Positions 1-64,000 of a stretch of DNA of 64,000 nucleotides are shown piece after piece (position 1 is the first letter of the stretch; each line of letters starts with the position of its first letter). The stretch is taken from positions 1 through 64,000 of the forward strand of contig NZ_JAJAUZ010000009.1 in assembly GCF_020532645.1 (NCBI RefSeq). Reading direction: 5' to 3'. The position numbers and the translations under genes are program-made. This DNA is from Streptomyces bambusae. GTDB lineage: Bacteria > Actinomycetota > Actinomycetes > Streptomycetales > Streptomycetaceae. A model generated the notes under the pieces. The model saw only the letters and a list, made by a program, of their open reading frames with translations, made no database searches and was not told the DNA's origin.

Positions 1-358
1 CCTGCGCTTCGCTCCGGACTGGCTCGGGCTCCGCTGCGCTCCACCCGAGGTGGCCGGCTTCGTCGGCCTGAGAGCTCCCGCGCTCCGCGCGGGAGGTGAC
101 CCCGTTTCACGGGGTCCAGGCCTTCGGCCTGTCTCAGTGGGTCCGCTCCGCTCCCCCCAACCCGAGGTCCTTCCGGCTCCGCCTCCAGGAGCGGCCCGCT
201 GACGCGGGGCGGCTGGCAGCAGAGTAAAGGTTTCCCCGTTAGGCCGATTGCACCATCTAGGACTCGTACGGGCGAACGACCCTGGGCCTCGCTGGAGACC
301 GGCCCAAGTCCCAGGTCAGGGTGGACACGCCGCAACCACTCAACCAAAGGGACCAGTC
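1..358. other. Palindrome-rich non-coding DNA
   Basis: No gene is supported here. Three compact perfect hairpins, each with a 3-nt loop, follow one another: 75-95 (9-bp stem CTCCCGCGC, loop TCC), 98-116 (8-bp stem GACCCCGT, loop TTC) and 117-131 (6-bp stem CAGGCC, loop TTC). Further back, GGCCG/CGGCC arms lie around 52-68. The GCTCCGCTGCGCTCC-type repeats resemble non-coding DNA of actinomycete plasmids and integrative elements (inference). A gene upstream of the window cannot be excluded. Confidence 0.5.
75..131. repeat. Three consecutive tri-loop hairpins
   Basis: Stems of 9, 8 and 6 bp, all perfectly paired and each with a 3-nt loop, occupy 57 nt with only 0-2 nt between them. Back-to-back foldback structures of this kind are known from single-strand origins and replicon ends, but nothing else here proves such a role. 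Confidence 0.6.
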
Positions 359-583
359 ATGTCCGAAGCAAGCAACGCACCGTCAGACCCCGAGCAGGAC
401 GGTGAACCCACCCTCCCCCGCCACGTCACGTGGCCCCATGGAGTCGAGTACCCAGCACAGCTGGAACTGCGAGACAAGCAGGGCCAAATCCTCGCCTACT
501 ACGACCTCCGCCACGAAGACGACGAACCGTCTGCACGATGGCAAATGAGGTCCCGGGGCAGTGTGGGTTCAGCCCCCACCTAG
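359..583 (+). CDS. Small hypothetical protein (74 aa)
   Basis: The ATG at 359 follows an A-rich stretch with AAAGGGA about 5 nt upstream. The product is acidic, with a core around WPHGVEYPAQLELRD and DLRHEDDEP. Its last dozen residues (SRGSVGSAPT) look unrelated to the core, so the reading frame may have lost its original 3' end. No family is recognised and no membrane segment is visible. It stands alone between palindrome-rich DNA and the IS3 element, so context gives no function beyond residence in mobile DNA. An in-frame start at 248 would add an unconvincing Pro/Gly-rich leader. Confidence 0.4.
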   Translation: MSEASNAPSDPEQDGEPTLPRHVTWPHGVEYPAQLELRDKQGQILAYYDLRHEDDEPSARWQMRSRGSVGSAPT

Positions 584-1100
584 CAGCACCTGAAAACAGA
601 CACCGTGGGCCTGGACTGGAGCCGATAACCACAGGCCCCTTGCGGCTGCGCCTCCAGGGCAGGGCCGGCTGGGGTACCCGGTTGGCGGTCGTTACGCTCC
701 CCCGGCTGAGACTGCCGGGAGAGCTCCCTGGCGAAGCCTGGTGGCTCTTTCCTACCAGGATGCTTCACTTTTCGTATTGGATAAGATCTGGAATCAAGGG
801 GTTGGTGCGGATCGGTTCAAGTATCTGTATATGTCACGGATCAGTGAATCTGCGCAGTACTCAACCAATCTGCACAGTCCAGCCCCGTGGTTAGTGGCGG
901 CACACCGTCCCCGACAGGCGCACGCCGTCAGCTGAGACTTAGCAGAGCTTGAAGGAGACTTCGGGACGCTCCGGCAGTTCTTCACCGCATCGTGTGGCGC
1001 CTCGTACCTGCGCATTGCTCAGATAGGTCAGGGGTCTGCCGCACGATCGGGTGACATCTGAACTGGCTTGCCCTGTCGGGCGGGTGGGAAGGATGTCGCT
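584..1100. other. Intergenic stretch before the IS3 element
   Basis: No convincing gene is present. The part at 760-900 is more AT-rich than the surroundings. The left end of the IS3 element should lie just upstream of orfA, plausibly near the TGAACTGGC at about 1059, because IS3-family ends usually begin with TG. With no intact right end to compare, the inverted repeat cannot be confirmed. Confidence 0.4.
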
Positions 1101-1409
1101 GTGCCGAAGCCTTATCCGGAAGAGTTCCGCCAGGACGTCGTGCGGGTCGCGCGCAATCGTGGCCCGGGTGTGACGGTCGAGCAGGTCGCCACCGACTTCG
1201 GTGTCCACCCGATGACCTTGTGGAAGTGGATGCGCCGGGCGGACATCGACGACGGGGCCAAGCCGGGAACCTCCAGCCAGGAGAACGCAGAGCTACGCGA
1301 AGCACGCCGGCGGATCAAGCTGCTGGAGCAGGAGAACGAGGTCCTGCGGCGGGCCGCGGCCTACCTGTCGCAGGCGCATCTGCCGGGAAAAGGATTTACC
1401 CGCTCGTGA
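1101..1409 (+). CDS. IS3 transposase OrfA (HTH protein)
   Basis: Protein of 102 aa giving the DNA-binding half of an IS3 transposase. A helix-turn-helix (VEQVATDFGVHPMTLWKWM) is followed by a leucine-zipper-like coiled coil (ENAELREARRRIKLLEQENE). GTG 1101 is preferred because GGAAGG lies 8 nt upstream; an in-frame TTG at 1068 is possible. Near its 3' end the slippery heptamer GGGAAAA (1385-1391) sits in the exact X-XXY-YYZ register of the zero frame, so ribosomes can shift -1 and make an OrfAB fusion. The OrfA stop TGA (1407-1409) overlaps a GTG that opens OrfB. Confidence 0.85.
   Translation: MPKPYPEEFRQDVVRVARNRGPGVTVEQVATDFGVHPMTLWKWMRRADIDDGAKPGTSSQENAELREARRRIKLLEQENEVLRRAAAYLSQAHLPGKGFTRS
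1385..1391 (+). promoter_or_regulatory. Programmed -1 frameshift heptamer GGGAAAA
   Basis: In the OrfA frame this reads G GGA AAA, the canonical slippery layout, 16 nt before the OrfA stop. OrfB continues in the -1 frame. IS3 elements make their active transposase this way (family knowledge). Confidence 0.75.
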
Positions 1410-2284
1410 AGGAGCTGGCCGCGGACGGGACGCCCGTCTCGGTGACGTGCCGGGTATTGAAGCTCGCCAGGCAGCCCTACTACCGCTGGCTCGACCAGCC
1501 GGTGGCCGACGCCGTCCTCACCCAGGCGCATCGTGCGAACGCGCTCTTCGACGCCCACCGCGAGGACCCGGAGTTCGGCTACCGCTTCCTGGCCGACGAG
1601 GCACGCGGTGCCGGGGCTGCGATGGCGGACCGGACGGCGTGGCGGATCTGCCGGGACAACCGCTGGTGGAGTGTGTTCGGCAAGAAACGTGGCCGCGGTA
1701 AGAAGGCCGGCCCGCCGGTGCACGACGATCTCGTCCGTCGTGACTTCACCGCGGCCGGCCCGAACCGGTTGTGGCTCGCCGACATCACCGAGCACGCCAC
1801 CGGCGACGGCAAGCTCTACCTCTGCGCGATCAAGGATGTCTTCAGCAACAGGATCGTCGGCTACTCCATCGACGCGCGCATGAAGTCCCGCCTGGCCGTG
1901 ACCGCCCTGGACAACGCCGTGGCCCGGCGCGGACACGTCGACGGATGCATCCTGCACACCGATCGAGGATCGCAATTTCGATCAAGGAAATTCGTCCGGG
2001 CACTCGAACGCCACCGGATGGCCGGATCGATAGGGAGAGTGGGAGCAGCCGGCGACAACGCGGCCATGGAGTCCTTCTTCAGCCTGCTGCAGAAGAACGT
2101 CCTCGACCGCCGACGCTGGACCACCCGCGAGGAACTCCTCGGCCACGCCCACATCGGCGTCACCGCCGGTGTCTACGCCCACGTCCGACTCCGCCTCCAA
2201 CGCCAGGCCATCGACACCCTCGGCAGCATCCTCGGCTCGACCGACACCCCGGACGACCCGCCCACCCCAGCCGTCGTCCGCTGA
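1406..2284 (+). CDS. Chimeric IS3 OrfB / tyrosine-recombinase tail
   Basis: Up to codon 2132 this is a normal IS3 OrfB: a HTH_21-like start, then an RNase-H-fold DDE core with D in WLADITEHATGDG, D in ILHTDRGSQF and E in GDNAAMESFFSLLQKN. After TTREEL the expected OrfB ending is replaced in frame by LGHAHIGVTAGVYAHVRLRL and QRQAIDTLGSILG. That is the C-terminal signature of a tyrosine recombinase, with the LGH motif and the tyrosine that would be its nucleophile (VYAHV). No N-terminal integrase part lies upstream. The join probably arose by deletion or illegitimate recombination between the IS and an integrase gene. GTG 1406 is a possible free start; expression as an OrfAB fusion is likelier. 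Activity is doubtful because the OrfB end is missing. Confidence 0.8.
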   Translation: MKELAADGTPVSVTCRVLKLARQPYYRWLDQPVADAVLTQAHRANALFDAHREDPEFGYRFLADEARGAGAAMADRTAWRICRDNRWWSVFGKKRGRGKKAGPPVHDDLVRRDFTAAGPNRLWLADITEHATGDGKLYLCAIKDVFSNRIVGYSIDARMKSRLAVTALDNAVARRGHVDGCILHTDRGSQFRSRKFVRALERHRMAGSIGRVGAAGDNAAMESFFSLLQKNVLDRRRWTTREELLGHAHIGVTAGVYAHVRLRLQRQAIDTLGSILGSTDTPDDPPTPAVVR

Positions 2285-2304
2285 CGTTGCCGTCAAGGCA
2301 CCCA

Positions 2305-2337
2305 AAAGCCCCGCCAGGACATACCTGGCGGGGCTTT
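2305..2337 (+). terminator. Intrinsic terminator after the integrase tail
   Basis: A perfect 14-bp stem, AAAGCCCCGCCAGG against CCTGGCGGGGCTTT, with the 5-nt loop ACATA, starts about 20 nt after the chimeric gene's stop. It is A-rich before and T-ended after, so it could act in both directions, but on the minus strand it lies downstream of the immunity gene. Confidence 0.85.
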
Positions 2338-2385
2338 GGATTTGCAACCGCTACAGATTGAGGCGATTACAAACTCAGACGGAGG

Positions 2386-2748
2386 CTACGCCTCCCCATA
2401 CAGAAGGTCTCGGCATCGTTCGTACACCTCTATGGCCTGAGCATCACCGTTGGTGAATTCTTCCCAGAAGGCATCTCTTTGCCACTCGTTCGGCTGCATA
2501 GACACCGACCCATCCCATCCGATACGAGCGGTCCAGGTTGGGCTTATGCGTGCATCGACCACTTCGAAGAGGCGAGAATCGAGCAACGGAGGAAGCTCAC
2601 CCCGCTTACTCTCAATCCGGAAATAATTCGGCCCTTCCGCTTGACACTCGACACCCAGGACTACGTATTCACGATCAGGCCGCAAGGTGTGTGCGCCTTG
2701 GTGGATACCAGGTCCAGCACTCTCGGTATCGACGAACGTAACCTTCAC
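2386..2748 (-). CDS. Candidate immunity protein for the Rhs toxin
   Basis: Soluble 120-aa acidic protein starting at GTG 2748 behind GGGGGG (spacing 3), only 8 nt after the stop of the giant Rhs gene. It has no signal peptide or membrane segment, as expected for a cytoplasmic antidote. The C-terminal part has W, FWEEF, NGDAQAIEVYE spacing that is common in small immunity-type proteins, but I cannot name the family. A small orphan gene directly after the toxin tip is the standard place for the cognate immunity gene in polymorphic toxin systems. The function is therefore inferred from position. The stop codon lies inside a small GGAGGC/GCCTCC hairpin (2381-2395). Confidence 0.7.
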   Translation of the reverse strand: MKVTFVDTESAGPGIHQGAHTLRPDREYVVLGVECQAEGPNYFRIESKRGELPPLLDSRLFEVVDARISPTWTARIGWDGSVSMQPNEWQRDAFWEEFTNGDAQAIEVYERCRDLLYGEA

Positions 2749-2756
2749 AAGCCCCC

Positions 2757-5700
2757 CTAGCGGCGGTTCATCACTGCCTTGTAGTCGAAGTCATACATGA
2801 CCTCACCTGATGTGCGATTCATGTAATAATGAACCTGATAGTCCCCGTAGGGACTTTGGTGGGTTTCAGAGCTGTATTTGCCCCATTGCGCAGCACCCCC
2901 ACGCTCCTCGAATCTTGCCCGCAGAGCCTTATTTCCCATATCGCTCCCGCGCATGATCAGTCTGGAATTCGCGATGGCATCAGGAGTCAATTCTCCACTT
3001 TCCGTGAAGGGAGACCCGGCCGACTCGTTGCGCAACTTGTCAGCGAGTTTCCGTCCGCTCAGCGACCCCGAGGGAACATCACAGTTGCTGTTGTGAACGA
3101 GTACCGGCGTGGCCCCTGCCAGCACATAGTACGTGTGGAGGTCGTCAACAGTGAAGTTGTAGGTACGTGCGTGCTGGGTGTAGGGGCGATTCACCTTGAC
3201 AGTGACCGTCGAGCCCGTGCTAGTGCGTAGGGTCATGCCCGGCTTCAGGTTACCGGCATCGACCCATTCAGCCTCGGAGGGCGACCAGAAGGGGTGCTCA
3301 ACGGTTGCGGTCAGCTCTTCAGGGCCGCCGGGTGTATCGACCGTCAGCTCATTGAAGTGCTTGTCACTTTCGGTGACGATGAGCTTGAGGACGCGACGTG
3401 AACCCTTTTCCCCTGTCTCAGGGTCTTCGGCAAGGACTTCGTCACCGACCTTAATTTTTTCGATACTCTTCGTTGCTCCGTCAGCCAGCAATACTGGCGT
3501 ACCTGATGGGAAGCATTTGCAGCGCCCAAAGAGTCGAGAAAGCCAGGAGCCTCCCTTCTTTGCGCCCTTCACGAGGCCTTTTGCTGCCACACCAGCTTCT
3601 CCGCCGAATAGGGTGGCCACGAAGCCTGCGATCTTGCCGGAGTCGTTGGCTTTGGTGTCGTTTTCCAGTCCGGACGAGCTGATCAGACTGTCGAGTGCAT
3701 CGGAGGTCGGGTTGGCGCATTTCGGTGAGGCGATGCAACTCAACCATTTCAGCGGGTTGACGTTGTTGGCTACGTCTGCTGCGCCGGCGCCTCCCCGGGC
3801 GACTTCAGCGATAGCGCTGACGACGAAGTCGGTCCATTTGCCTTCGGCCTTCGGGTTGGATGGTTCGGTCGAGCAGTGGATTGTCCAGGTGGTGCAGGAA
3901 TTGCCGCTGGAGGTGCTGCCGTGGTTTCCGGAGCCGCTGGAGGTGTATCGGATGGTGCCGCCACCTCGAGTGCCGCCGACGATGGTGGTAACGACGCTGA
4001 CCACGGCCACGACGATCTGGATGATGGTGTCCCAGAACTTGCCGTTCGGGTCGGCGAAGGTGACGGGGTTGTTGTTGCTGTAGGCGTAGCCGTTGATCTG
4101 CTGCGGATCCTTGAGGTCCGCAATGGGGTCAGCGCTGGTGAATCGGCCGATGGCGGGGTCGTAGTCGCGGACTCCGAGGTGGGTGAGTCCCGTGGGGTCT
4201 TCCGTGCCTCCGACGAAGCCCTTCTCGCCGGCCCAGTCGGCTGCCGGCTTGCCTCGCGTCTCGCCGAACGGCTGGGAGTAGCGTCGTGTGATTGCCTGGG
4301 TGGCGGCGTCTATCTGGAGGGTGCCGGTGCCGTTGTGGTCGGAGGACATCCAGGTCAGGGCTGCTGGGGTGCGCATGGCCACGACGGATCCGTTGTGGCT
4401 GTAGTAGCGCGTGGCTTCGACCTGGCCGCTCTCGTTGTCGAGTCGGAGCTCTGTTTCACCCAGGTAGAGGGTGGTGCCTGTGCTGTCCCGTCGGATGAGG
4501 CGGTTGCCTTCGGCGTCGTCGAGGAAGGACGTTTCTGTCTTGTCGGCTTCGGTGACCTTGGTGAGACGGTTCTCCTCGTCCCACAGGAGGGTCTGTGTCT
4601 TGGTCCCGGTGGTGCGGGTGACGGTGTTGCCGGCTGCGTCGTAGGTGTAGCTGGTGTTGGGGCGCGATGCGCTGGCGGGTGTGGTGGTGGTTGCGGAGAG
4701 AAGGTGCGGTCGGGGAAGTGTGCCTGTCTTGTGGTCGTGGGCGTAGGTGGTGGTTGCTGCGCCGCCGGCGGCGAGGTGGTCGGTTGCCGTCTTCCGGTTG
4801 CCGGCGCTGTCGTAGGTGTAGGTCTTCCAGTAAGGGGCGGGGCCTCCGACGTTGCCGGTTGCCGGGGCCGTGGTGCAGTTGGCGGTGGCCGACCAGGCTG
4901 ACTTCAGGCGGCGGTTGCCGTCGTAGGTGAAGCACTGGCGGTCGACGGGTGTGGTCGCCTTGTCTTCGACGGAGACGGGGTTGCCGGCGATGTCGTAGGC
5001 GTAGTGGACGTCCGCGTCGGTTCCGGAGTGGGTCTCCGAGGTGACGGTTTGGCGGGCCAGCCGCTTGGTGCCGTCCTCGTAGGTGCGGTTGATGTCGGTC
5101 CACTTGGCCGCGGATGACACGCCGAGGGTGGTGCGGATCGGCTCGCCTGCGGGCAGGTAGTCGGTGTTCTGGACGAGGCCGGTCAGGCCCTCCAGGGTGG
5201 TCGGGAGGCGCTGCTCGTTGTAGCCGTAACTGAGCGTTTCGGTGGCCAGGCCGCCCATGGCCGGGATGGTCCGGGTCTGGAGGGTGCCGTCGAGGTTGTA
5301 GGCGTTCTGGACGGTGTAGGTGCCGTTGCCGGCGAGTGATCCTTCGGTGGTGCTGACCGTGTACTGCTCCTTCAGGACACGGTAGAGCTTGTCGTATGCG
5401 GCGTTGGTGGTGGCGTAGATCTTCCCGCTCTTGCCGCCGACGTAGCGGATGGTGGAGGTGGGGCGGCCGAGTTTGACGGTGTCGTAGCTCCAGCGGGCCA
5501 GGTATTTGGACTCGTCGATGGTCGGGGTGCCGTTGACCACGGGGATGCGGCCTGAGAGGCGTCCCGTGGGGCGACCGAGTTCGTCGTAGGTGAGGCTGAG
5601 GATCTGGCCGCGGGGGTCCTTGGTGACGACGACCTGGTCGCGGTTGTCGTACTCCGAGGCGCTCTTGCCGGCGTCGGGGTCGGTCGAGGAGGTCTTCCGG

Positions 5701-8700
5701 CCCAGGAAGTCGTACTCGTACTTCCATGCGTTGCCGTTGGAGTCTTCGACGCGTACGAGTTGGTCGGCCTGGTCATAGGTGTACTTGAGGGCCGTGTACG
5801 AGTTGTCCGCGGTGTTCCCCGCGTACTCGCGCTTTTCGATCAGGCGGCCGCGGGCGTCGACTTCCTCGCGGATGGCCGCGGCTCCGGCCGGAGGCTCAAC
5901 GGTGGTGACGTTGCCCTGGTAGGTGTGGTTGGTCACTCCGTACCTGGCACCGCGGACCAGCGTGATTTCCTGGGCCGGTCGTCCTGCTCCGTCAAAGACG
6001 GTCTGGGTTCCGGCTGGGGATGCGGTGATCAGGGTGGCGAGGTCACCGGAGGGTGCGGTGGTGTCGATGTAGCCGGCAGCGGTCTCCACGGCGAGGCCGC
6101 GGGAGTCGTATGTCGTTTCCGAGACGACCCTGCCGCCGCCGACGCCGGGTGCCTGTGTCTGCCTCGGTCGCAGGAGGGCGTCGTAGAGGTTGTAGGTGGT
6201 CTGGTAGGTGGTCCCGTCGTTGTTGAGGGACTTGTTGGCGACTGAGGATGCCTTGGTCTTGCTGAGGTTGTACTCGAATGTGCTGCTGGGGGTCTGGCCT
6301 GCGGCGCGGTCGCGGTCGGCGAGCCAGACCTTGGTGAGGCGGCCGAGTCCGTCGTAGGCGAGTTCGGTCCGGTTGCCGTTGGGGTCGGTTTGGCTGAGGT
6401 TGAGTCCCCATGCCGGGTCGATGACGGTGGTCACGGTGTGGCCGAGGGCGTTGCTGACCTTTGTCTGGGTCAGCGGGCCGCTGTCGGCGGGAGTGTATTC
6501 GGTGTGCTTCATGCGCACGCCGTTGGTGTCCCAGATGTCCAGTGCGCGACCGAGGCTGTCGTAGCTGGTCTTGGTGGTCGTCTGGAGGACGGGCGTGGTC
6601 CCGCTGTAGCCGGTGACGCGCTGAACCGAGGTGGCATCGCCCTCGGTGGGTGCTTTGCCCCAGGCGCCGCTGTCGTACAGGGTCCGCAGGTCGGAAAGGA
6701 CGTGTGTCGTCTTAGGGTCTCCGGTGCGGTTGACCGTAGCGTCGCAGCCTACGGAGACCTTCTCCACGCGCTTGACGTAGTTCACCATCCAGGAGGTCTC
6801 GTTGGCTGCGTACTCCGTCCGCTCGCATTCCTTCTTGCCTGCGGCGTCGGTCTCCACCGAGGTGACCAGCCCGGTTTTGTCGTCATAGGTGGAGACCGTG
6901 GTACTGGTGGTGGCGCCGGTGGGCGTCGCGGTGCGCTTCACCTCCTTGCCGGGACGGACGAAGTAGGCGTTGAGGGTGCGTCCTTCGTGCGTGGCGGTCG
7001 CGGTGACCTTGGACCACGGCGTGTTGATGGTGCCGGAGACCTCCGAACCGGTGGTGCCGTTGTAGGTGATCTGTTCGCGTACCTGGCCGGCGAATTGGTC
7101 TTCGTCGGTGACGACGGCGCCGGTCGAGTCGGTGACGGTTGCCTTGCGGGTGGTGTCGGGGGCGAGCTGCTTGTCGCCGTCCATGCCGCGGTAGTACGTG
7201 GTCACCTGGCGGGACCGTGTGCCTGCCGCTTCACCGGTCGTCGTGGTGACCTTGCCGTAGCCGCGCCAGATGCTCCACGTGCGGTACTTGTCCTCGGTGA
7301 TGGGCGACTGGTCGTCGTAGGCCCAGGCGCCGCCGTTGTGGTACGTGTAGTCCGTCTGCTTGAGCGGAGCACCGCCGGTCGGGTCTGATTCGGTGACCTG
7401 GCGGACGTTGTACTTGTGGAAGAAGTCCGTGCGGGGCTGCGGATTCGTTCCCGGGGTGGGGTTGGACGGCGGAATCCACTTCACCGGGTAGCAGCGCTTG
7501 GCGTTCTTGTCCAGCTCGGTGAGAGCCGGCACGTTGGTGTCGGCTATGCACTCGGGGTCCCCGTAGGTGACCGTGAGGACGGAGCCCGTCTCGGACGTCA
7601 CGGTCCGCACACGCCACTTGATGAAAGCTGGCACGTCGTCATTGGTCTTGTCCACGCGGTTGGCCATCTGGACGCCGCTGAAGGTGATCGGGTCCATTGC
7701 CAGATCGGTGCCGCGCTTGCCGGTGCGCTGAATGCTCTTGAGCCACATCGGCGGGTCTGCGCCGTCACCGGTCGCGGGGAACTTCTGGTCGAGCGTCCAG
7801 CCGTTGACGTCCGGGTAGTCGCTGTCCGCGCCGGTGCCGGATCCGTCGAACACCTCGGTGGTGACCTTGGTCAGGCGCTTGGTGGTGAAGAACGACGGGG
7901 ACGACTGGTCGGTGCAGGGGGTGTCCTTCTTGCATATCTGGTCGAAGGGCACATCGGGCCAGGCCGTGTGGTTGGTGAGCGTCATCGAGGTGCAGGGCTC
8001 TTTGTCCTCCACCGGGACACAGCGCTCGGCAACGGTGAACTTGACGCGGGCGCCCGCGGGCTTGGTGGTCGAGAAGACCGCGTCGGACCGCTGGCCGTAG
8101 TCGATGCGCTTGAGGTAGCCGCCACGGACGTACTCGGTCCCGTTGCCGGTCGTGCCCGCCTTGGCGTAGTGGTTGGTCTCCTTCTCGTACCAGTAGGTCA
8201 TGACGTTGCCGTGCGGGTCGACGACGTAGTCGAGGTTCCACCGCCACGCCTGGTTCTTCCAGCGGCCGCTGAAGCTGGATGCTGCGGAGTAGCCGGGCTC
8301 GCCGGAGTCGTCGCCGAAAACGGGCACGGTCCAGACGGAGTTCGTCTCGGGCTTGCCCTCGGTCCAGCCGGGAAGCCTGTTCTTGCCGAAGACGTACTGG
8401 GTGCCGTCCGGGCTGGTGACGGTCCAGTGCTCGCCCTTGTCGCCCTTGGTCTTCTCGGTTGCGGCGTCGCCGTCGTCACCGTTCACCGCGTCGGTGTCCA
8501 GCGTCACACGCTCGGCATCGTCGCCCTGCAGGTGCCACTTGCCGGTGGTCTTGTCCTTGATGAGGGCACTGGACTTGCCGTTGAGGACGATCGAGGCGTT
8601 CTCTTCGTCCCAGCAGCGGTCGTACTTCTTGTCCTGCCCGTCGTCATCACAGGTGGTGTAGGAGCGCTCGACGTATGACGTCGACAGGTCCCAGCCGTCA

Positions 8701-9701
8701 CCGACCCAGGAGGACTGCGAGCTGGTGGAGGAAGTGCGGCCGTCGACGCTCTGCGCGGAGTAGTTGATCGACAGCTTCGGCTGCGGTCCGGCGGCGGCGG
8801 GAACGGTGTCCAGGGGGTAGGACCAGGTGAAGTCGCCGTTGGAGCCGCCGGCCGTCCAGGTCGAGGACGGGGACAGTGGAGTCGCTTCGTAGGTGCCCTG
8901 GTCTGAATTGGTGTCAGCGGACAGGGCCACGACCGACAGGGCGCTGGTGCCCTTGACGGCCTTGCCGGTGCTGACCTGAGCCGTGGCCTTCTGCAGGGTC
9001 GTGCTGTTCTGCGTCGGCACGGGGCTGGTCGTGCGGCAGGCAGGCTTCTCGGGTGAGGTGAGTGCGCAGGCAGGCAGTTGCACCATGCGGAGACGGCGGG
9101 ACCAGTTGCCGCCGAAGGCGTGTGCGAAGCCGCTGTAGTCGACGCTGACGGACACGTCCGCCGGATCGGTCTTCCCATCGGCCCGGCCTACGGTCAGGAC
9201 CACCCCTTGGATGCCAAGCTTGGCTGTCTTGGCCCGGTCCAGGACCGTCACACGCGCCTTGGAAGGTGCAGGCGCGGGCTTGCGGGCCGCCTGGCGTGCA
9301 CCGGGTGCCGAGGCTCCCTTGGGCGGCACTACCGCGACGGGCTGGGACAGCGCTACCGGGGACCCCGCCGCACGGGTGGCGGGCTTGCCGACTGCCGGCA
9401 GGGCTACCTCCGCCGAGAGAGCTGCAGGCCAGACGACCTTGCGCCCCAGCCTCTCCCGGGTCTTACGCTCTCCGGCGACCGTGGGATCTGCGATGGCCTG
9501 GCCCTTGGCCTTGAATATTTCGGCCTTGCCGTAGCGGGCCTTGGCCAGTGCGCCGTGTTCGCGTTCGAATGCCTGTACTGGGGCTGCCCCCAGCAAGGTG
9601 GTGATGATGGCTGTGCTCACGGGGAAGGCGACGGCCGCAAGTCTGCGCCGTCCTGCCTTGCTCCAGGCCCATGAGCTCAGCACGAGTCGTGTGCTGGACA
9701 C
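2757..9701 (-). CDS. Giant Rhs/YD-repeat polymorphic toxin with HINT domain
   Basis: Secreted protein of about 2,314 aa. GTG 9701 is chosen because AGGAGA lies 9 nt upstream; the longer TTG start at 9728 would place that Shine-Dalgarno sequence inside the gene. Order: signal peptide with a hydrophobic AAVAFPVSTAIITTLLGAAP stretch; SpvB/YD-type N-terminal region; many YD repeats (YDxxGN, YDxLGR); the Rhs core ending near GYAYSNNNPVTFADPNG (about 1,830-1,888); a hydrophobic segment from about 1,889; a HINT autoprotease from C2063 (CFPSGTPVL) to H2203-N2204 (VLVHN); then a toxin tip of about 110 aa. The Rhs shell normally encloses the tip, and HINT cleavage frees it (family knowledge). The tip, ending in GDYQVHYYMN and YDFDYKAVMNRR, matches no toxin family I can name. 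Confidence 0.92.
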   Translation of the reverse strand: MSSTRLVLSSWAWSKAGRRRLAAVAFPVSTAIITTLLGAAPVQAFEREHGALAKARYGKAEIFKAKGQAIADPTVAGERKTRERLGRKVVWPAALSAEVALPAVGKPATRAAGSPVALSQPVAVVPPKGASAPGARQAARKPAPAPSKARVTVLDRAKTAKLGIQGVVLTVGRADGKTDPADVSVSVDYSGFAHAFGGNWSRRLRMVQLPACALTSPEKPACRTTSPVPTQNSTTLQKATAQVSTGKAVKGTSALSVVALSADTNSDQGTYEATPLSPSSTWTAGGSNGDFTWSYPLDTVPAAAGPQPKLSINYSAQSVDGRTSSTSSQSSWVGDGWDLSTSYVERSYTTCDDDGQDKKYDRCWDEENASIVLNGKSSALIKDKTTGKWHLQGDDAERVTLDTDAVNGDDGDAATEKTKGDKGEHWTVTSPDGTQYVFGKNRLPGWTEGKPETNSVWTVPVFGDDSGEPGYSAASSFSGRWKNQAWRWNLDYVVDPHGNVMTYWYEKETNHYAKAGTTGNGTEYVRGGYLKRIDYGQRSDAVFSTTKPAGARVKFTVAERCVPVEDKEPCTSMTLTNHTAWPDVPFDQICKKDTPCTDQSSPSFFTTKRLTKVTTEVFDGSGTGADSDYPDVNGWTLDQKFPATGDGADPPMWLKSIQRTGKRGTDLAMDPITFSGVQMANRVDKTNDDVPAFIKWRVRTVTSETGSVLTVTYGDPECIADTNVPALTELDKNAKRCYPVKWIPPSNPTPGTNPQPRTDFFHKYNVRQVTESDPTGGAPLKQTDYTYHNGGAWAYDDQSPITEDKYRTWSIWRGYGKVTTTTGEAAGTRSRQVTTYYRGMDGDKQLAPDTTRKATVTDSTGAVVTDEDQFAGQVREQITYNGTTGSEVSGTINTPWSKVTATATHEGRTLNAYFVRPGKEVKRTATPTGATTSTTVSTYDDKTGLVTSVETDAAGKKECERTEYAANETSWMVNYVKRVEKVSVGCDATVNRTGDPKTTHVLSDLRTLYDSGAWGKAPTEGDATSVQRVTGYSGTTPVLQTTTKTSYDSLGRALDIWDTNGVRMKHTEYTPADSGPLTQTKVSNALGHTVTTVIDPAWGLNLSQTDPNGNRTELAYDGLGRLTKVWLADRDRAAGQTPSSTFEYNLSKTKASSVANKSLNNDGTTYQTTYNLYDALLRPRQTQAPGVGGGRVVSETTYDSRGLAVETAAGYIDTTAPSGDLATLITASPAGTQTVFDGAGRPAQEITLVRGARYGVTNHTYQGNVTTVEPPAGAAAIREEVDARGRLIEKREYAGNTADNSYTALKYTYDQADQLVRVEDSNGNAWKYEYDFLGRKTSSTDPDAGKSASEYDNRDQVVVTKDPRGQILSLTYDELGRPTGRLSGRIPVVNGTPTIDESKYLARWSYDTVKLGRPTSTIRYVGGKSGKIYATTNAAYDKLYRVLKEQYTVSTTEGSLAGNGTYTVQNAYNLDGTLQTRTIPAMGGLATETLSYGYNEQRLPTTLEGLTGLVQNTDYLPAGEPIRTTLGVSSAAKWTDINRTYEDGTKRLARQTVTSETHSGTDADVHYAYDIAGNPVSVEDKATTPVDRQCFTYDGNRRLKSAWSATANCTTAPATGNVGGPAPYWKTYTYDSAGNRKTATDHLAAGGAATTTYAHDHKTGTLPRPHLLSATTTTPASASRPNTSYTYDAAGNTVTRTTGTKTQTLLWDEENRLTKVTEADKTETSFLDDAEGNRLIRRDSTGTTLYLGETELRLDNESGQVEATRYYSHNGSVVAMRTPAALTWMSSDHNGTGTLQIDAATQAITRRYSQPFGETRGKPAADWAGEKGFVGGTEDPTGLTHLGVRDYDPAIGRFTSADPIADLKDPQQINGYAYSNNNPVTFADPNGKFWDTIIQIVVAVVSVVTTIVGGTRGGGTIRYTSSGSGNHGSTSSGNSCTTWTIHCSTEPSNPKAEGKWTDFVVSAIAEVARGGAGAADVANNVNPLKWLSCIASPKCANPTSDALDSLISSSGLENDTKANDSGKIAGFVATLFGGEAGVAAKGLVKGAKKGGSWLSRLFGRCKCFPSGTPVLLADGATKSIEKIKVGDEVLAEDPETGEKGSRRVLKLIVTESDKHFNELTVDTPGGPEELTATVEHPFWSPSEAEWVDAGNLKPGMTLRTSTGSTVTVKVNRPYTQHARTYNFTVDDLHTYYVLAGATPVLVHNSNCDVPSGSLSGRKLADKLRNESAGSPFTESGELTPDAIANSRLIMRGSDMGNKALRARFEERGGAAQWGKYSSETHQSPYGDYQVHYYMNRTSGEVMYDFDYKAVMNRR

Positions 9702-9765
9702 TCTTTGGATTCTCCTGATGATGATCAACAGAGCGCGCCCCGGACAACGCCAGGGCGCTGCGAGA

Positions 9766-9797
9766 AAGGGGTGCGCGCCGGGCGGCGCGCACCCCTT
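9766..9797 (-). terminator. Hairpin between lamG and rhs genes
   Basis: A perfect 14-bp stem, AAGGGGTGCGCGCC against GGCGCGCACCCCTT, with a 4-nt loop lies in the 126-nt gap downstream of the LamG gene and upstream of the Rhs start. As an intrinsic terminator or attenuator it would lower toxin expression relative to the LamG gene. Confidence 0.7.
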
Positions 9798-9827
9798 CAG
9801 GGGTAAGGCTGAATCAGGGGTGGCAGG

Positions 9828-12800
9828 TCAGTCGATCGGCACGGGCGGCTCGTCCTTGCGGGCGAGTTCCTTGATCTGCGTCGCGGACAGGACGCCCGCG
9901 TAGACCTGCATGGAGTCGAGCTGTCCCGCGACGTGGTTGCCGAAGGCTCCCGTGTCGTGGCGTCGACCGCGGCCCAGGTTCAGCGGACCGGAGGGCTGGA
10001 AGACACCCTGCGAGGCGACGCCGGTGTCGGCGCCCTGCCGCTCACCGGTCAGGTACAGCTTCAGGGAGTCTGTGACGGAGTCGTAGACGCCGGCCACGTG
10101 CACCCACCCGGTCGGGGAGTTCACCGCGTCCGAGGTGACGGATGCGCCGGGGCCTTCGAGGACGTCGGTGGCGAAGGTGCCGAAGCGCCATGTGCCGGTG
10201 GTCTCGCCGGCTTCCTGCCTGTACCACAGCCGGAAGGCGTCGCGCTGGGCTCCCGGATGGGCGAACACAGACGCGGAGTGCGCAACAGAGGTGTCGTCGA
10301 GAGTGGAATCGGCAGCCAGGTTCACCCAGCCGGCGACAGTGAAACTGCCTGCGTTGTCGAGCACGACCGGCGACGTGGCGTGACCGCCCTTCGCTTCGTC
10401 GAGGGAGACGACGCGCTCACGCCCGTAATCGCTCGTTCCGAGGAACACAGCACCGGGCTGAAGCGTCAGCTTGTTCCCTCGCCCGGAGCTGTCGGCGCCG
10501 ACGGAGCCGCTGGTCTCATTGGCTTCCCAGGCGGCAAGCTGAGCTGCACGCGGATGGCCGCTCTGCGGGTCTTCGGCGTTGACCACGTCACCCAGCTCGT
10601 AGGGGAAGACCGTCCGATTCCACAGCTGGACCTGGTCGACGTCCGCGGAAAGCTGGACTCCTCCGTCCCAGCCGCCTACCTCCACTCGGCCGGACGCCTG
10701 CCACGGCGTGGTGAAGGCGGTCTCCGCCTGCTCCGCACCGTTCACGTACAGGCGGATCTTGCCTTCCTTGAGGTCGTACACGCCGAGAAGATGCGTCCAC
10801 GCCCCGAGGACCGGCGGGCGCTGCGAGATCGCCCGGGCGACGGGCAGGGAAGCCGAGTAGGTCTCGTCCTTGCCGTAGCGATTGAAGATCCACCGGTCGT
10901 AGCCCGAGGAGTAGTACAGCTGGAAGGCGCCGGCGTTGACACCCTGCTGCTGGACGATGGTGCTCTGGTCCTTGCTGTTCAGCTTCACCCAAGCGCCGAC
11001 GGAGAAGCTGTTCGCGGTGTTCAGCACAGGGCCGGTGGTCGCCGCGTAGACGTTGGATCCGGTGCCCTTGAGGCCTGAAGACAGGCGGGCGTGCTTGGAC
11101 CAGGACGCTTGGCTCAGCGTCAGGGGGTACTTCGTGGCTGCAGAGTTCACGGACGAGACGCCGGCGTTTTCGTCGAAGCGCCATTCAGTGACGGGACCTG
11201 ATGGGCGCGCGACATTGAAGAAGTAGTACTCGGTCTCGCTGACGTTCCCGGCCTGGTCGTACGTCTGCACCCGGAGCTGGTTGGTGCCGGCCCGGTCAGG
11301 CGTGATCTTGATCTCGTAGCTTGCCGTGTTCGTGGCGAACGTCTTGCTCTCCAACAGCACGCCGCCGAGCCAGATGTCGTACCGCCGCACATCACTCGCG
11401 CCAGCTGCGATCTTGAACGTGCCCGTCATCCCGACACTGCCGGTCTCAGGGTCAGCGTCGCACGACGTTCCCGCACACTCTGTGTACGGGGTGGACGTGA
11501 CCTTGGGCTTGGGCGGGGCGCTGGTGTCGATCTTGAAGTAGCAGCCTGCAGAATACGGGCCCTTGACCGAGAGCATCTTCCCGCCGTACGGGTAGCGGTA
11601 TTCAGTGCGGGCGGTGAACCCGTACAGCTTTCCGTCTTCGAGCGTGCGAGTGGGAACGCTGCCTGCGGTACCCGAGGCCGTCCACGTGTCGGGGGCCAGC
11701 GTCTCGACCAGACCGCCGTCGGTGTTGTCGTACAGCTCGAACACCGGCCTGAGGTGCGCGTTGCCGGCGTCAACGGAAGTCGGTGTGCCCGTCAGGCGCG
11801 GCGTGGTCGTGCGAATCACGGCAGGGGTGCTCTTGGCGGAGCACGCCATGCTGGGGTACGACATCTTCACGGATCGCGGTGCCTCGTCCGGCAGCGAGAT
11901 GTAGTCGATGCGCAGCCGCGGCTTGAGCTGCGGGTCCTTGAGGACCCGATCGTCGGCCGGGGAGATGAACTGCTTCCAGGCGAAGGGGTCGGTTTCGCTG
12001 GCGGCCAGGCCAAGCGTGGTGGTCGCGGACTTGGCCCCAACCGCGTGGGCGACTGCAGCGGTGGCGTCGAATTCGACATCCCCATCCGGGCAGTTGGCCG
12101 AGAATCCCTTGGCGGCAGACCTCGTGTCTACTTGCGTCCAGCTCAGCTTGGACGCCCAGGTAGTGCCGGACGAGATGGGGCTGGTCCGGTAGAGGCTGAC
12201 GTCCTTCTTCGTGCAGTTGGCCGACCAGATCTCGTACGCCGTGAACTGCGCGCCGAGGATCTTCTTGCCCACCACGCCACGGGTGTCGAATTGGTAGAGC
12301 GACTTGGACTTCTTGTTGTCCACGTAGGCGTCGTAACCGACGCCCAGGGCGTGCGAGGTCTTCCAGAACGAGGTCGAGGGGCTGTTCGACCAAAGTGTTG
12401 TCCAGCCGGTGAGGGTGCCCGGAGTCGACGGCGGATCGATGACCACCGGATAGCTGGTGTCCGGGTGGGCCAGAAACTCCTGATCCGGCGCGACGGACAA
12501 CGCATCCGTGGAGAGCGCCACCTTGGCAACCGCCGTCTGGGACCCGGGGTCCGGCAGCACAGGGTTCTGCTCGCTATCGGCAATCTCGGTAGCGGCCGCC
12601 TGAGAGGAGGCGGCCCGCATCGCCGTCTTCTGCATGCTGGAAGCCGGCTGTGTCGGCGTTGCTGCAGGCGCCGAGTCCCACATCAGCGCGGCGCTGCTGG
12701 AAAAAACGACACTGCCCCGAGCATCAACCATGGAGGTCGTGCCGTTGGCGTGAGCACTGACAGAAAGCCCTGAAGTCTTCAGCGGGAACTTGATCGACCT

Positions 12801-13463
12801 CAGCGCAGGATCGCTCGCGGCTTTGCGCGTGTGCACGACAAGGTTGTGGGTGAAGCCATCGGGCCTCATCTGCACGACCAGATCGATGTCGGGCCGGACG
12901 GACTCGTACACAGCGAGCGAACCGGAAATCTTCGGTTCGGGCAGTGGCCAAGGTGACCGCAGCTCGTACGAAGTGCCCTCACGGCTGAAGGTCGCAAGCG
13001 GTGCTGCCGTGCCGCCGCCGGATAGCACAACGTCCTGCGCAGCCGTCGGGACGAGGCGGCCATCGGCCCGCTCGACAAGGTCCGTGTCGATCGGCACCCA
13101 GGAATCGCCACGCTTCACGCGTTCGACCACGGGCGAGGCCTCAGCCGTGAACGTGCCGTCAGGGTTGGCGAAGACCTGCGTCGAGCCGTCGGTCAGGCTC
13201 GTGACCTCGACACGTCGCCCCTCCTTGGCAGCACGCTCCGACGCCTTCTGCTCGGCAGTGGGGCGGGGCAGCGGATCGTCGCCCCAATAGGCCAGACCCC
13301 GTTCAGCCGGATTGGCAGGGGCACTTGAAATGGTCTGGTCGGACTCGTCATCCGAGGGAAGCGTGGAGGCGGCAGCCGGCAACATCTGGCCGCCAAACCC
13401 CAGAACCGTCATCAGAACAGCCGTCGCGGCCGCTACCCCCTGCGCCGGTCTCCGCCGGCGCAT
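9828..13463 (-). CDS. Secreted LamG/DNRLRE protein, Rhs partner
   Basis: Protein of about 1,211 aa with a signal peptide (AAATAVLMTVLGFGGQMLPA). Its first third resembles the leader found before actinomycete Rhs proteins (AERGLAYWGDDPLPRPTAEQ, then LVERADGRLVPTAAQDVV). A DNRLRE-like domain follows (LYQFDTRGVVGKKILGAQF, Trp-rich), then an Ig-like region with Cys pairs, then two LamG/concanavalin jelly-rolls (EWRFDENAG...SFSVGAWVKL and GSVGADSSGRGN...SFTVAGWVNL). Such domains bind carbohydrate or other surfaces. It is the first gene of the toxin operon and likely supports export or attachment of the Rhs protein (inference). ATG 13463 is chosen over TTG 13475; neither has a strong Shine-Dalgarno sequence. 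Confidence 0.88.
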   Translation of the reverse strand: MRRRRPAQGVAAATAVLMTVLGFGGQMLPAAASTLPSDDESDQTISSAPANPAERGLAYWGDDPLPRPTAEQKASERAAKEGRRVEVTSLTDGSTQVFANPDGTFTAEASPVVERVKRGDSWVPIDTDLVERADGRLVPTAAQDVVLSGGGTAAPLATFSREGTSYELRSPWPLPEPKISGSLAVYESVRPDIDLVVQMRPDGFTHNLVVHTRKAASDPALRSIKFPLKTSGLSVSAHANGTTSMVDARGSVVFSSSAALMWDSAPAATPTQPASSMQKTAMRAASSQAAATEIADSEQNPVLPDPGSQTAVAKVALSTDALSVAPDQEFLAHPDTSYPVVIDPPSTPGTLTGWTTLWSNSPSTSFWKTSHALGVGYDAYVDNKKSKSLYQFDTRGVVGKKILGAQFTAYEIWSANCTKKDVSLYRTSPISSGTTWASKLSWTQVDTRSAAKGFSANCPDGDVEFDATAAVAHAVGAKSATTTLGLAASETDPFAWKQFISPADDRVLKDPQLKPRLRIDYISLPDEAPRSVKMSYPSMACSAKSTPAVIRTTTPRLTGTPTSVDAGNAHLRPVFELYDNTDGGLVETLAPDTWTASGTAGSVPTRTLEDGKLYGFTARTEYRYPYGGKMLSVKGPYSAGCYFKIDTSAPPKPKVTSTPYTECAGTSCDADPETGSVGMTGTFKIAAGASDVRRYDIWLGGVLLESKTFATNTASYEIKITPDRAGTNQLRVQTYDQAGNVSETEYYFFNVARPSGPVTEWRFDENAGVSSVNSAATKYPLTLSQASWSKHARLSSGLKGTGSNVYAATTGPVLNTANSFSVGAWVKLNSKDQSTIVQQQGVNAGAFQLYYSSGYDRWIFNRYGKDETYSASLPVARAISQRPPVLGAWTHLLGVYDLKEGKIRLYVNGAEQAETAFTTPWQASGRVEVGGWDGGVQLSADVDQVQLWNRTVFPYELGDVVNAEDPQSGHPRAAQLAAWEANETSGSVGADSSGRGNKLTLQPGAVFLGTSDYGRERVVSLDEAKGGHATSPVVLDNAGSFTVAGWVNLAADSTLDDTSVAHSASVFAHPGAQRDAFRLWYRQEAGETTGTWRFGTFATDVLEGPGASVTSDAVNSPTGWVHVAGVYDSVTDSLKLYLTGERQGADTGVASQGVFQPSGPLNLGRGRRHDTGAFGNHVAGQLDSMQVYAGVLSATQIKELARKDEPPVPID

Positions 13464-13814
13464 CCGTGTCTTCAATTTGCAGTCTCACAATCCGAAATGG
13501 TCACAATCGGCGACGCGACCTTACTGCCAGTTGACCGCTGGTTCAGACCTACACCGCGAGCGCAAAACGGAACTTCAAGTACCGAATCTGCACCGAAGGT
13601 GCACCCAACGACCTCCCAAAGTGATCAACACCACCCTTGCCGTGCGTCACCTCGAGGCAGCGCGAGGAAGAGCCGTTTGCGCCGGCGCTAACGCGGTCGC
13701 CAGACGGCAAAGGTCATTGCTGGACCTCCACCCAAGGGTGATTAGATGATCAGGACCTTCGACGCGGCTCTCGCGCGCGATGCCTGCACACTCTGAAACA
13801 CCCGTGGGGGAACC
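13464..13814. other. Divergent promoter region (lamG / secreted gene)
   Basis: This 351-bp gap lies between the minus-strand LamG gene and the plus-strand gene at 13815. Promoters for both must lie here or upstream, but I cannot pick reliable -10/-35 boxes. The sequence 13690-13760 (GTCATTGCTGG, GATTAGATGATC) is somewhat more AT-rich. No gene is supported. Confidence 0.4.
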
Positions 13815-14582
13815 ATGCCCAGACCAGCTCTGTTCACCGCCGCCTCAGCCGCGGCACTGGCCGTGGTGGGGGTGATCGCGCTGCCTGCGGCAGCCGACAC
13901 CCAGAAGGGGGACGCCAAGGTGCTGGCCGCCTCCATCAACGGCGGCAAGCCGATCGTCGTCGGGCCTTCGGGGGCCGCCGCATTCACCGTGCGCGTGAAG
14001 GCCTCCGATCCGACCGGGGTCGACCGCCTGAATACGGTCCTGTACCGAGGACCGCTCAACAACCCAGACGCCGGTTTGACGGCTTCTGGCCCGCGCGAGT
14101 GCACGGCCCTGACTGCCACCACCTCGCGGTGCGTGCACGAGTACAAAGTCGATGCCGGGTACTTCACCCACGCCGACGCGGGACACTGGTCCCTCGTGGC
14201 CGTCGCCTACGGCAAGGACGACGACTACTACGCAGACGACGTCGCTGCCACCACCCGCATCCAGCGCGCCGCCCACATCACCGTGAACGCGCCCCCTGAG
14301 CCCGCCCGCACCGGCAAGCCGCTCTCGGTCACCGGCAAGCTCACCCGGGCCAACTGGGAGACCCACACCATGCGAGGCTACTCCGGCCAGAAGGTCAACC
14401 TCCAGTTCCGCGCCGCCGGCGCCTTGGCCTACACGACCGTCAAGACTGTGACCACCGACGCCAAGGGCGAGCTCCGCACCACTGCCACCGCGGCGAAGGA
14501 CGGCACCTGGCGCTGGCAGTACGCCGGCACCACCAGCACTGCGGCAGTCAACTCCACTGGCGACTTCGTCGACGTACGCTGA
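13815..14582 (+). CDS. Secreted hypothetical protein with Ig-like C-terminus
   Basis: Protein of 255 aa. ATG 13815 follows GGGGGAACC. An N-terminal signal peptide (LFTAASAAALAVVGVIALPAAAD) is followed by a region containing AAFTVRVKASDPTGVD and a likely disulphide pair (PRECTALTATTSRCVHEY). An acidic stretch, YGKDDDYYADD, could bind a metal ion. The C-terminal third (GKPLSVTGKLTRANWETH, VNLQFRAAG, GTWRWQYAGT) looks like the Ig-like repeat used in Streptomyces wall proteins. No catalytic motif is seen. It is transcribed away from the toxin operon and not obviously linked to it. Confidence 0.75.
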   Translation: MPRPALFTAASAAALAVVGVIALPAAADTQKGDAKVLAASINGGKPIVVGPSGAAAFTVRVKASDPTGVDRLNTVLYRGPLNNPDAGLTASGPRECTALTATTSRCVHEYKVDAGYFTHADAGHWSLVAVAYGKDDDYYADDVAATTRIQRAAHITVNAPPEPARTGKPLSVTGKLTRANWETHTMRGYSGQKVNLQFRAAGALAYTTVKTVTTDAKGELRTTATAAKDGTWRWQYAGTTSTAAVNSTGDFVDVR

Positions 14583-15282
14583 CCGCACAAGGCAGAACCA
14601 ACGACGGGACGGCGGAGTCCGGGCCATGAGCGCCCCGCACCCGCCGCCCCGACGCTGGAGCGTCAAGGCGCTGCCAGCCGGTGTAGGCCGTGCCTGCACT
14701 GGTCTCTGCGGTACCGGTCAGCACTCGGGACCAAGGAAGACAGCCCCTCACCGGCTCCCGCACTCGCGTTCCCTCCATGGTTCGACCCTGTGGCACGGAC
14801 GCCTGGCCGCACGACGAGACACCGGTGGTTCAACTGGGCCAATCGGACGCTCGGACACGTCACCGGGTCGACCTTGATCGTTGCGGCGCCGTCGACCGGA
14901 AACCGCGCTGGACCAACGGCGAAGCCGATCTTGGAACATCGCCGACGGCCGCATCAAGATCGACGCTGGTGGAAGCAGTTCTCCACCCTGATCTCCGCCG
15001 GCAACGTCTCCGGAGACCCCTCTTCCCCGGCCCACAGCTACGGCATCGACTACGACCAGAAGGTGAGCAAGATCTTCTGACCGGCTCCGCGCAGGCCTCA
15101 CACCTGCGTGCGAGCGGTGCCGGGATGGGCGGAGGCCGGTTCTCTGCCGTTTTGCGGGGGGGTGTAGGGACCGCCCCGAGCGCCTTCTAGGATCACGTCA
15201 TTCTCAGTGGGAGCACCGAGCACGCGCGTATGCGGTGGTCTCGGTTGTGTGCCTTCCCTTCACGATTGCCCCGGAGGGCCGA
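14583..15282. other. 700-bp stretch with no intact gene
   Basis: Short open frames exist on both strands but none has good coding character. The part at 14891-15080 holds pieces of a decayed gene in three frames (described separately). The rest shows no promoter, repeat or RNA that I can support. Confidence 0.4.
14891..15080 (+). pseudogene. Decayed 3' end of an unknown gene
   Basis: Three short runs in successive frames read like one protein end: DRKPRWTNGEADLG (from 14891), NIADGRIKIDAGG (from 14935) and KQFSTLISAGNVSGDPSS to SYGIDYDQKVSKIF, stopping at 15080. Protein-like sense passing through three frames within 190 bp suggests a remnant with two indels. The family is not recognised. It could also be chance, because GC-rich DNA gives many open frames. 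Confidence 0.3.
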
Positions 15283-17423
15283 TTGCCTCGCCACACCCCG
15301 ATGCGCCACACCCTGCCGGTGCTGTTCTCGTCCGCCCTCCTGGCGACGAGCAGCGTGCTGCTGACTGCCCCTGGTGCCGCGGCCGTGACCGCTCCGGTGA
15401 CCGAGCTGGTGCTGGATGCCGACCCAGGCCTGCCCAAGACCGGTATCGCGCTCAGCCGCGGTGTGCTGCGGGTCGCCGAGGACCACCCTTCGCTGGAGAC
15501 GGACCGTACGAGCGTGTGGCAGCTGTCGCTGAGCCCGTCGGGGAGCCTGAGTGCCTCGGAGCGGATGGCGGGATGGGACACGGGCGCCCTGTGCCCTGTG
15601 GCGTCCGTCAACTGCAGTCCTCTGTGGGGCAACGCGGGCTTCGGCGGTGACGTCGCCCACGACCAGGTGTCCATGGACGGCAAGCCGGTCGATCGTCTCA
15701 AGACCCTGGACAGCCGGGAGGGTGTGAGCTTCGGCGTGGGCTCCGGCGGTTCCGTCGTCGACGTGTCCGACGGCTACGCCATCTTCAATTCCGGTGGTAC
15801 GAGCCCTTCCCAGTACGTCGCGCGGTTCGGCACCGGTACGGTGCTCGAGCGCTCTGTGCGGGCAGCCGCGTTGAACGGCCACACCGTGTGGAGCACGACG
15901 CCGACGGCCGGGCGGCTCGAGCTGTACGGGCTTGCCTCGCACACCACGCGGACGTGGGACACCGGAGCGCCGTGCGTGCCCCAGGAGCTTCAGGCGCGTG
16001 GCCGCTGAGTGTACTGGAGCTGTGGCGCGGCCGGGCCGGCCGGAGTGTTCAACCGGGACTCGGGCACATCGACGGCCGCGCCGGCCGGTGATGTGCTGCT
16101 GGGCGACGGCTTCACCGTCCGCCACGACCACCAGGCCAAGACGCTCGTCCTGACCGATGCAACAACCGGTGCCGGCCGGGTCATCGCCACCGGAATGCCC
16201 GACAAGGGGCTCGAAGTGGACAGGCGCTTCCGCTGGGCCGTGGACGAGTTCACCAACCTCGTGGCCTGGGTCGACGAGCAGGAGAAGGTCCACGTACGGT
16301 CCGCCGGGATCACCCCTTCCCCTCTCAGCCTGCCGGCGGGCTTCTTCCCCGGCGAGATCCACATCGGCTACGGCCCCGCGGAATGGGACCTCCGGCTCAG
16401 CCGCCCCGTCACGTCCTGGAGCCTCACCATCAGGAGTGTGACCGGCACGAAGCTGCGCACCTTCTCGGGCGGAGCAACCCCCGGCCAGATCAACGTCGAG
16501 TGGGACGGCAAGACGTCCGACGGGCGCACCGCCCCCAGCGGCGGCTACACCTGGACCTTGAAGGCCGTGCCGTACGGAACGTCGACGGCCGTCACCGTCT
16601 ACTCGCTCACGGACCGGATCTACGGTGGTGCTGCCGCCCTGCGCGACTACGGCAGCACCAACCAGGGCTCGCCCGATGGAATCGGCGACGCTGTTGCGCT
16701 CACCTCGGACAACGGGCTGCGGACGATCTACGGCGACCACAAGGCCACCGGAAAGTTCGTCGGCACCAAGACCAGCCGCGCCTGGCCCGCGGGCATACGC
16801 CCCATACCGATGGGGGACATGAGCGGCGACCGCTGCAACGACATGCTGGTCCGCTTCGCCAACGGTCAGCTGCGCCGCTTCACACCCGGTTGCGGGACAC
16901 CTGCATCGCCGGACGACAGCAATCTGCTGATCGGGGCGGGCTGGAACGAATACGACGTGCTCACGTCGCCCGGCGACGTCACGGGAGACGGCCGCGGAGA
17001 TCTCATCGCCCGGAACCCCGCTACCGGCGTCCTGTACCTCTACACGCAGACCACCCGGGGCATCTTCGCCCCCGGGTACAGATCCCAGGCACGTATAAGG
17101 GCTACAAGAAGATCGTCGGCACGGGCGACCTCAACGGGGACGGCCACGGAGACCTGCTCCTGCACAGCGCCGCCAACGAGCTGTGGCGGATGAACGGGAC
17201 CAGCAACGGAAAGTTCGCCGCTCCCGTCAGGCTCGCGTCGAACTGGGGATCGTCCTACAACGCCCTGGCCGGCATCGGAGACCTGACCGGCGACGGACGG
17301 GCCGACCTCGTCGCCCGGGACACCGCCGGCCGCGCTTGGCGGTACGCCGGCACCGGCAAGGGCACCTTCGGCGCCCGCGTCCAGATCGCCACCGGCTGGC
17401 AGACCTACTCCGCCCTTTACTAG
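15283..17423 (+). pseudogene. FlgD-Ig / FG-GAP secreted protein, nonsense plus frameshift
   Basis: One secreted gene is broken in two places. TTG 15283, after GGAGGG, opens a signal peptide (LPVLFSSALLATSSVLLTA). The frame ends at an in-frame TGA (16006-16008) and resumes directly in the same frame (VYWSCGAAGPAGVFNRD). It then carries a FlgD-like Ig domain (INVEWDGKTSDGRTAPSGGY) and VCBS/FG-GAP repeats (GDVTGDGRGDLIARNP). At the C-run 17069-17073 one base is missing (five C where six restore GIFAPRVQIP), and the last repeats continue in the next frame to the TAG at 17423. The intact relative at 59726-62329 has the same domain order and shows where the frame should go. Either a true pseudogene or two sequence errors. 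Confidence 0.8.
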
Positions 17424-17437
17424 AGGCCACGCTTCAT

Positions 17438-17470
17438 GGGGGCCTGAGATCCAATCGGATCCAGGCCCTC
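17438..17470 (+). terminator. Terminator-like hairpin after the broken FG-GAP gene
   Basis: GGGGGCCTGAGATCC pairs with GGATCCAGGCCCTC around an AATC loop, with one bulged A and one G-T pair. It starts 15 nt after the stop at 17423. Confidence 0.6.
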
Positions 17471-17717
17471 AGCATGCGCCTGGCGGGCGATCGGATCATG
17501 GAGCCCGTTGCGCAGGCGCCGGCCAGGGAACGCAACACACACACTTACGCCGTCCATGGGTGTGATGTATCAGATAGCCACTTCTATACGCCCTGACCTG
17601 CGGTTACGCTGCCTGCCAGATGCGGCGGGGAGGCATGCCTCGGCGTATCGGGCTCGGCTGTGCCTGTCTGCGGGCGGCCCCACGCCCCACATCGCTCAGT
17701 TTGTCCCAGGGGGGACC

Positions 17718-19442
17718 GTGAACACCCAGCGCCGCAAGCGCTTCGGCCGTCTGGCGGCCTGCACTGCACTCGCACTCACTGCCGGCCTGGTCGGCTCCGC
17801 CGGACCGGCCCTCGCGGAGGACCGGGGTTCACCTCGCAGCGCGACTGGCAGTGTGGGGCCGACGTTGGACCTCCCCGGGTCTGCCCCTGCGGGCAGCTAC
17901 GCGGCCCGTCCCGCCAAGCCACGCATGGACTTCGATGCGGACGGCATCTCGGACCGCGTGTTCCGGCAGTTGGCAAGGGTGGGAGAGCAGTACACACAGG
18001 TGCTCCTCAGCGGCTCAAAGTCCGGGAGCGCCGAGAGTTTCCTCCTCCACAACGACTACAAAGAGTGGTACAAGGACCTCGTACCTGCCGGCAACCTGGC
18101 CGGCAGTGCGGCCCCTGAGCTGCTGACACTGTCGTACGACGGCCGGCTGTCGCTGCTGCAGACCAACGGCCGCATGACGACCGCCCCTACCTGGTCGGGC
18201 AAGGGATGGCAGGTCTACAACCGGGTCGTCGGCACCGGTGACCTGACCAAGGACGGCAAGCCCGATCTGCTGGCCCGCACCCCGTCCGGCGAGCTGTTCC
18301 TGTACCGGGGCACGGGCAGCATCACCACGCAGCCGTTCGCCCCGCGGGTCAAGGTGGGAGGGGGCTGGAGCATCTACGACCAGGTCGTGGGCTCGAACGA
18401 CCTGGATGCGGACGGAGTCGCGGACCTGATCGCGCGTACCCCGAAGGGTGACCTCTACTTCTACAAGGGCACCGGCTCCGCGACGGCTCCCTTCAAGCCC
18501 GCGGTGAGGGTCGGCACCGGGTGGCAGATCTACAACCAGGTGATCGGCGCGGACGACCTCAACGGTGACGGCCGGGCCGACCTCATGGCTCGCGCCTTCT
18601 CCGGTTCTATGTACTGCTACTACTCCACCGGACCGGGCAAGTTCGCCGCACGCACGAGTTGCGGCGCCGGCTGGCAGGACACCGAACTCTTCCTCGGCTC
18701 CGGCATCACGCCCTCCTACGGCAAGCACGAGCTTGTCGGCATCGACCGCACCAACCGTTTCTGGTTCCTCACCGCCCGCGCCAACGGGACCTTCACCGAG
18801 CCCTTCTCCCCGTACCCGGCCGATTTCTGGCCGGCCGGGGCCAAGCTGACCTCCGCCACCGGCCTCGACGTGAGCGGCTACCCCCGCTCGTTCGCCCTCA
18901 CCGCCAGCGGTCTGGTCAACAAGACCACAGGAACGCCGATCGGCGGCAACTGGTCGAAGACCAACCTGGTCGTCGGCCCCGGCGACCTCACCGGCGACGG
19001 CATGGGGGACCTGCTGTCCCGGGACAGCACTGGAACCTTGTGGCTGCACGCAGGCAACGGCACCGCCAATGTCTTCGCCACACCGGTGAAGGTCGGCACG
19101 GGCTGGGGCCGCTACACGGCGCTCGTCGGATCCGGGGACGTAAGCGGCGACGGGCGGCCCGATCTGGTGGGCCGCAGCGGCGACAGCCTCTACCTGTTCC
19201 CGGGTACGGGATCCACTGCGGCTCCCTTCGGGGCCCGCGTGCTCGTCGGCACAGGCTGGTCGGCCTACACGGCACTCGCCGCCCCCGGCGACATCAACGG
19301 AGACGGCCGAACCGACTTGGTGGCACGCGACGCCGCAGGAACGCTGTACCGCTTCACCGCCACCGGACTGACCGGCACAGCGGCCTTCACGGCCCGCGCC
19401 AAGATCAGCACCGGGTGGAACGGCTACACGCAATTGCACTGA
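17718..19442 (+). CDS. Secreted FG-GAP/VCBS beta-propeller protein
   Basis: Protein of 574 aa. GTG is preferred as start because a G-run (GGGGGGA) lies just upstream and a signal peptide follows at once (AACTALALTAGLVGSAGPALA). Seven or more repeats have the pattern GxGWxxYxxVVGxxDLxxDGxxDLLARxxxGxLxxY, the VCBS/FG-GAP blade, with DxDxDG-like Ca-binding loops (DLTKDGKPD, DLNGDGRAD, DVSGDGRPD). The protein ends in GWNGYTQLH, and the other three FG-GAP proteins here also end in a GWxxY motif. Such propellers act outside the cell in adhesion or as scaffolds; no enzymatic site is visible. A strong hairpin follows. Confidence 0.88.
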   Translation: MNTQRRKRFGRLAACTALALTAGLVGSAGPALAEDRGSPRSATGSVGPTLDLPGSAPAGSYAARPAKPRMDFDADGISDRVFRQLARVGEQYTQVLLSGSKSGSAESFLLHNDYKEWYKDLVPAGNLAGSAAPELLTLSYDGRLSLLQTNGRMTTAPTWSGKGWQVYNRVVGTGDLTKDGKPDLLARTPSGELFLYRGTGSITTQPFAPRVKVGGGWSIYDQVVGSNDLDADGVADLIARTPKGDLYFYKGTGSATAPFKPAVRVGTGWQIYNQVIGADDLNGDGRADLMARAFSGSMYCYYSTGPGKFAARTSCGAGWQDTELFLGSGITPSYGKHELVGIDRTNRFWFLTARANGTFTEPFSPYPADFWPAGAKLTSATGLDVSGYPRSFALTASGLVNKTTGTPIGGNWSKTNLVVGPGDLTGDGMGDLLSRDSTGTLWLHAGNGTANVFATPVKVGTGWGRYTALVGSGDVSGDGRPDLVGRSGDSLYLFPGTGSTAAPFGARVLVGTGWSAYTALAAPGDINGDGRTDLVARDAAGTLYRFTATGLTGTAAFTARAKISTGWNGYTQLH

Positions 19443-19449
19443 CCCATAC

Positions 19450-19481
19450 GGGACCGCCCGTTTCCGCAGGCAGGCGGTCCC
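19450..19481 (+). terminator. Terminator of the FG-GAP gene
   Basis: GGGACCGCC pairs with GGCGGTCCC across a 14-nt loop, 8 nt after the stop codon at 19442. Confidence 0.65.
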
Positions 19482-19494
19482 GGCTTGGGCGCAA

Positions 19495-21314
19495 CACACC
19501 ACGCCGCCGCCCACAGTCCACTTGCCGCTCGACTTGACCGCCATGTCGACGACGGAGGACACCTTCGCCTCGTACTCGAAGCTCGCGTACGCGTCCCAGT
19601 AGGCGTGGGCTTCGCCGACGGTTGTATGGCCCACCGTGGTCTTGCCCGGCACGGTCACGGTGTAGCAGCTGCCGCTGTCCATGGGGGCCGGGTGGTTGGT
19701 GACAGGCTCGGACCGGACGTTGACGCCGTCGACCAGGTACGGATCGTACTTTTCAGGCGAGGGCCCCCGGTCGCTCTGCCACTCGGGCACCGGGCTGGGC
19801 TCGGCCGGATCGGGAAGCACTCCGAGCTTGTCCGCCTCGGCGGCGAACGTCTCACTCATCTCCATCGCCGTCGGCTCCGGCTCGTCCTTTGCCTCGGGGA
19901 GCAGGGCCGCCTTGTACTGCTTGGGGGCAGCCGCGGCCAGTGCGATCGCCTTGGCGCCGGCCGCCTTGGAGGCGGGGAGGACGGAGATCTCGTTCACGGC
20001 GAACATGTCCACGCCGGAGGGGGTCCTGCCCTTCACGCTGGCGGTCAGGCGGACGATGCCTCCGTTGGCGTCCGCGGCCGCATCCACCGCAGCCGGGAGC
20101 CGGTCCGGCAAGGTGAGCGACCAGGTGCCGTCCGCTGCGGTCGTGACCGTGCCCAGTTTCGGAAGTACGGTCCCCTTGCCGTCGGTCTTCAGGAGTGCGG
20201 GGTCCGAAGCCTCCACCTCGACGGTCAGGCCGGGAGCCGGCTTGCCGTCGCCCAGGGTGAACTTGCCGGACACCGTCGTCGGACCGGTGGGCACCGGCAG
20301 CTGCTGCTCCACCGGCTCCTGAGGCGCAGCCGGCGGCTCCTCCGACGGGATGTGACCGAAAGGCTTCTCGGTGGTCTGGTCCGCAAGGCAGCTGTAGGCG
20401 TCCGGGAACGACTCCCCGTACAGCCCGCTCATGACATCGGCGTTCTTCAGGCTCAACGGCGAGCCCGCGTAGCTCTTGACGACACCGGAGTAGTCCTGCG
20501 AGCCGGAGTTCGTGTAGAGAACACCGGGGCCCGGCATCCACGCGGTCTTCGCGCCCGTCAAGCCGGTGGCGAACACGGTCGGAGAGTCGATGCGGGGAAC
20601 GAAGCCAGCCCCGCCGCCGGCCGGGGCGTCTTCGCTGTAATCCCACCGGGTGACGGTGCCGCCATCCAGCGTGTACACGTATCCGTCGAAGCCCCACACG
20701 TCGTCCGCCGACTTGATCGCCGCAGCCGCCGGCGACGAGGCAGCGATCGGCGCAGCCCCCTTGGCCAGGGTGCCGCCACCGGTGGAGGGTGAACTCTGCT
20801 GATAGACCTCAACGGCTCCCGTCGACGTCTGCGCGATGATGCGCCCTGCCGGAGTGGTCGAGGAGAAGATCCGCTTGTACGCGTCCCAGCCGGAGCCGTA
20901 CGTCTTGACCGGCGTAAGAAGCGCACCACCCGTGGCGGTGTTGTCCTTGTACGACTTCAGAACGCCTTCCGGAGTCACCTCGTAGAACACACCCCGCGCA
21001 CCGCCGAAGTACTGACCGAAAAGCGGCAGCGCAACCTTCTGCCCGGTATCCACCAGAGTGGAATTCCCGCTCTTGGGACTCCAATCGGTGAACTTGCGCA
21101 GATAGCGGCCCCCAGGAAGGACATTCTTCCCAGGCCGCGTTTCGATCACGTACGTGTCAATAGTGGCCGGACAACCCGCAGCCGCAGCATCTGCAGCCGC
21201 GACACCGGGAGCCGAAACAGCAGCATGCGCCACCAAGGAACCAGCCAACAAAGACGCCGCCAGAAGACCGCGCACCGACCTGTCAGACAGTGCACGACGT
21301 GGGTAACCGTTCAT
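19495..21314 (-). pseudogene. Secreted tachylectin-like protein, 3' end lost
   Basis: ATG 21314, with AAGGGGTGGG just upstream, starts a signal peptide (GLLAASLLAGSLVAHAAVSA). Then come tachylectin-like blades (GVFYEVTPEGVLKSYKDN, GSGWDAYKRIF), a carboxypeptidase-regulatory-like Ig domain (TVSGKFTLGDGKPAPGLTV) and a region rich in A/E/P. At about 19495-19505 (after KSSGKWTVGG) protein-like sequence stops and the frame runs on, without a stop, antisense through the FG-GAP gene to 18015. The native C-terminus is therefore missing, presumably removed by the event that brought the FG-GAP gene and its terminator next to it. At least 606 aa of the original remain. Expression of a 1.1-kilo-residue fusion is conceivable but unlikely to be functional. 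Confidence 0.7.
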
Positions 21315-21824
21315 CCCACCCCTTACAAGAATCGCCACGCATGTGGCGCCAATCGCAGGCACCGTCACGGTCGGCCGACGTATTTGCGGTTCCTACACCC
21401 TCTCCCTCAGGAACCCCGTCGACCGCTGCTCAAGCGCCCGGCCACAGCTATCTCCTGCTGCGCGGAGGCAAATCTATGCAGGTCACAAGGGCCGAGGAAG
21501 GCTCAAGATCAAAATATGAGGTTCCCCTGAGATTTCATCCCCGATTTCGAAACGAACGGGCCATGACACCAATATCCAGCCACCGGAAAACGGCACCCCC
21601 ACACCATCAACTGAGCCCTCAAGCAAGCCGGCGTGTGGATCGCGAACCAACAGCAGCGCCGCGACCGGCTCGATGCCGGTCAACTCGCCACCCTTCCGAC
21701 CCGGCGCGGCCGTAGGGTGGGCGGCAGGAAAAGGACCGGTTAGAGGGGTGTCTGCCGTGCGTGGTGAGCCTGGTTGGGGCGTGGATCAGCAGGACGTCGG
21801 GGGCGGATTCACTCGGAGGGCATC
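21315..21824. other. 510-bp intergenic stretch, relatively AT-rich
   Basis: The region separates two divergent genes. It is less GC-rich than the neighbours, especially 21470-21600, which fits a promoter region. Short frames on both strands lack coding character. No specific boxes are assigned. Confidence 0.35.
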
Positions 21825-22208
21825 GTGAGCGACACGAACTGGGAAGGCTGGTACCAGCAGGTCCTGGCCGCCGTGGCGCTGCTGGCCGCTTCCGCATGCG
21901 ATCAGGTGGCCTGGCTGGAGAAGCACGACGCCCCGGTCGACGAGATCGCCCTCAACTTCGACGACTCCGCCGTCATGGCGCCACAGCTCGCGGACGCCGG
22001 CTGGCTCACCCCCGAAGCACTGTCCGAGCTCGCGCACATGGACGATCTCCTCAATCGTCTGACCGCGGACGAGGGCTCCACGCACTGGACCGCTGAGGGG
22101 CTCAGGACAGACGCACTGTGGGCGCAGATCCGTCAGGAAGCCGACAGGTTCCTCCGCGCACAAGGCGCGACGGACCAGGCACTCCCCCTCGCCGAGGCAC
22201 TCCCCTGA
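21825..22208 (+). CDS. Hypothetical acidic cytoplasmic protein (127 aa)
   Basis: GTG 21825 is chosen because GGAGG lies 5 nt upstream; an earlier ATG at 21774 adds only a Gly/Arg-rich leader. The product has no signal peptide or membrane span. It is helical and acidic (DNWEGWYQQVLAAVALLAA, LNFDDSAVMAPQLADAGWLT, ELAHMDDLLNRLTADEG) and ends LPLAEALP. The spacing of hydrophobic residues suggests a small all-helical domain. I do not recognise the family. Next comes a frameshifted gene on the other strand, so no operon partner is evident. Confidence 0.6.
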   Translation: MSDTNWEGWYQQVLAAVALLAASACDQVAWLEKHDAPVDEIALNFDDSAVMAPQLADAGWLTPEALSELAHMDDLLNRLTADEGSTHWTAEGLRTDALWAQIRQEADRFLRAQGATDQALPLAEALP

Positions 22209-22367
22209 CGACCGGCCACTCGGCCTTCCCCGTCAATCCCGCCAAGAGCGATCTTGATCTGGTGGCGCGGCAAATCGCCACCCGCTGCGAGGAGACCATG
22301 GTCTATCGGGCCGGCTTCCTCACCGTGGGCATCTTCCCGTGGTCTGCCCGCCCAATGAGCAAGCAGA

Positions 22368-22717
22368 TCACGGTCGGAGGCACTCATCCTGCGGATCGAA
22401 GCAGACGAGTCCGTGCTCGCGAGCGGGCGCAGCGGCGTACTCGAACACTTCCTCCGCTGTGCCGTAGGACATGGGCAAGTACACGATCGGGCCCGAAGCC
22501 TCCTCGATGACCGGCGGAGACGCCCACACGACACTGCGGCCGCGGTCGTCCGGATAGCGCGCGACAAGCGCTGCCACATAGGCCACGATGCGTGGTACCG
22601 GAGGGACGACGCATCGTCCGACTCCAGGTAGCGCTCGTAGAGCTCGTCGTAGACCAAGCCCGCTCGACGGTCATCGAGTGGATGATCGCCGTCCCACACC
22701 GCAAGGTCATAACTCAC
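22368..22717 (-). pseudogene. Frameshifted small hypothetical protein
   Basis: The sequence starts at GTG 22717 with SYDLAVWDGDHP, a beginning I associate with a widespread family of small actinomycete proteins of unknown role. It continues DDRRAGLVYDELYERYLESDDAS. At GGG 22603-22605 (CCC on the coding strand) one base is missing; with four C the frame continues PPVPRIVAYVAALVARYPDD to EHGLVCFDPQDECLRP, ending at 22368. The two halves in adjacent frames give one protein of about 116 aa. Either a recent pseudogene or a homopolymer sequencing error; function unknown. Confidence 0.7.
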
Positions 22718-22918
22718 CAGAGCATCGTCCCAGGCACGCCTCCTGCGACCGTCGGCAGGCTCGAGGGTCGAACCCTTGCCGGGTAAACCGGGGTCAACGC
22801 CCACTGCCACCCGCCCTCACTCGCCCGGCCACACACCAGTGTCGTCCCGGCCTCTGACACTCCAGGCGGCGGCGTACGTCGAAGGACGATCAGACCCCGG
22901 GCGTGTTCGGCCGTGCCG

Positions 22919-23665
22919 TCAGGCGGGGACGGTGCCGGTCAGGCCGCCGTCGATGACGAGGTCCTGGCCGTTGACGTAGGACGCGTCGGACGAGGCGAGG
23001 AACGCCACGGCCGCGGCGACCTCCTCCGGGCGGCCGAAGCGGCCGGCGACGATCTGGCCGGTGATCGCCTTTGCCTCCGCTTCGGTCAGCGCGTCTGCGG
23101 GGTACATCGGGGTGTCGATGTAGCCGGGGCTGACGGAGTTGACGCGGATGTTGCGCGGGGCGAGGGAGGCGGCGAGGGTTCGGGCCAGGTTGTGCACGGC
23201 GGCCTTCGTGGCCGAGTAGAGGGTCAGGACGCCATTGCCCCGGTGGAGGGTCCAAGAGGCGTTGATGACGATCGCACCTCCGTCCGCCAGCAGCGGCAGT
23301 GCCTTCTGCACGGTGAAGAACACGCCTTTGAAGTTGACGTCGATGCCGTGGTCGAAGTCTGCCTCTGTGATGTTCTCGAACGGCAGGAACGTGCCGGTAC
23401 CCGCGTTCGCGAAGAGGCCGTCCAGCTGTCCGTGACGCTCCCGTACGGTCTTCACCAGGGCCTCCACCGCGCCGAGGTCGGCGGCGTCGGCCACGATCCC
23501 CGAGGCGTGGGGGCCGAGCTCCCGGACGGCGGAGTCCACCCGTGCGCGTGTACGGCCGGTGACGATGACGTGGGCGCCTTCGGTGACGAGGCGGTGTGCG
23601 GTCGCCAGGCCCATGCCGCTGGTGCCGCCGGTGATGAGGATGGTCTTGTCGGTGAAGCGGTTCAT
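22919..23665 (-). CDS. Short-chain dehydrogenase/reductase (SDR)
   Basis: Classical SDR of 248 aa. The cofactor motif TGGTSGMG is at residues 12-19 with R38 and R40 downstream, favouring NADP(H). NAG is at 87-89 and the catalytic set S137, Y150, K154 (YSATK) is present. C-terminal PGYIDTPM and the ending DLVIDGGLTG are typical. It probably oxidises or reduces a small alcohol or ketone; the substrate is unknown. Its ATG overlaps the stop of the hydrolase gene as ATGA, so it is translationally coupled as the last gene of a three-gene operon divergent from the LysR gene. Confidence 0.9.
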   Translation of the reverse strand: MNRFTDKTILITGGTSGMGLATAHRLVTEGAHVIVTGRTRARVDSAVRELGPHASGIVADAADLGAVEALVKTVRERHGQLDGLFANAGTGTFLPFENITEADFDHGIDVNFKGVFFTVQKALPLLADGGAIVINASWTLHRGNGVLTLYSATKAAVHNLARTLAASLAPRNIRVNSVSPGYIDTPMYPADALTEAEAKAITGQIVAGRFGRPEEVAAAVAFLASSDASYVNGQDLVIDGGLTGTVPA

Positions 23666-24691
23666 GTCGGTGTTCCCGTCAGGGTGTGCGTGAAGTGGTC
23701 GCTGAGGCGGGGCAGCCAGTCGGGCCGCGCGTTGCCGAGGAGGTGGTCGCCGTGCGGGACGGACAGGTGGCTGCCGTGCGGCGCCAGGCGGGCCAGGGTC
23801 TCGCCGTTCGTCACACCGGGGATGACGTCCTGCTCTCCGTCCACGACCAGCAGCGGGGCCGCGATGCGGGGCGCAAGGGCGGTGAGGTCCACGTGGCGGA
23901 CGAACTCGTGGGCGGCGTCGGCGCCCCCCCGCGCGCCGGGCCATGATCTCTCGTACCGGCGGGGGCAGTTCCTCCCAGTCCAGGCGGAAGGGACCGCTGA
24001 CGGTGGCGGCGGCCGCCACGCGCGGCTCCAGGGCTGCGGCCCGGGCCGCGAAGTAGCCGCCCAGACTCAGGCCGACGAGTCCGATGCGTGCGACGCCGAG
24101 GGTGTCGATGACCCGGCCCACGACCCGCTCGTAGTCCGGCACGAAGGTCGTGGTGGCCGCGAGCACGCCCTGTCCGGGGCCGTCCATCGCGAACACCGCG
24201 AGCCCCCTGGCCAGCAGCGTGGAGGCCAGATCGAGGAATCCCTCCTTGGCCGAGTCCAGGCCGGGGACGACGACCACGGTTCCCGGCGCGTTGGAGGGGC
24301 CGCGCAGCCAGCCGGTGAATCCCTCACCGCTCACCCGCCGCGCACCGGGCTCCAGCACGGTGAGCGCCCGGCTCAGGGCGTGGTCCGCCTCGGCGGCGGC
24401 ACGGGGGGAGTCCGCGTACGGCGCCAGGGTGGCCAGGTGGAACCAGCGGGCCGCCGTCAGCAGGTACTCACCCGCGGAGAGGGACGATGCCGCGTCTTCC
24501 GCGCGCTGGAGGTAGCCGTGTCCGGTGCGGACGAAGGCGGGCCCCCAGTCGGCGACGGAGGTGAGGCTTCCTGTGACGCGCCGGTACTCGTGGGGGTCAA
24601 CACCTGTGCCGGTGGCGCGCGTCCACTGGGCGGCGGCGAAGTCGTCGGCGCAGTCGGTGGCGCAGTCGGTGGCGAAGTCGGTGGCGCTCAT
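23662..24691 (-). pseudogene. Alpha/beta hydrolase with one-base frameshift
   Basis: N-terminal frame from ATG 24691: a helical lid region, then TVVVVPGLDSAKEGFLD, MDGPGQG, and the nucleophile elbow GLSLGG (serine in GxSxG). After MARRAGG the frame breaks at a run of seven C (23924-23930; G7 on the coding strand). With six, it continues ADAAHEFVRHVDLTALAP into the other frame, which contains the acid-loop VVDGEQDVIPG and the catalytic histidine region HGDHLLGN, and ends at 23662. All three catalytic elements are thus present, about 342 aa in total. Related proteins (DUF1100/FrsA-like, 2,6-dihydroxypseudooxynicotine hydrolase type) fit the layout. Sequencing error, slippage or pseudogene cannot be told apart here. 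Both ends overlap neighbours as ATGA. Confidence 0.8.
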
Positions 24692-25608
24692 CGTGCTCCT
24701 CCGGTCAGCAGGACGGCCTTGCCGCGTATCCGGCGCTCTCGCAGGTCGACCAGGGTGTCGGCGGTCTGTGCCCAGTCGGCGATGCGGCCGACCTCCGGGT
24801 GCAGCCGGCCCTGATCCACGAGGCTCACCAGAGCGGAGAGATCGGAGCCGTACGGGGCGCCGGCGTAGTGGAAGTGCCGGATCGTGACGCGTGCGGGTCC
24901 GCCGAGGAGTTGGAAGAAGTCGAGGCTCACCGGGGTGCGGCTCGCCTGGCCGAACCAGACGAGCGTGCCGCCCGGACGCACCTTGGACAGGGCCAGTGGC
25001 AGATGCGGTCCGCCGGTGGACTCCAGCACGACATCGAAGGGTCCCTGAGCCTCCTCGACCCCGTGCACCACCTTCGCGCCCAGCTCGGCAAGGCGCTCGC
25101 CGCGCGCCGGTGTGGCTGTCACCGCGGTCAGCTCGGCTCCCGCCCCGACGGCCAGCTCGGTGACGTAGTGGCCGACGCCACCTGAGGCGCCGGTCAGGAG
25201 CACCCGTCGGCCGGCCGGGGAACCGGCCGTACGCAGCAGCCGCAGGGCAGTGATCCCGGCCAGGGGGAGGGCCGCCGCCCGTACGCTGCCGATGCTGTCC
25301 GGGAGGACCGCCAGCGAGTGGGTGGGCACGGCGGCGTACTCGGCCCATCCTCCCTGCGGCGGATGCCCGACCACGCGGGTGCCGATGCCGGGGCCGGAGC
25401 CGTCGGCTGCCGCCTGTACGACGAGCCCTGCGATGTCCTTGCCCGGCAGCGCCCCCGGTTGGGGATGTTCGAGCAGGAACGTCTCGCCCCGGTTCAGGGC
25501 GAACGCCTCGACTTTGACCAGTGCCTCACCGGGCTCGGGCACGGGCGGGGGGACCTCGGCGAAGGCGACGGGGCGTGCCGCTTCTCCCGTGGGAATCAGT
25601 CTTTGCAT
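24688..25608 (-). CDS. Zinc-free MDR quinone oxidoreductase
   Basis: Protein of 306 aa starting at ATG 25608 (MQRLIPTGEAARPVAF). It has a GroES-like N-terminal half with FALNRGE and PGKDIAGLV, then a Rossmann half with LLTGASGGVGHYVTELA. The usual structural and catalytic zinc cysteines are absent, as in QOR/crotonyl reductase-like medium-chain dehydrogenases. It likely reduces a quinone or enone with NADPH. First gene of the operon, divergent from the LysR gene, with its stop overlapping the hydrolase start (ATGA). Confidence 0.88.
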   Translation of the reverse strand: MQRLIPTGEAARPVAFAEVPPPVPEPGEALVKVEAFALNRGETFLLEHPQPGALPGKDIAGLVVQAAADGSGPGIGTRVVGHPPQGGWAEYAAVPTHSLAVLPDSIGSVRAAALPLAGITALRLLRTAGSPAGRRVLLTGASGGVGHYVTELAVGAGAELTAVTATPARGERLAELGAKVVHGVEEAQGPFDVVLESTGGPHLPLALSKVRPGGTLVWFGQASRTPVSLDFFQLLGGPARVTIRHFHYAGAPYGSDLSALVSLVDQGRLHPEVGRIADWAQTADTLVDLRERRIRGKAVLLTGGAR

Positions 25609-25664
25609 GGAGAGGATGCAACCCCCGCGGCCGCCCCTCGATCCAACAACGCCCGGGCAAGGCC

Positions 25665-25681
25665 GACAACTTTTGGTTGTC
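25665..25681. promoter_or_regulatory. Putative LysR operator GACAAC-N5-GTTGTC
   Basis: This perfect 6-bp inverted repeat with a TTTTG spacer lies between the two divergent starts (25608 and 25697) and ends 15 nt before the LysR ATG. A palindrome in this position is typical of LysR autoregulation and control of the divergent operon. Function is inferred from position. Confidence 0.55.
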
Positions 25682-25696
25682 ACCTATGGTGGGGCC

Positions 25697-26653
25697 ATGG
25701 ATCTCGACATGGCGCAGGTACGGGCCTTTGTGCGCACTGCCGAGGAACTGCACTTCGGGCGGGCGGCAGGGACGCTCGCCATCTCTCAGCAGGCGCTGTC
25801 CAAGAGGATCGCCCGGCTGGAATCCCTGCTCGGCACCGCACTGTTCCGGCGCGGCGGCAACGGCGTGCGCCTCACCGAGGACGGGCAGCGGTTCCTCCCA
25901 CCTGCCCGGCAGGCCGTGGCCGCCGCCGACACCGCGGTCGCGGCGGTGGTCGGCGAGGAGCGTCCGCTGCGCGTGGATGTCTGGGGGCACCTCTACGCGC
26001 CGATGCGGACGCTGGCCCAGGTCGCGTCCGCCGGCACCGGTCGGGCCGGGGAGCTGGCGTTGGGGCACGGGCGCGATCTTCCGTCGGTGACGACGGCTCT
26101 GCTGCACGGCGACATCGACGCAGCCTTCGGGCGGGTGCACCCCCCGCTGCCCGCCGGGCTTGTGCACCGCATCGTCCGTCTCGAACCGGTGGACGCCGTA
26201 CTGAGCGCGGACCATCCGCTCGCAGGAGAGCCGGCACTGCGGCCGGACCAGTTGCGCGACAGCGTGCTGTGGGCACCCGGTGCGCTGGACCGGCTCGATT
26301 TCCTCAGCCGGTTCGCCGACCGGTTCGGCATCCGGAACACAGCCACGAGCGTCAACCTGGGGCTCGCCCATTTCCTCACCGAGGTGGCGCAGGACCCGCG
26401 ACGCTTCTCGCTGCTGCCCGCCGATGTGCCGTTGCCGGAGGTCCCCGGACTGCGCTCTGTCCCGCTGGTCGATCCCACGCCGCTGTACGCCTGGTCGCTG
26501 CTCTGGCGCGCGGGCGACGGGCGCCCGGGGCTGAACGGCCTTGCCTCCGCTTGTGCCGAGGAGGCGGGGCGAAGCCGATGGCTGGAGTACGACCCGGCCC
26601 GCGACTGGCTGCCCGAACCACCAGCGAGCGGTGCCGGTTCCGGAACGGAATGA
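25697..26653 (+). CDS. LysR-family transcriptional regulator
   Basis: Protein of 318 aa. Residues 1-60 form the winged HTH (QVRAFVRTAEELHFGRAAGT, ISQQALSKRIARLESLLGTALF). The rest is a periplasmic-binding-protein-like effector domain that usually senses a small metabolite. ATG 25697 follows GGTGGGG. It is divergent from the oxidoreductase/hydrolase/SDR operon across an 88-bp gap containing a palindrome, so it most likely controls that operon. The upstream ORF extension to 25250 is antisense to the oxidoreductase and is not real. Confidence 0.92.
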   Translation: MDLDMAQVRAFVRTAEELHFGRAAGTLAISQQALSKRIARLESLLGTALFRRGGNGVRLTEDGQRFLPPARQAVAAADTAVAAVVGEERPLRVDVWGHLYAPMRTLAQVASAGTGRAGELALGHGRDLPSVTTALLHGDIDAAFGRVHPPLPAGLVHRIVRLEPVDAVLSADHPLAGEPALRPDQLRDSVLWAPGALDRLDFLSRFADRFGIRNTATSVNLGLAHFLTEVAQDPRRFSLLPADVPLPEVPGLRSVPLVDPTPLYAWSLLWRAGDGRPGLNGLASACAEEAGRSRWLEYDPARDWLPEPPASGAGSGTE

Positions 26654-26964
26654 CCTCGAGGGGCCTGCGGAGCGGTCCGGCCACCACAGTGCCGACGCGG
26701 GTGTGCGCGACGACTTCCAACGCGTGGAACCACACGACTGCGCCCGCTCCCCGGCGGCCGCGAAGAAACCACGCAACGGCAGGTCCTGGCCGAGCACGGC
26801 GCCCGCCGGGCCGCCGTACGGCCCTCCGCCGAGTCGGCCGCACCCGTGCCGAGCCCGGACGAGTGCGGGCCTACTCTCAACGAACTCCGAGAAGCCGAAG
26901 ACGCGCTCGGCGTCCGCCGACAGACCGCCCTCGGAACCGCGCCAGGAGGCGAAGCGGCCGCCGG
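26654..26964. other. 311-bp stretch, possible gene remnant
   Basis: No intact gene is present. One frame reads RRAAVRPSAESAAPVPSPDE and GPTLNELREAEDALGVRRQT, which looks coding-like, but no start or end fits it. It may be a decayed gene fragment. Nothing else is seen. Confidence 0.25.
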
Positions 26965-27495
26965 CTACCCGCAGGGTGCCAGATCGGAGCCGTCGAACTT
27001 CACCTTCAGGGGCGTGTGATCTTTGGAGCGGCTGAGGAGCATGTCCCGGTCGATGACGGAGTCCGGGTTCCTCACGGGGTCACGGCGTGCGTCCGTCTTC
27101 CAGTACTTGCCTGCCATCTTGAAGTGCAGGGAGTACACGCCCTCCCCCTTTCTCCGGATGTCGTCGTTCTTCCCGGCCACGTCCAGCACTGCCCGCCGGC
27201 ACGGACGCACTTCCCAGATCGGCACATACTCGCCGGTGACCTGATTCAGGAGCACCATGTTCCGGGCCGGGAAAACGCTCCGGTTGTCGATCACCAGGGA
27301 CGACCCGTCCTTCGCGGTTTCCGAGTGCCACGTCAACCGGTACACGCTCTCCAGCCTGTTCGAATGATCCGCAACATCATTGGCCGCCTTGCTGGCCTCA
27401 CGGGTCTCGATCACGCTGTAGATCGACATCCCGAGCGCAGCCACCGCCGTCAGCGCCGTCACCAGCTCGGCCTTCGTCACTCTCCTGATGTTCAT
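26965..27495 (-). CDS. Membrane-anchored hypothetical protein (176 aa)
   Basis: ATG 27495 follows GAGGAGGCCC. The N-terminus carries one membrane segment (LVTALTAVAALGMSIYSVI), then a short helical linker and a beta-rich domain (SLVIDNRSVFPARNMVLLNQ, WEVRPCRRAVLDVAG, GVYSLHFKMAGKYWKTDARR). Two cysteines (in RPCRR and at the C-terminal APCG) could pair outside the cell. The topology suggests a short cytoplasmic N-terminus and an extracytoplasmic domain. No family is recognised. Monocistronic by spacing. Confidence 0.65.
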   Translation of the reverse strand: MNIRRVTKAELVTALTAVAALGMSIYSVIETREASKAANDVADHSNRLESVYRLTWHSETAKDGSSLVIDNRSVFPARNMVLLNQVTGEYVPIWEVRPCRRAVLDVAGKNDDIRRKGEGVYSLHFKMAGKYWKTDARRDPVRNPDSVIDRDMLLSRSKDHTPLKVKFDGSDLAPCG

Positions 27496-27760
27496 GGGCC
27501 TCCTCGGTAGTCGAGACCCCACATCCGTTCCCCGCCCCCGCCCACCCCCGACACCAATTCGCCCACCTGGCAGGCGGGCATCACTCGTGCGCGGCCCACC
27601 ATCCCTAGCCGGGGTAAGCCGAGCCCGGAGTGGAGCGTGCCCGGTACGGGGCCCACTGGGTGGGCGACGGGTCCGTGCGGGTGTCGGCACCGGGAAGCGT
27701 GGCAGTCGCTGCGGTGGCCGACACCCTTGGACGTTCAGCGCCCGGTCGTCGGGGGCTCGC

Positions 27761-29608
27761 TCACGGCTCGGTGGTGAACACCGCGACGGAGTTGGCACCC
27801 ACCGACAGGGTTTGGCCGTTGGTGAAGTTCTTCGGCACCGTGCCGACCTTCGTGGGGAAGCCGTTGGCGTCGGTGCTCGGGGTGGCGCCGTCGGTGTAGA
27901 GGTACTTGTTGAGGGTGATCCACCCGGTGGGCTCGGTCAGTCTCACCGTCTGTGTGACGGACGTGCGGTTGACGAGGGCGAACGTCCAGCCTCCGCCGGG
28001 AAGTTGTGCAGCCAGCACGCGCACGCCCGTGGGCTCGGCCGGCGTATGGATGACGGACCCGGCCGGCAGGTACCGGGTCAGCAGGCTCCATGTGTAGAAC
28101 CACGGCCGTAGCGCCGTGGAGTGGGCCGACACCTTGTCGGGATCCTCGTCACCCCGCCCCCACATCCCGCAGAACGTGGTCGCGGCATAGCCGTCGAGGC
28201 ACCAGGCCGCCGCTCCGTCCACACCGCTGCGGGCTTCCTGCACCGCCAGATCCGCCATGCGCAGCGCTTGGGTCGTTTCGAGCGCGAAACGGTAGTCCTT
28301 GGTGCCGTCCGGGTACTGACGGGCCTTCGTCCCCGTCTCCCCCAGCAGCACCGCACCGCCCCGCGTCGCCGGCCGGATCTGGGACACCGCCTCGGTCATC
28401 ACGGGCTCGACGTACGCCGGGTCTGCGCCGTACAGCTCCTGGCCGTAGAAGTGGGCCTCGCTCGCTCCCAGCAGGCCGCTCTGTGCGGAGCGCAGCCACC
28501 AGGAGTTGTTGCTCTTCCAGGTGCCGGTGTTCATGTCGGCCTGTGTCTGCGTCAGATCGTCGAGAGCGTCGTCGATGGTCGTGCTGTTGTTGGCGATGTG
28601 CATCGACCCGATCGAGTGCTCACGGGTCGAGGAGGCCACGGACAGGCGGAGGTACTTGCTGCCGGTGATGCCCGAGGCGGTGTACGTGTACCTCCACATT
28701 CCGCTCCCGTTCTTGCCGGTGACCTGGGCGACCGGCGTTGGCGGCGCGACTGCCAGGTTCTTCCAGGTGGTGCCGTCCAACGAGGTCTGGAAGGTGATCG
28801 CCGTGTCGGTGGCGCTGTCGGCGTAGATCTGCGCGGTGAACGTGTTGAGTGCGGCGAGCTTCCAGACCAGAGCTGCGTTGCAGCCGGAATTGCACTCGGG
28901 TGCGGTGTGGCCACCGAGGTCACCGCCGTAGGAGCTGATGCCGGCCTCGGCGCTGTCGGCGCCGGAGATGACCGTTCTGGAGGTGTCCACGCCGGCGATC
29001 GCGAAGGCGGATGCGAGGGCAGTCGTCGCTGTCTGCCATTCGGCGTACGTGTGGGACTTCGCATCGTTGGCGACGTTGGGCTCGTTGACACCGACCCAGT
29101 ACGTCGGCGCGGCGCCGGCGGCCTGCAGGTGCTTGACCAGCGTCGTCTGGACGGCGGCTGTGTTCGGTGAGGTGTAGGTCAGGTTGTCGATGCCGAAGAG
29201 CCCGCTGACGACCGGCACGCCCTTGTCCACATAATGCTTGATCACCTTCTCGGCGTTCAGGTAGGCGGCGCTGGTGAAGTCGTAGGTGCCGCCCGCGTCG
29301 GTGCCGCTCCAGAACCAGGGCAGGTTGAACATGATCCGGACCACGCCCGGTTTCATGTAGTCGGTGCGGGACACCATCCGGTTCCAGTCGGCGGTGCTCC
29401 AGCTCGTGCCGCTCGGCGGCTGGGGGTTCTGGTTGTAGCCCAGTCCGATCCAGTGGCTGTCGACCACATCGTCGGTGGTGGTGGCGGCACTCGGGGCCGG
29501 GGCCGCAAGCCCGGTGCCGAGCGCTGCCGCCGTGGCTATCAGCGTCGCGCACAGCGTCCGGCGGACGGACCGGGCGGGCCGGAGACGTAGGAGTGATCGG
29601 GAGCGCAT
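27761..29608 (-). CDS. Secreted clan GH-A glycoside hydrolase
   Basis: Protein of 615 aa. ATG 29608 follows GGAAGG; a long signal peptide with a basic start is present (about residues 1-42). The TIM-barrel part shows the clan GH-A signature NEP (VGVNEPNVAND) with acid/base E176, and a nucleophile candidate E424 (LLGETGTKAR). Between them, about residues 240-330, lies an inserted beta-sandwich like an F5/8-type (CBM32-like) module (ITFQTSLDGTTWKNLAV, SKYLRLSV). A C-terminal beta domain follows (TLSVGANSVAVFTTEP). The fold resembles GH39/GH30-type enzymes, but the substrate cannot be stated. Upstream DNA contains a 38-bp palindrome 350 nt away that could also affect it. Confidence 0.75.
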   Translation of the reverse strand: MRSRSLLRLRPARSVRRTLCATLIATAAALGTGLAAPAPSAATTTDDVVDSHWIGLGYNQNPQPPSGTSWSTADWNRMVSRTDYMKPGVVRIMFNLPWFWSGTDAGGTYDFTSAAYLNAEKVIKHYVDKGVPVVSGLFGIDNLTYTSPNTAAVQTTLVKHLQAAGAAPTYWVGVNEPNVANDAKSHTYAEWQTATTALASAFAIAGVDTSRTVISGADSAEAGISSYGGDLGGHTAPECNSGCNAALVWKLAALNTFTAQIYADSATDTAITFQTSLDGTTWKNLAVAPPTPVAQVTGKNGSGMWRYTYTASGITGSKYLRLSVASSTREHSIGSMHIANNSTTIDDALDDLTQTQADMNTGTWKSNNSWWLRSAQSGLLGASEAHFYGQELYGADPAYVEPVMTEAVSQIRPATRGGAVLLGETGTKARQYPDGTKDYRFALETTQALRMADLAVQEARSGVDGAAAWCLDGYAATTFCGMWGRGDEDPDKVSAHSTALRPWFYTWSLLTRYLPAGSVIHTPAEPTGVRVLAAQLPGGGWTFALVNRTSVTQTVRLTEPTGWITLNKYLYTDGATPSTDANGFPTKVGTVPKNFTNGQTLSVGANSVAVFTTEP

Positions 29609-29958
29609 GGATTCCTTCCAGGATTGTGTGTCGGGGCGAACCTGCGGTGCGGTGGAGACCTGCCTTCCGGAGCAGGACGGCACGGCTCGTGGTGGTCCGA
29701 AAGATCCACAGCTGACGGCCGCCGTCCCGGATTCCGCTCCCTGCCCGACAGGTGGGCCGGCATGCAACTCGCCCTGCTGGAAGCCCAGTTCAACCAGGAG
29801 ACGCATGATGGCCCTGCCCCAGCATGGCCTACTTCGACTGCGGGAGTCACTGCGTTCGGCGGACCGACTTGGCCACACCCCGAACCCGCGGGTGGGACCG
29901 ACGCTGCGCCTTCCGCCGAGTGCTCCGCGAGGGCCGTCGCCGCGACGAAGAGGCGTGC
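29609..29958. other. 350-bp upstream region of the hydrolase gene
   Basis: No intact gene. A minus-strand frame from ATG 29961, inside the 38-bp palindrome, starts MARLFVAATALAEHSAEG but turns Pro/Arg-rich and is probably spurious. Promoter elements for the hydrolase are expected here but none is clear. Confidence 0.3.
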
Positions 29959-29996
29959 CATACTTGAACACGTTCAGTTGAACGTGTTCAAGTATG
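29959..29996. promoter_or_regulatory. 38-bp perfect palindrome, likely regulator operator
   Basis: The arms CATACTTGAACACGTTCA and TGAACGTGTTCAAGTATG are 18 bp, perfectly complementary and separated by GT. Each half contains a near-palindromic TTGAAC-(AC/GT)-GTTCAA core, as in tandem TetR/PadR-type operators. It ends 10 nt before the GTG of the membrane-protein gene at 30007 and lies 351 nt upstream of the hydrolase start. No regulator gene is adjacent. Confidence 0.65.
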
Positions 29997-30006
29997 GGGG
30001 TGCGGG

Positions 30007-30657
30007 GTGGAGTCCGAGAGGGTGTCGGGGGTGCAGTGGGGGTGCGCCCTCGCGGCACTGGTGACGGCGGGGGTGCTGACTGCGTTGGGGCTCGTGACGC
30101 CGCTGGGCGGGGTGTTTCTCGGGACCGCGGTGGCCATCGCCGTTCCGCTGCTGCCGCTGCGGGACCAGCCGAAGGCGTTCGCCCGCGCCTGTCTCGTCAT
30201 CGGGGTGGGCTTGCTGGGGTGGGCGCTGGTCGGGGCGGTGATCGGCATGTTCCTCTTCGTACCGACGGCGTTGCTGCTGATCGGCGCGGCCTTCGCGGAG
30301 CCGGGGAACCGGCCCGGCCGGTGGTGGGTGGCCGTCACCCCGGTCGCCGTCGCGGCGGCCGTGGCCGCCTTCTACCTGCAGCCGCCGGACGCCGACAACG
30401 AACCGCCGCCCTACTTCCTGGCGACGCTCGACTCCCGCGGCGTCCAGCAGGCGGAACTGGAGCGGCGTACGCCCGACCTGCGGGAGCGCGGCGCCACTCG
30501 GATCGAGGTGTACGAGCGGGCCGGCCGGCTCGAACTCACCGTGGGCATGCCCGACCACTTCGCACCAGGGCAGAGCCAGGCCCAACTGGGCGAGGAGATC
30601 CGGCGCCTGCCGGGGGTCGTCGACGTGCAGGTGTGCAACCACCACACGTGCTACTAA
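30007..30657 (+). CDS. Small membrane protein with cytosolic/extracellular tail
   Basis: Protein of 216 aa. The N-terminal 110 residues form about four hydrophobic segments (ALAALVTAGVLTALGLVTP, VFLGTAVAIAVPLLPL, CLVIGVGLLGWALVGAVIG, AVTPVAVAAAVAAFYL). The C-terminal 100 residues are soluble (DLRERGATRIEVYERAG, LGEEIRRLPGVVDVQVCNHH). The alpha-beta pattern there resembles a small ferredoxin-like or BON-like fold, but no motif confirms this. GTG 30007 is 10 nt after the 38-bp palindrome; GTG 30022, after GAGAGG, is an alternative start. Binding of a repressor to the palindrome would block this gene. Function unknown. Confidence 0.65.
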   Translation: MESERVSGVQWGCALAALVTAGVLTALGLVTPLGGVFLGTAVAIAVPLLPLRDQPKAFARACLVIGVGLLGWALVGAVIGMFLFVPTALLLIGAAFAEPGNRPGRWWVAVTPVAVAAAVAAFYLQPPDADNEPPPYFLATLDSRGVQQAELERRTPDLRERGATRIEVYERAGRLELTVGMPDHFAPGQSQAQLGEEIRRLPGVVDVQVCNHHTCY

Positions 30658-30708
30658 GGGACAGACCGGCCCGTCCCGGCGGGCCCGCCCAGGGCACGAG
30701 CGGCCTCC

Positions 30709-31215
30709 TCAGGCTTGCCAGTAGTCCCTTGGCCGGGGCGTCGTCACGACCTCGTTCGGCCAGGTCTGCCGGACGCGTCCGAGCTGCTCACGGAGCTCGT
30801 CCGCCCAGCCGTTCCCCGGGTCCAGGACGACGCGGACCGAAACCCCGGACTCGCCACGGTCGTCCACCGTGACGACGGGCCGGGGCACCGAGAACTGCCT
30901 GTCGACATCAATCCGGATCTCGGTGTCGCCCATGGCCGTCCAGCGGATGCCCTGCCCGTCGGAAAGCTCGTTCAGGTCCGTTGACCAGTCGTCCATGGCT
31001 TCCGGTGACAAGCACAGCCCAAGACGCCCGCTGACGAAGGCGCTCGTGATGACGAGCTCGGCATCGAGGTAGTCGTTGTACGGCGTGTCCCCGGGCCTGT
31101 TCCGCCCCAGGATCCGTACCCGGACGGTACTGTCCGGGTCGCTCAGACAGATCAGGTCCACGCCCTCGCCCTCATCCACGCGGCCTCCCGGACCCTCAAA
31201 GTTCCCGATCATCAT
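30709..31215 (-). CDS. DUF5959-like protein
   Basis: Protein of 168 aa, probably cytoplasmic. Features I associate with DUF5959: VDLICLSDPDSTVRVRILGR, DYLDAELVITSAFVSGRLGL, LSPEAMDDWSTDL, GIRWTAMGDTEIRIDVD and a C-terminal VRQTWPNEVV. Two adjacent ATGs occur at the start (31215 and 31212) without a clear Shine-Dalgarno sequence. The family has no known function; the layout of short beta strands is reminiscent of small immunity or antidote proteins, but no toxin lies next to it. Confidence 0.65.
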   Translation of the reverse strand: MMIGNFEGPGGRVDEGEGVDLICLSDPDSTVRVRILGRNRPGDTPYNDYLDAELVITSAFVSGRLGLCLSPEAMDDWSTDLNELSDGQGIRWTAMGDTEIRIDVDRQFSVPRPVVTVDDRGESGVSVRVVLDPGNGWADELREQLGRVRQTWPNEVVTTPRPRDYWQA

Positions 31216-31270
31216 GCACGAGTCGCCCGGCAGTGGAGCCGAACGGCCTTGGCGGCTGCGGGTCCCGGCC

Positions 31271-32008
31271 TCAGGCCGGCTTGCGCCACACGGAGATGTG
31301 CTTTGCGGAGTCCTGGGTGAAGGGGGAGCCGTCCCAGTCCGCGACGCGGCGTTCCAGTTCGAGTCCGGCGATCCGTGCCATCAGGTCGAGCTCGGCCGGC
31401 CAGGCGTAGCGGTGCCGGGAGTTCTCGCGGCGGTAGCGGCCGTCGCCGTCGTGGGTGAAGTGGTGCGAGACGAGCATCTGCTCGACCAGGTCTAAGGTGT
31501 CGAAGCCGAGGTGCTGCTCGGAGACGTCGAACGGCACCGCGACCTGGCCGGGCGGCAGGAGCCGCAGCGGCGGCACACCGAGCTCGATGACGAACCGGCC
31601 GCCGGGCGCCAGATGCCGTGCGGCGTTGCGGAAGCACTCGACCTGCTCGTCCTGCGTGAGCAGGTTCGTGATGGTGTTGTAGACGAGGTAGACCAGGGTG
31701 AAGGCGCCCGGAACGACTGTGGTGGCCATGTCCCCGATGGTCACCGGGAGCTCTCCCTCGTCGATCTTGCGTCGCAGCACCGCTGCCATGTGCTCGGACA
31801 GCTCGATGCCCGCCACCGGCACCCCGCGTTCCCGGAGCGGGACTCCCACCCTTCCCGTTCCGATGGCGAACTCCAGCGCCCGGCCTTCGCCGGCGAGCTC
31901 GGCGAGGAACGCTAGGGCCGGTCCGAGTACTGCGTCCGAGGATGCTTCGGCCTCCTCCGCGTCGTATCGGTCGGCGGTCTCTCGCGTCCACAGTTCGCTG
32001 CTCGTCAC
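31271..32008 (-). CDS. SAM-dependent class I methyltransferase
   Basis: Protein of 245 aa. GTG 32008 follows AAGGTGGGG. Motif I is LEFAIGTGRVGVPL (usual E/DxGxGxG, here AIGTGR), followed by the acidic GIELSEHM and GDMATT. Methyltransf_11/25-type core with APGGRFVIELG. Residues at the C-terminus (DWDGSPFTQDSAKHISVWRK) are typical of small actinomycete methyltransferases with unknown acceptor. No pathway neighbours point to the substrate. Confidence 0.85.
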   Translation of the reverse strand: MTSSELWTRETADRYDAEEAEASSDAVLGPALAFLAELAGEGRALEFAIGTGRVGVPLRERGVPVAGIELSEHMAAVLRRKIDEGELPVTIGDMATTVVPGAFTLVYLVYNTITNLLTQDEQVECFRNAARHLAPGGRFVIELGVPPLRLLPPGQVAVPFDVSEQHLGFDTLDLVEQMLVSHHFTHDGDGRYRRENSRHRYAWPAELDLMARIAGLELERRVADWDGSPFTQDSAKHISVWRKPA

Positions 32009-32090
32009 GGGTCCCCACCTTGCCGGTGCCGAGGAACGCTGTCGACACATTTACGTGCGCGGCGGCGCGCGGCGAGCAGACCGTGCAGGG

Positions 32091-32732
32091 TCAGGCGGAT
32101 TCGGTGGGGGTCAGGTGCCGGGTGTCTGCGAGGCTGACGACCTGGCGGTTGTGGAAGTAGTCGTCCTCGCGGAGTGTGGTGATGCTGCCGGCGGGCGCCC
32201 GGAAACTGGCGTATCCGGCTGACGTGATCGGCATCCTGATCCAGGAGGCGACTACGAACGTCAGGGAGCCGCCGTGCGTGACGATGATCTGGTGCGCGCA
32301 CGGGCGTCGGAGGATGTCGTCCATGGCTTCGTAGATGCGCCGGGCCCACACGGCCTTGGTCTCCGCACCGCTCACGCCCTCGTCGTGGTCCATGCGCTCG
32401 CCGACGGCCGGCGGCGGGACGAAACGCCGGTCGAGCCACTCCTGCGGCCTTCCTCCCGCCTCGCCGTAGGACTTCTCCCTCAGCCGGCGGTCCAGGACCG
32501 GCAGCACGCCGAACGCCTCGGCCACCTCGTCGGCCGTACGACGGGTGCGCTGCAGGTCCGAGGAGAACAGCTCCACCTCGGCGTCCACCGGGATCCGGGC
32601 CCGCAGCGCCCGGGCGATGGAGACCGCGGCCCGGACGCCGGCGGGCGTCAACTGCGAGTCGTACCAGCCGCCGACGACCCCCTCGACGTGGTGGGTGGCC
32701 TCCGGGTGGGTGACGACGTGCAGGGTGCGCAT
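32091..32732 (-). CDS. Histidine phosphatase family protein
   Basis: Protein of 213 aa from ATG 32732. The phosphohistidine site is altered: [13 protein letters not shown] instead of the usual RHG. The second core is intact ([20 protein letters not shown]), as is the late catalytic histidine ([13 protein letters not shown]). The THPE variant of the RHG motif also occurs in the family. The likely substrate is a small phosphate ester. It may form a short minus-strand unit with the methyltransferase downstream (82-nt gap). Confidence 0.85.
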
Positions 32733-32821
32733 GACGGCTGGCCTTCCGCGAGGTGGTCTGGTTGCCGGTGACGGGACGCATTCATGGAAGCAGCCCGGTG
32801 GTCCGGCAGGCAGGGTCTCCC

Positions 32822-34048
32822 TCAGGCTCGGGGCGCCGGCGGCTCGTGGCGGGTCCCGATCGCTGTGAGGGCGGCCGCGGCCGAGAGCGCCGCCAGTACG
32901 GCGAACAGGGCCGGGTAGCCGCCGAGAGGGCCGGCGATGGCGGTGCCGGCGAAGGGTGAGAAGGCGGCTGCGGCGTGGGCGGGGGCACCGAGGAGGCCGG
33001 AGAGGCGGCCGTAGTGGGCGGTTCCCCACCGGTCGGTGACGGCGGTGGCCTGGAGGAGGGTGAGGTTGCCCCGGACGATCCCGGCGAACACGGACAGCCC
33101 GACGAGCAGGGCGTAGGGGCCGGAGGTGAAGGCGAGGGCCGCGGTGGTGAGTCCGCCGAGGCCGACGAGGGTGACGGTCCGGGTGACCACGCCCGTGTGG
33201 CGGGCGAGGGCGGCGTAGAGGGTGCGGCCGAGGGTCTGGCCGGCGCCGCCGAGGCCGAGGGCCCAGGCGGCTTGGGTGGTGGTGTAGCCGCGTTCGAGGA
33301 AGAGGGGGACGAGGGTGATGACGACGGCGTACATCGCGAACGAAGAGAAGGTGAAGGTCGCGGCGAGCATCCAGAACGCCCGGCTGCGCGCCGCAGGTTC
33401 GGGTCCGGCATCCGTGGCGTGGGGGCTGTCGCGGGCCGGTGGCCAGGGGGCGCGCAGGGCAAGGGCGTGGGTGGGGATGGTCAGGGCGGCGAGGATCGCG
33501 GCGAGGACGGCGTAGGTGGTGCGCCAGGAGTGGTGGGCGGCGAGGACGGCGGTCAACGGGGCGAAGACGGTGGAGGCGAGTCCGCCGGCGAGGGTGACGA
33601 TGGTGAGGGCGCGGATGTGGTCGGGGGCCCACCAGCGGGTGAGGGCGGCGAAGGCGGGCGGGTAGAAGGTGGCGGCCATCGCCGCTCCGGCCAGCAGCCA
33701 TCCGGCGGTGAAGACCGCGAGGTTGGGGGCGGCGGCCACGATGAGGAGGCTGAGCGGGCCGAGGACGGAGCCGGCGGTCATGACGGCGCGGGGCCCGCGA
33801 CGGTCCAGGACGCGGCCGACGAAGATGCCGACGACGGCGGAGACCACGAGGGCGGCGGAGAACGCGGCCGTGGTCGCGCCTGCCGGCCAGCCGGTGTCGG
33901 CGGTGATGGCCGGGTTGAGGACGGGGAAGGCGTAGTAGAGGACACCCCAGCTGGTGATCTGTGTGGCGCACAGGGCGGGCAGCACGGCGCGTGGCCGCGA
34001 TCGGACCCCCGTCCCGGTCGCGGCCACGCGGGCCTTGGTGTGTGGCAT
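32822..34048 (-). CDS. MFS transporter in the arsenic-type locus
   Basis: Protein of 408 aa with about 12 hydrophobic segments in two halves and a long cytoplasmic loop ([19 protein letters not shown]). It carries the A-motif-like [11 protein letters not shown] after TM2. It starts 5 nt after the stop of the flavoprotein gene, so the two are coupled. In arsenic loci MFS proteins can export organic or phospho-arsenicals (ArsJ, ArsK types), but the sequence alone does not show the substrate. Assignment to metalloid export is inferred from the neighbours. Confidence 0.8.
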
Positions 34049-34053
34049 GGCGG

Positions 34054-35460
34054 TCAGCAACCGCCGGCGGAAGAGGTGGCGGGGGTGGGGTTGGGGTTGG
34101 GGGCGCCGAGGATGGTGAGGGGGGCGGGGGCCGCGCAGCAGCCGCCGCCGTCGCCGCCGCCGTTCTGCGCGGTGGCTTCGGGCTCGTCGAAGAGGCCCGC
34201 GCCGCCGCACACGCCGGTCTCGGGGAGGGTGAGTTCGACGCGCTCGGCGGCTGCGCGGTCGCCGGCGAGGTGGGCGGCGATGGAGCGGACCTGCTCGTAG
34301 CCGGTCATGGCGAGGAAGGTGGGGGCGCGGCCGTAGGACTTCATGCCGACGAGGTAGACGTCCTTCTCCGGGTGGGACAGCTCGTTCACGCCGTGCGGGT
34401 AGACGGTGCCGCAGGAGTGCTGGTTCGGGTCGATCAGCGGGGCCAGTTCGACCGGGGCCTGGAGGCGCTCGTCCAGGCCGAGGCGGAGCTCGTCGAGGAA
34501 GGAGAGGTCGGGGCGGAAGCCGGTGAGGACGATGACCTCGTCGACCGGGTCGAGGCGGCGGCCGTCCTCGCCGACGAGGACCACGCGGCCGTCTTCGGTG
34601 CGCTCGATGCTGTCGGTGCGGAAGCCGGTGACGGCGTGGGCGTGGCCGCCGTCGACGGCCGCCTTCGCGGCGAGGCCGAGGGCGCCGCGGGCGGGCAGCT
34701 GGTCGGCTTCGCCGCCGCCGAAGGTGGAGCCGGAGATGCCGCGGCGCAGGATCCAGGTGGCGTGGGTTCCGGTGCCGTCGTCGGCCTTGGCGAGGTCGGC
34801 CAGGTAGGCGAGGGCGGTGAAGGCGGAGGCGCCGGAGCCGATGACGGCGGTGCGCTTGCCCGCGTAGCGGGCGCGGACGGCGGGGTCCTTGAGGTCGGGG
34901 ACGCGGTAGGTGATGCGGTCCGCGGCCGCCTGCTCCCCCAGGGCCTTGAGGCCGCTGCCGCCGGCGGGGCTGGGGGTGGACCAGGTGCCGGAGGCGTCGA
35001 TGACCGCGCGGGCCAGGACCCGCTGCTCGCGGCCGTCGGCGCTCTCGTAGTGGACGACGAAGGGCTGGGTGTCGCGGTCGGCGTCGACGATGCGGTCGCG
35101 GCCGGTGCGGGAGACGCCGGTGACGCGGGCGTCGTAGCGGACGCGGTCGCAGTCGTCCAGGACGTCGGCGAGGGGCTGGAGGTAGCGGGCTGCCCAGTCA
35201 CCGCCGGAGGGGTACGTGTCCTCGGCGGGCTTGACCCAGCCGGTCGGGGCGAGGAGCTTCTCGGCGGCCGGGTCGACGACCTCGCCCCAGCGGGAGAAGA
35301 GGCGTACGTGGGCCCATTCGCGTACGGCGGATCCGGCGGTGGTCCCGGCTTCCAGGACGAAGGGTTCCAGGCCGCGGTCGACGAGGTGGGCGGCGGCCGC
35401 GAGTCCGGCGGGGCCGGCCCCGATGACGACGACGGGCAGCTCGGTGGTGTTCTCGCTCAT
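34054..35460 (-). CDS. FAD/NAD(P)-dependent flavoprotein with Cys tail
   Basis: Protein of 468 aa. The FAD site is [16 protein letters not shown] near residues 10-25; the NAD(P) site is [16 protein letters not shown] in the middle; ATG-like [15 protein letters not shown] follows, as in flavin monooxygenase-type (CzcO/ArsO-like) enzymes. Unusual is the C-terminus: a Gly-rich linker, vicinal C441-C442, a Pro-rich stretch and a terminal C468. Such a tail could hand a thiophilic ion such as As(III) to or from the active site (inference). It lies between the 69-aa CC protein and the MFS gene, all on the minus strand, as one unit. Confidence 0.8.
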
Positions 35461-35529
35461 GGCAGGTCTCCGGGTCTTCGTACGGGCGGTGGGAGGAAGA
35501 GGGCGGGGGGGCTCGGTGGGGCTCGACGG

Positions 35530-35739
35530 TCAGCAGCAGCCGGCGCCGGCGGTGGCGGCTTCGCGTTTAGCGTTCGGGTCGCAGCAGGCGCCGGCCGCTT
35601 CGGCGCCCTCGGCGGTGCCGCAGCACGGCGAGGCCTGGGCGTGCACCGCCTCAGCGGCGGGCCGAGCGGGGGCCGTGGAGCAGCAGGGGGCCGCGGGCTC
35701 GGAGTGGTGAGGGCTGGTGGGGTTGGCCTGCTCGTTCAT
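35530..35739 (-). CDS. 69-aa protein with four CC pairs
   Basis: ATG 35739 follows AAGGAG. The chain is Ala/Pro-rich, low in hydrophobics and probably unfolded without metal. Eight of 69 residues are Cys, arranged only as adjacent pairs: C19-C20, C39-C40, C52-C53 and C68-C69, the last two being the C-terminus. Two pairs follow Pro, and HH lies at 11-12. Vicinal cysteines are classic ligands for As(III), Sb(III) or Hg(II). It is the first gene of the minus-strand unit that faces the ArsO-like gene, with an ArsR-type motif in the gap. It may be a metalloid chaperone or sink. No family name is known to me. Confidence 0.75.
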   Translation of the reverse strand: MNEQANPTSPHHSEPAAPCCSTAPARPAAEAVHAQASPCCGTAEGAEAAGACCDPNAKREAATAGAGCC

Positions 35740-35802
35740 GACGACTGCTCCTTGTTTCGACGTTTGTCGATGCCTTGCACGATCAGCATGGCAGCTGTAT
35801 CG

Positions 35803-35822
35803 ATAGACGTCAACATAGACGT
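35803..35822. promoter_or_regulatory. Putative ArsR box in the divergent promoter
   Basis: A direct repeat ATAGACGT-CAAC-ATAGACGT lies between the CC-protein start (35739) and the ArsO-like start (35846). The 11-mer GTCAACATAGA (35809-35819) recurs at 36941-36951 immediately before arsR. Shared sequence upstream of divergent arsenic genes and the regulator suggests a common ArsR site. Confidence 0.55.
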
Positions 35823-35845
35823 TCATCAATTCCGTGGGAGTTGTG

Positions 35846-36907
35846 ATGGAGCACGTGGAAGCCGTCGTCATCGGAGGCGGGCAGTCCGGACTGGCGGCCG
35901 CGCACGCACTGGCCCGAGCGGGAGTGAAGCCCGTGGTGCTGGAGGCGTCGGAGCGGGCGGCCGGCTCGTGGCCGCAGTACTACGACAGCCTGACGCTGTT
36001 CTCCCCGGCCCGGTTCAGCGCACTGCCCGGCATGCCGTTCGGCGGGGATCCGGATCGCTACCCGCACCGCGACGAGGTCACCGGCTACCTGGACCACTAC
36101 GCCGCCCGTCTGGACGCCGAGATCCGCACCCGTCGGCGCGTGGCCCGGGTGACGGCCGAGGAGGGCGGTCGGTTCCGCATCGAGGTGGAGGGCGGGGCCA
36201 CACTGACGGCCGGGGCGGTGGTCGCGGCATCGGGGAGTTTCGCCAGCCCCTACCGGCCTGCGCTGCCGGGCCTGGAGTCCTTCACCGGCCGGCTCCTGCA
36301 CGTGGCCGACTACCGCAGGCCCGAGGTGTTCGCCGGGCAGCGGGTCGTGGTGGTGGGCGCGGGCAACTCCGCGGTCCAGGTCGCGGCCGAACTCGCGCGG
36401 AAGAGCGCCACGACGCTGGCGACCCGGGCACCGGTGAAGTTCGCCCGCCAGCACCTGCTGGGCCGGGACCTGCACTTCTGGCTGACCCGCACGGGCCTGG
36501 ACGCAGCCCCGCTCGGCCGGCTGCTGCACACCCCGCCGGCCCAGCCCGTCCTGGACGATGGCCGCTACCGCGCCGCGCTCGCCGCGGGCCTTCCCGAGCG
36601 TCGGCCGGTGTTCACCGCCCTGGACGGTGACACCCTCACGTGGGCGGACGGGACGGTGGAACGGGTTGATGCGGTGATCCTGGCGACCGGCTACCGGCCA
36701 CACCTCCCCTATCTCGCCGACATTGCAGGCGCGCTGGACGCGGCCGGGCGACCCCGGCACCGCGACGGCGCCTCCCCCTCCCACCCGGGGCTCGCGTTCG
36801 TCGGCCTGGAGTGGCAGCGCAGCCTGTCCTCCAACAGCCTGCGCGGCGTGGGCCGGGACGCTGGCCGGGCAGCCCGCCGCCTTGCGGCGCACCTGGCCCG
36901 CCGGTGA
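35846..36907 (+). CDS. ArsO-like flavin monooxygenase
   Basis: Protein of 353 aa. ATG 35846 follows GGGAG (35835-35839). FAD site VVIGGGQSGLAAAHALA (about 8-24); mid-protein NADPH site RVVVVGAGNSAVQVAAELA; late VILATGYRPHLPYL. This order matches single-component flavin monooxygenases of the ArsO group found in Streptomyces ars clusters, thought to act on arsenicals. It is divergent from the CC-protein unit and is followed 47 nt later by arsR in the same direction, so arsO-arsR may be co-transcribed in part. Confidence 0.82.
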   Translation: MEHVEAVVIGGGQSGLAAAHALARAGVKPVVLEASERAAGSWPQYYDSLTLFSPARFSALPGMPFGGDPDRYPHRDEVTGYLDHYAARLDAEIRTRRRVARVTAEEGGRFRIEVEGGATLTAGAVVAASGSFASPYRPALPGLESFTGRLLHVADYRRPEVFAGQRVVVVGAGNSAVQVAAELARKSATTLATRAPVKFARQHLLGRDLHFWLTRTGLDAAPLGRLLHTPPAQPVLDDGRYRAALAAGLPERRPVFTALDGDTLTWADGTVERVDAVILATGYRPHLPYLADIAGALDAAGRPRHRDGASPSHPGLAFVGLEWQRSLSSNSLRGVGRDAGRAARRLAAHLARR

Positions 36908-36930
36908 GTCCGCCCGCACTACCCGGCTGA

Positions 36931-36962
36931 TTCGACATGTGTCAACATAGATGCATGTCGAA
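36931..36962. promoter_or_regulatory. ArsR operator overlapping the arsR start
   Basis: TTCGACATG and CATGTCGAA form 9-bp perfect arms across a 14-bp spacer that contains GTCAACATAGATG. The second arm covers the arsR ATG (36955), so a bound repressor would block initiation: an autoregulatory layout. Confidence 0.6.
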
Positions 36963-37326
36963 TGCGAAGGTTCTGCCGCTGCTGGAGCCCGACGTCGTCG
37001 CGCCGTGCTGCCCGCCGCTGAACGAGCGGCCCATGTCGGCCGACGAGGCCGAGGTCGCCGCGAAGATGTTCAAGGCCCTCGGCGACCCCGTGCGCCTGCG
37101 GCTGTTCTCCGCCGTCGCCTCGCATGAGGGCGGTGAGGCGTGCGTGTGCGACATCTCCGACGTCGGCGTCTCCCAGCCGACGGTCTCGCACCACCTGAAG
37201 AAGCTGAAGGAGGCCGGGCTGCTGTCCTCCGAGCGGCGCGGCACGTGGGTGTACTACCGGGTCGAGCCGGCTGTCCTCGCCGCCATGGGCGCGCTTCTGA
37301 CCGGTGCCGCGGGAGCCTCGGCGTAG
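36955..37326 (+). CDS. ArsR-family metalloid-responsive repressor
   Basis: Protein of 123 aa with winged HTH (DISDVGVSQPTVSHHLKKL). The As(III)-binding CxC of classical ArsR is present at C63-C65 in ACVCD at the start of the DNA-binding helix region. An additional vicinal pair C18-C19 (VAPCCPP) sits in the N-terminal extension, as in three-Cys ArsR variants. ATG 36955 is favoured; an in-frame ATG at 36937 would lie inside the operator. Expected to repress itself and the divergent arsenic genes until As(III)/Sb(III) binds. Confidence 0.9.
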   Translation: MSNAKVLPLLEPDVVAPCCPPLNERPMSADEAEVAAKMFKALGDPVRLRLFSAVASHEGGEACVCDISDVGVSQPTVSHHLKKLKEAGLLSSERRGTWVYYRVEPAVLAAMGALLTGAAGASA

Positions 37327-37460
37327 GAACGGTGCGGGATCGGGGCGCGCCTTCGCAACCGCCGGCGCTCGGAGGTCCGGACAAGTCCGGGGCAGATGCC
37401 CGGTGGCTTTCCCCGAAGGTGGGGTCAGCGCGTGGCGACCGGGGTTCGTGACCGGCGAGG

Positions 37461-38285
37461 ATGCCCGTCGTGAGCACTGACCAGAGCCTTCTCCCCTTGC
37501 GTTCTTCGCGATCGCTGCCCCTGGTGTTCGGTGCCGGAGCGGCGATCGGTGTCCTGGGCGGGATGATCGGACTGGGCGGAGCGGAGTTCCGTCTGCCGCT
37601 GCTAATCGGTCTGTTCGGGTTCGCCGCACTGTCTGCGGTGATCCTGAACAAGGCGATGAGCCTGGTCGTGGTCCTGTTCGCGCTGCCCGCACGGCTTGCG
37701 GCGGTGCCGGCGGCCGAGGTGGCCGCCCGTTGGCCGGTGGCGGTCAACCTGCTGGCCGGCAGCCTGCTCGGCGCGTGGGCCGGAGCGACCTGGGCCCTCA
37801 GGATGCGCTCGGCCACCCTCTACAGGGTCCTCGCGGCGCTGATGGTGCTGATGGCCGCCGCCCTCGTCCTGACGCACACCACCACGATGGGCACGCTCGA
37901 CCTGCCGCTGTGGGCGCAGGTGCCCGCCGGTGTCGTGGCCGGGTTCGGCATCGGAGTGGTCGCCGCGATCATGGGAGTGGCCGGGGGCGAGCTGCTGATC
38001 CCGACGATCGTGCTGCTCTTCGGCGAGGACATCAGGACCGCCGGGAGCCTTTCGCTGCTGGTCTCCCTGCCGACCATGCTGGTGGCGTTCGCCCGCTACA
38101 GCCGCGACGGCAGCTTCGCCGTCCTCGGTGCCAACCTCCGCTTCACCGCGGTGATGGCCTGCGGTTCGATCGCCGGCGCCGTACTGGGCGGCCTGCTGCT
38201 GGGTGTGTTCCCGGACGTGGTCCTCATCCCCGCACTGGCCGTGGTCCTGCTGCTTTCCGCGGTCAAGCTCGCCCGTCACGCCTGA
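37461..38285 (+). CDS. TauE/SafE-family permease
   Basis: Protein of 274 aa with about eight membrane segments in two homologous halves. Each half has the family pattern: GVLGGMIGLGGAEFRLPLL and GVVAAIMGVAGGELLIPTI. Members move sulphite, organosulphonates or sulphide-related anions; some occur in metalloid loci. It begins 134 nt after arsR. Whether it belongs to the arsenic response is open. GTG 37470 is an alternative start. Confidence 0.82.
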   Translation: MPVVSTDQSLLPLRSSRSLPLVFGAGAAIGVLGGMIGLGGAEFRLPLLIGLFGFAALSAVILNKAMSLVVVLFALPARLAAVPAAEVAARWPVAVNLLAGSLLGAWAGATWALRMRSATLYRVLAALMVLMAAALVLTHTTTMGTLDLPLWAQVPAGVVAGFGIGVVAAIMGVAGGELLIPTIVLLFGEDIRTAGSLSLLVSLPTMLVAFARYSRDGSFAVLGANLRFTAVMACGSIAGAVLGGLLLGVFPDVVLIPALAVVLLLSAVKLARHA

Positions 38286-38366
38286 CGCCAAGGCCGGGGC
38301 GAAAGCCGGTGCTTCTCGGAAAGGCTCGCTGCTCAGAATCCCTGCTTCCCCCGGCCGGCGGCTCTG

Positions 38367-38837
38367 TCACTCCGTGCGGGGTCCGTCGAGTTCCGGAGCC
38401 TTGTCGGTGGTCTTCTCCAAGCGTTGGGGGTTGAGGTCCCCTGGCGTCTGCACTTCCAGGAGGCTGCCATCCACGACGAGCGTGAGCTCTGACTCGCCGC
38501 ATCCCGGACCGGGGATCGGGGTCAGCACGAGTGGAGGGCCTGGGGACTTGAGGGTGTAGTCCTCCTGGCATTGGCTGTCGCCGACCCAGACCTTCTGCCG
38601 TGCCATGTGCTCGCCCGGGCGGCCCTGCTTGATGCTGAATTCGATGGTGAGCGGCGAACCTGCCCCCACGCTATGGGAGGCCTTGTAGTCCCATACGCCG
38701 AGGTACTCCTCGGGAACAGGGCCGGAGGACCGGTCGGCACTCGTACAGTCCGTGGCTAGGACAACGGCTGCCAGCAGGGCCAAGGTGGTGCGCGTCGCGG
38801 GTCGGGCGGTGACGCGTCGAGGGCGGTGCGAGTTCAT
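38367..38837 (-). CDS. Secreted hypothetical, possible lipoprotein
   Basis: Protein of 156 aa from ATG 38837. A basic N-terminus and hydrophobic segment (TLALLAAVVLA) are followed by TDC, a poor lipobox because D precedes the Cys. Processing by a normal signal peptidase is equally possible. The rest is beta-rich: GVWDYKASHSV, GSPLTIEFSIKQ, CQEDYTLKSPGPPLVL and a second Cys pair. It converges with the TauE gene. Function unknown. Confidence 0.6.
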   Translation of the reverse strand: MNSHRPRRVTARPATRTTLALLAAVVLATDCTSADRSSGPVPEEYLGVWDYKASHSVGAGSPLTIEFSIKQGRPGEHMARQKVWVGDSQCQEDYTLKSPGPPLVLTPIPGPGCGESELTLVVDGSLLEVQTPGDLNPQRLEKTTDKAPELDGPRTE

Positions 38838-38890
38838 CGGCACGGCCCTCCCCGAACCGCGCGGCCACCCTAACTGGTACCCGGGTCGTG

Positions 38891-38922
38891 TCGTGTCGTG
38901 GTGGCATCGTGTCGTGGTGGCA
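38891..38922. repeat. Two tandem 16-bp repeats
   Basis: TCGTGTCGTGGTGGCA occurs twice in perfect tandem in the gap between the secreted protein (start 38837) and the GNAT gene (start 39061). Confidence 0.75.
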
Positions 38923-39060
38923 TACACCGCTGGTGGCCGGCTCCCCCGTCAGTCACGCTTCGCCGGATACGTCAGCTCTTGCCGAGCGCGTGCCCGCGTG
39001 CATGCCGGGCAGAGTCCCGGCCGCGAGGGCGGGGGAGTTTGGCGCGGTAGCCTGGTGATC

Positions 39061-39519
39061 ATGGGGGGATGGGGGATCCGGCTGGCTTCGGCGGCGGATG
39101 TCGAGGCGGTGGCCGAGCTGCGGGCCGTGGTGCTGCGGGCGGATCTGGAGCGGCTCGGGCGGTACGACGAGCAGCGGGTGCGGCAGCGGCTGCGGGACGG
39201 GTTCGCTCCGGCGCACACCTGGGTGATCGAGGTGGGTGGTCGGTTCGCCGGCTGCGTGGCGCTGCGGCCCGCCGAGCACTGCCACTGGCTGGAGCACTTC
39301 TACCTGGCTCCCCGCCTGCAGGGCAGCGGCATCGGTACGGCCGTGCTGCGTGAGCTGCTGGATCGGTGCGACCGCGAGGGCACCCGGATCCGGCTGAACG
39401 TGTTGCAGGGCAGTCGGGCCCGGCGTCTGTACGAGCGGCACGGGTTCACATGCGAGACCGAGGATCCGGTGGACGTGTTCATGGTGCGCGAGCCGGCGCA
39501 GGCGGTGCGGGGCTCCTGA
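39061..39519 (+). CDS. GNAT-family N-acetyltransferase
   Basis: Protein of 152 aa. The acetyl-CoA loop is LAPRLQGSGIGTAVLRELL (the Q/RxxGxG/A motif), followed by IRLNVLQGSRARRLYERHGF, the classic RimI-type ending, and EDPVDVFMVRE. ATG 39061 is used; GTG 39055 is 6 nt upstream. Substrate unknown. Confidence 0.88.
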   Translation: MGGWGIRLASAADVEAVAELRAVVLRADLERLGRYDEQRVRQRLRDGFAPAHTWVIEVGGRFAGCVALRPAEHCHWLEHFYLAPRLQGSGIGTAVLRELLDRCDREGTRIRLNVLQGSRARRLYERHGFTCETEDPVDVFMVREPAQAVRGS

Positions 39520-39604
39520 TCAGCGATCCGGTTCGCGGAGCCGGAGGATCAAGGAGTCGGGTAAGGCCCCGGGCACGGCGGCGCGGCACAGCCCTGGGAA
39601 GATC

Positions 39605-40921
39605 ATGCACATGCCCCGACTCCCCCGCCGCTCCACCGCCTGGACGAGAGCGCTCGGCGCGGGAGCCGTGGCTCTCGCCTTCGCCGCACCGCTGCTCCTG
39701 TGGATACGCAACGGCATCCAGCCGCGCCACGACGTCGTCCTCCTCGCCACGGGTGCCTTGGTCTGTGCGGCCGGGTGGGTCGTCGCGGGCACGGCCGCGC
39801 CCCGGGTCGCCGCACGCGCGGCCGCGGCGGACGGAGCGGTCCCGGGGGTCCCCGTATTGCTGCCGCGCAGCAGGCGGGGATGGCAGGTGCCCGCGCTCGC
39901 GCTGGCGCTGCCCCTGAGCCTCCTGACGGCCGGACTGCTCGGCTCGTTCCCGGGCCCCGCCGCCCACGCGCGGATCAGCACCCTGCAACGGGCCGGGGCG
40001 CACGTGCTGCCCGGTACGGTGGTGTCGGCGGAGCAGGTCACGGTCTCCTCGTGGAGCTACAGGAGGAAGGGGACCAAGAACGTCCGGGACACCCCGGACG
40101 AATACCGGTCGGACCTGGTCCTGACCGTGCCCGGGCCCCGCGGCCGTTCTGTGCGCATCTCGGCGCCCGGCGCCACGACGCCGCTGCGGCCGGAGCGCGG
40201 GCGCAGCTTCCCCGTGCTGGCCGCCCCGGCCCGGCCGGAGCTCCCCGGCTACGTGGCCGCCGGCACCGAGCTGCGGATCCACCAGCCCGGTTACGGGGTC
40301 TCCCCCGCGCTCGCCGCGCTCATGGCGGCCGTCCTGCTCTTCGTCCTGTGGCTCGCGTTGCTGCTCACCGGAGTTGCGGCCGCACCCGGCCGCAAGGAGG
40401 TGCGGGCCGTACGTGCGTCCCGGCCTGGTGAGCGCCTCGCGCTGCGCACCCGGCTCGTGGAGCTGCACGGCGGGGACGGGCTGCAGTTCGCCGCCACGGG
40501 CGCGGACGACGCACCGGTCGTCCTGACGGTCTCCCGGCGGCGCGAATGCGCGGCGGCGCTCGCCACCGAACTGGCCGGCCACACCGGATGGATGGTCACC
40601 GTCCGCCCGGGGACCGCGGCGCTCTGGATCGGGGACGACGGCACCTTCCTGTGGGGCCTCCTGCACCCGACCGACGCCGCCTTCACACCGCCCCCGGCCG
40701 CACCGGCCCGCGGACTGCGCCGGACCACTCCGCTGACCTGGGCGCATCCCGCCGTCCACCTCGGCCCGTTGGCCTTGGCGGCCCTCGCCCTGGCGCTGCT
40801 GACCCCGGTCCTCACGGACCCCGGGGCGAAGGCGACCGTTCCGATGGTGCTCGCCCTGCTCCTGGGTGGCGGTGCGAGCGCGCTGTGGGCCGTGCTGCTG
40901 CGGCGGCGCCGTCGCGCGTGA
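39605..40921 (+). CDS. Integral membrane protein with soluble domains
   Basis: Protein of 438 aa. ATG 39605 follows GGGAAG; a second ATG is two codons on. Membrane segments: two near the N-terminus (about 20-65), one around 95-115, one around 240-260 (AALMAAVLLFVLWLALLL) and two at the C-terminus. Between segments lie a beta-rich extracytoplasmic region (GTVVSAEQVTVSSWSYRRKG, SDLVLTVPGPRGRSVRI) and a cytosolic part ending SRRRECAAALATELAGHTGW. The layout resembles Streptomyces membrane proteins of unknown role. It converges on the effector gene with only 8 nt between stops. Confidence 0.7.
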   Translation: MHMPRLPRRSTAWTRALGAGAVALAFAAPLLLWIRNGIQPRHDVVLLATGALVCAAGWVVAGTAAPRVAARAAAADGAVPGVPVLLPRSRRGWQVPALALALPLSLLTAGLLGSFPGPAAHARISTLQRAGAHVLPGTVVSAEQVTVSSWSYRRKGTKNVRDTPDEYRSDLVLTVPGPRGRSVRISAPGATTPLRPERGRSFPVLAAPARPELPGYVAAGTELRIHQPGYGVSPALAALMAAVLLFVLWLALLLTGVAAAPGRKEVRAVRASRPGERLALRTRLVELHGGDGLQFAATGADDAPVVLTVSRRRECAAALATELAGHTGWMVTVRPGTAALWIGDDGTFLWGLLHPTDAAFTPPPAAPARGLRRTTPLTWAHPAVHLGPLALAALALALLTPVLTDPGAKATVPMVLALLLGGGASALWAVLLRRRRRA

Positions 40922-40929
40922 GCCGGTCT

Positions 40930-43242
40930 TCACAAGTGTCTGAGGCTGTGGTCGGCCTCCTTGGAGTTCGGGATCGGTGCGAGGTCGAAGTTCACCTCGC
41001 CCTGGTGTCTGCCGCGGGCGTCGCAGTGCTCGAAGCGGCCGTGCTGGGTGTCCACCGAGTACAGGTGCCCGGTGCCGGGATCCCGGTAGACGTCACGGTT
41101 GTTCAGGGAGGAGAGGCGCCGGTCGAACTCGAACCCGTGCCGGGCGGCCTGCCGTTCGGCCTCCCCGGACACCCGCGCGACCCGCTCTCCGGGGGTCAGT
41201 CCGGCGAGGGAGGCTTCCCAGGCCCGTACGTCGAAGGCGGCCGCGCCGCCGGCTGCCGCGCCGCCCGCGGGGGCGGGCGGCGCCATCTTGCGCATGTCCT
41301 GCTGGAGCTCCCGGGCGAGTCCCTCCAGGTTGGAGAGCTCTTCCCGCATCGCCTCGCGCACGCCGGGGTCGTCGGCGAGCAGCTGGGCCGCGGCCTCGGT
41401 GTCCTGCTCCAGCTGGGACAGCCTGGCGTCGAACTGCCGGAAGGCCGGGTTCGAGGCGTTGGCGGCGGCCAGTTCGCGGCAGGCCCGCAGTCGTTGCCGG
41501 GCCGGGCCGGGGAGCCGTAGCAGCACCTCACGCTCGGCCGCGGCGGCCTGCCGCTCCAGGGAGGCCGCCTCGCGCAGCAGGGCGGTCTCCTGGGCGGTGC
41601 GCTCCGCGTCACTGAGGCCTTCGGCGGCCTTGACGGCGCGGGCCCGCTCGGAGATGCGCTCGGCCTCCGCGATCAGCCGGGCGCCCTCGCCGGGTGCCTG
41701 TTCCGCGGTGAGGGCGCGGGCCCGGCCGATGATGTTCTGCAGCAGCTCCATGCACTGGTCGCTGCACCGGATCAGGCGGCCGTCGGCGAGCAGGGTGATC
41801 TCGTGGGTCTCGCGCAGTGCGGTCTCGGCGACCTGCACCTCCCGGCTCGCCCCGCGCCCGGCCGCCCGGCCCCCGGCTCTCGCGGCGCCGCCGGCGGGAC
41901 CCAGCCCGTACGAGAACCTCAGGTAGCGCACCAGGAGCGCGAACAGCCCTTCCGCCGCCTCGACGAGGGGGGCCAGCGCGCGGTTGCCCGCCGCGAAGCT
42001 GCGGAACCCGGCGAGTGCGGCCCGGGCCGGCGCCAGTGCCTCGGCGGCCTGGGCACCCGCCTCGACCAGTCTGACGACAGCGCGCAGTCCGGACAGGGCC
42101 TCCTTGAGTGCCGTGTAGCCGCCCTCGGTCAGGACCAGGAGCGTCACTTCGAAGACGGCGGTGCCGGCCACCCAGCCGATGCCCTCGCCGAGGGCGCGGT
42201 CGGGACGGCTCATGAACCTCAGCAGGGCGTCGGAGAGTTCGGCGCCGACCGCTTCCACCCCGCGCAGGGCGGCGCTGACCAGTTGGTCGGCCATCTGGAT
42301 GATCGCCAGCGGGTCGGTCCGTCCGGCGGTGAGCCGGGCCAGGGCGGCGGAGATCTGCGGCCCGAGCCGGTCCAGGGCGGCCTGCACGTCCGCTTCCAGC
42401 TGCCGCCGGGAGTCGCCGTGCGCAAGGGTGGACAGCAGGCGCAGCTGCGCGGCCTGGACCTCGTACCCGATCTTGAGCAGGTCCCAGAGCAGCACGAACG
42501 GGCCGGTCACCCCGTCCCAGAGGCCGGAGAGCAGGCCCTGGAGGAAGCCGAGGGCGAAGTCCTCGCTGGGGCTGAGCACGATGCGGGCCATCCGGTCGGC
42601 GATCCGCACTTTGGTGCTCTGCGGGTAGCTCAGCGCCCGTTCCAGAGCGCCGATGGCCACGTGCTGGAGGATGGTGCCGACCGGCAGTCCGGGCGGGCCG
42701 GGGATCCGGGCGGTACGGGCGGCTGCGAGGCAGGCTCGCAGGACCTGGTCGATGAGGGGCCCCTTGAGCGCCTCCGGGATCTCCTCCCAGGCGATGGCCG
42801 AGAGTACGACGGGCAGCCGGGCGGGGTTTTGGACGCAGTCGGCGACCAGTCCCGCGGCCCGGGCCACGGCGGGGCCCGCGGAGCTGACGCTCCGCCATGC
42901 GTCGCTGAAGAAGTCCCGCTGGACCACGGGCTCTTCGGCCTCGTTCGCCGGGCCGGAGCGACATTCCTCGCAGCAGTCGCCGCCGGAGCTGCCGCACTTG
43001 CCGGAGCTGTCGGAGTTTCCGGAGCTGCCTGAGCGTTGGACGGCGAGGGCGCCGGTCACGGCCTTGTTGCCGGCGGCGCGTTGCAGTTGGAGGGCCTGCC
43101 GCGGGGACATCCCGGCCCGGAGCGGGGGCGTGGCCGCCGGGCGCGGTGCCGGTTCGGGCCCGGCGGCCCCGGGGGTGCCCGTCGAGGTGCCGGCACGGGT
43201 CCCCGGCTCCCGCACGGCGGTGCCGGGCAGTCGCTGTCCCAT
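40930..43242 (-). CDS. eCIS-type effector candidate with colicin E3-like rRNase tip
   Basis: Protein of 770 aa from ATG 43242 after GAGGAGGGGG. Order: Pro/Gly-rich leader; LQLQRAAGNKAV at 51-62, the LQRxAGNxAV motif common at the start of extracellular contractile injection system proteins and cargo; a Ser/Gly segment with a CCEEC-type cysteine cluster; a long mainly helical middle; a coiled-coil part (ALLREAASLERQAAAAEREV); and a C-terminal domain of about 60 aa. There VDTQHGRFE places D731, H734 and E738 at the D-x2-H-x3-E spacing of the colicin E3/cloacin 16S rRNase, followed by RGRHQGE and a basic end. The predicted act is cleavage of 16S rRNA. No immunity gene is adjacent: the neighbour is convergent. 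No signal peptide is present. Confidence 0.75.
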   Translation of the reverse strand: MGQRLPGTAVREPGTRAGTSTGTPGAAGPEPAPRPAATPPLRAGMSPRQALQLQRAAGNKAVTGALAVQRSGSSGNSDSSGKCGSSGGDCCEECRSGPANEAEEPVVQRDFFSDAWRSVSSAGPAVARAAGLVADCVQNPARLPVVLSAIAWEEIPEALKGPLIDQVLRACLAAARTARIPGPPGLPVGTILQHVAIGALERALSYPQSTKVRIADRMARIVLSPSEDFALGFLQGLLSGLWDGVTGPFVLLWDLLKIGYEVQAAQLRLLSTLAHGDSRRQLEADVQAALDRLGPQISAALARLTAGRTDPLAIIQMADQLVSAALRGVEAVGAELSDALLRFMSRPDRALGEGIGWVAGTAVFEVTLLVLTEGGYTALKEALSGLRAVVRLVEAGAQAAEALAPARAALAGFRSFAAGNRALAPLVEAAEGLFALLVRYLRFSYGLGPAGGAARAGGRAAGRGASREVQVAETALRETHEITLLADGRLIRCSDQCMELLQNIIGRARALTAEQAPGEGARLIAEAERISERARAVKAAEGLSDAERTAQETALLREAASLERQAAAAEREVLLRLPGPARQRLRACRELAAANASNPAFRQFDARLSQLEQDTEAAAQLLADDPGVREAMREELSNLEGLARELQQDMRKMAPPAPAGGAAAGGAAAFDVRAWEASLAGLTPGERVARVSGEAERQAARHGFEFDRRLSSLNNRDVYRDPGTGHLYSVDTQHGRFEHCDARGRHQGEVNFDLAPIPNSKEADHSLRHL

Positions 43243-43418
43243 GCGCCCCCTCCTCGACGGCCCCCGTCCCGGCCAGAGGAAATGGTGACAGCGCCCGGCC
43301 CCACCGGACATGCCCTTACGGGCACCCGCTCGGCTCATCCTCCGCTGCGGGGAGCCTGCGGAGCAGACGCCCGTCCCGCAGCCCTGTCGTCACCGCGTCA
43401 CGGTCGGCCGCCCGACCG

Positions 43419-44156
43419 TCAGGCGGCGGCGAGTCCGTCCGCGAGGAACTCGTCCACGTGCTTCTGTGCCCGGCGGTCGAAGTCGGCGTACTGCGCCTCG
43501 CGCTCGGCGCCGGCGACCGCTTCGCCGACCAGCAGGTTGCCCTCGGCGTCGATGCGCTGCGGCCGCTCCTCCGCGTCGAGGAGCAGTCCCACGGTGGAGC
43601 GGGAGAAGCCGCAGTAGTAGGCGATGCCGTCGCTCAGGTTGGTTTCGAGGACGGACTGCATCGAGTCCGCGAAGGGGTCGTCGGAGGTGGCGCCGGCCAG
43701 GGCCAGCCACAGCATGCGCTTGCCCGCCAGGCGGGGCTTGCTGCGGCCGTAGGCGAACCCGTAGTTCCACACGCGGTCGATCCATCCCTTGAGGACGGCG
43801 GGCACGCTCTGCCAGTACACCGGGAAGACGGCGACGACGGCATCGGCGTCGAGGATCCGCCGCATGTGGGCGTGCGTCTCGTCCGAGTACGGCTTCTCCC
43901 GGTTGCCCCAGTCCGGCTGGTCCTGCGCGTTCATGCGAGGGTCGAACCCCTCGGCGTGCAGGTCGAGCCAGTCGATGCGGTATCCGGCGGCCTCGAGCCG
44001 GGCGGCCGCACGGCGGGCGGTGTGGGCGGTGAGGGAATCGCTGCGGTGGTGCGCGACGACCACGAGGGCCGTCCTCGTCTCACGGCTGTTGTCGCTGCTG
44101 CTGTGGCGGCTGCTACTGCTGTGACTGCTGCTGTTGTCGTTGCTGTGCTGCGGCAC
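43419..44156 (-). CDS. Flavodoxin-fold NAD(P)H:quinone oxidoreductase
   Basis: Protein of 245 aa. GTG 44156 follows GGGAG. The first 30 residues are a Ser/His/Asn-rich low-complexity tail (SSSHSSSSRHSSS). The enzyme then begins with ALVVVAHHRSDSLTAHTA and has the Flavodoxin_2 signature VFPVYWQSVPAVLKGWIDRV, as in MdaB/KefF. It needs FMN or FAD and performs two-electron quinone reduction. Divergent from the AraC/cupin gene, which probably controls it. Confidence 0.87.
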   Translation of the reverse strand: MPQHSNDNSSSHSSSSRHSSSDNSRETRTALVVVAHHRSDSLTAHTARRAAARLEAAGYRIDWLDLHAEGFDPRMNAQDQPDWGNREKPYSDETHAHMRRILDADAVVAVFPVYWQSVPAVLKGWIDRVWNYGFAYGRSKPRLAGKRMLWLALAGATSDDPFADSMQSVLETNLSDGIAYYCGFSRSTVGLLLDAEERPQRIDAEGNLLVGEAVAGAEREAQYADFDRRAQKHVDEFLADGLAAA

Positions 44157-44266
44157 GGTGTCTCCCGAGGGCTCGATCTGTGCGGTGAGTCCAGTACAGC
44201 CGCGGCGCCGTGGATGATCCATGGGAGAAACTCTTCAGGACATAGGAGATCGTCTACGATTGTGCG

Positions 44267-45196
44267 GTGGATCCTCTGAGTTCGCTCCTGAGCGGCATCC
44301 GGGCCGAGGGCTCGATCGTCAGCAATGCCGTCCTGACGGCGCCTTGGAGCATCACCTTCGCCGATGCCGCTCCGCTCACCATGGTCAGCGTGCTCCGCGG
44401 GGGCGGCACCCTGCTGCTGTCCGACGGCACCGAGCGGGCGATCGACGCGGGTGACACGGCCATCGTCCGAGGGCCTGCCCGGTTCCGCCTCGCGGACGAG
44501 CCCGCCACCGTCCGACGCCCGCACACCGCGTACGAGATCAACTGCTTCACCGCGGACGGAGCGTGCACCGGCCGGGAACTCGACGGCATCCGCTGGGGCA
44601 CCGGCCCGGAGGGGGCGACCGCGCTGGTCGTGGGCGCCTACCGCGCCTCGGGGCACCGCCACGAACGGCTCCTGCGGGCCCTGCCGCCCGTCCTGGTCAT
44701 CACCGAGGACGCCGAGGTCTGCGCCTGGCTGGAGAACTCCGCCGCCGACGCCGCGCGGCTCTCGGCCGGTTCGCAGGCGCTGATGGACCGGCTCCTCGAC
44801 TGGGCTCTGGTCTGCACGCTGCGCACCTGGTTCGACCGGGCGGGTGCCGACGCGCCGAGCTGGTACCGCGGCCTCGCCGACCCGGTCCTCGCCCCGGCCC
44901 TGCACGCCTTCCACGGGCGGCCCGCCGACACGTGGACGGTCGCGTCGCTGGCCGCTCAAGCCGGCGTCTCCCGGGCGCTGTTCGCCCGGCGCTTCACCGA
45001 GCTGATGGGACGTCCGCCCCTCGCTTACCTCACCGAGTGCCGCATGGACGACGCCGAGGCGATGCTGGCCGACACCGACCTGAGCATCGCGCAGATCGCC
45101 AAGGCCGTCGGGTATGCCGACGCCTTCGGTTTCAGCGCCGCCTTCAAACGCCACAAGGGCCTCAGCCCCAGCACCTTCCGCAGCACGGCGGCCTGA
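44267..45196 (+). CDS. AraC-family regulator with cupin domain
   Basis: Protein of 309 aa from GTG 44267. The N-terminal cupin_6-like sensor (VLRGGGTLLLSDGTERAID, GDTAIVRGP) is followed by two C-terminal HTH motifs (SLAAQAGVSRALFARRFTEL and IAQIAKAVGYADAFGFSAAF with FKRHKGLSP). Regulators of this kind are commonly divergent from a quinone reductase or SDR gene and sense reactive electrophiles (family knowledge). The start-to-start gap is 110 bp. Confidence 0.9.
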   Translation: MDPLSSLLSGIRAEGSIVSNAVLTAPWSITFADAAPLTMVSVLRGGGTLLLSDGTERAIDAGDTAIVRGPARFRLADEPATVRRPHTAYEINCFTADGACTGRELDGIRWGTGPEGATALVVGAYRASGHRHERLLRALPPVLVITEDAEVCAWLENSAADAARLSAGSQALMDRLLDWALVCTLRTWFDRAGADAPSWYRGLADPVLAPALHAFHGRPADTWTVASLAAQAGVSRALFARRFTELMGRPPLAYLTECRMDDAEAMLADTDLSIAQIAKAVGYADAFGFSAAFKRHKGLSPSTFRSTAA

Positions 45197-45560
45197 GGGG
45201 GGGGGCACGCGGCCGCGGGAAACGGGCCCTCCCGGGTCGGCGCCGCGCGGGGCGCTGAGCCGGGCGGTGGCCGGCGGAACGGCCGGGCGATGGCCGGCGG
45301 GGCGGCCGGGCGATGGCCGGCGGGGCGGCCGGGCCGGGTGCGTGGCGGACCGGTGAAGGCCACCCCCGTGGACCTCCACCCCGGTGAGACCGGTCGTTGC
45401 CGCGGTCTCTCCTCTTGCCCTCTTCCCCGCACCCGCACGGCTCGCCCCGGCCGGCCCCGCCTCTCACGTCACCCTACGGTCGCGGAGGACCGCGGGGCAG
45501 GGACCGCACGTGCCAACCAGGGGACCTTGCGCGCCATCCCTTGAACTACGATCACCCTCC
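45197..45560. other. 364-bp intergenic region with tandem repeat
   Basis: Very GC-rich, with a G9 run shortly after the stop at 45196 and the 3 x 23-bp repeat at 45262-45330. No gene or clear promoter is seen; the promoter of the next AraC gene should lie at the right end. Confidence 0.45.
45262..45330. repeat. Three tandem 23-bp repeats
   Basis: Units 45262-45284, 45285-45307 and 45308-45330. Units two and three are identical and unit one differs at three positions. The consensus starts GGGCGATGGCCGGCGG and ends GGCGGCC. Confidence 0.85.
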
Positions 45561-46589
45561 ATGGTTTTGCCCGATCACCAGGGGACGATGTCCGCCGCCC
45601 TCACCCGTGTCAGCATGGACACGGCACGGCTGCTGGGCGTGGACGCCCATGAGTACGTAAACCTGTTGGGACTGGCCCCCGAGCAACTGGACGACGACGG
45701 CTGCCGAGTGCCGTCCGCCACGAACATCCGCCTGGCGGAGCTGAGCATCGCGCGCGTGCCGTGGAACGAGCTCGCGGTCCGGCTCGCGAGCCGGTCGCCC
45801 ATCGGCAGTCTCGGCGTGTGGGACTACCTGATCACGTCCGCCGCGACACCCCTCGAAGGGATCCGGGAGGCGTCGGACCTCTTCGCCACCGTCGCCGACA
45901 CCGGTACGGACAGCCTCAGCGTCACCGTGGACGGCGACCACGTCACCGTCAGCCACACCAACCGGGCCGACGTGGGCCATGAGGCGGCCTGCGCGATCCG
46001 TGCGTTCGGACTGGGGCTGTACCGCCGGCGCCTCTGCGAAGCGGCGGCCCGGGACCTCGTACCGCTCAGAGTCTCGCTCGCCACCAAGGCACCCCACCGG
46101 CACGACAACCTGATCGAGCTCTACGGCACCAGAAGCATCGACTTCGAGGCTCCGGTCAGCTCGATCACCTTCCTCGTCTCCGATCTGACGGTTCCCAACC
46201 CGCTCGCCCAGCCGGGGCTGTCGACGGTCTTGCGGCGGCATGCCGAGCACACCCTGACCGCCGCGGTCCCCCTGCACTCCTGGCTGGACCTCTTCCGCAG
46301 TGCGCTGGCCTCCTCCCCCGACCAGACGGCTCCGACGCTGGCGGCCGTGGCACGGCACATGGGACTGAGCACGCGCACCCTGCAGCGCCGCCTCGACGAA
46401 CACGGCACCAGCTGGAGCAGGGAACTCGAGGACGGCCGGCGCGACCACGTGACGCGGCTGCTGCACGACACGACGCTCAGCATCGACGCCGTCGCCGCCC
46501 GGACTGGCTACGCCGACGCCCGCGCCCTGCGCCGAGCCGTCCGGCGCTGGCACGGCACCACACCCGCCGCCCTCCGTCACGGCGCCTGA
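45561..46589 (+). CDS. AraC-family regulator (OruR/ArgR type)
   Basis: Protein of 342 aa. The long N-terminal domain (LLGVDAHEYVNLLGLAPEQL, VWDYLITSAATPLEGI) matches the arabinose-binding-like domain of OruR/MmsR-type AraC proteins. C-terminal HTH pair: VARHMGLSTRTLQRRLDEHG and IDAVAARTGYADARALRRAV. ATG 45561 lacks a clear Shine-Dalgarno sequence; ATG 45588, just after AGGGGAC, may be the real start. No obvious target gene is adjacent. Confidence 0.85.
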   Translation: MVLPDHQGTMSAALTRVSMDTARLLGVDAHEYVNLLGLAPEQLDDDGCRVPSATNIRLAELSIARVPWNELAVRLASRSPIGSLGVWDYLITSAATPLEGIREASDLFATVADTGTDSLSVTVDGDHVTVSHTNRADVGHEAACAIRAFGLGLYRRRLCEAAARDLVPLRVSLATKAPHRHDNLIELYGTRSIDFEAPVSSITFLVSDLTVPNPLAQPGLSTVLRRHAEHTLTAAVPLHSWLDLFRSALASSPDQTAPTLAAVARHMGLSTRTLQRRLDEHGTSWSRELEDGRRDHVTRLLHDTTLSIDAVAARTGYADARALRRAVRRWHGTTPAALRHGA

Positions 46590-46635
46590 CGTCGGCGTCC
46601 CTGCGGGGGCCGCAGCTGCTGCACGGCAAGGCCGG

Positions 46636-47151
46636 TCAGGTGTGGTCGATGAACCAGTCCGTGCAGGTGCTCACGTTGGAGTCGTGGGGTCGCATGCAGG
46701 CACGGACCGCGTACGACTTGCCGCTCTGCTGGAGGGCGACGGTCGAGCTCTGGACGTAGTTCCAGGACGCGTTCCACCAGGTCGCCTCGAACGGGCCGCA
46801 CTGCTTCCAGCCGCCGTTCGCCTGCACGGTCGCATCGCTGGGGTGCCCCGGCGAGCCGCCCATCGTGAACAGCTTGAGGCTGCGGTCGATCCACACCTTG
46901 TCGTACCGCTGGACGTCGCCCTCGATCGCGGCCTTCGCGTACGAGTCGGTGATCTTGGCCGTGTACAGCGTGATCGTCCGGCCCGAGGCGGACCTGCTGC
47001 CGGAATTGCCCACCGCGTCGTTCTCCCCGATGTTGTCGCAGTCGCCGGTGGTGGCGATGCCGGACACCGGACGGGCCTCGGCCGAACCGGCCAGCCCGAT
47101 GGACGACACGGCCACCGCCACGGCGAGGACCGCTCCCCTTGAGATACGCAT
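46636..47151 (-). CDS. Secreted hypothetical protein (171 aa)
   Basis: ATG 47151 follows GAGGGGGAAAC. Signal peptide GAVLAVAVAVSSIGLAGSAEA is followed by a beta-rich mature part with four Cys (GDCDNIG, WKQCGPFEATWW, VRACMRPHD, VSTCTDWF), probably two disulphides. Aromatic residues cluster (ATWWNASWNYV). It is divergent from the two-component system, and its C-terminus converges with the AraC gene (46-nt gap). A role as a target or sensor partner of that two-component system is possible but unproven. Confidence 0.75.
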   Translation of the reverse strand: MRISRGAVLAVAVAVSSIGLAGSAEARPVSGIATTGDCDNIGENDAVGNSGSRSASGRTITLYTAKITDSYAKAAIEGDVQRYDKVWIDRSLKLFTMGGSPGHPSDATVQANGGWKQCGPFEATWWNASWNYVQSSTVALQQSGKSYAVRACMRPHDSNVSTCTDWFIDHT

Positions 47152-47312
47152 GATCGTTTCCCCCTCGATCTGTACCGCCCCCCGGACGGCACGGTGTGCT
47201 CGGCGGCGGGATCCGCCTGGGCAACAGAGTGCCCCACGCGTGCTGAACGGCACCTGAAGATCGTCCGGGAGCCTCCGGTCTCCCTCCGGCCGCGCCGGGG
47301 AAGGCTGCCGTC

Positions 47313-47996
47313 ATGCGCATACTGGTGGTCGAGGACGACAGGCGGCTCGCCGAGCTGCTCCGGCGGGGTCTGGTCGGAGAAGGCTTCGCGGTGGACACCG
47401 CCCACGACGGGCGGCACGGCCTGGAACTGGCGGCAGGGAACGACTACGACGTGGTCGTCCTGGACGTGATGCTGCCCGGGCTCAACGGCTACCGGGTCTG
47501 CTCCGGGCTGCGTGACGCTGACATCTGGACGCCGGTGCTGATGCTGACGGCGAAGGACGGCGAATACGACGAGGCCGAGGGCCTCGACACCGGCGCGGAC
47601 GACTACGTCACCAAGCCCTTCTCGTTCGTCGCCCTCACCGCCCGACTGCGCGCGCTGGTGCGTCGCGGCAGCCGGGAACGGCCCGCCGTCCTCCGCGTCG
47701 GCGATCTGGAGATCGACCCCGCGGCCCGCCGGTGCCGGCGGGGCGAGGCCGTCGTGCCCCTGACCACCCGTGAGTTCTCCGTACTGGAGTACCTCGCGCG
47801 CCGGCAGGGAGAGGTGGTCACGAAGGACGAAGTCCTCGACCACGTGTGGGACAGCGCCTTCGAGGGTGACGTGAACCTCGTCGAGGTCCACGTCAGTGCG
47901 CTGCGCCGGAAGATCGACCAGCCGTTCGGGCGACGGACCATCCACACCGTGCGGGGTGCCGGATACCGGCTCGAACCGGGCGCGCCGCAGTCATGA
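47313..47996 (+). CDS. OmpR/PhoB-family response regulator
   Basis: Protein of 227 aa. Receiver domain with VVEDD, phospho-acceptor D51 (VVLDVMLPG), T/K residues in MLTAKD and YVTKPF. The C-terminal winged helix is SVLEYLARRQGEVVTKDEVL through VEVHVSALRRKI and HTVRGAGYRL. The stop overlaps the kinase start (ATGA), so the pair is coupled. Confidence 0.95.
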   Translation: MRILVVEDDRRLAELLRRGLVGEGFAVDTAHDGRHGLELAAGNDYDVVVLDVMLPGLNGYRVCSGLRDADIWTPVLMLTAKDGEYDEAEGLDTGADDYVTKPFSFVALTARLRALVRRGSRERPAVLRVGDLEIDPAARRCRRGEAVVPLTTREFSVLEYLARRQGEVVTKDEVLDHVWDSAFEGDVNLVEVHVSALRRKIDQPFGRRTIHTVRGAGYRLEPGAPQS

Positions 47997-49357
47997 AGCG
48001 CCGTCTGCGACTGCCGCGCCGGTGGCGGCACATCACGTTGCGGTGCCGCCTCGCCCTGATCGTCGCGCTGACCGCGCTCGTACCGCTGTCCGCGGGTGCG
48101 GTGACGGCCGTGCACGCCCTGCGCCCGTACCTCTTGCAGGAAGGGCTGACCTATACGCGTGGGGAGTGGGCCCAGGCCTTTGCCGGAGACGGTTCCGTGA
48201 CCGGTACTGTGGTCGCCGAAAGGCTCCGGAAGAACCCGCGGTTCACCCTGCGGAAGGTGACCACGTCGTACCCGCCGGAGCGGGGAGCGCTGTCCTTGTG
48301 GCCGTGGACGGACCCGGAGAGCACCCGCCCGGTTCCCGTCGCCGAGATCTACCACGATCCGGCGAAGGGCGGCGTCCCCGACTGGTGGGTCTACAACCGG
48401 CTCGCCCACGAGCAGCGGCTGCTCAACACCGTGGGCTGGAGCCTGGCGGGTGCCGTGGTTCTGATCAGTGCGACATCGGCCGGTGTCACCTGGGCCGTGG
48501 CGGGCCGGGTGCTGCGGCCGGTGGGCGCGATACGGTCCCGGTTCGCCGAGCTCACTGCGCACGACCTGAACCAGCGCGTCCCCGTCCCCGACAGCGACGA
48601 CGAGGTCGGCCGGCTGGCCCGCACAATGAACGGGACCCTGGAGCGGCTGCAGCAGTCCGTGGAGAAGCAGCGGCGTTTCGTCGCCGATGCCTCCCACGAA
48701 CTGCGCACCCCGCTGGCCGCGCTCCGTGCCGAGCTGGAGATCGCCCTCGCGCAGCCCGGGAGGGCCGACTGGCAGGACGTCGTGGCCGGGGCCCTCGGCG
48801 ACACCGAACGCCTCCAGCAGCTCGTCTCCGACCTGCTGCTGCTCGCCCGGCTCGACTTCGAGGGGGAGGGGGAGGGGGAAGGGCAGAGGCAGGCCCGGCC
48901 CGTGGACCTCGTCGCCCTCGTGGGCGAGGAGGTCGCACGGCGGCGCCCGCCGGCCCGGCTCACGGTCACCCTGTCCGTCCCTCCGGGCGACGTGACGGTG
49001 ACGGGCCATCCGGGCCTGCTCCGCCGAGTGGTCGGAAACCTCGTCGACAACGCCGAACGCCACGCCGCCGGTTCCGTGGCCGTGACGCTCGCCGTGGACA
49101 CCACCGAGACGCACGCCCTCATATCGGTCGAGGACGACGGCGCGGGGATACCGGTGGCCGACCGGGAGCGGGTCTTCGAGCGGTTCACCCGCCTGGACGA
49201 GTCACGCACGCGCGACAGCGGCGGAACCGGCCTCGGGCTGGCCATCGTGCGGCACATCACCACCCTGCACCGGGGCTCCGTCGACATCACGGACAGCCGG
49301 GCCGGCGCACGCTTCCTCGTACGGATTCCGCTGGCGAACAGGCCGGCGGCGCGATGA
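47993..49357 (+). CDS. Sensor histidine kinase
   Basis: Protein of 454 aa. TM1 about 18-40, a sensor loop of about 105 residues outside the membrane (WAQAFAGDGSVTG, SLWPWTDPES), TM2 about 145-170, HAMP (RPVGAIRSRFAELTAHDL), H-box with phospho-accepting H235 (ADASHELRTPLAAL), N-box (NLVDNAERHAAGS), G1/G2 boxes (VEDDGAGI, GGTGLGLAIVRH). Between dimerisation and ATPase domains lies EGEGEGEG, coded by a GAGGGG hexanucleotide repeat at about 48860-48883. Cognate of the preceding regulator; the stimulus is unknown. Confidence 0.94.
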   Translation: MKRRLRLPRRWRHITLRCRLALIVALTALVPLSAGAVTAVHALRPYLLQEGLTYTRGEWAQAFAGDGSVTGTVVAERLRKNPRFTLRKVTTSYPPERGALSLWPWTDPESTRPVPVAEIYHDPAKGGVPDWWVYNRLAHEQRLLNTVGWSLAGAVVLISATSAGVTWAVAGRVLRPVGAIRSRFAELTAHDLNQRVPVPDSDDEVGRLARTMNGTLERLQQSVEKQRRFVADASHELRTPLAALRAELEIALAQPGRADWQDVVAGALGDTERLQQLVSDLLLLARLDFEGEGEGEGQRQARPVDLVALVGEEVARRRPPARLTVTLSVPPGDVTVTGHPGLLRRVVGNLVDNAERHAAGSVAVTLAVDTTETHALISVEDDGAGIPVADRERVFERFTRLDESRTRDSGGTGLGLAIVRHITTLHRGSVDITDSRAGARFLVRIPLANRPAAR

Positions 49358-49388
49358 AGGCCGCAGCACCGGGGCACCGCGCGTTTCA

Positions 49389-49421
49389 CCCGCAAAAGTA
49401 GTTCGTGCATACTTTTGCGGG
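49389..49421. promoter_or_regulatory. Inverted repeat CCCGCAAAAGTA-N9-TACTTTTGCGGG
   Basis: Perfect 12-bp arms with a 9-bp spacer lie 59 nt upstream of the XRE-NB-ARC-TPR start. The left arm, extended to CACCCGCAAAAGTA, recurs at 52751-52764. Position and symmetry suggest an operator for the XRE protein itself. Confidence 0.65.
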
Positions 49422-49479
49422 CGGATTATGGCGTTCCGGCTGACCGCGATGACCGCACCACATCAGGGGACACGCAGAC

Positions 49480-51702
49480 ATGCACACCGGTACACCCGGC
49501 GCCGGCGGCTTCGGCTCGCTCCTGCACCGGCTGCGGACGGAGGCCGGGCTGAGCCAGGAGGAGCTGGCACACGCTGCGGGGGTGAGCGTGCGGGCGCTGT
49601 CGTACATGGAGCGCGGACACTCGCGGGGGCCGCAGCGCCGCACCGTGCAGGCACTGGCCGACGCCCTCCGCCTGGACGAGGACGGCGCCCGGGAGCTGGA
49701 ACGCACCGCGAGCCTGGGCCGTCCGCGGAGGGCCCGCACCGCGGACGCACCACCACCGGCGGTCGTACCGGCCGCTGTCGGGCAGATCGCCGCGCCGGAT
49801 CTGCTGCCGCGCGCACCGCGCGGCTTCTACGGGCGGACGGCGGAACTCGACGCCCTGTCCTCCGCGGCCGAAGGCGAGGCGCCCGTCTGCCTGGCCGTCG
49901 GGCCCGCCGGGGTCGGGAAGACGGCCCTTGCGCTGCACTGGGCCCACCTCAACCGTGCGGCCTTTCCCGACGGGCGGCTCTACGCCGACCTGCGCGGCTT
50001 CGCCGACGCGGGCGAGCCCACGCTCATGGAGGTGCTGCGGGAGTTCCTGCCCGCGCTCGGTGTGCCGCGCGAACGGATACCGGAGTCGGAGAACGGCGCG
50101 GCCGCACTGTTCCGGTCGCTCGCCGCCGACCGCCGGCTCCTCGTCGTGCTCGACAACGCGCGGGACTCCGGGCGGGTCAGGCCGCTCCTTCCCGGGGGTC
50201 GCCGCTGCGTGACCGTCGTGACGAGCAGACACCGGCTGCCGGGGCTGATCGTCACCGACGACGCCCGGCCCGTTGCGGTGGACCTGTTCGGCCCGCAGGA
50301 CGGCACCCTGCTCCTCGCGTCGGTGCTCGGCACGGAGCGCGTGGCCGCAGAGCCGGCGGCTGCGCGACGGCTGGCCGAGCTGTGCGACGGGCTTCCCCTG
50401 GCGCTGCGGGTGGTGGCTGCCCGGTTGACGCAACGCCCCGGCCTGTCCCTGGACGCGATGGCTGCCGAGCTGTCCGACGAGACGCGCAGGCTGAGCCTGC
50501 TGGAGGTGGAGGACACCGGTGTGCAGGCGGCGCTGCGGCTGACGCTGCAACAGCTCCCGCAGGACGTCTCCCACCTGTTCGCCCACCTCGGCCGCCACCC
50601 CGGTGCGCACGTGGACCGGTATGCGGCGGCAGCCCTGGCGGGTACGGCTCCGGAGGCCGCCGAAGCCGCCCTTGAGGTGCTGGCCGCCGCGCACCTCGTC
50701 ACGGAGACGGCGCCCGGCCGATGGACCCTGCACGATCTCGTGCGGCTCTACGCACGGAGCCTGGATGCCGCGCCCGGCGTGCTCACGCGCGTGCTCGACC
50801 ACTACATCGCCACGGGTCTCGCGGCCGTCGCGGCGGCGGAACCCGGCAACGAGGCGTGCTTCCCGCTGCCGGCGGACCACCTGCCGCCGGCCGCCGTGCG
50901 GGAGTTCGGCGATCGGTCCGCCGCCGTGGCCTGGTACGCGGCGGAGCGCGATGACCTGACGCGTGCGGTGGCTGCGGCGCAGGCCGCCGGGCTGCACGGC
51001 AGGACGTGGCGGATCGTGCTGACGCTGTGGCCGCTGATCGTGTGGCGGGTACGGGACGGCTGGGTCTCGCTCCTGGAGGCCGGACTCGAGGCGGCCCGGG
51101 CCGACGCCGACCGGCACGGCGAGGCACGGGTGCTGAACGTGCTCGGCTGGGTGCTGATCGAGGAAGGGCGCATCGAAGAGGCGCTGACCCACCTCAGGGC
51201 GGCGTCCGCACTCGCCTCCACGGCGGGCGACCCGGCGGCCGAGGCGAACGCCCTGCTCGTGCTGGCCATGGCGCAGGCGGCACTCGGCGGCCTGGACGAG
51301 GCGGCGCAGGGGTGCGAGCGGGCGGTGGAACTGGCCCGCGAGGCCGACGACCGGACCATCGAAAGGCTGGCCTTGCAGCACTTGGCCCGGCATCGGGCCG
51401 ATGCGGGGAAATGGCGCGAGGCCCTCGACACGGCGACCGAGGCGCTGGCCTTCGACGACCGGTCCGGCACGGCCGACATTCCCCGGATACTGCTGCTCAT
51501 GGTGAGGGGCGAGGCGCTGCACGCCCTCGGCCACGAAGCGGAGGGCATCGCGCAACTCGACCTCGCGGCCCGGGAGGCGGAGTCCGCCGGCTACGAGGAC
51601 GGCGCGGTACGGGCGCTCGGCGTCCTGCTGAAGATCGCGGCGGACGAGGAACTCCGGGCACGCCACGACGCGGCCGTTGCGCGGCTCACCACGCGGACCT
51701 GA
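49480..51702 (+). CDS. XRE-NB-ARC-TPR (STAND) transcriptional regulator
   Basis: Protein of 740 aa. N-terminal HTH_3/XRE (RTEAGLSQEELAHAAGVSVR, RALSYMERGHSRGPQ); NB-ARC ATPase from about 115 with P-loop GPAGVGKT (141-148), Walker B RLLVVLDNA and a GLPLALR motif; then a helical part and TPRs to the end (EARVLNVLGWVLIEEGRIEEAL, LAQHLARH-type repeats). STAND proteins of this plan are slow switches that oligomerise on a signal. An inverted repeat precedes the gene, and the half-site recurs near 52753, so the genes in between or beyond may be its regulon. Confidence 0.9.
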   Translation: MHTGTPGAGGFGSLLHRLRTEAGLSQEELAHAAGVSVRALSYMERGHSRGPQRRTVQALADALRLDEDGARELERTASLGRPRRARTADAPPPAVVPAAVGQIAAPDLLPRAPRGFYGRTAELDALSSAAEGEAPVCLAVGPAGVGKTALALHWAHLNRAAFPDGRLYADLRGFADAGEPTLMEVLREFLPALGVPRERIPESENGAAALFRSLAADRRLLVVLDNARDSGRVRPLLPGGRRCVTVVTSRHRLPGLIVTDDARPVAVDLFGPQDGTLLLASVLGTERVAAEPAAARRLAELCDGLPLALRVVAARLTQRPGLSLDAMAAELSDETRRLSLLEVEDTGVQAALRLTLQQLPQDVSHLFAHLGRHPGAHVDRYAAAALAGTAPEAAEAALEVLAAAHLVTETAPGRWTLHDLVRLYARSLDAAPGVLTRVLDHYIATGLAAVAAAEPGNEACFPLPADHLPPAAVREFGDRSAAVAWYAAERDDLTRAVAAAQAAGLHGRTWRIVLTLWPLIVWRVRDGWVSLLEAGLEAARADADRHGEARVLNVLGWVLIEEGRIEEALTHLRAASALASTAGDPAAEANALLVLAMAQAALGGLDEAAQGCERAVELAREADDRTIERLALQHLARHRADAGKWREALDTATEALAFDDRSGTADIPRILLLMVRGEALHALGHEAEGIAQLDLAAREAESAGYEDGAVRALGVLLKIAADEELRARHDAAVARLTTRT

Positions 51703-51731
51703 CGCCGCCCGGCCGGCATGCGCGCGGGAGA

Positions 51732-51763
51732 CCCGGCCGCAGCGAGGGGGCACTGCGGCCGGG
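51732..51763. terminator. Bidirectional hairpin between convergent genes
   Basis: CCCGGCCGCA pairs with TGCGGCCGGG across a 12-nt loop. It lies between the stop of the STAND gene (51702) and the stop of the secreted gene (51775). Confidence 0.6.
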
Positions 51764-51774
51764 CACGGTGGTGA

Positions 51775-52191
51775 TCAGCCCTTGAGCGGGGTGTCGTACT
51801 GGGTCCACTTGGACCAGTTGCCGTCGTGGTCGCGGTTGCTGCCCCAGTACTCGCCGATCTGGTCCCAGTAGAACGCCCTGAAGGACCACGGGTCGCTCGT
51901 CTCGTAGTCGTGGACGTACACCTTGCTGTACGCCTTGCCGCCCATGGACATCCATCGCGACCACTGCCCGTTGGTGTTGGTCCAGCGGGTCCACACCGCA
52001 CGGTCGGTGCCGACGACGAACTCCTGCGTCGTGCCGTTGGGCAGGGGGTAGCTGGTCACCCCGTAATCGCAGAAGTAGACGCCGCCTCCGAGCGAGCAGT
52101 AATTCGTCGCCTGGGCCGGCGTGGCCATCACCGCGACACTCGCGACCGCGGTGGCCGCGATCACGGCCGCCTTGAGCTTACGGACAAGCAT
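51775..52191 (-). CDS. Small secreted Trp-rich (tachylectin/PLL-like) protein
   Basis: Protein of 138 aa from ATG 52191. Signal peptide AAVIAATAVASVAVMATPAQA; the mature part has a likely disulphide (YCSLGGGVYFCDYG). Two or three blade-like repeats follow: AVWTRWTNTNGQWSRW, WDQIGEYWGSNRDHDG, NWSKWTQYD. The WxxW pattern resembles tachylectin/PLL lectin blades but is too short for a full propeller, so oligomerisation or another role is possible. It lies inside the interval bounded by the two CACCCGCAAAAGTA motifs. Confidence 0.75.
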   Translation of the reverse strand: MLVRKLKAAVIAATAVASVAVMATPAQATNYCSLGGGVYFCDYGVTSYPLPNGTTQEFVVGTDRAVWTRWTNTNGQWSRWMSMGGKAYSKVYVHDYETSDPWSFRAFYWDQIGEYWGSNRDHDGNWSKWTQYDTPLKG

Positions 52192-52574
52192 GACTCTCTC
52201 TTTCGTACGTGCGACCGGCCCGTCCGGGCGGTGACGCGGTGCTGACAGCAGACGTTCCGGCCGGCGGCCGGCATCCCCCTGTGGGGGTTGCCGGCGCTGT
52301 GTCGCCGGATTGCCGACGGTGTGTGGCGGCCTCCGCACCACCTGGGCGCGGGGCGTGCTCCGACCGATGGCCGATTCGCCGAGCGGGGCGGCGAGTCCGG
52401 AGCCGGAGAGCCGGCGGCCGAAGACCACACTCCCGTGCGGGGTGAGGGCGGAAACGGTGTGTCCGCGATCCCCCCGGACGCCGGGGCCGTGGCCATGGCC
52501 ACGGCCGCGGCCGCGATGACGACGCCACCGGCCTTCACCATGGCGCCGGCCCGCGAAGTGATCTTCTGTTTCAT
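52161..52574 (-). CDS. Possible small secreted protein (uncertain 3' part)
   Basis: ATG 52574 opens a convincing signal peptide (MKQKITSRAGAMVKAGGVVI, then AAAAVAMATAPASGG). After about residue 38 the frame becomes Arg/Pro-rich and overlaps the start of the next gene by 31 nt. In the neighbouring frame VSALTPHGSVVFGRRLSGSG follows the break point and reads more naturally, so a one-base frameshift near 52455 is possible. Treat the coordinates as tentative. Confidence 0.4.
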   Translation of the reverse strand: MKQKITSRAGAMVKAGGVVIAAAAVAMATAPASGGIADTPFPPSPRTGVWSSAAGSPAPDSPPRSANRPSVGARPAPRWCGGRHTPSAIRRHSAGNPHRGMPAAGRNVCCQHRVTARTGRSHVRKRESCLSVSSRRP

Positions 52575-52876
52575 GCCGGCTCTTACCTTTTGCTCTGCTT
52601 GAGATTTCCCGCTCTGGCTTCCCGGACCGCCGAAGGGGCAGGCCGGGCCGGGGCGCTGTGCGCAGGTGGTGGGGTGTCCTCCCGTGCAGGGCAGCGCCCC
52701 GGCGGCAGACACAGTCGATCACGGTGGAGGGGTGCCGTCCCAGGCAGTTCCACCCGCAAAAGTACGGACAGCCAGGGCCGCGGGCGCGGCGGCGGTGTCG
52801 ACGGGTGGCGGCAGCTGCGCGATGCTGGGGGCGGGGTGCCGCGTCCGGGCGGGTGCGGTCTGCGGAGGGGGCTCGC
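52575..52876. other. 302-bp divergent intergenic region with shared motif
   Basis: Lies between the minus-strand secreted ORF and the plus-strand gene at 52877. It contains CACCCGCAAAAGTA (52751-52764). Otherwise no gene is supported. Confidence 0.45.
52751..52764. promoter_or_regulatory. Second copy of CACCCGCAAAAGTA
   Basis: Identical over 14 bp to 49387-49400 upstream of the STAND regulator, but without the opposing arm. It lies 113 nt upstream of the gene at 52877 and 177 nt upstream of the minus-strand ORF start at 52574. Confidence 0.6.
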
Positions 52877-53560
52877 ATGCGCGATATGGCCGTGGTCCTG
52901 GTGTCGGCGGCCGTGCTGCTGCTGGTGTACCACGCGGTGCGGCGGAGCGGGGCGGGGCTGCGGGCTGCGGTCGCAGTGGGCGCGGTGGCGAACGCGGCGG
53001 TGCTGTACGGCCTGGCGGTCACTCAGCCCGCAGGCTCGGTGGTGACGGTCGCCGTGGTGTCGGCCGTGGGTGCGCTGCACGCCCTGCTGTCCGCGGGGCG
53101 GGACGGCCTGCGCAGGGTGGCCGTGCTGGACCCGGCGGGGCTGCGCGGGCTGGTCCGTACGGTCGCGGGCTTGGAACCGCCGCAGCTGATCGGGCTGTTC
53201 GTGCCCTACACGGGCGGGCTGATGGTGACGGCGTTCGGCGACGACGCCCGTCCGGAGGGCCGGCAGTTCCGGGTGCCGGCCGGCGACTACTGCCCGTTCT
53301 GCCTCGTGGAGGAGCAGGCCCGGGCGCTGACCGGCCCGGACGCGGACGCGCTGCTGGCCGAGTACCGCGGGCACGTCCGGCGCGGCAGCAGCCGCCACGT
53401 CCTGATCCGCCGCATGGAACCGGGCGACCCCTGGACCGGCCGGCTCCGCGACCGCGTCGGCTACCGCACCCCGCCCCGCTCCCCCGCCTGCCCGGCCCAC
53501 GCCCCGACCGGGCCGGGGGCGGGATCCGGTGCGGGGGCGGGACCGGGCGCGGTGTCCTGA
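52877..53560 (+). CDS. Hypothetical protein with N-terminal membrane segments
   Basis: Protein of 227 aa. ATG 52877 follows GGAGGGG. Two or three hydrophobic segments are present in the first 80 residues (MAVVLVSAAVLLLVYHAV, VAVGAVANAAVLYGLAV, VVTVAVVSAVGALHALL). A soluble region with a CPFC motif follows (GDYCPFCLVEEQARAL), possibly metal-binding or redox-active. The end is a Gly/Ala/Pro-rich tail. I do not recognise the family. It lies downstream of the second CACCCGCAAAAGTA motif. Confidence 0.6.
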   Translation: MRDMAVVLVSAAVLLLVYHAVRRSGAGLRAAVAVGAVANAAVLYGLAVTQPAGSVVTVAVVSAVGALHALLSAGRDGLRRVAVLDPAGLRGLVRTVAGLEPPQLIGLFVPYTGGLMVTAFGDDARPEGRQFRVPAGDYCPFCLVEEQARALTGPDADALLAEYRGHVRRGSSRHVLIRRMEPGDPWTGRLRDRVGYRTPPRSPACPAHAPTGPGAGSGAGAGPGAVS

Positions 53561-53561
53561 G

Positions 53562-53617
53562 CGGGCGGCCCGGGCCGGTGCGGCCGGCCCCGTCATCGGG
53601 GCTGGTGCGGCCGCCCG
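53562..53617. terminator. Nested hairpins between convergent genes
   Basis: Outer arms CGGGCGGCC/GGCCGCCCG and inner arms CCGGCCCCG/CGGGGCTGG (one G-T) with loop TCAT lie right after the stop at 53560 and before the convergent acyltransferase end at 53674. Confidence 0.6.
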
Positions 53618-53673
53618 GGTCCCGCCCCGGTTTCGTGCTCCGGCTCGGCCGGCGCCGCCGGTCCGGTTCCGTT

Positions 53674-54843
53674 TCAGGCGCCGGACCGCGCCTCGGCCCG
53701 GCGGCCGTCCGAGCGGCCGGCACTGGCCCAGCGGCGCATCGCGGGACGCTCGACGTACCGGTGCAGCAGGTGCGCCAGACCGAGCGTGACGGCGAGGGCC
53801 AGCAGGCAGAGGGCGAGCGCGGCGACGGTGTCGTACGGCTTGTGCAGGGTGAGGTACCGGGTGGCGCCGATGAGGACGATCGCCTGGACCAGGTAGAAGG
53901 CGAAGGACACCTCGCCCAGCCAGTGCACGGCCGGGTGGCGCAGGAGCGACGGGCGGCCGCGCAGGTCGGCGATCGCGACGGCCGGGATCAGCAGGGCGAG
54001 CGGGACGACCCAGACCGCGGTGAGTCCGTACAGGTACGGCACGTTCAGGGCCAGCGGGTAGGCGGCCGCGAGCAGGACGAGGGCGTGCAGGGGCCGGATG
54101 CCGATCCAGCGGTCGGCGAGCACGATGCGCGCGAGCAGCATGCCGAGGACGAACTCGGCCATCCGGACCGGCGGGAACTGGTACACGAACCAGTTCTGGA
54201 CGGCGCTCACGGGCCAGCCCGGGATCCGCTGGGCGCCGGGCAGGAGCGCGGTGGCCAGGGCCGGGACGGCCACGATCAGGGCGGCGACGGCGGCCGCCCA
54301 GCCCCACAGGCGGGTCGGGGAGATCCGTCGCACGAGCCGCAGCAGCGCCGGGAAGGCGAGGTAGAACAGCAGCTCGCAGGAGAGCGACCAGCTGGGGATG
54401 TTCACGCTGAACGACACGGCAGGGTCCCAGGACCAGGCCTGCACCAGGAACAGGTTGGGCAGCGCCTGCTGCCAGCCGGTCGTCGCCCACGCGATGAGGG
54501 CGAGGGCCGCGGCGAAGGTGACCAGGTGGTTCGGAACGAGTTTGGCCAGGCGGCGCCGTACGAACCGTCCCGCGGTGTCGCCCGGGGCGGCCGACCAGGT
54601 CAGGATGAACCCGCTCAGGAGGAAGAAGAAGGTCACTCCGAGGCCGCCCGCGACCCCGAACACCCGGCCGGTCCACTCGGCGGCGCGGCCTCCGAAGACG
54701 CTCAGCTCCGGCAGCGCGAGGTGGTGCGCGAAGACGGCGAGGGCCGCGGCGAAGCGCAGGCCGGTCAGGGACGGCAGGCTGGTGCAGCCGACGGGGACGT
54801 CGGGTGTTCTCGCCACGGTCGGCGAGAGGGCCGTGAGGCTCAT
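53674..54843 (-). CDS. Acyltransferase-3 (OafA/NodX-like) membrane protein
   Basis: Protein of 389 aa with about ten membrane segments. Family marks: SLTGLRFAAALAVFAHHLAL with the catalytic-site RxxA...H motif, GGLGVTFFFLLSGFILTW, IPSWSLSCELLFYLAFPALL, GEVSFAFYLVQAIVL and a late HRYVERPA. Such enzymes O-acylate surface polysaccharides or secondary metabolites. ATG 54843. A very strong hairpin lies in its 5' region. Confidence 0.9.
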   Translation of the reverse strand: MSLTALSPTVARTPDVPVGCTSLPSLTGLRFAAALAVFAHHLALPELSVFGGRAAEWTGRVFGVAGGLGVTFFFLLSGFILTWSAAPGDTAGRFVRRRLAKLVPNHLVTFAAALALIAWATTGWQQALPNLFLVQAWSWDPAVSFSVNIPSWSLSCELLFYLAFPALLRLVRRISPTRLWGWAAAVAALIVAVPALATALLPGAQRIPGWPVSAVQNWFVYQFPPVRMAEFVLGMLLARIVLADRWIGIRPLHALVLLAAAYPLALNVPYLYGLTAVWVVPLALLIPAVAIADLRGRPSLLRHPAVHWLGEVSFAFYLVQAIVLIGATRYLTLHKPYDTVAALALCLLALAVTLGLAHLLHRYVERPAMRRWASAGRSDGRRAEARSGA

Positions 54844-55235
54844 GAAGGGTTCTCCCGTTGTGTGGTGGCCGGGGCCGGCGGGGCGTCGCGCCTGGATGCG
54901 GGACGCGGGGAACCGCACGGCAAAGCACCGCGCGGCGGGTCCCGGAGGGGGACCCGCCGCGCGGTGCCGGCCTGGTGTGTGTGCGTGGATGGTGAGGTGC
55001 GTGGTGATGCCGCGGGACGCGCGAGGTGCGTGCGCTGCGCGCCGTGGGGGGCGGGCGGGACGCTGTACCCGTGATGGGCATGGCTCGACCGCCGACGGAA
55101 GAGTGACAGCGGATGCGGTCTGAAGTCAACGGTGTGCGTGCGGCTGGTGTGGTTCCACTTTCGCGGGACGGTTCCGCTTGGTGTCCCCGGGCGTCGTTGG
55201 CGGACGTCGTCGGCGGAGCGCGTAAGCGGAGCTCG
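54844..55235. other. 392-bp region with a 19-bp-stem hairpin
   Basis: Between the multicopper oxidase stop and the acyltransferase start, both on the minus strand. It holds the hairpin at 54925-54967. Open frames here are shadows. No other feature is seen. Confidence 0.5.
54925..54967 (-). terminator. 19-bp perfect-stem hairpin
   Basis: GCACCGCGCGGCGGGTCCC pairs fully with GGGACCCGCCGCGCGGTGC around the 5-nt loop GGAGG. On the minus strand it is followed by TTTGCC and lies 82 nt upstream of the acyltransferase ATG and 268 nt downstream of the oxidase stop. It could be the oxidase terminator or a leader attenuator of the acyltransferase gene. Confidence 0.75.
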
Positions 55236-56720
55236 TCAGCGGATGCGGAAGGTGGCCATCATGCCCATCGCCGAGTGGTCGAGCATGTGGCAGTGGTACA
55301 CGTAGTCGCCGCGGTAGGTGTTGAACGTGACGTGCAGTTTCACCGTCTCGCCCGCCATCACCCGCACGGTGTCCTTGAGCCCTGCCTCGGTGGGTCCGAC
55401 GGGCTTGCCGCCGCGTTCCAGGACCCGGAACTGGACCAGGTGCATGTGGAAGTTGTGCGGGATGCGGGTGTTGGTGTTGGTGACGTTCCAGATCTCGGAG
55501 GTTCCGTGTGCGGCGGTGATGTCGATGCGTTCGGGGTCGTACAGCTGTCCGTTCATGAAGCCGCGGGGCTGCGCGCGGCCGTCCTCGTCCATCTGCATGG
55601 TGATGTCGCGGGTCACGACGGGGGCGGGCAGGTCGGCGGCGGCCGGCAGGGTGCGCAGCACCTCGGGCACGCTGCTGGGGTCGGCGGCCGTCCGTACGAC
55701 GTCGAAGCGGAGCACCTTGCCGACCAGGTCCGGCGAGCCGGGGCCGAGGGTGTTCTCCAGCACCAGCTGCGTGCCCACCGGGTAGCGGGAGAAGTCGATG
55801 ACGACGTCGGCGCGTTCGCCCGGGGTCAGGACGATGGAGGGGACGTTGACGGGGCGCTCCAGGAGGCCGCCGTCCGAACCGATCTGGGTCATCGTGGAGC
55901 CGTCGGACAGGCGCAGGGCGAAGAAGCGCGAGTTGGCGCCGTTGAGCAGCCGGAAGCGGTACTTGCGCGCCGCCACCTGGAAGAACGGCGCAGGTCGGCC
56001 GTTGGCGAGAATAGTGGTGCGGCCCGGGTCGGCCATCGCGTAGGCGAGCTGGCCGGTCTCGTCGAACCGGGCGTCGCGCAGGGTGATGGGCACCTCGAAC
56101 TCGCCGCGGGGGAGCGGGAGCGCGGCCTCCAGTTTGTCGGTGAGCAGGTAGTTTCCGGACAGGCCCCGGTAGACGTGCTCGGACTCCATGTGGTGGGCGT
56201 GGTCGTGGAACCACAGGGCCGCGTGCGACTGGCGGTTGGGGTAGACGTACGTGCGCGCGGTGCCCGGGCCGAAGGTGTCCATGGGGGAACCGTCGTGCTC
56301 GGGTGCCACGTTCGCGCCGTGCAGGTGCACCGCCACCGGCATGTCGAGGGTGTTGCGCTGGTGGACGACCACCGTGCGGCCCGAACGGGCCCTGATGACC
56401 GGTCCGGGGAAGTGGCCGTCATAGGTGAGGACGTCGGTGGAGCGCCCCGGGAAGATCTCGGCGGTGGCCTTGCGGATCGTCATGAGGTAGATGTCCCGGT
56501 TGCCCCACCGGAGCATCGGGCGCAGCTCTCGCTGACGCGGCATCGGGACGCTGAACGGGGGGAGCAGGGGGCCGGCCGCGAGCCCTGCGGGGGCTGCGGG
56601 GAGGGTGCGCGGGTCGGCGCGGTTGCGCGCCGAGAGCAGGGGGGTGAGGGCGGTGCCGGTGAGGAGCGTGGCGCTCGCGGCGGCGACCGTTGCGCCGAGG
56701 ACGCTGCGTCGGGTGACCAT
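55236..56720 (-). CDS. Tat-exported multicopper oxidase
   Basis: Protein of 494 aa from ATG 56720. Twin-arginine signal TRRSVLGATVAAASATLL. Copper ligands in the standard order: HLHGAN, WFHDHAHH, then near the C-terminus HNFHMHLVQF and HCHMLDHSAMGM, giving the trinuclear centre and a type-1 copper with an axial Met. Length and three cupredoxin domains fit the CueO/CotA/phenoxazinone-synthase-like group. Roles in copper tolerance or phenol oxidation are possible; no copper regulator is next to it. Confidence 0.93.
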   Translation of the reverse strand: MVTRRSVLGATVAAASATLLTGTALTPLLSARNRADPRTLPAAPAGLAAGPLLPPFSVPMPRQRELRPMLRWGNRDIYLMTIRKATAEIFPGRSTDVLTYDGHFPGPVIRARSGRTVVVHQRNTLDMPVAVHLHGANVAPEHDGSPMDTFGPGTARTYVYPNRQSHAALWFHDHAHHMESEHVYRGLSGNYLLTDKLEAALPLPRGEFEVPITLRDARFDETGQLAYAMADPGRTTILANGRPAPFFQVAARKYRFRLLNGANSRFFALRLSDGSTMTQIGSDGGLLERPVNVPSIVLTPGERADVVIDFSRYPVGTQLVLENTLGPGSPDLVGKVLRFDVVRTAADPSSVPEVLRTLPAAADLPAPVVTRDITMQMDEDGRAQPRGFMNGQLYDPERIDITAAHGTSEIWNVTNTNTRIPHNFHMHLVQFRVLERGGKPVGPTEAGLKDTVRVMAGETVKLHVTFNTYRGDYVYHCHMLDHSAMGMMATFRIR

Positions 56721-56991
56721 GGTCGGTCCTCCTGGTGTGCGGGCGGGCAGGAGGGGCCAGGCCGCGCCCGTCGACCGGCATGGCCCCGGGGCCGCCGGCG
56801 TTCCGGGGCCCCGGTCCCTGGGTAGTCGCCGCGGGGCACCGGCAGGGCCGTTCCGTGCAGGACTTGTCGTTCGCCTGTGCGAGATCTGACACGGGCGGCC
56901 GGGCACCGCCGGGTTCCGGCCGTCCGGGGGGTGCGGACCCGGCCACGACCTGCCGTCGGCCCGTGGATCGCGCGTGTCTACGCTCACCGTC

Positions 56992-57615
56992 ATGACGATC
57001 GACTGGATGGCGGAAGACCGGCGCCTGTTGGACGGACGGCGCTACGACCAGGCCCGCCGCCCGCCCTATGCCGAGGTGGGAGCCCCCGCACCGCTGTCCG
57101 AGGCGGAGGTCGGCGAGGCGGAGGCGGAGCTGGGCATCACGTTTCCGGCGGAGTACCGCGAGTACCTGCTCCGGCGCAGCGCCGGTGGCGTGGTCAACCG
57201 CCTGTGCCGGACCGCTGCGGGCTGGGGGTGGCAGGGGGACTCGCTCACCAACTACGACCTGCTCGCCGTCGCCTTCCCGCACCCCGACTCCTACCTCGCC
57301 TACGAGGACGATCTCGACGCACGCGAGCCGCTGGAAGAGGACTTCGCGGACGCCGGCGCCCACCGGGAGGGCTGGAACCAGTGGGACGCCGAGTACGGGG
57401 TGTTCCAGGAGCGCAAGACCTCCGGTGCCGTGTTCATCCGCGAGGGCGGCTGCGGCTTCTCCACCCTGCTCGTCGTCACCGGTCCGCACCGGGGCACGAT
57501 GTGGTTCGACGCCCGCGCCACCTGCGACCGGATCCTTCCGCTCGAACTGGGCGGCCGGCCGGTGTCGTTCAGGGACTGGCTCGGTCACGGGTCCATGGAC
57601 CTGGTCGCCTGGTGA
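56992..57615 (+). CDS. SMI1/KNR4 (SUKH) family protein
   Basis: Protein of 207 aa. The SUKH core shows APLSEAEVGEAEAELGITFP, AEYREYLLRRSAGGVVN and a tail with GGRPVSFRDWLGHGSMDLVAW. SUKH proteins often serve as immunity proteins against varied toxins. Here no toxin gene is adjacent, so it may be an orphan antidote or have another role. No Shine-Dalgarno sequence precedes ATG 56992; a TACGCT box 9 nt upstream would suit a leaderless transcript. GTG 56974 is an alternative start. Confidence 0.82.
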   Translation: MTIDWMAEDRRLLDGRRYDQARRPPYAEVGAPAPLSEAEVGEAEAELGITFPAEYREYLLRRSAGGVVNRLCRTAAGWGWQGDSLTNYDLLAVAFPHPDSYLAYEDDLDAREPLEEDFADAGAHREGWNQWDAEYGVFQERKTSGAVFIREGGCGFSTLLVVTGPHRGTMWFDARATCDRILPLELGGRPVSFRDWLGHGSMDLVAW

Positions 57616-57715
57616 GACCCCCCGCGTTTCGGAGTGTGATCTTCCGGAGTTAACCCGGATTTTAGTGATCATTTCCGATGATCTTCGTTGGACATCTCAA
57701 CACCAGGGGGAATTC

Positions 57716-59092
57716 TTGAGCCAGGGGCAGCACCGCGCCCTCCGGCGCACCACTCTCGGGGTGGCCACCGTCACCGCCCTCGCCCTCGCCGTGCCGCAGG
57801 CGGGTGCCGCGGACGGCGCCGTTCGGGCCGGCACCTCGGCGGCGCCGGGTACCGTCGTCCAGGCCAGGGGCATCAGCTTCATCGACTCGGGTTACCAGTG
57901 GGGCGGGGTGGGGCTCGACGCCACGCTGCCCGCGGGCACCCGCGGTTCCGTGCGGACGCGGGTCGTGTTCGACAAGCTGCCGCCGGGCGGCTGGACGGCC
58001 GAGCGGATCGCCCCGCTGCTCACGGCGGAGTGCTACGTCGGCCTGCCCGCCAGGACGGGTCCGTGCGCCTGGCGGGCCGGGGAGGTCGACACCCCCGAGC
58101 AGGGCAAGCTGTTCTTCGACCTGCCCGAAGGCAAGGCCCCGGCGTCGGGCCCGCTGAACCACGTCGCCAAGGTGAGCGCCGCCGCCCACGCCGCCGGCAT
58201 CGGCGACCTCCGCGGCACCGCCGAGGTGCGGGACTCCTCGGGCAGGCTGTTGGCCACCGGCGACGCGCGTCTCTACTTCCGCGACCCGCAGCGGCCCGCA
58301 TCCCAGCGCGCCGCCCTCCACGCGGTGGACAAGGCCGGGGTGATGTGGCGGTACGAGACCACGGGCGCCGAGGCGAGCCAGCTCAAGCACCGGGTGCGGG
58401 TGGGGCCGGGCTGGCAGGTGTACGACACCGTGACGGCGCTGTCCTCCTTCACCGCCGACGGCCGCGGCGACGCGGTCGCCCGCGACAAGGCGGGCGTGCT
58501 GTGGTGGTACGGCGGTTCCGGCAGCACGGTCGAGCCGTTCAAGCCGCGGGTAAAGATCGGCCCCGGCTGGCAGGCATACAACAGCATCGAGGGCGTCGGC
58601 GACGTGACCGGCGACCGGATCGAAGACCTGGTCGCGCGCGACCGCGCGGGCGACCTGTGGCTCTTCCGGGGCACGGGCAAGCCCAAGGCCCCGTTCAAGG
58701 CGCGGGTGAAGGCCGGCAGCGGCTGGGACCGGTACACGCAGCTCGCCGGGTTCGCCTCCCGTACCCCGTCCGGCCCGACCCACGGCCTGCTGGCCCGCGA
58801 CAAGGCCGGCGTGCTGTGGACGTACGAGGCCAAGCCGTCGAGCAGTGCCACCAAGCCCTTCGCCACCCGGGTGAAGGTCGGCGGCGGCTGGAACGAGATC
58901 GAGAGCATCCACGGCGTCGGCTACTCGAACGGCGACACCTTCGAGGACGCCCTCGTCCTGGAGAAGCGCCTCGGCGGCAGGACCATGGTCGCCTTCCCCG
59001 GCCACCCCGCGAAGCTCGGCTCCGACGAGTCAGCGCCGCGCAAGGAAGCCACCGTCGGCCACGGCTGGAACATCTACACCCTCGTGTTCTGA
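57716..59092 (+). CDS. Secreted FG-GAP-type propeller protein
   Basis: Protein of 458 aa. TTG 57716 follows AGGGGGA. Signal peptide TTLGVATVTALALAVPQAGA. Residues about 45-200 form a beta-rich domain with a Cys pair (AECYVGL, GPCAWRAGE). Then come tachylectin/FG-GAP blades (VMWRYETTGAEAS, VRVGPGWQVYDTVTALSSF, DVTGDRIEDLVARDRAGDLW) to the terminal GWNIYTLVF. Same GWxxY ending as the other FG-GAP proteins here. Adhesion or binding role inferred; no enzymatic site. Confidence 0.86.
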   Translation: MSQGQHRALRRTTLGVATVTALALAVPQAGAADGAVRAGTSAAPGTVVQARGISFIDSGYQWGGVGLDATLPAGTRGSVRTRVVFDKLPPGGWTAERIAPLLTAECYVGLPARTGPCAWRAGEVDTPEQGKLFFDLPEGKAPASGPLNHVAKVSAAAHAAGIGDLRGTAEVRDSSGRLLATGDARLYFRDPQRPASQRAALHAVDKAGVMWRYETTGAEASQLKHRVRVGPGWQVYDTVTALSSFTADGRGDAVARDKAGVLWWYGGSGSTVEPFKPRVKIGPGWQAYNSIEGVGDVTGDRIEDLVARDRAGDLWLFRGTGKPKAPFKARVKAGSGWDRYTQLAGFASRTPSGPTHGLLARDKAGVLWTYEAKPSSSATKPFATRVKVGGGWNEIESIHGVGYSNGDTFEDALVLEKRLGGRTMVAFPGHPAKLGSDESAPRKEATVGHGWNIYTLVF

Positions 59093-59118
59093 GCCCGCGC
59101 GGCCTCTCGCGCACGCAA

Positions 59119-59158
59119 GCGGTCCCGTACCGGCACCCGGCTGCCGGTACGGGACCGC
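59119..59158 (+). terminator. Strong terminator after the FG-GAP gene
   Basis: A perfect 17-bp stem, GCGGTCCCGTACCGGCA against TGCCGGTACGGGACCGC, with a 6-nt loop begins 26 nt after the stop. Confidence 0.8.
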
Positions 59159-59186
59159 ATCCGCCGGAGGAGCCCCGCGGCGGGGC

Positions 59187-59666
59187 ATGATCGTGCGCAT
59201 GGAGAACGGACACCTCACACACTCCCCCCCCGCGTACGCCTGCATGCTGGTGCGCAGGCCCGCGGCCCAGGCCTTCGAGGCCTTCGCCGATCCGGCCGTC
59301 ACGTCCCGGTTCTGGTACAGCAAGAGCAGCGGGCCCATGACCGCGGGGGCCGAGCTGCGCTGGGAATGGGAGACCTACGGGGCGTCGGCCGACGTCCGCG
59401 TCCTGGAGGTCGAGGAGGGACGTCTGATCCGCTTCGAGTGGGGCAATTACGAACAGCCGACCACGGTCGAGCTGAAGTTCACCCCGCGGACGGCGCAGGC
59501 GACCTTCGTCGAGGCCACGGAGACCGGGTTCGTGGGCTCGGGGGACGACACGGTCCGCTGGGTGAACGACACGGTGGGCGGGTTCACCACCGCCCTGTGC
59601 GCGATGAAGGCCCTCCTCGAACACGGCATCGAGCTCAACGCCGTCCCCGACCACCACCCGGCCTGA
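59187..59666 (+). CDS. SRPBCC (AHSA1-like) protein
   Basis: Protein of 159 aa. START-like helix-grip signs: VRRPAAQAFEAFADPAVTSR FW at the start, GAELRWEWETYGASADVRVL, EGRLIRFEWG and the C-terminal GGFTTALCAMKALLEHGIEL. Members bind hydrophobic ligands or activate Hsp90-like partners; the real ligand is unknown. ATG 59187 or ATG 59199. Convergent with the FG-GAP gene after it. Confidence 0.83.
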   Translation: MIVRMENGHLTHSPPAYACMLVRRPAAQAFEAFADPAVTSRFWYSKSSGPMTAGAELRWEWETYGASADVRVLEVEEGRLIRFEWGNYEQPTTVELKFTPRTAQATFVEATETGFVGSGDDTVRWVNDTVGGFTTALCAMKALLEHGIELNAVPDHHPA

Positions 59667-59683
59667 CCGCCCGGCGCTCCGTG

Positions 59684-59714
59684 GGGCCGTCGCGGGAGGT
59701 GCCCGCGACGGCCC
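59684..59714. terminator. Hairpin between convergent genes
   Basis: GGGCCGTCGCGGG pairs perfectly with CCCGCGACGGCCC (13 bp) around AGGTG, between the SRPBCC stop and the FG-GAP stop. Confidence 0.75.
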
Positions 59715-59725
59715 GTCAGAGGTGG

Positions 59726-62329
59726 TTACCGGATGCCGTTGTAGACCTGCCAACCGGTGGCGAGGCGGGTCTGGGTGGTGAAGGTGGCCTTGGCGGTGCC
59801 GTTCCAGCGCCAGATGGTGCCGGCGGTGTCGCGGGCGACCAGGTCGGCGTGGCCGTCGCCGGTCAGGTCGCCGGGGACGACGACCGCGTTGAAGGAACCG
59901 GCCCACTTGGGTACGAGGGTTGCGCGGGGCCCGAACGTGCCGTTGCCGAGGCCGTAACTGCGCAGCAGGTCCCCGGACTTGTTGACGAGGAGGAGGTCGC
60001 CGGTCCCGTCGCCGTTGAGGTCGCCGGCGCCGATGATGTTCTTGTACTCGCCCGCGGTGGTGCTCAGGCGCACGCGGGGGGCGAGGATCCCCTTGCCGGT
60101 GGTGGTGTAGAGGTACAGGCCGCCGGACTTGGGGTCGCGGGCGAGCAGGTCGGGGCGGCCGTCCTTGTTGACGTCGCCGGGCGAGGTGAGGAGGTCGTAC
60201 GTGTTCCAGCCCTTGCCGAGGACCTTGTGCTTGGTGGTGGGCTTGAGGGCGGCTCCGCAGACGGGGGTGTAGAGGCGCATCTCGCCGGTGGCGAGGCGGA
60301 CCAGGGTGTCGTTGCAGCGGTCCCCGTCGGTGTCGCCGAAGGGGACGGGGCGGAAGCCCTTGGGCCAGCCGGTCGTGGTGCTGCTTCCGCTGAAGTTGCC
60401 GGTGGCGCGGTTGCCGTAGGCGATGCGGAGGGAACCGGAGGCGGTGGTCTGGAAGAGGTCGCCGGTGCCGTCCGGGCTGCCCGCCTTGGCGCCGTGGTCG
60501 CGGTGGACTGCCGCGCCGCCGGTGACGGTGAGCGTGCCGGACGCCAGGGTGACGGCCTCCGGGCCGCGGACGGCGGTGGCCTTCAGGGTCCAGGTCAGCG
60601 GGCCGTTCGGCGCCGGGGTGCCGGCACTGGTGCGGCCGTTCCAGACCGGCTTGAACGTGCTCGCGGCGGTGGCCTGCGTCAGCGTGCGCACGACCCGGCC
60701 CGCGGGGTCGGCAAGCGTCAGCGACCACTGGCCGGCAGGCCGGTTGACCTGCCAGGACGGGGTCCACGCCTTGCTCGTCGCGGTCGTCCCGGCGAGGGCC
60801 GCCGTGGTGGGGACGGTGGAGGCGGTGAGGGCGAGGTCGGGGGCGTCGGTGGTCCGCGTGGCCAGGAGCTTGCCGGCGCTGGGGCCGGCGAGGGCGGACG
60901 CGGTGCCGCCCGGACCGGCCGCGATGCGGGCCGCACTGTCCCAGCCGGGCCCGGGCACGCTGTTGGCCCGGCTCCAGGTGCCGTCGGCCGCGGTGCGGGC
61001 CGAGCTGAACAGCTTTCCGGCTTCCAGGTCCGCCCACAGCGCGCGCACGGTGCCGTCCGGACCCATGGCCGAGTGGGACCAGCTGTGCCCGGTCGGCCCG
61101 GACAGGCTCTGCGGGGCGGGCCACGCCTGCGCACCGGCGGGCAGGGTCGAGGTGTACGCCTCGTTCGCCCACTCCCCGTCGCGGGAGTTCCACCGCACCG
61201 GCTCGTCCCAGACCAGGGTGACGTCGCCGTCGGCACCGACGAGCGGCTGCGAGTTGGTGACGACATTGCCGAGCTTGCCCGCCGGCACCTTCAGGGCCGG
61301 TCCCCAGGGCGCGGTCGGCGAGGGGCGGACACTGGTGGTCATGTGGCGGACCGTGCCGTCGTCGAACCGGCCGCCGTCGTTCTGCTCCCACATGACGGCG
61401 AGGGCGCCGCCCCGTCCGGCCGCGATGGTCACCCGCTCCATGTGCTCGCCTTCGGCCACGGGCACGGGAGCGCCCCAGTCGCCGCCCGCGGTGCGGCTGA
61501 CCACGGTGACCACAGTCGGGGCACCGGCCGTGGCCCCGGTCTGCAGGAAGGCGATGTGGACGGTGCCCTGGTGGTCCACCGCGACACGGGAGTCGGCCGC
61601 GGAACCGCCCTCGGCGGGCGTGGTGATCGTCTGCGGTGCCGACCAGGTGCCGTCGGCGGCCCGCGTCGCCGTGGCGACCGAGAAGGGTGCGTCCTTGGCG
61701 CTCCCCCGCGGGCGATGGCTCCACACGGCCGTGTACGAGCCGCCCGGCCCGGTGGCGAGGTCGATGTCCCACACGGACAGCGCGTCCTTGAAGCCGACCA
61801 GTTCCGCGGGCTTCGACCAGGTGCCGCCGGCCGTCGACAGGGTGGCCGCGAAGAGGCGGGCCGCGGGGTCCCCGTACAGGTCGGGCTGCTTGGGGGACAC
61901 GCCCCACAGAGCCGTGACCGTACCGTCGTCACCAGCGACCAGGCGTATGCCCGAGGTGGCCGCCTCGGTCGCGGCCAGCTGCACCGCCGGCCCCCACGCC
62001 TCGGCGTTCGGCCTGCGCACCGCCGCCCAGACCGTGGCCGGGTCCTTCCGCTGCCCCGGCTCGTCGGACCACACGGCCACCTCCGAACCGTCGGAGGCGA
62101 TGGCGAGCGACTTGCTGCCCTTGACGGCGCTGCCCACCACCGTGCTCCCCTCCCACCCCAGCTGCGGCCCGGCCACAGCCGCCGCAACACCGCCGGCCGA
62201 GGCCGCGGCGGTGGCCGCGGACGCCGTCGCAGCGGTCAGCAGCGACGGCAGCGCGCCGCCCGAGACCACGAGCGCGACCGTCGTAACGGCCGCCGCGAGA
62301 CGCCCACTTGTACGGGTCTCAACCCTCAT
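59726..62329 (-). CDS. Large secreted FlgD-Ig / FG-GAP protein
   Basis: Protein of 867 aa. ATG 62329, with GGGGGAAGG upstream, opens a signal peptide (LAAAVTTVALVVSGGALPSL). First half: sialidase-like or BNR-type blades (GSEVAVWSDEPG, GTVTALWGV, WDIDLATGPGGSYTAVWSH). Then a FlgD-like Ig domain (STFKPVWNGRTSAGTPAPNG) and VCBS/FG-GAP repeats (DVNKDGRPDLLARDP, DLNGDGTGDLLLVN, DLTGDGHADLVARD), ending GWQVYNGIR. This is the intact relative of the broken gene at 15283-17423. Extracellular; no catalytic motif seen. Confidence 0.88.
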   Translation of the reverse strand: MRVETRTSGRLAAAVTTVALVVSGGALPSLLTAATASAATAAASAGGVAAAVAGPQLGWEGSTVVGSAVKGSKSLAIASDGSEVAVWSDEPGQRKDPATVWAAVRRPNAEAWGPAVQLAATEAATSGIRLVAGDDGTVTALWGVSPKQPDLYGDPAARLFAATLSTAGGTWSKPAELVGFKDALSVWDIDLATGPGGSYTAVWSHRPRGSAKDAPFSVATATRAADGTWSAPQTITTPAEGGSAADSRVAVDHQGTVHIAFLQTGATAGAPTVVTVVSRTAGGDWGAPVPVAEGEHMERVTIAAGRGGALAVMWEQNDGGRFDDGTVRHMTTSVRPSPTAPWGPALKVPAGKLGNVVTNSQPLVGADGDVTLVWDEPVRWNSRDGEWANEAYTSTLPAGAQAWPAPQSLSGPTGHSWSHSAMGPDGTVRALWADLEAGKLFSSARTAADGTWSRANSVPGPGWDSAARIAAGPGGTASALAGPSAGKLLATRTTDAPDLALTASTVPTTAALAGTTATSKAWTPSWQVNRPAGQWSLTLADPAGRVVRTLTQATAASTFKPVWNGRTSAGTPAPNGPLTWTLKATAVRGPEAVTLASGTLTVTGGAAVHRDHGAKAGSPDGTGDLFQTTASGSLRIAYGNRATGNFSGSSTTTGWPKGFRPVPFGDTDGDRCNDTLVRLATGEMRLYTPVCGAALKPTTKHKVLGKGWNTYDLLTSPGDVNKDGRPDLLARDPKSGGLYLYTTTGKGILAPRVRLSTTAGEYKNIIGAGDLNGDGTGDLLLVNKSGDLLRSYGLGNGTFGPRATLVPKWAGSFNAVVVPGDLTGDGHADLVARDTAGTIWRWNGTAKATFTTQTRLATGWQVYNGIR

Positions 62330-62511
62330 GTGCACGATCCTTCCCCCGTGTTGTCTGATTGCTCGGAAGGTCCGACCGGCGAGCGGGGCAGAAGGTTGCA
62401 AGGAAAGATCGAATTCTTTCCGGGGCTTCCCTGCCGGCGCAGCCGCAGAGGTGATCCACCGCACACCAGCCCGATTGGACTCCCGTCGGCGGTCCCGCGT
62501 AGACATGGATC

Positions 62512-63933
62512 ATGCCGGAAGAGTCTCCCGCCCCTGAATCCCCGCTCATCCAGAGCCTGCGCACAGCCGTGTCCGCTGCGCCCGGGGACGTGCCCCTGCG
62601 GCTGCACCTCGCCGAGCTGCTGCTGTCCGCGGGACTGCACGACGCGGCGGTGACGGAGGCCGCGGTGGCCTTGCAGCACGCTCCGGGGGACGGAGCGGCG
62701 CGGGAGTTGATGGTACGGGCGATGGGAGTGCCGGCCGCGTCCGCCGGGGCGGGGGTGCCGGTGGAACCGGGGGCGCCTGCGGAGTCCCGGGCGCCTTTGG
62801 ACCCGCGGGCGCCTGTGGAACCGGCGGCGCCTGACGCATCGTCGGTGCCTGACGCATCATCGGCTCCTGACGCATCGTCGGCTCTCGCGGAGACGGTCGT
62901 CGCCGACACCGTCGCCGACGACGAGCCGTCCCGCCCCGCCGGGTTCGACTGGCGGGCGGCCGAGCAGGAGGTCGACGGCATCGTCGAGCCCCGCTTCGTC
63001 GAGCCTCCGCTCCGTGCCGACGGCAGCGGCGATCCCGGAGACGCCGACGCCTGGGAGGTGTCCGCACCCGGCGTCGTACGGCTCGCGGACGTGGGCGGCA
63101 TGCAGGAGGTCAAGGACCGCCTCGAAGCCGCGTTCCTCGCGCCGATGCGCAACCCCGAACTGCGCAAGCTGTACGGCAAGAGCCTGCGCGGCGGCCTGCT
63201 CCTCTACGGTCCGCCCGGCTGCGGCAAGACCTTCATCGCCCGCGCCGTCGCCGGCGAGCTCGGCGCGAGCTTCCTGTCCGTGTCCGTCAACGACGTCCTC
63301 GACATGTGGATCGGCAACTCCGAGCGGAACATGCACGAGGTTTTCGAGACCGCCCGCCGCCAGGCGCCCTGCGTGGTCTTCCTCGACGAGCTGGACGCGC
63401 TCGGCGCCAAGCGGAGCCGTACGCAGCACAGCGGCATGCGTAACACCGTCAACCAGCTCCTGACCGAGCTCGACGGCATCGACTCCGCCGCCAACGAAGG
63501 CGTGTTCGTCCTCGCCGCCACCAACGTCCCCTGGGACGTGGACATCGCCCTCCGACGTCCGGGACGGCTCGACCGCACGCTGCTCGTCCTGCCGCCCGAC
63601 GCCACCGCGCGCGAGGCGATCCTCCGCTACCACCTGCGCGAACGTCCCATCGAGGCCGTCGACCTGGGACGTCTCGTCAAGGTGACGGACGGCCTCTCGG
63701 GCGCGGACCTGGCCCACGTGTGCGAGTCGGCGGCCGAGAGCGCGCTGCTCGACTCGGTGCGCACCGGCCGGATCCGCATGATCGGGACGAAGGACCTGCT
63801 CGACGCCGCGAAGTCGGTGGTCCCCTCGACCGAGCCGTGGTTCGCGGCGGCGCGGAACGTGGCGATGTTCGCCAACGAGGGCGGCATGTACGACGACCTG
63901 GTGACGTACCTGAAGAAGAGGCGGAAGCTGTGA
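62512..63933 (+). CDS. AAA+ ATPase with TPR-like N-terminus
   Basis: Protein of 473 aa. Residues 10-72 form TPR-like helices (DVPLRLHLAELLLSAGLHDA). A Pro/Ala linker with three PDASS(V/A) units is coded by 3 x 18-bp repeats (62830-62883). The AAA domain of the FtsH/Cdc48 class has Walker A GPPGCGKT (233-240), Walker B VVFLDELD (D292, E293), an RRPGRLDR arginine-finger region and a C-terminal lid (GLSGADLAHVCESAAESAL). The stop overlaps the next start (GTGA), so it works with that gene. The partner or substrate remains unknown; AAA+ genes of this class also occur in contractile injection clusters, but no such structural gene is visible. Confidence 0.88.
   Translation: MPEESPAPESPLIQSLRTAVSAAPGDVPLRLHLAELLLSAGLHDAAVTEAAVALQHAPGDGAARELMVRAMGVPAASAGAGVPVEPGAPAESRAPLDPRAPVEPAAPDASSVPDASSAPDASSALAETVVADTVADDEPSRPAGFDWRAAEQEVDGIVEPRFVEPPLRADGSGDPGDADAWEVSAPGVVRLADVGGMQEVKDRLEAAFLAPMRNPELRKLYGKSLRGGLLLYGPPGCGKTFIARAVAGELGASFLSVSVNDVLDMWIGNSERNMHEVFETARRQAPCVVFLDELDALGAKRSRTQHSGMRNTVNQLLTELDGIDSAANEGVFVLAATNVPWDVDIALRRPGRLDRTLLVLPPDATAREAILRYHLRERPIEAVDLGRLVKVTDGLSGADLAHVCESAAESALLDSVRTGRIRMIGTKDLLDAAKSVVPSTEPWFAAARNVAMFANEGGMYDDLVTYLKKRRKL
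62830..62883 (+). repeat. Three in-frame 18-bp repeats in the AAA+ gene
   Basis: CCTGACGCATCGTCGGTG-type units with few changes encode PDASSV, PDASSA, PDASSA in the linker, so length variation would keep the frame. Confidence 0.8.
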
Positions 63934-64000
63934 GCCAGAACCCGGTGGTGGCGCGCGCCGGCGCGCTGCAGGCGGCCGAGCGGTACGAGGAGTCCAAGGG
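63930..64000 (+). CDS. Partial gene downstream of the AAA+ ATPase
   Basis: GTG 63930 overlaps the TGA of the ATPase gene. The visible 23 residues, starting with VSQNPVVARAGALQAAERYE, look like a helical, possibly TPR-containing protein and run off the window end. Translational coupling suggests it is the ATPase partner. Nothing more can be said. Confidence 0.6.
   Translation, partial: MSQNPVVARAGALQAAERYEESK

What the first reader, a model, noticed from the sequence alone, without database searches (positions are those of the whole stretch)
40930..43242. Injection-system-type effector with a colicin E3-like 16S rRNase tip and no adjacent immunity gene
Seen: an LQRxAGN motif at residues 51-62, no signal peptide, a 600-residue helical body, and a C-terminus with D731, H734, E738 in VDTQHGRFE followed by RGRHQGE and a basic end. 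Known: in colicin E3 the catalytic D510, H513, E517 have the same spacing within DSQHGELE, and LQRxAGN segments mark contractile-injection-associated proteins. Inferred: an rRNase cargo loaded into a phage-tail-like particle. The neighbour after its stop is convergent and the one before it is a quinone reductase, so self-protection would have to come from packaging, an unlinked antidote, or use in programmed cell death.
Basis: partly seen in the sequence, partly recalled or inferred. Interest (0 to 1): 0.85.

Follow-up and report, generated by a model that had tools for sequence, protein, structure and literature searches.

The report
Syringe-particle toxin with ribosome-cutting tip
This gene encodes a 770-residue protein whose last 97 residues are predicted to fold like colicin E3, a toxin that cuts bacterial ribosomes, on a body that in related proteins carries other ends and, in some, an injection-particle domain; it is likely cargo for one of the two syringe-like particles encoded in the same genome, yet no antidote gene is recognisable beside it.

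The parts
40930..43242 (-). Whole gene, 770 aa: leader, helical body, pre-tip module, E3-like tip
   Evidence: Translation; codon-position GC
43249..43255 (-). GAGGAGG, ribosome-binding-like sequence before the ATG
   Evidence: Sequence read; function not tested
43066..43086 (-). LQRAAGN leader motif, residues 53-59
   Evidence: Pattern search of the own genome; also in the eCIS_core protein of the C111 locus as LQRTLGN
41263..42912 (-). Body and pre-tip helices, about residues 111-660, conserved in 12 homologues
   Evidence: Alignment A1; model poor for residues 111-444
41743..41835 (-). Pre-tip module, residues 470-500 (THEITLLADGRLIRCSDQC), also in P0014 and, in diverged form, L018
   Evidence: Alignments and sequences
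40933..41223 (-). Tip, residues 674-770, predicted colicin E3-type RNase fold
   Evidence: Model pLDDT 93.8; structure matches; tip relatives
41029..41052 (-). DTQHGRFE, residues 731-738, predicted active-site motif
   Evidence: Invariant D, H, E in 17 of 17 aligned tips; aligned with DSQHGELE of colicin E3
41005..41007 (-). His746, the second histidine, in the region of the fold-conserved colicin E3 H72 named in PMC3482391
   Evidence: Invariant in 17 of 17 tips; paper passage; pairing with H72 is my inference
39605..40921 (+). Convergent 438-aa neighbour, no Pfam match; not an immunity gene by position
43419..44222 (-). Upstream neighbour, flavodoxin-fold quinone-reductase-like protein
   Evidence: Pfam PF02525, E 1.9e-34

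Best explanation
It is likely an effector of a contractile injection particle, of the polymorphic-toxin kind, whose C-terminal 97 residues are predicted to be a colicin E3-type RNase that would cut 16S rRNA in the decoding centre. Shown: one conserved body whose end differs among relatives, a tip with the E3 active-site pattern and a confident E3-like model, eCIS_core (DUF4157) fused to the same body in some relatives, two contractile-injection loci in the genome, and no recognised immunity gene beside it. Inferred: the leader with LQRAAGN docks the protein into one of the cell's particles, perhaps with the small eCIS_core protein of the C111 locus as adaptor; the tip stays shielded until the particle fires; released, it cleaves 16S rRNA and stops translation. 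As no antidote was recognised, the producer would be protected by packaging, by making the toxin only in cells already bound to die, or by an unlinked or unknown antidote.
Against: The gene is on contig C158 while the loci are on C111 and C136; 88% of known eCIS toxins lie within ten genes of the operon (PMC11297309, passage). The protein itself has no eCIS_core. PF09000 scores 16 bits (whole) and 20.1 (tip), cut-off 22; P0004, P0005 and P0006 gave no PF09000 row at full length, and five of seven scanned toxins with the tip show none at E 0.001. The seven-tip profile did not list colicin E3, and the 17-tip profile ranks it third, E 0.022. No Foldseek match reaches E 0.001. The body model is poor, pTM 0.29. 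A related eCIS_core-like protein with the tip, L018, does have a downstream immunity-like gene.
Confidence: 0.5

Rival explanations
1. The tip is an E3-fold RNase, but its substrate is another RNA (a tRNA or another rRNA site).
For: Identity to E3 structures is only 12-14% over the aligned part. In the wider BECR group the characterised CdiA-CT toxins cut tRNA, with CdiA-CT of E. cloacae as the exception (PMC9086364, passage). H765 is invariant in the tips near where, from memory, colicin E3 has Arg545, so the active site may differ.
Against: The best matches are the two solved 16S-cutting toxins, and the D-x-x-H-x-x-x-E pattern is kept; PMC9086364 says the two closest, E3 and ECL, cut 16S between A1493 and G1494 (passage).
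Confidence: 0.25
2. It is an antibacterial cargo with an ordinary antidote that is unlinked or of an unknown type.
For: At least four kinds of downstream protein follow this tip elsewhere, so another is easy to imagine; Imm-Cloacin (PF03513) and the L016/L019 kind were not sought genome-wide; L018 has a downstream immunity-like gene.
Against: Imm45 rang in 3 of 3 control genomes and not here; profiles of the two commonest kinds found nothing in the genome, though A7 had no control genome; 50 ORFs around the gene show no immunity domain.
Confidence: 0.3
3. The protein is not particle cargo: it uses another export route or acts only inside the cell.
For: No linkage to either locus, no eCIS_core in the protein; the same tip is exported by TPS, Rhs and LXG proteins elsewhere.
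Against: No TPS, Rhs or LXG domain in the protein, and eCIS_core is fused to the same body or tip in P0005, P0015 and P0014.
Confidence: 0.2
4. The gene is a horizontally acquired remnant that is not used, which would explain why no antidote is kept.
For: The body was found in 0 of 60 other genomes searched, 36 of them of the same genus.
Against: The frame is intact, codon-position GC is normal, and the predicted active-site residues are all kept.
Confidence: 0.1

Closest known systems
Colicin E3 cytotoxic domain / Tox-ColE3 (PF09000)
   Same: Predicted fold, D-x-x-H-x-x-x-E pattern and a following conserved His
   Different: Score below the Pfam cut-off; no Imm-Cloacin or Imm45 gene beside it; the body is not a colicin's; PMC3482391 lists T2SS, T5SS and T7SS routes for Tox-ColE3, not the PVC type (passages)
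CdiA-CT of Enterobacter cloacae (4ntq), a 16S rRNase
   Different: Delivered by CdiA with its own immunity protein; listed active site D203, D205, H207, K214 (PMC9086364, passage)
CDI, Rhs and LXG toxins with the same tip (L016, L020, L026, L031, L032) and Imm45
   Same: The same tip, 42-53% identical to ours in the aligned rows of these loci
   Different: Other bodies and export routes, and a downstream ORF; Imm45 shown for L020, L026, L031
eCIS-associated toxins (Geller 2021, Danov 2024)
   Same: Leader motif, relatives with eCIS_core, particle loci in the genome, no immunity gene
   Different: Not within ten genes of a locus; the word colicin does not occur in either main text
Sle1/Sle2 of Streptomyces lividans (PMC13277306) and Tme of S. 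davawensis (PMC11126660)
   Same: Helix-rich body with a variable C-terminal functional domain, DUF4157 in a partner (Sle2) or in cis (Tme) (abstracts and passages)
   Different: Those genes sit inside the particle cluster, this one does not; no sequence comparison with Sle1 or Tme was made

Membership tests
Tox-ColE3 / PF09000 cytotoxic rRNase | Colicin E3 RNase fold | tested here: met
Tox-ColE3 / PF09000 cytotoxic rRNase | Conserved R, D-x-x-[HK], E, H (PMC3482391) | tested here: met
   R716, D731, H734, E738, H746 invariant in 17 of 17 tips (paper passage)
Tox-ColE3 / PF09000 cytotoxic rRNase | PF09000 score over the curated cut-off | tested here: inconclusive
   Window protein 16 bits, tip alone 20.1, cut-off 22; tip relatives L016 24.8 and L024 25.3 pass, five other scanned toxins not listed
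Tox-ColE3 / PF09000 cytotoxic rRNase | Cleavage of 16S rRNA between A1493 and G1494 | not testable with these tools
   Needs an in vitro assay
Tox-ColE3 / PF09000 cytotoxic rRNase | Adjacent Imm45 gene (usual, not universal) | tested here: not met
   No immunity family in 50 ORFs around the gene; Imm45 absent from the genome with 3 of 3 controls positive. Imm-Cloacin not sought genome-wide
eCIS-associated toxin | eCIS locus in the genome | tested here: met
   Two loci, C111 and C136
eCIS-associated toxin | Gene within ten genes of the eCIS operon (88% of known ones, PMC11297309) | tested here: not met
   Sheath and eCIS_core matches above cut-off are on C111 and C136 only, the gene is on C158; order of contigs unknown
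eCIS-associated toxin | eCIS_core (DUF4157) in the protein (36% of known ones) | tested here: not met
   Absent here; present in relatives P0005, P0015, P0021 and in P0014
eCIS-associated toxin | N-terminal loading signal | tested here: inconclusive
   LQRAAGN shared with the C111 eCIS_core protein; Danov's signal score was not computed
eCIS-associated toxin | Presence in the particle | not testable with these tools
   Needs proteomics of purified particles
Polymorphic toxin | Constant body with exchanged C-terminal ends | tested here: met
   13 aligned proteins with at least five kinds of end; further ends in P0015, P0018, P0019, P0020
Polymorphic toxin | Cognate immunity gene directly downstream | tested here: not met
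   Next gene is convergent; none recognised

The most novel reading that the evidence does not exclude
A contractile particle fires a colicin E3-type ribosome cutter into the producer's own or sister hyphae as an antidote-free death signal, the particle itself being the only safety catch.
Probability: 0.2. Interest if true: 0.88.

Novelty: new variant of a known kind. Interest (0 to 1): 0.62.

Why it matters
It joins two known worlds that the searched literature does not join: the E3-type 16S rRNase tip and contractile-injection effectors. The Tox-ColE3 row of PMC3482391 lists T2SS, T5SS and T7SS routes, not the PVC type (passages); no held paper has both 'contractile injection system' and 'colicin E3' or both 'eCIS' and 'rRNase'. 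Geller et al. (PMC8213781, passage) call the missing immunity of antibacterial particle toxins an intriguing mystery. A particle toxin whose presumed target is the producer's own ribosome, and whose sister tips in all 19 scanned loci have a downstream ORF, makes that question directly testable.

Tried and rejected
Rejected: an Imm45 antidote in the genome (3 of 3 control genomes rang). Rejected as immunity candidates: the 438-aa neighbour (convergent, no Pfam match) and the flavodoxin-fold gene. Mechanical minus-strand ORFs downstream, such as 40291-40815, lie antisense in the 438-aa gene, which favours as coding. Of 50 ORFs of 50-260 aa overlapping 38300-46600, the only Pfam families found were seven acetyltransferase ones, one member each. 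Ribocin (PMC13189344) was considered as a relative aimed at eukaryotes and dropped: the paper calls it structurally unrelated to colicin E3 (passages).

Led nowhere: the genome-contig scan with the body (14 pattern matches, none confirmed), so neighbourhoods of the body relatives could not be read; the body in 60 relative genomes (none besides our own); a confident body model; NCBIfam for the window protein (none); papers with 'LQR' and eCIS (none) and with colicin E3 residue names (none).

Not done: PF03513 (Imm-Cloacin) and the L016/L019 downstream kind genome-wide; Danov's signal score; a signal-peptide predictor; comparison with Sle1 or Tme. Only the downstream proteins of L020, L018 and L016 were scanned against Pfam (Imm45, none, none); the rest were grouped by eye. 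Left out of the 17-row tip alignment: L019 (frame broken), L028 (same tip as L027), L034 (41-aa fragment). The A7 search had no control genome and no first-look candidate; the positive rows are members of the models, and L007 repeats part of the window.

Full report
What is there. The finding names a 770-aa open frame on the minus strand, 43242 to 40930. The codon-position GC of the 802-aa frame that includes it (0.77, 0.56, 0.91) is that of a real gene here, and a GAGGAGG stands just before the ATG at 43242. LQRAAGN is at residues 53-59 and VDTQHGRFE, with D731, H734 and E738, near the end.

Immunity. All 19 tip loci have a same-strand ORF of 70 aa or more that starts within 500 bases after the tip frame. 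By eye eleven are of the Imm45 kind (L020-L022, L025-L028, L030-L033; ten aligned as A6), five form a second kind of 179-192 aa (L018, L023, L024, L029, L034; A7), two a third (L016, L019), and L017 stands alone. In the window the next gene is convergent. Imm45 has no match in the genome while it rang in 3 of 3 control genomes. Profiles A6 and A7 found nothing in the genome, nor in the window and two stretches round the particle loci. Imm-Cloacin and the third kind were not sought genome-wide. The protein is thus an orphan only as far as the sought types go.

The body. Twelve homologues share the body, at 53-66% identity to ours in the best local alignment, and differ at the end. P0001-P0006 have the same tip. 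P0009 ends in a closer copy of colicin E3 (PDB E 0.062; PF09000 16.8 bits). P0008 ends in Tox-REase-9 above the cut-off. P0007, P0011, P0012 and P0013 share a fourth end, and P0010 has a fifth. A wider profile search listed 20 proteins; of the added ones P0015, P0018, P0019 and P0020 have other ends, P0019 and P0020 a similar one, while P0016 and P0017 look like fragments. Three of the 20 carry PF13699 (eCIS_core): P0005, P0015 and P0021. In P0005 it stands where the others have the leader, before the same body and tip. P0014 puts the same tip and pre-tip module behind eCIS_core and a different first half. L018, an Acidobacteria protein with a HELTH stretch like eCIS_core (not scanned), has the tip and a downstream immunity-like gene. 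Of P0001-P0013, eight have LQRxxGN near the start, P0006 has VQRLAGN, P0005 has eCIS_core, and P0003, P0012 and P0013 show neither. This is the genetics of a polymorphic toxin tied to contractile particles. The body gene is rare: found in 0 of 60 other genomes, 36 of them of the same genus.

The particles. Two sheath genes pass the cut-off, on C111 and C136. C111 has an AAA/winged-helix ATPase, sheath, gp19 tube, CIS_tube with LysM, hub, PAAR, Baseplate_J and an eCIS_core protein, and a Tail_P2_I match just under its cut-off. C136 has sheath, two gp19 tubes, a 918-aa eCIS_core protein, CIS_tube, hub, Baseplate_J and Tail_P2_I. The C111 eCIS_core protein (L005:2435-3133) starts with a similar leader (LQRTLGN) and is followed by a 1296-aa protein with LQGRAGN near its start. 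That resembles the Sle2-Sle1 pair of Streptomyces lividans, where the DUF4157 protein interacts with the tube initiator and with the effector (PMC13277306: abstract, first third of Results and one further section seen); no sequence comparison was made. A genome search for LQRxxGN gave 5 hits, against 2 for the reversed control pattern; by eye only ours and the C111 protein place it near the start of a plausible protein.

How it most likely works. In print: colicin E3 and CdiA-CT of E. cloacae cut 16S rRNA between A1493 and G1494 (PMC9086364, passage); the particles of Streptomyces coelicolor stay in the cytoplasm and mediate death under stress (PMC10066040, abstract and passages); many particle toxins have no recognised immunity gene (PMC8213781, passage; PMC3482391, passage). 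Inferred: the leader directs the protein into a particle, perhaps through the C111 eCIS_core protein, and firing frees the tip, which would cut 16S rRNA. Where it is aimed is open: tip relatives with a downstream immunity-like gene point to bacterial targets, and the lack of a recognised antidote fits packaging or a cell already bound to die.

Novelty and limits. The parts are known kinds; the combination was not found in the searched library. Against the reading stand the lack of linkage to either locus, the lack of eCIS_core in the protein, the sub-threshold Pfam score and the poor body model. I put 0.9 on the fold of the tip, about 0.7 each on 16S cleavage and particle delivery, and 0.5 on the whole as stated.

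Noticed in passing
L005:3167-7057 (G000:C111): The 1296-aa protein next to the eCIS_core gene of the C111 locus has LQGRAGN near its start and, by eye, a deaminase-like end (HAERQ ... PCKGC); no Pfam match at E 0.001. It may be that locus's own effector.
   Followed up: partly
L005:7231-8965 (G000:C111): A squalene/phytoene-synthase-family gene and a PIN-domain gene stand between the eCIS_core gene and the sheath gene.
   Followed up: no
P0009 residues 723-777: One body relative ends in a closer copy of colicin E3 that reaches its very C-terminus, so two E3-like tips occur on one body.
   Followed up: partly
L018:9983-10855: An Acidobacteria protein with an eCIS_core-like stretch and the same tip is followed by a 192-aa immunity-like gene: a possible particle toxin that does keep an antidote.
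   Followed up: partly
Downstream ORFs of L018, L023, L024, L029, L034 and of L016, L019: Two apparent immunity kinds for this tip; the two representatives scanned, of L018 and L016, have no Pfam match.
   Followed up: partly
L019:9596-10282: In Lysinibacillus odysseyi the toxin frame stops inside the tip match (frame ends at 10087, match runs to 10282), so this copy looks broken while the downstream gene is kept.
   Followed up: no
C-termini of P0007, P0011, P0012, P0013: A shared end, with KH near its start, DLDD/DLND and YEFQPDNVG-like stretches, recurs on this body; P0007 and P0011 show no Pfam match there and its activity is unknown.
   Followed up: no
L039:8080-9297 (G000:C111): An ADP-ribosylglycohydrolase-family gene (PF03747, E 1e-59) lies a few genes beyond the C111 baseplate genes.
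   Followed up: no
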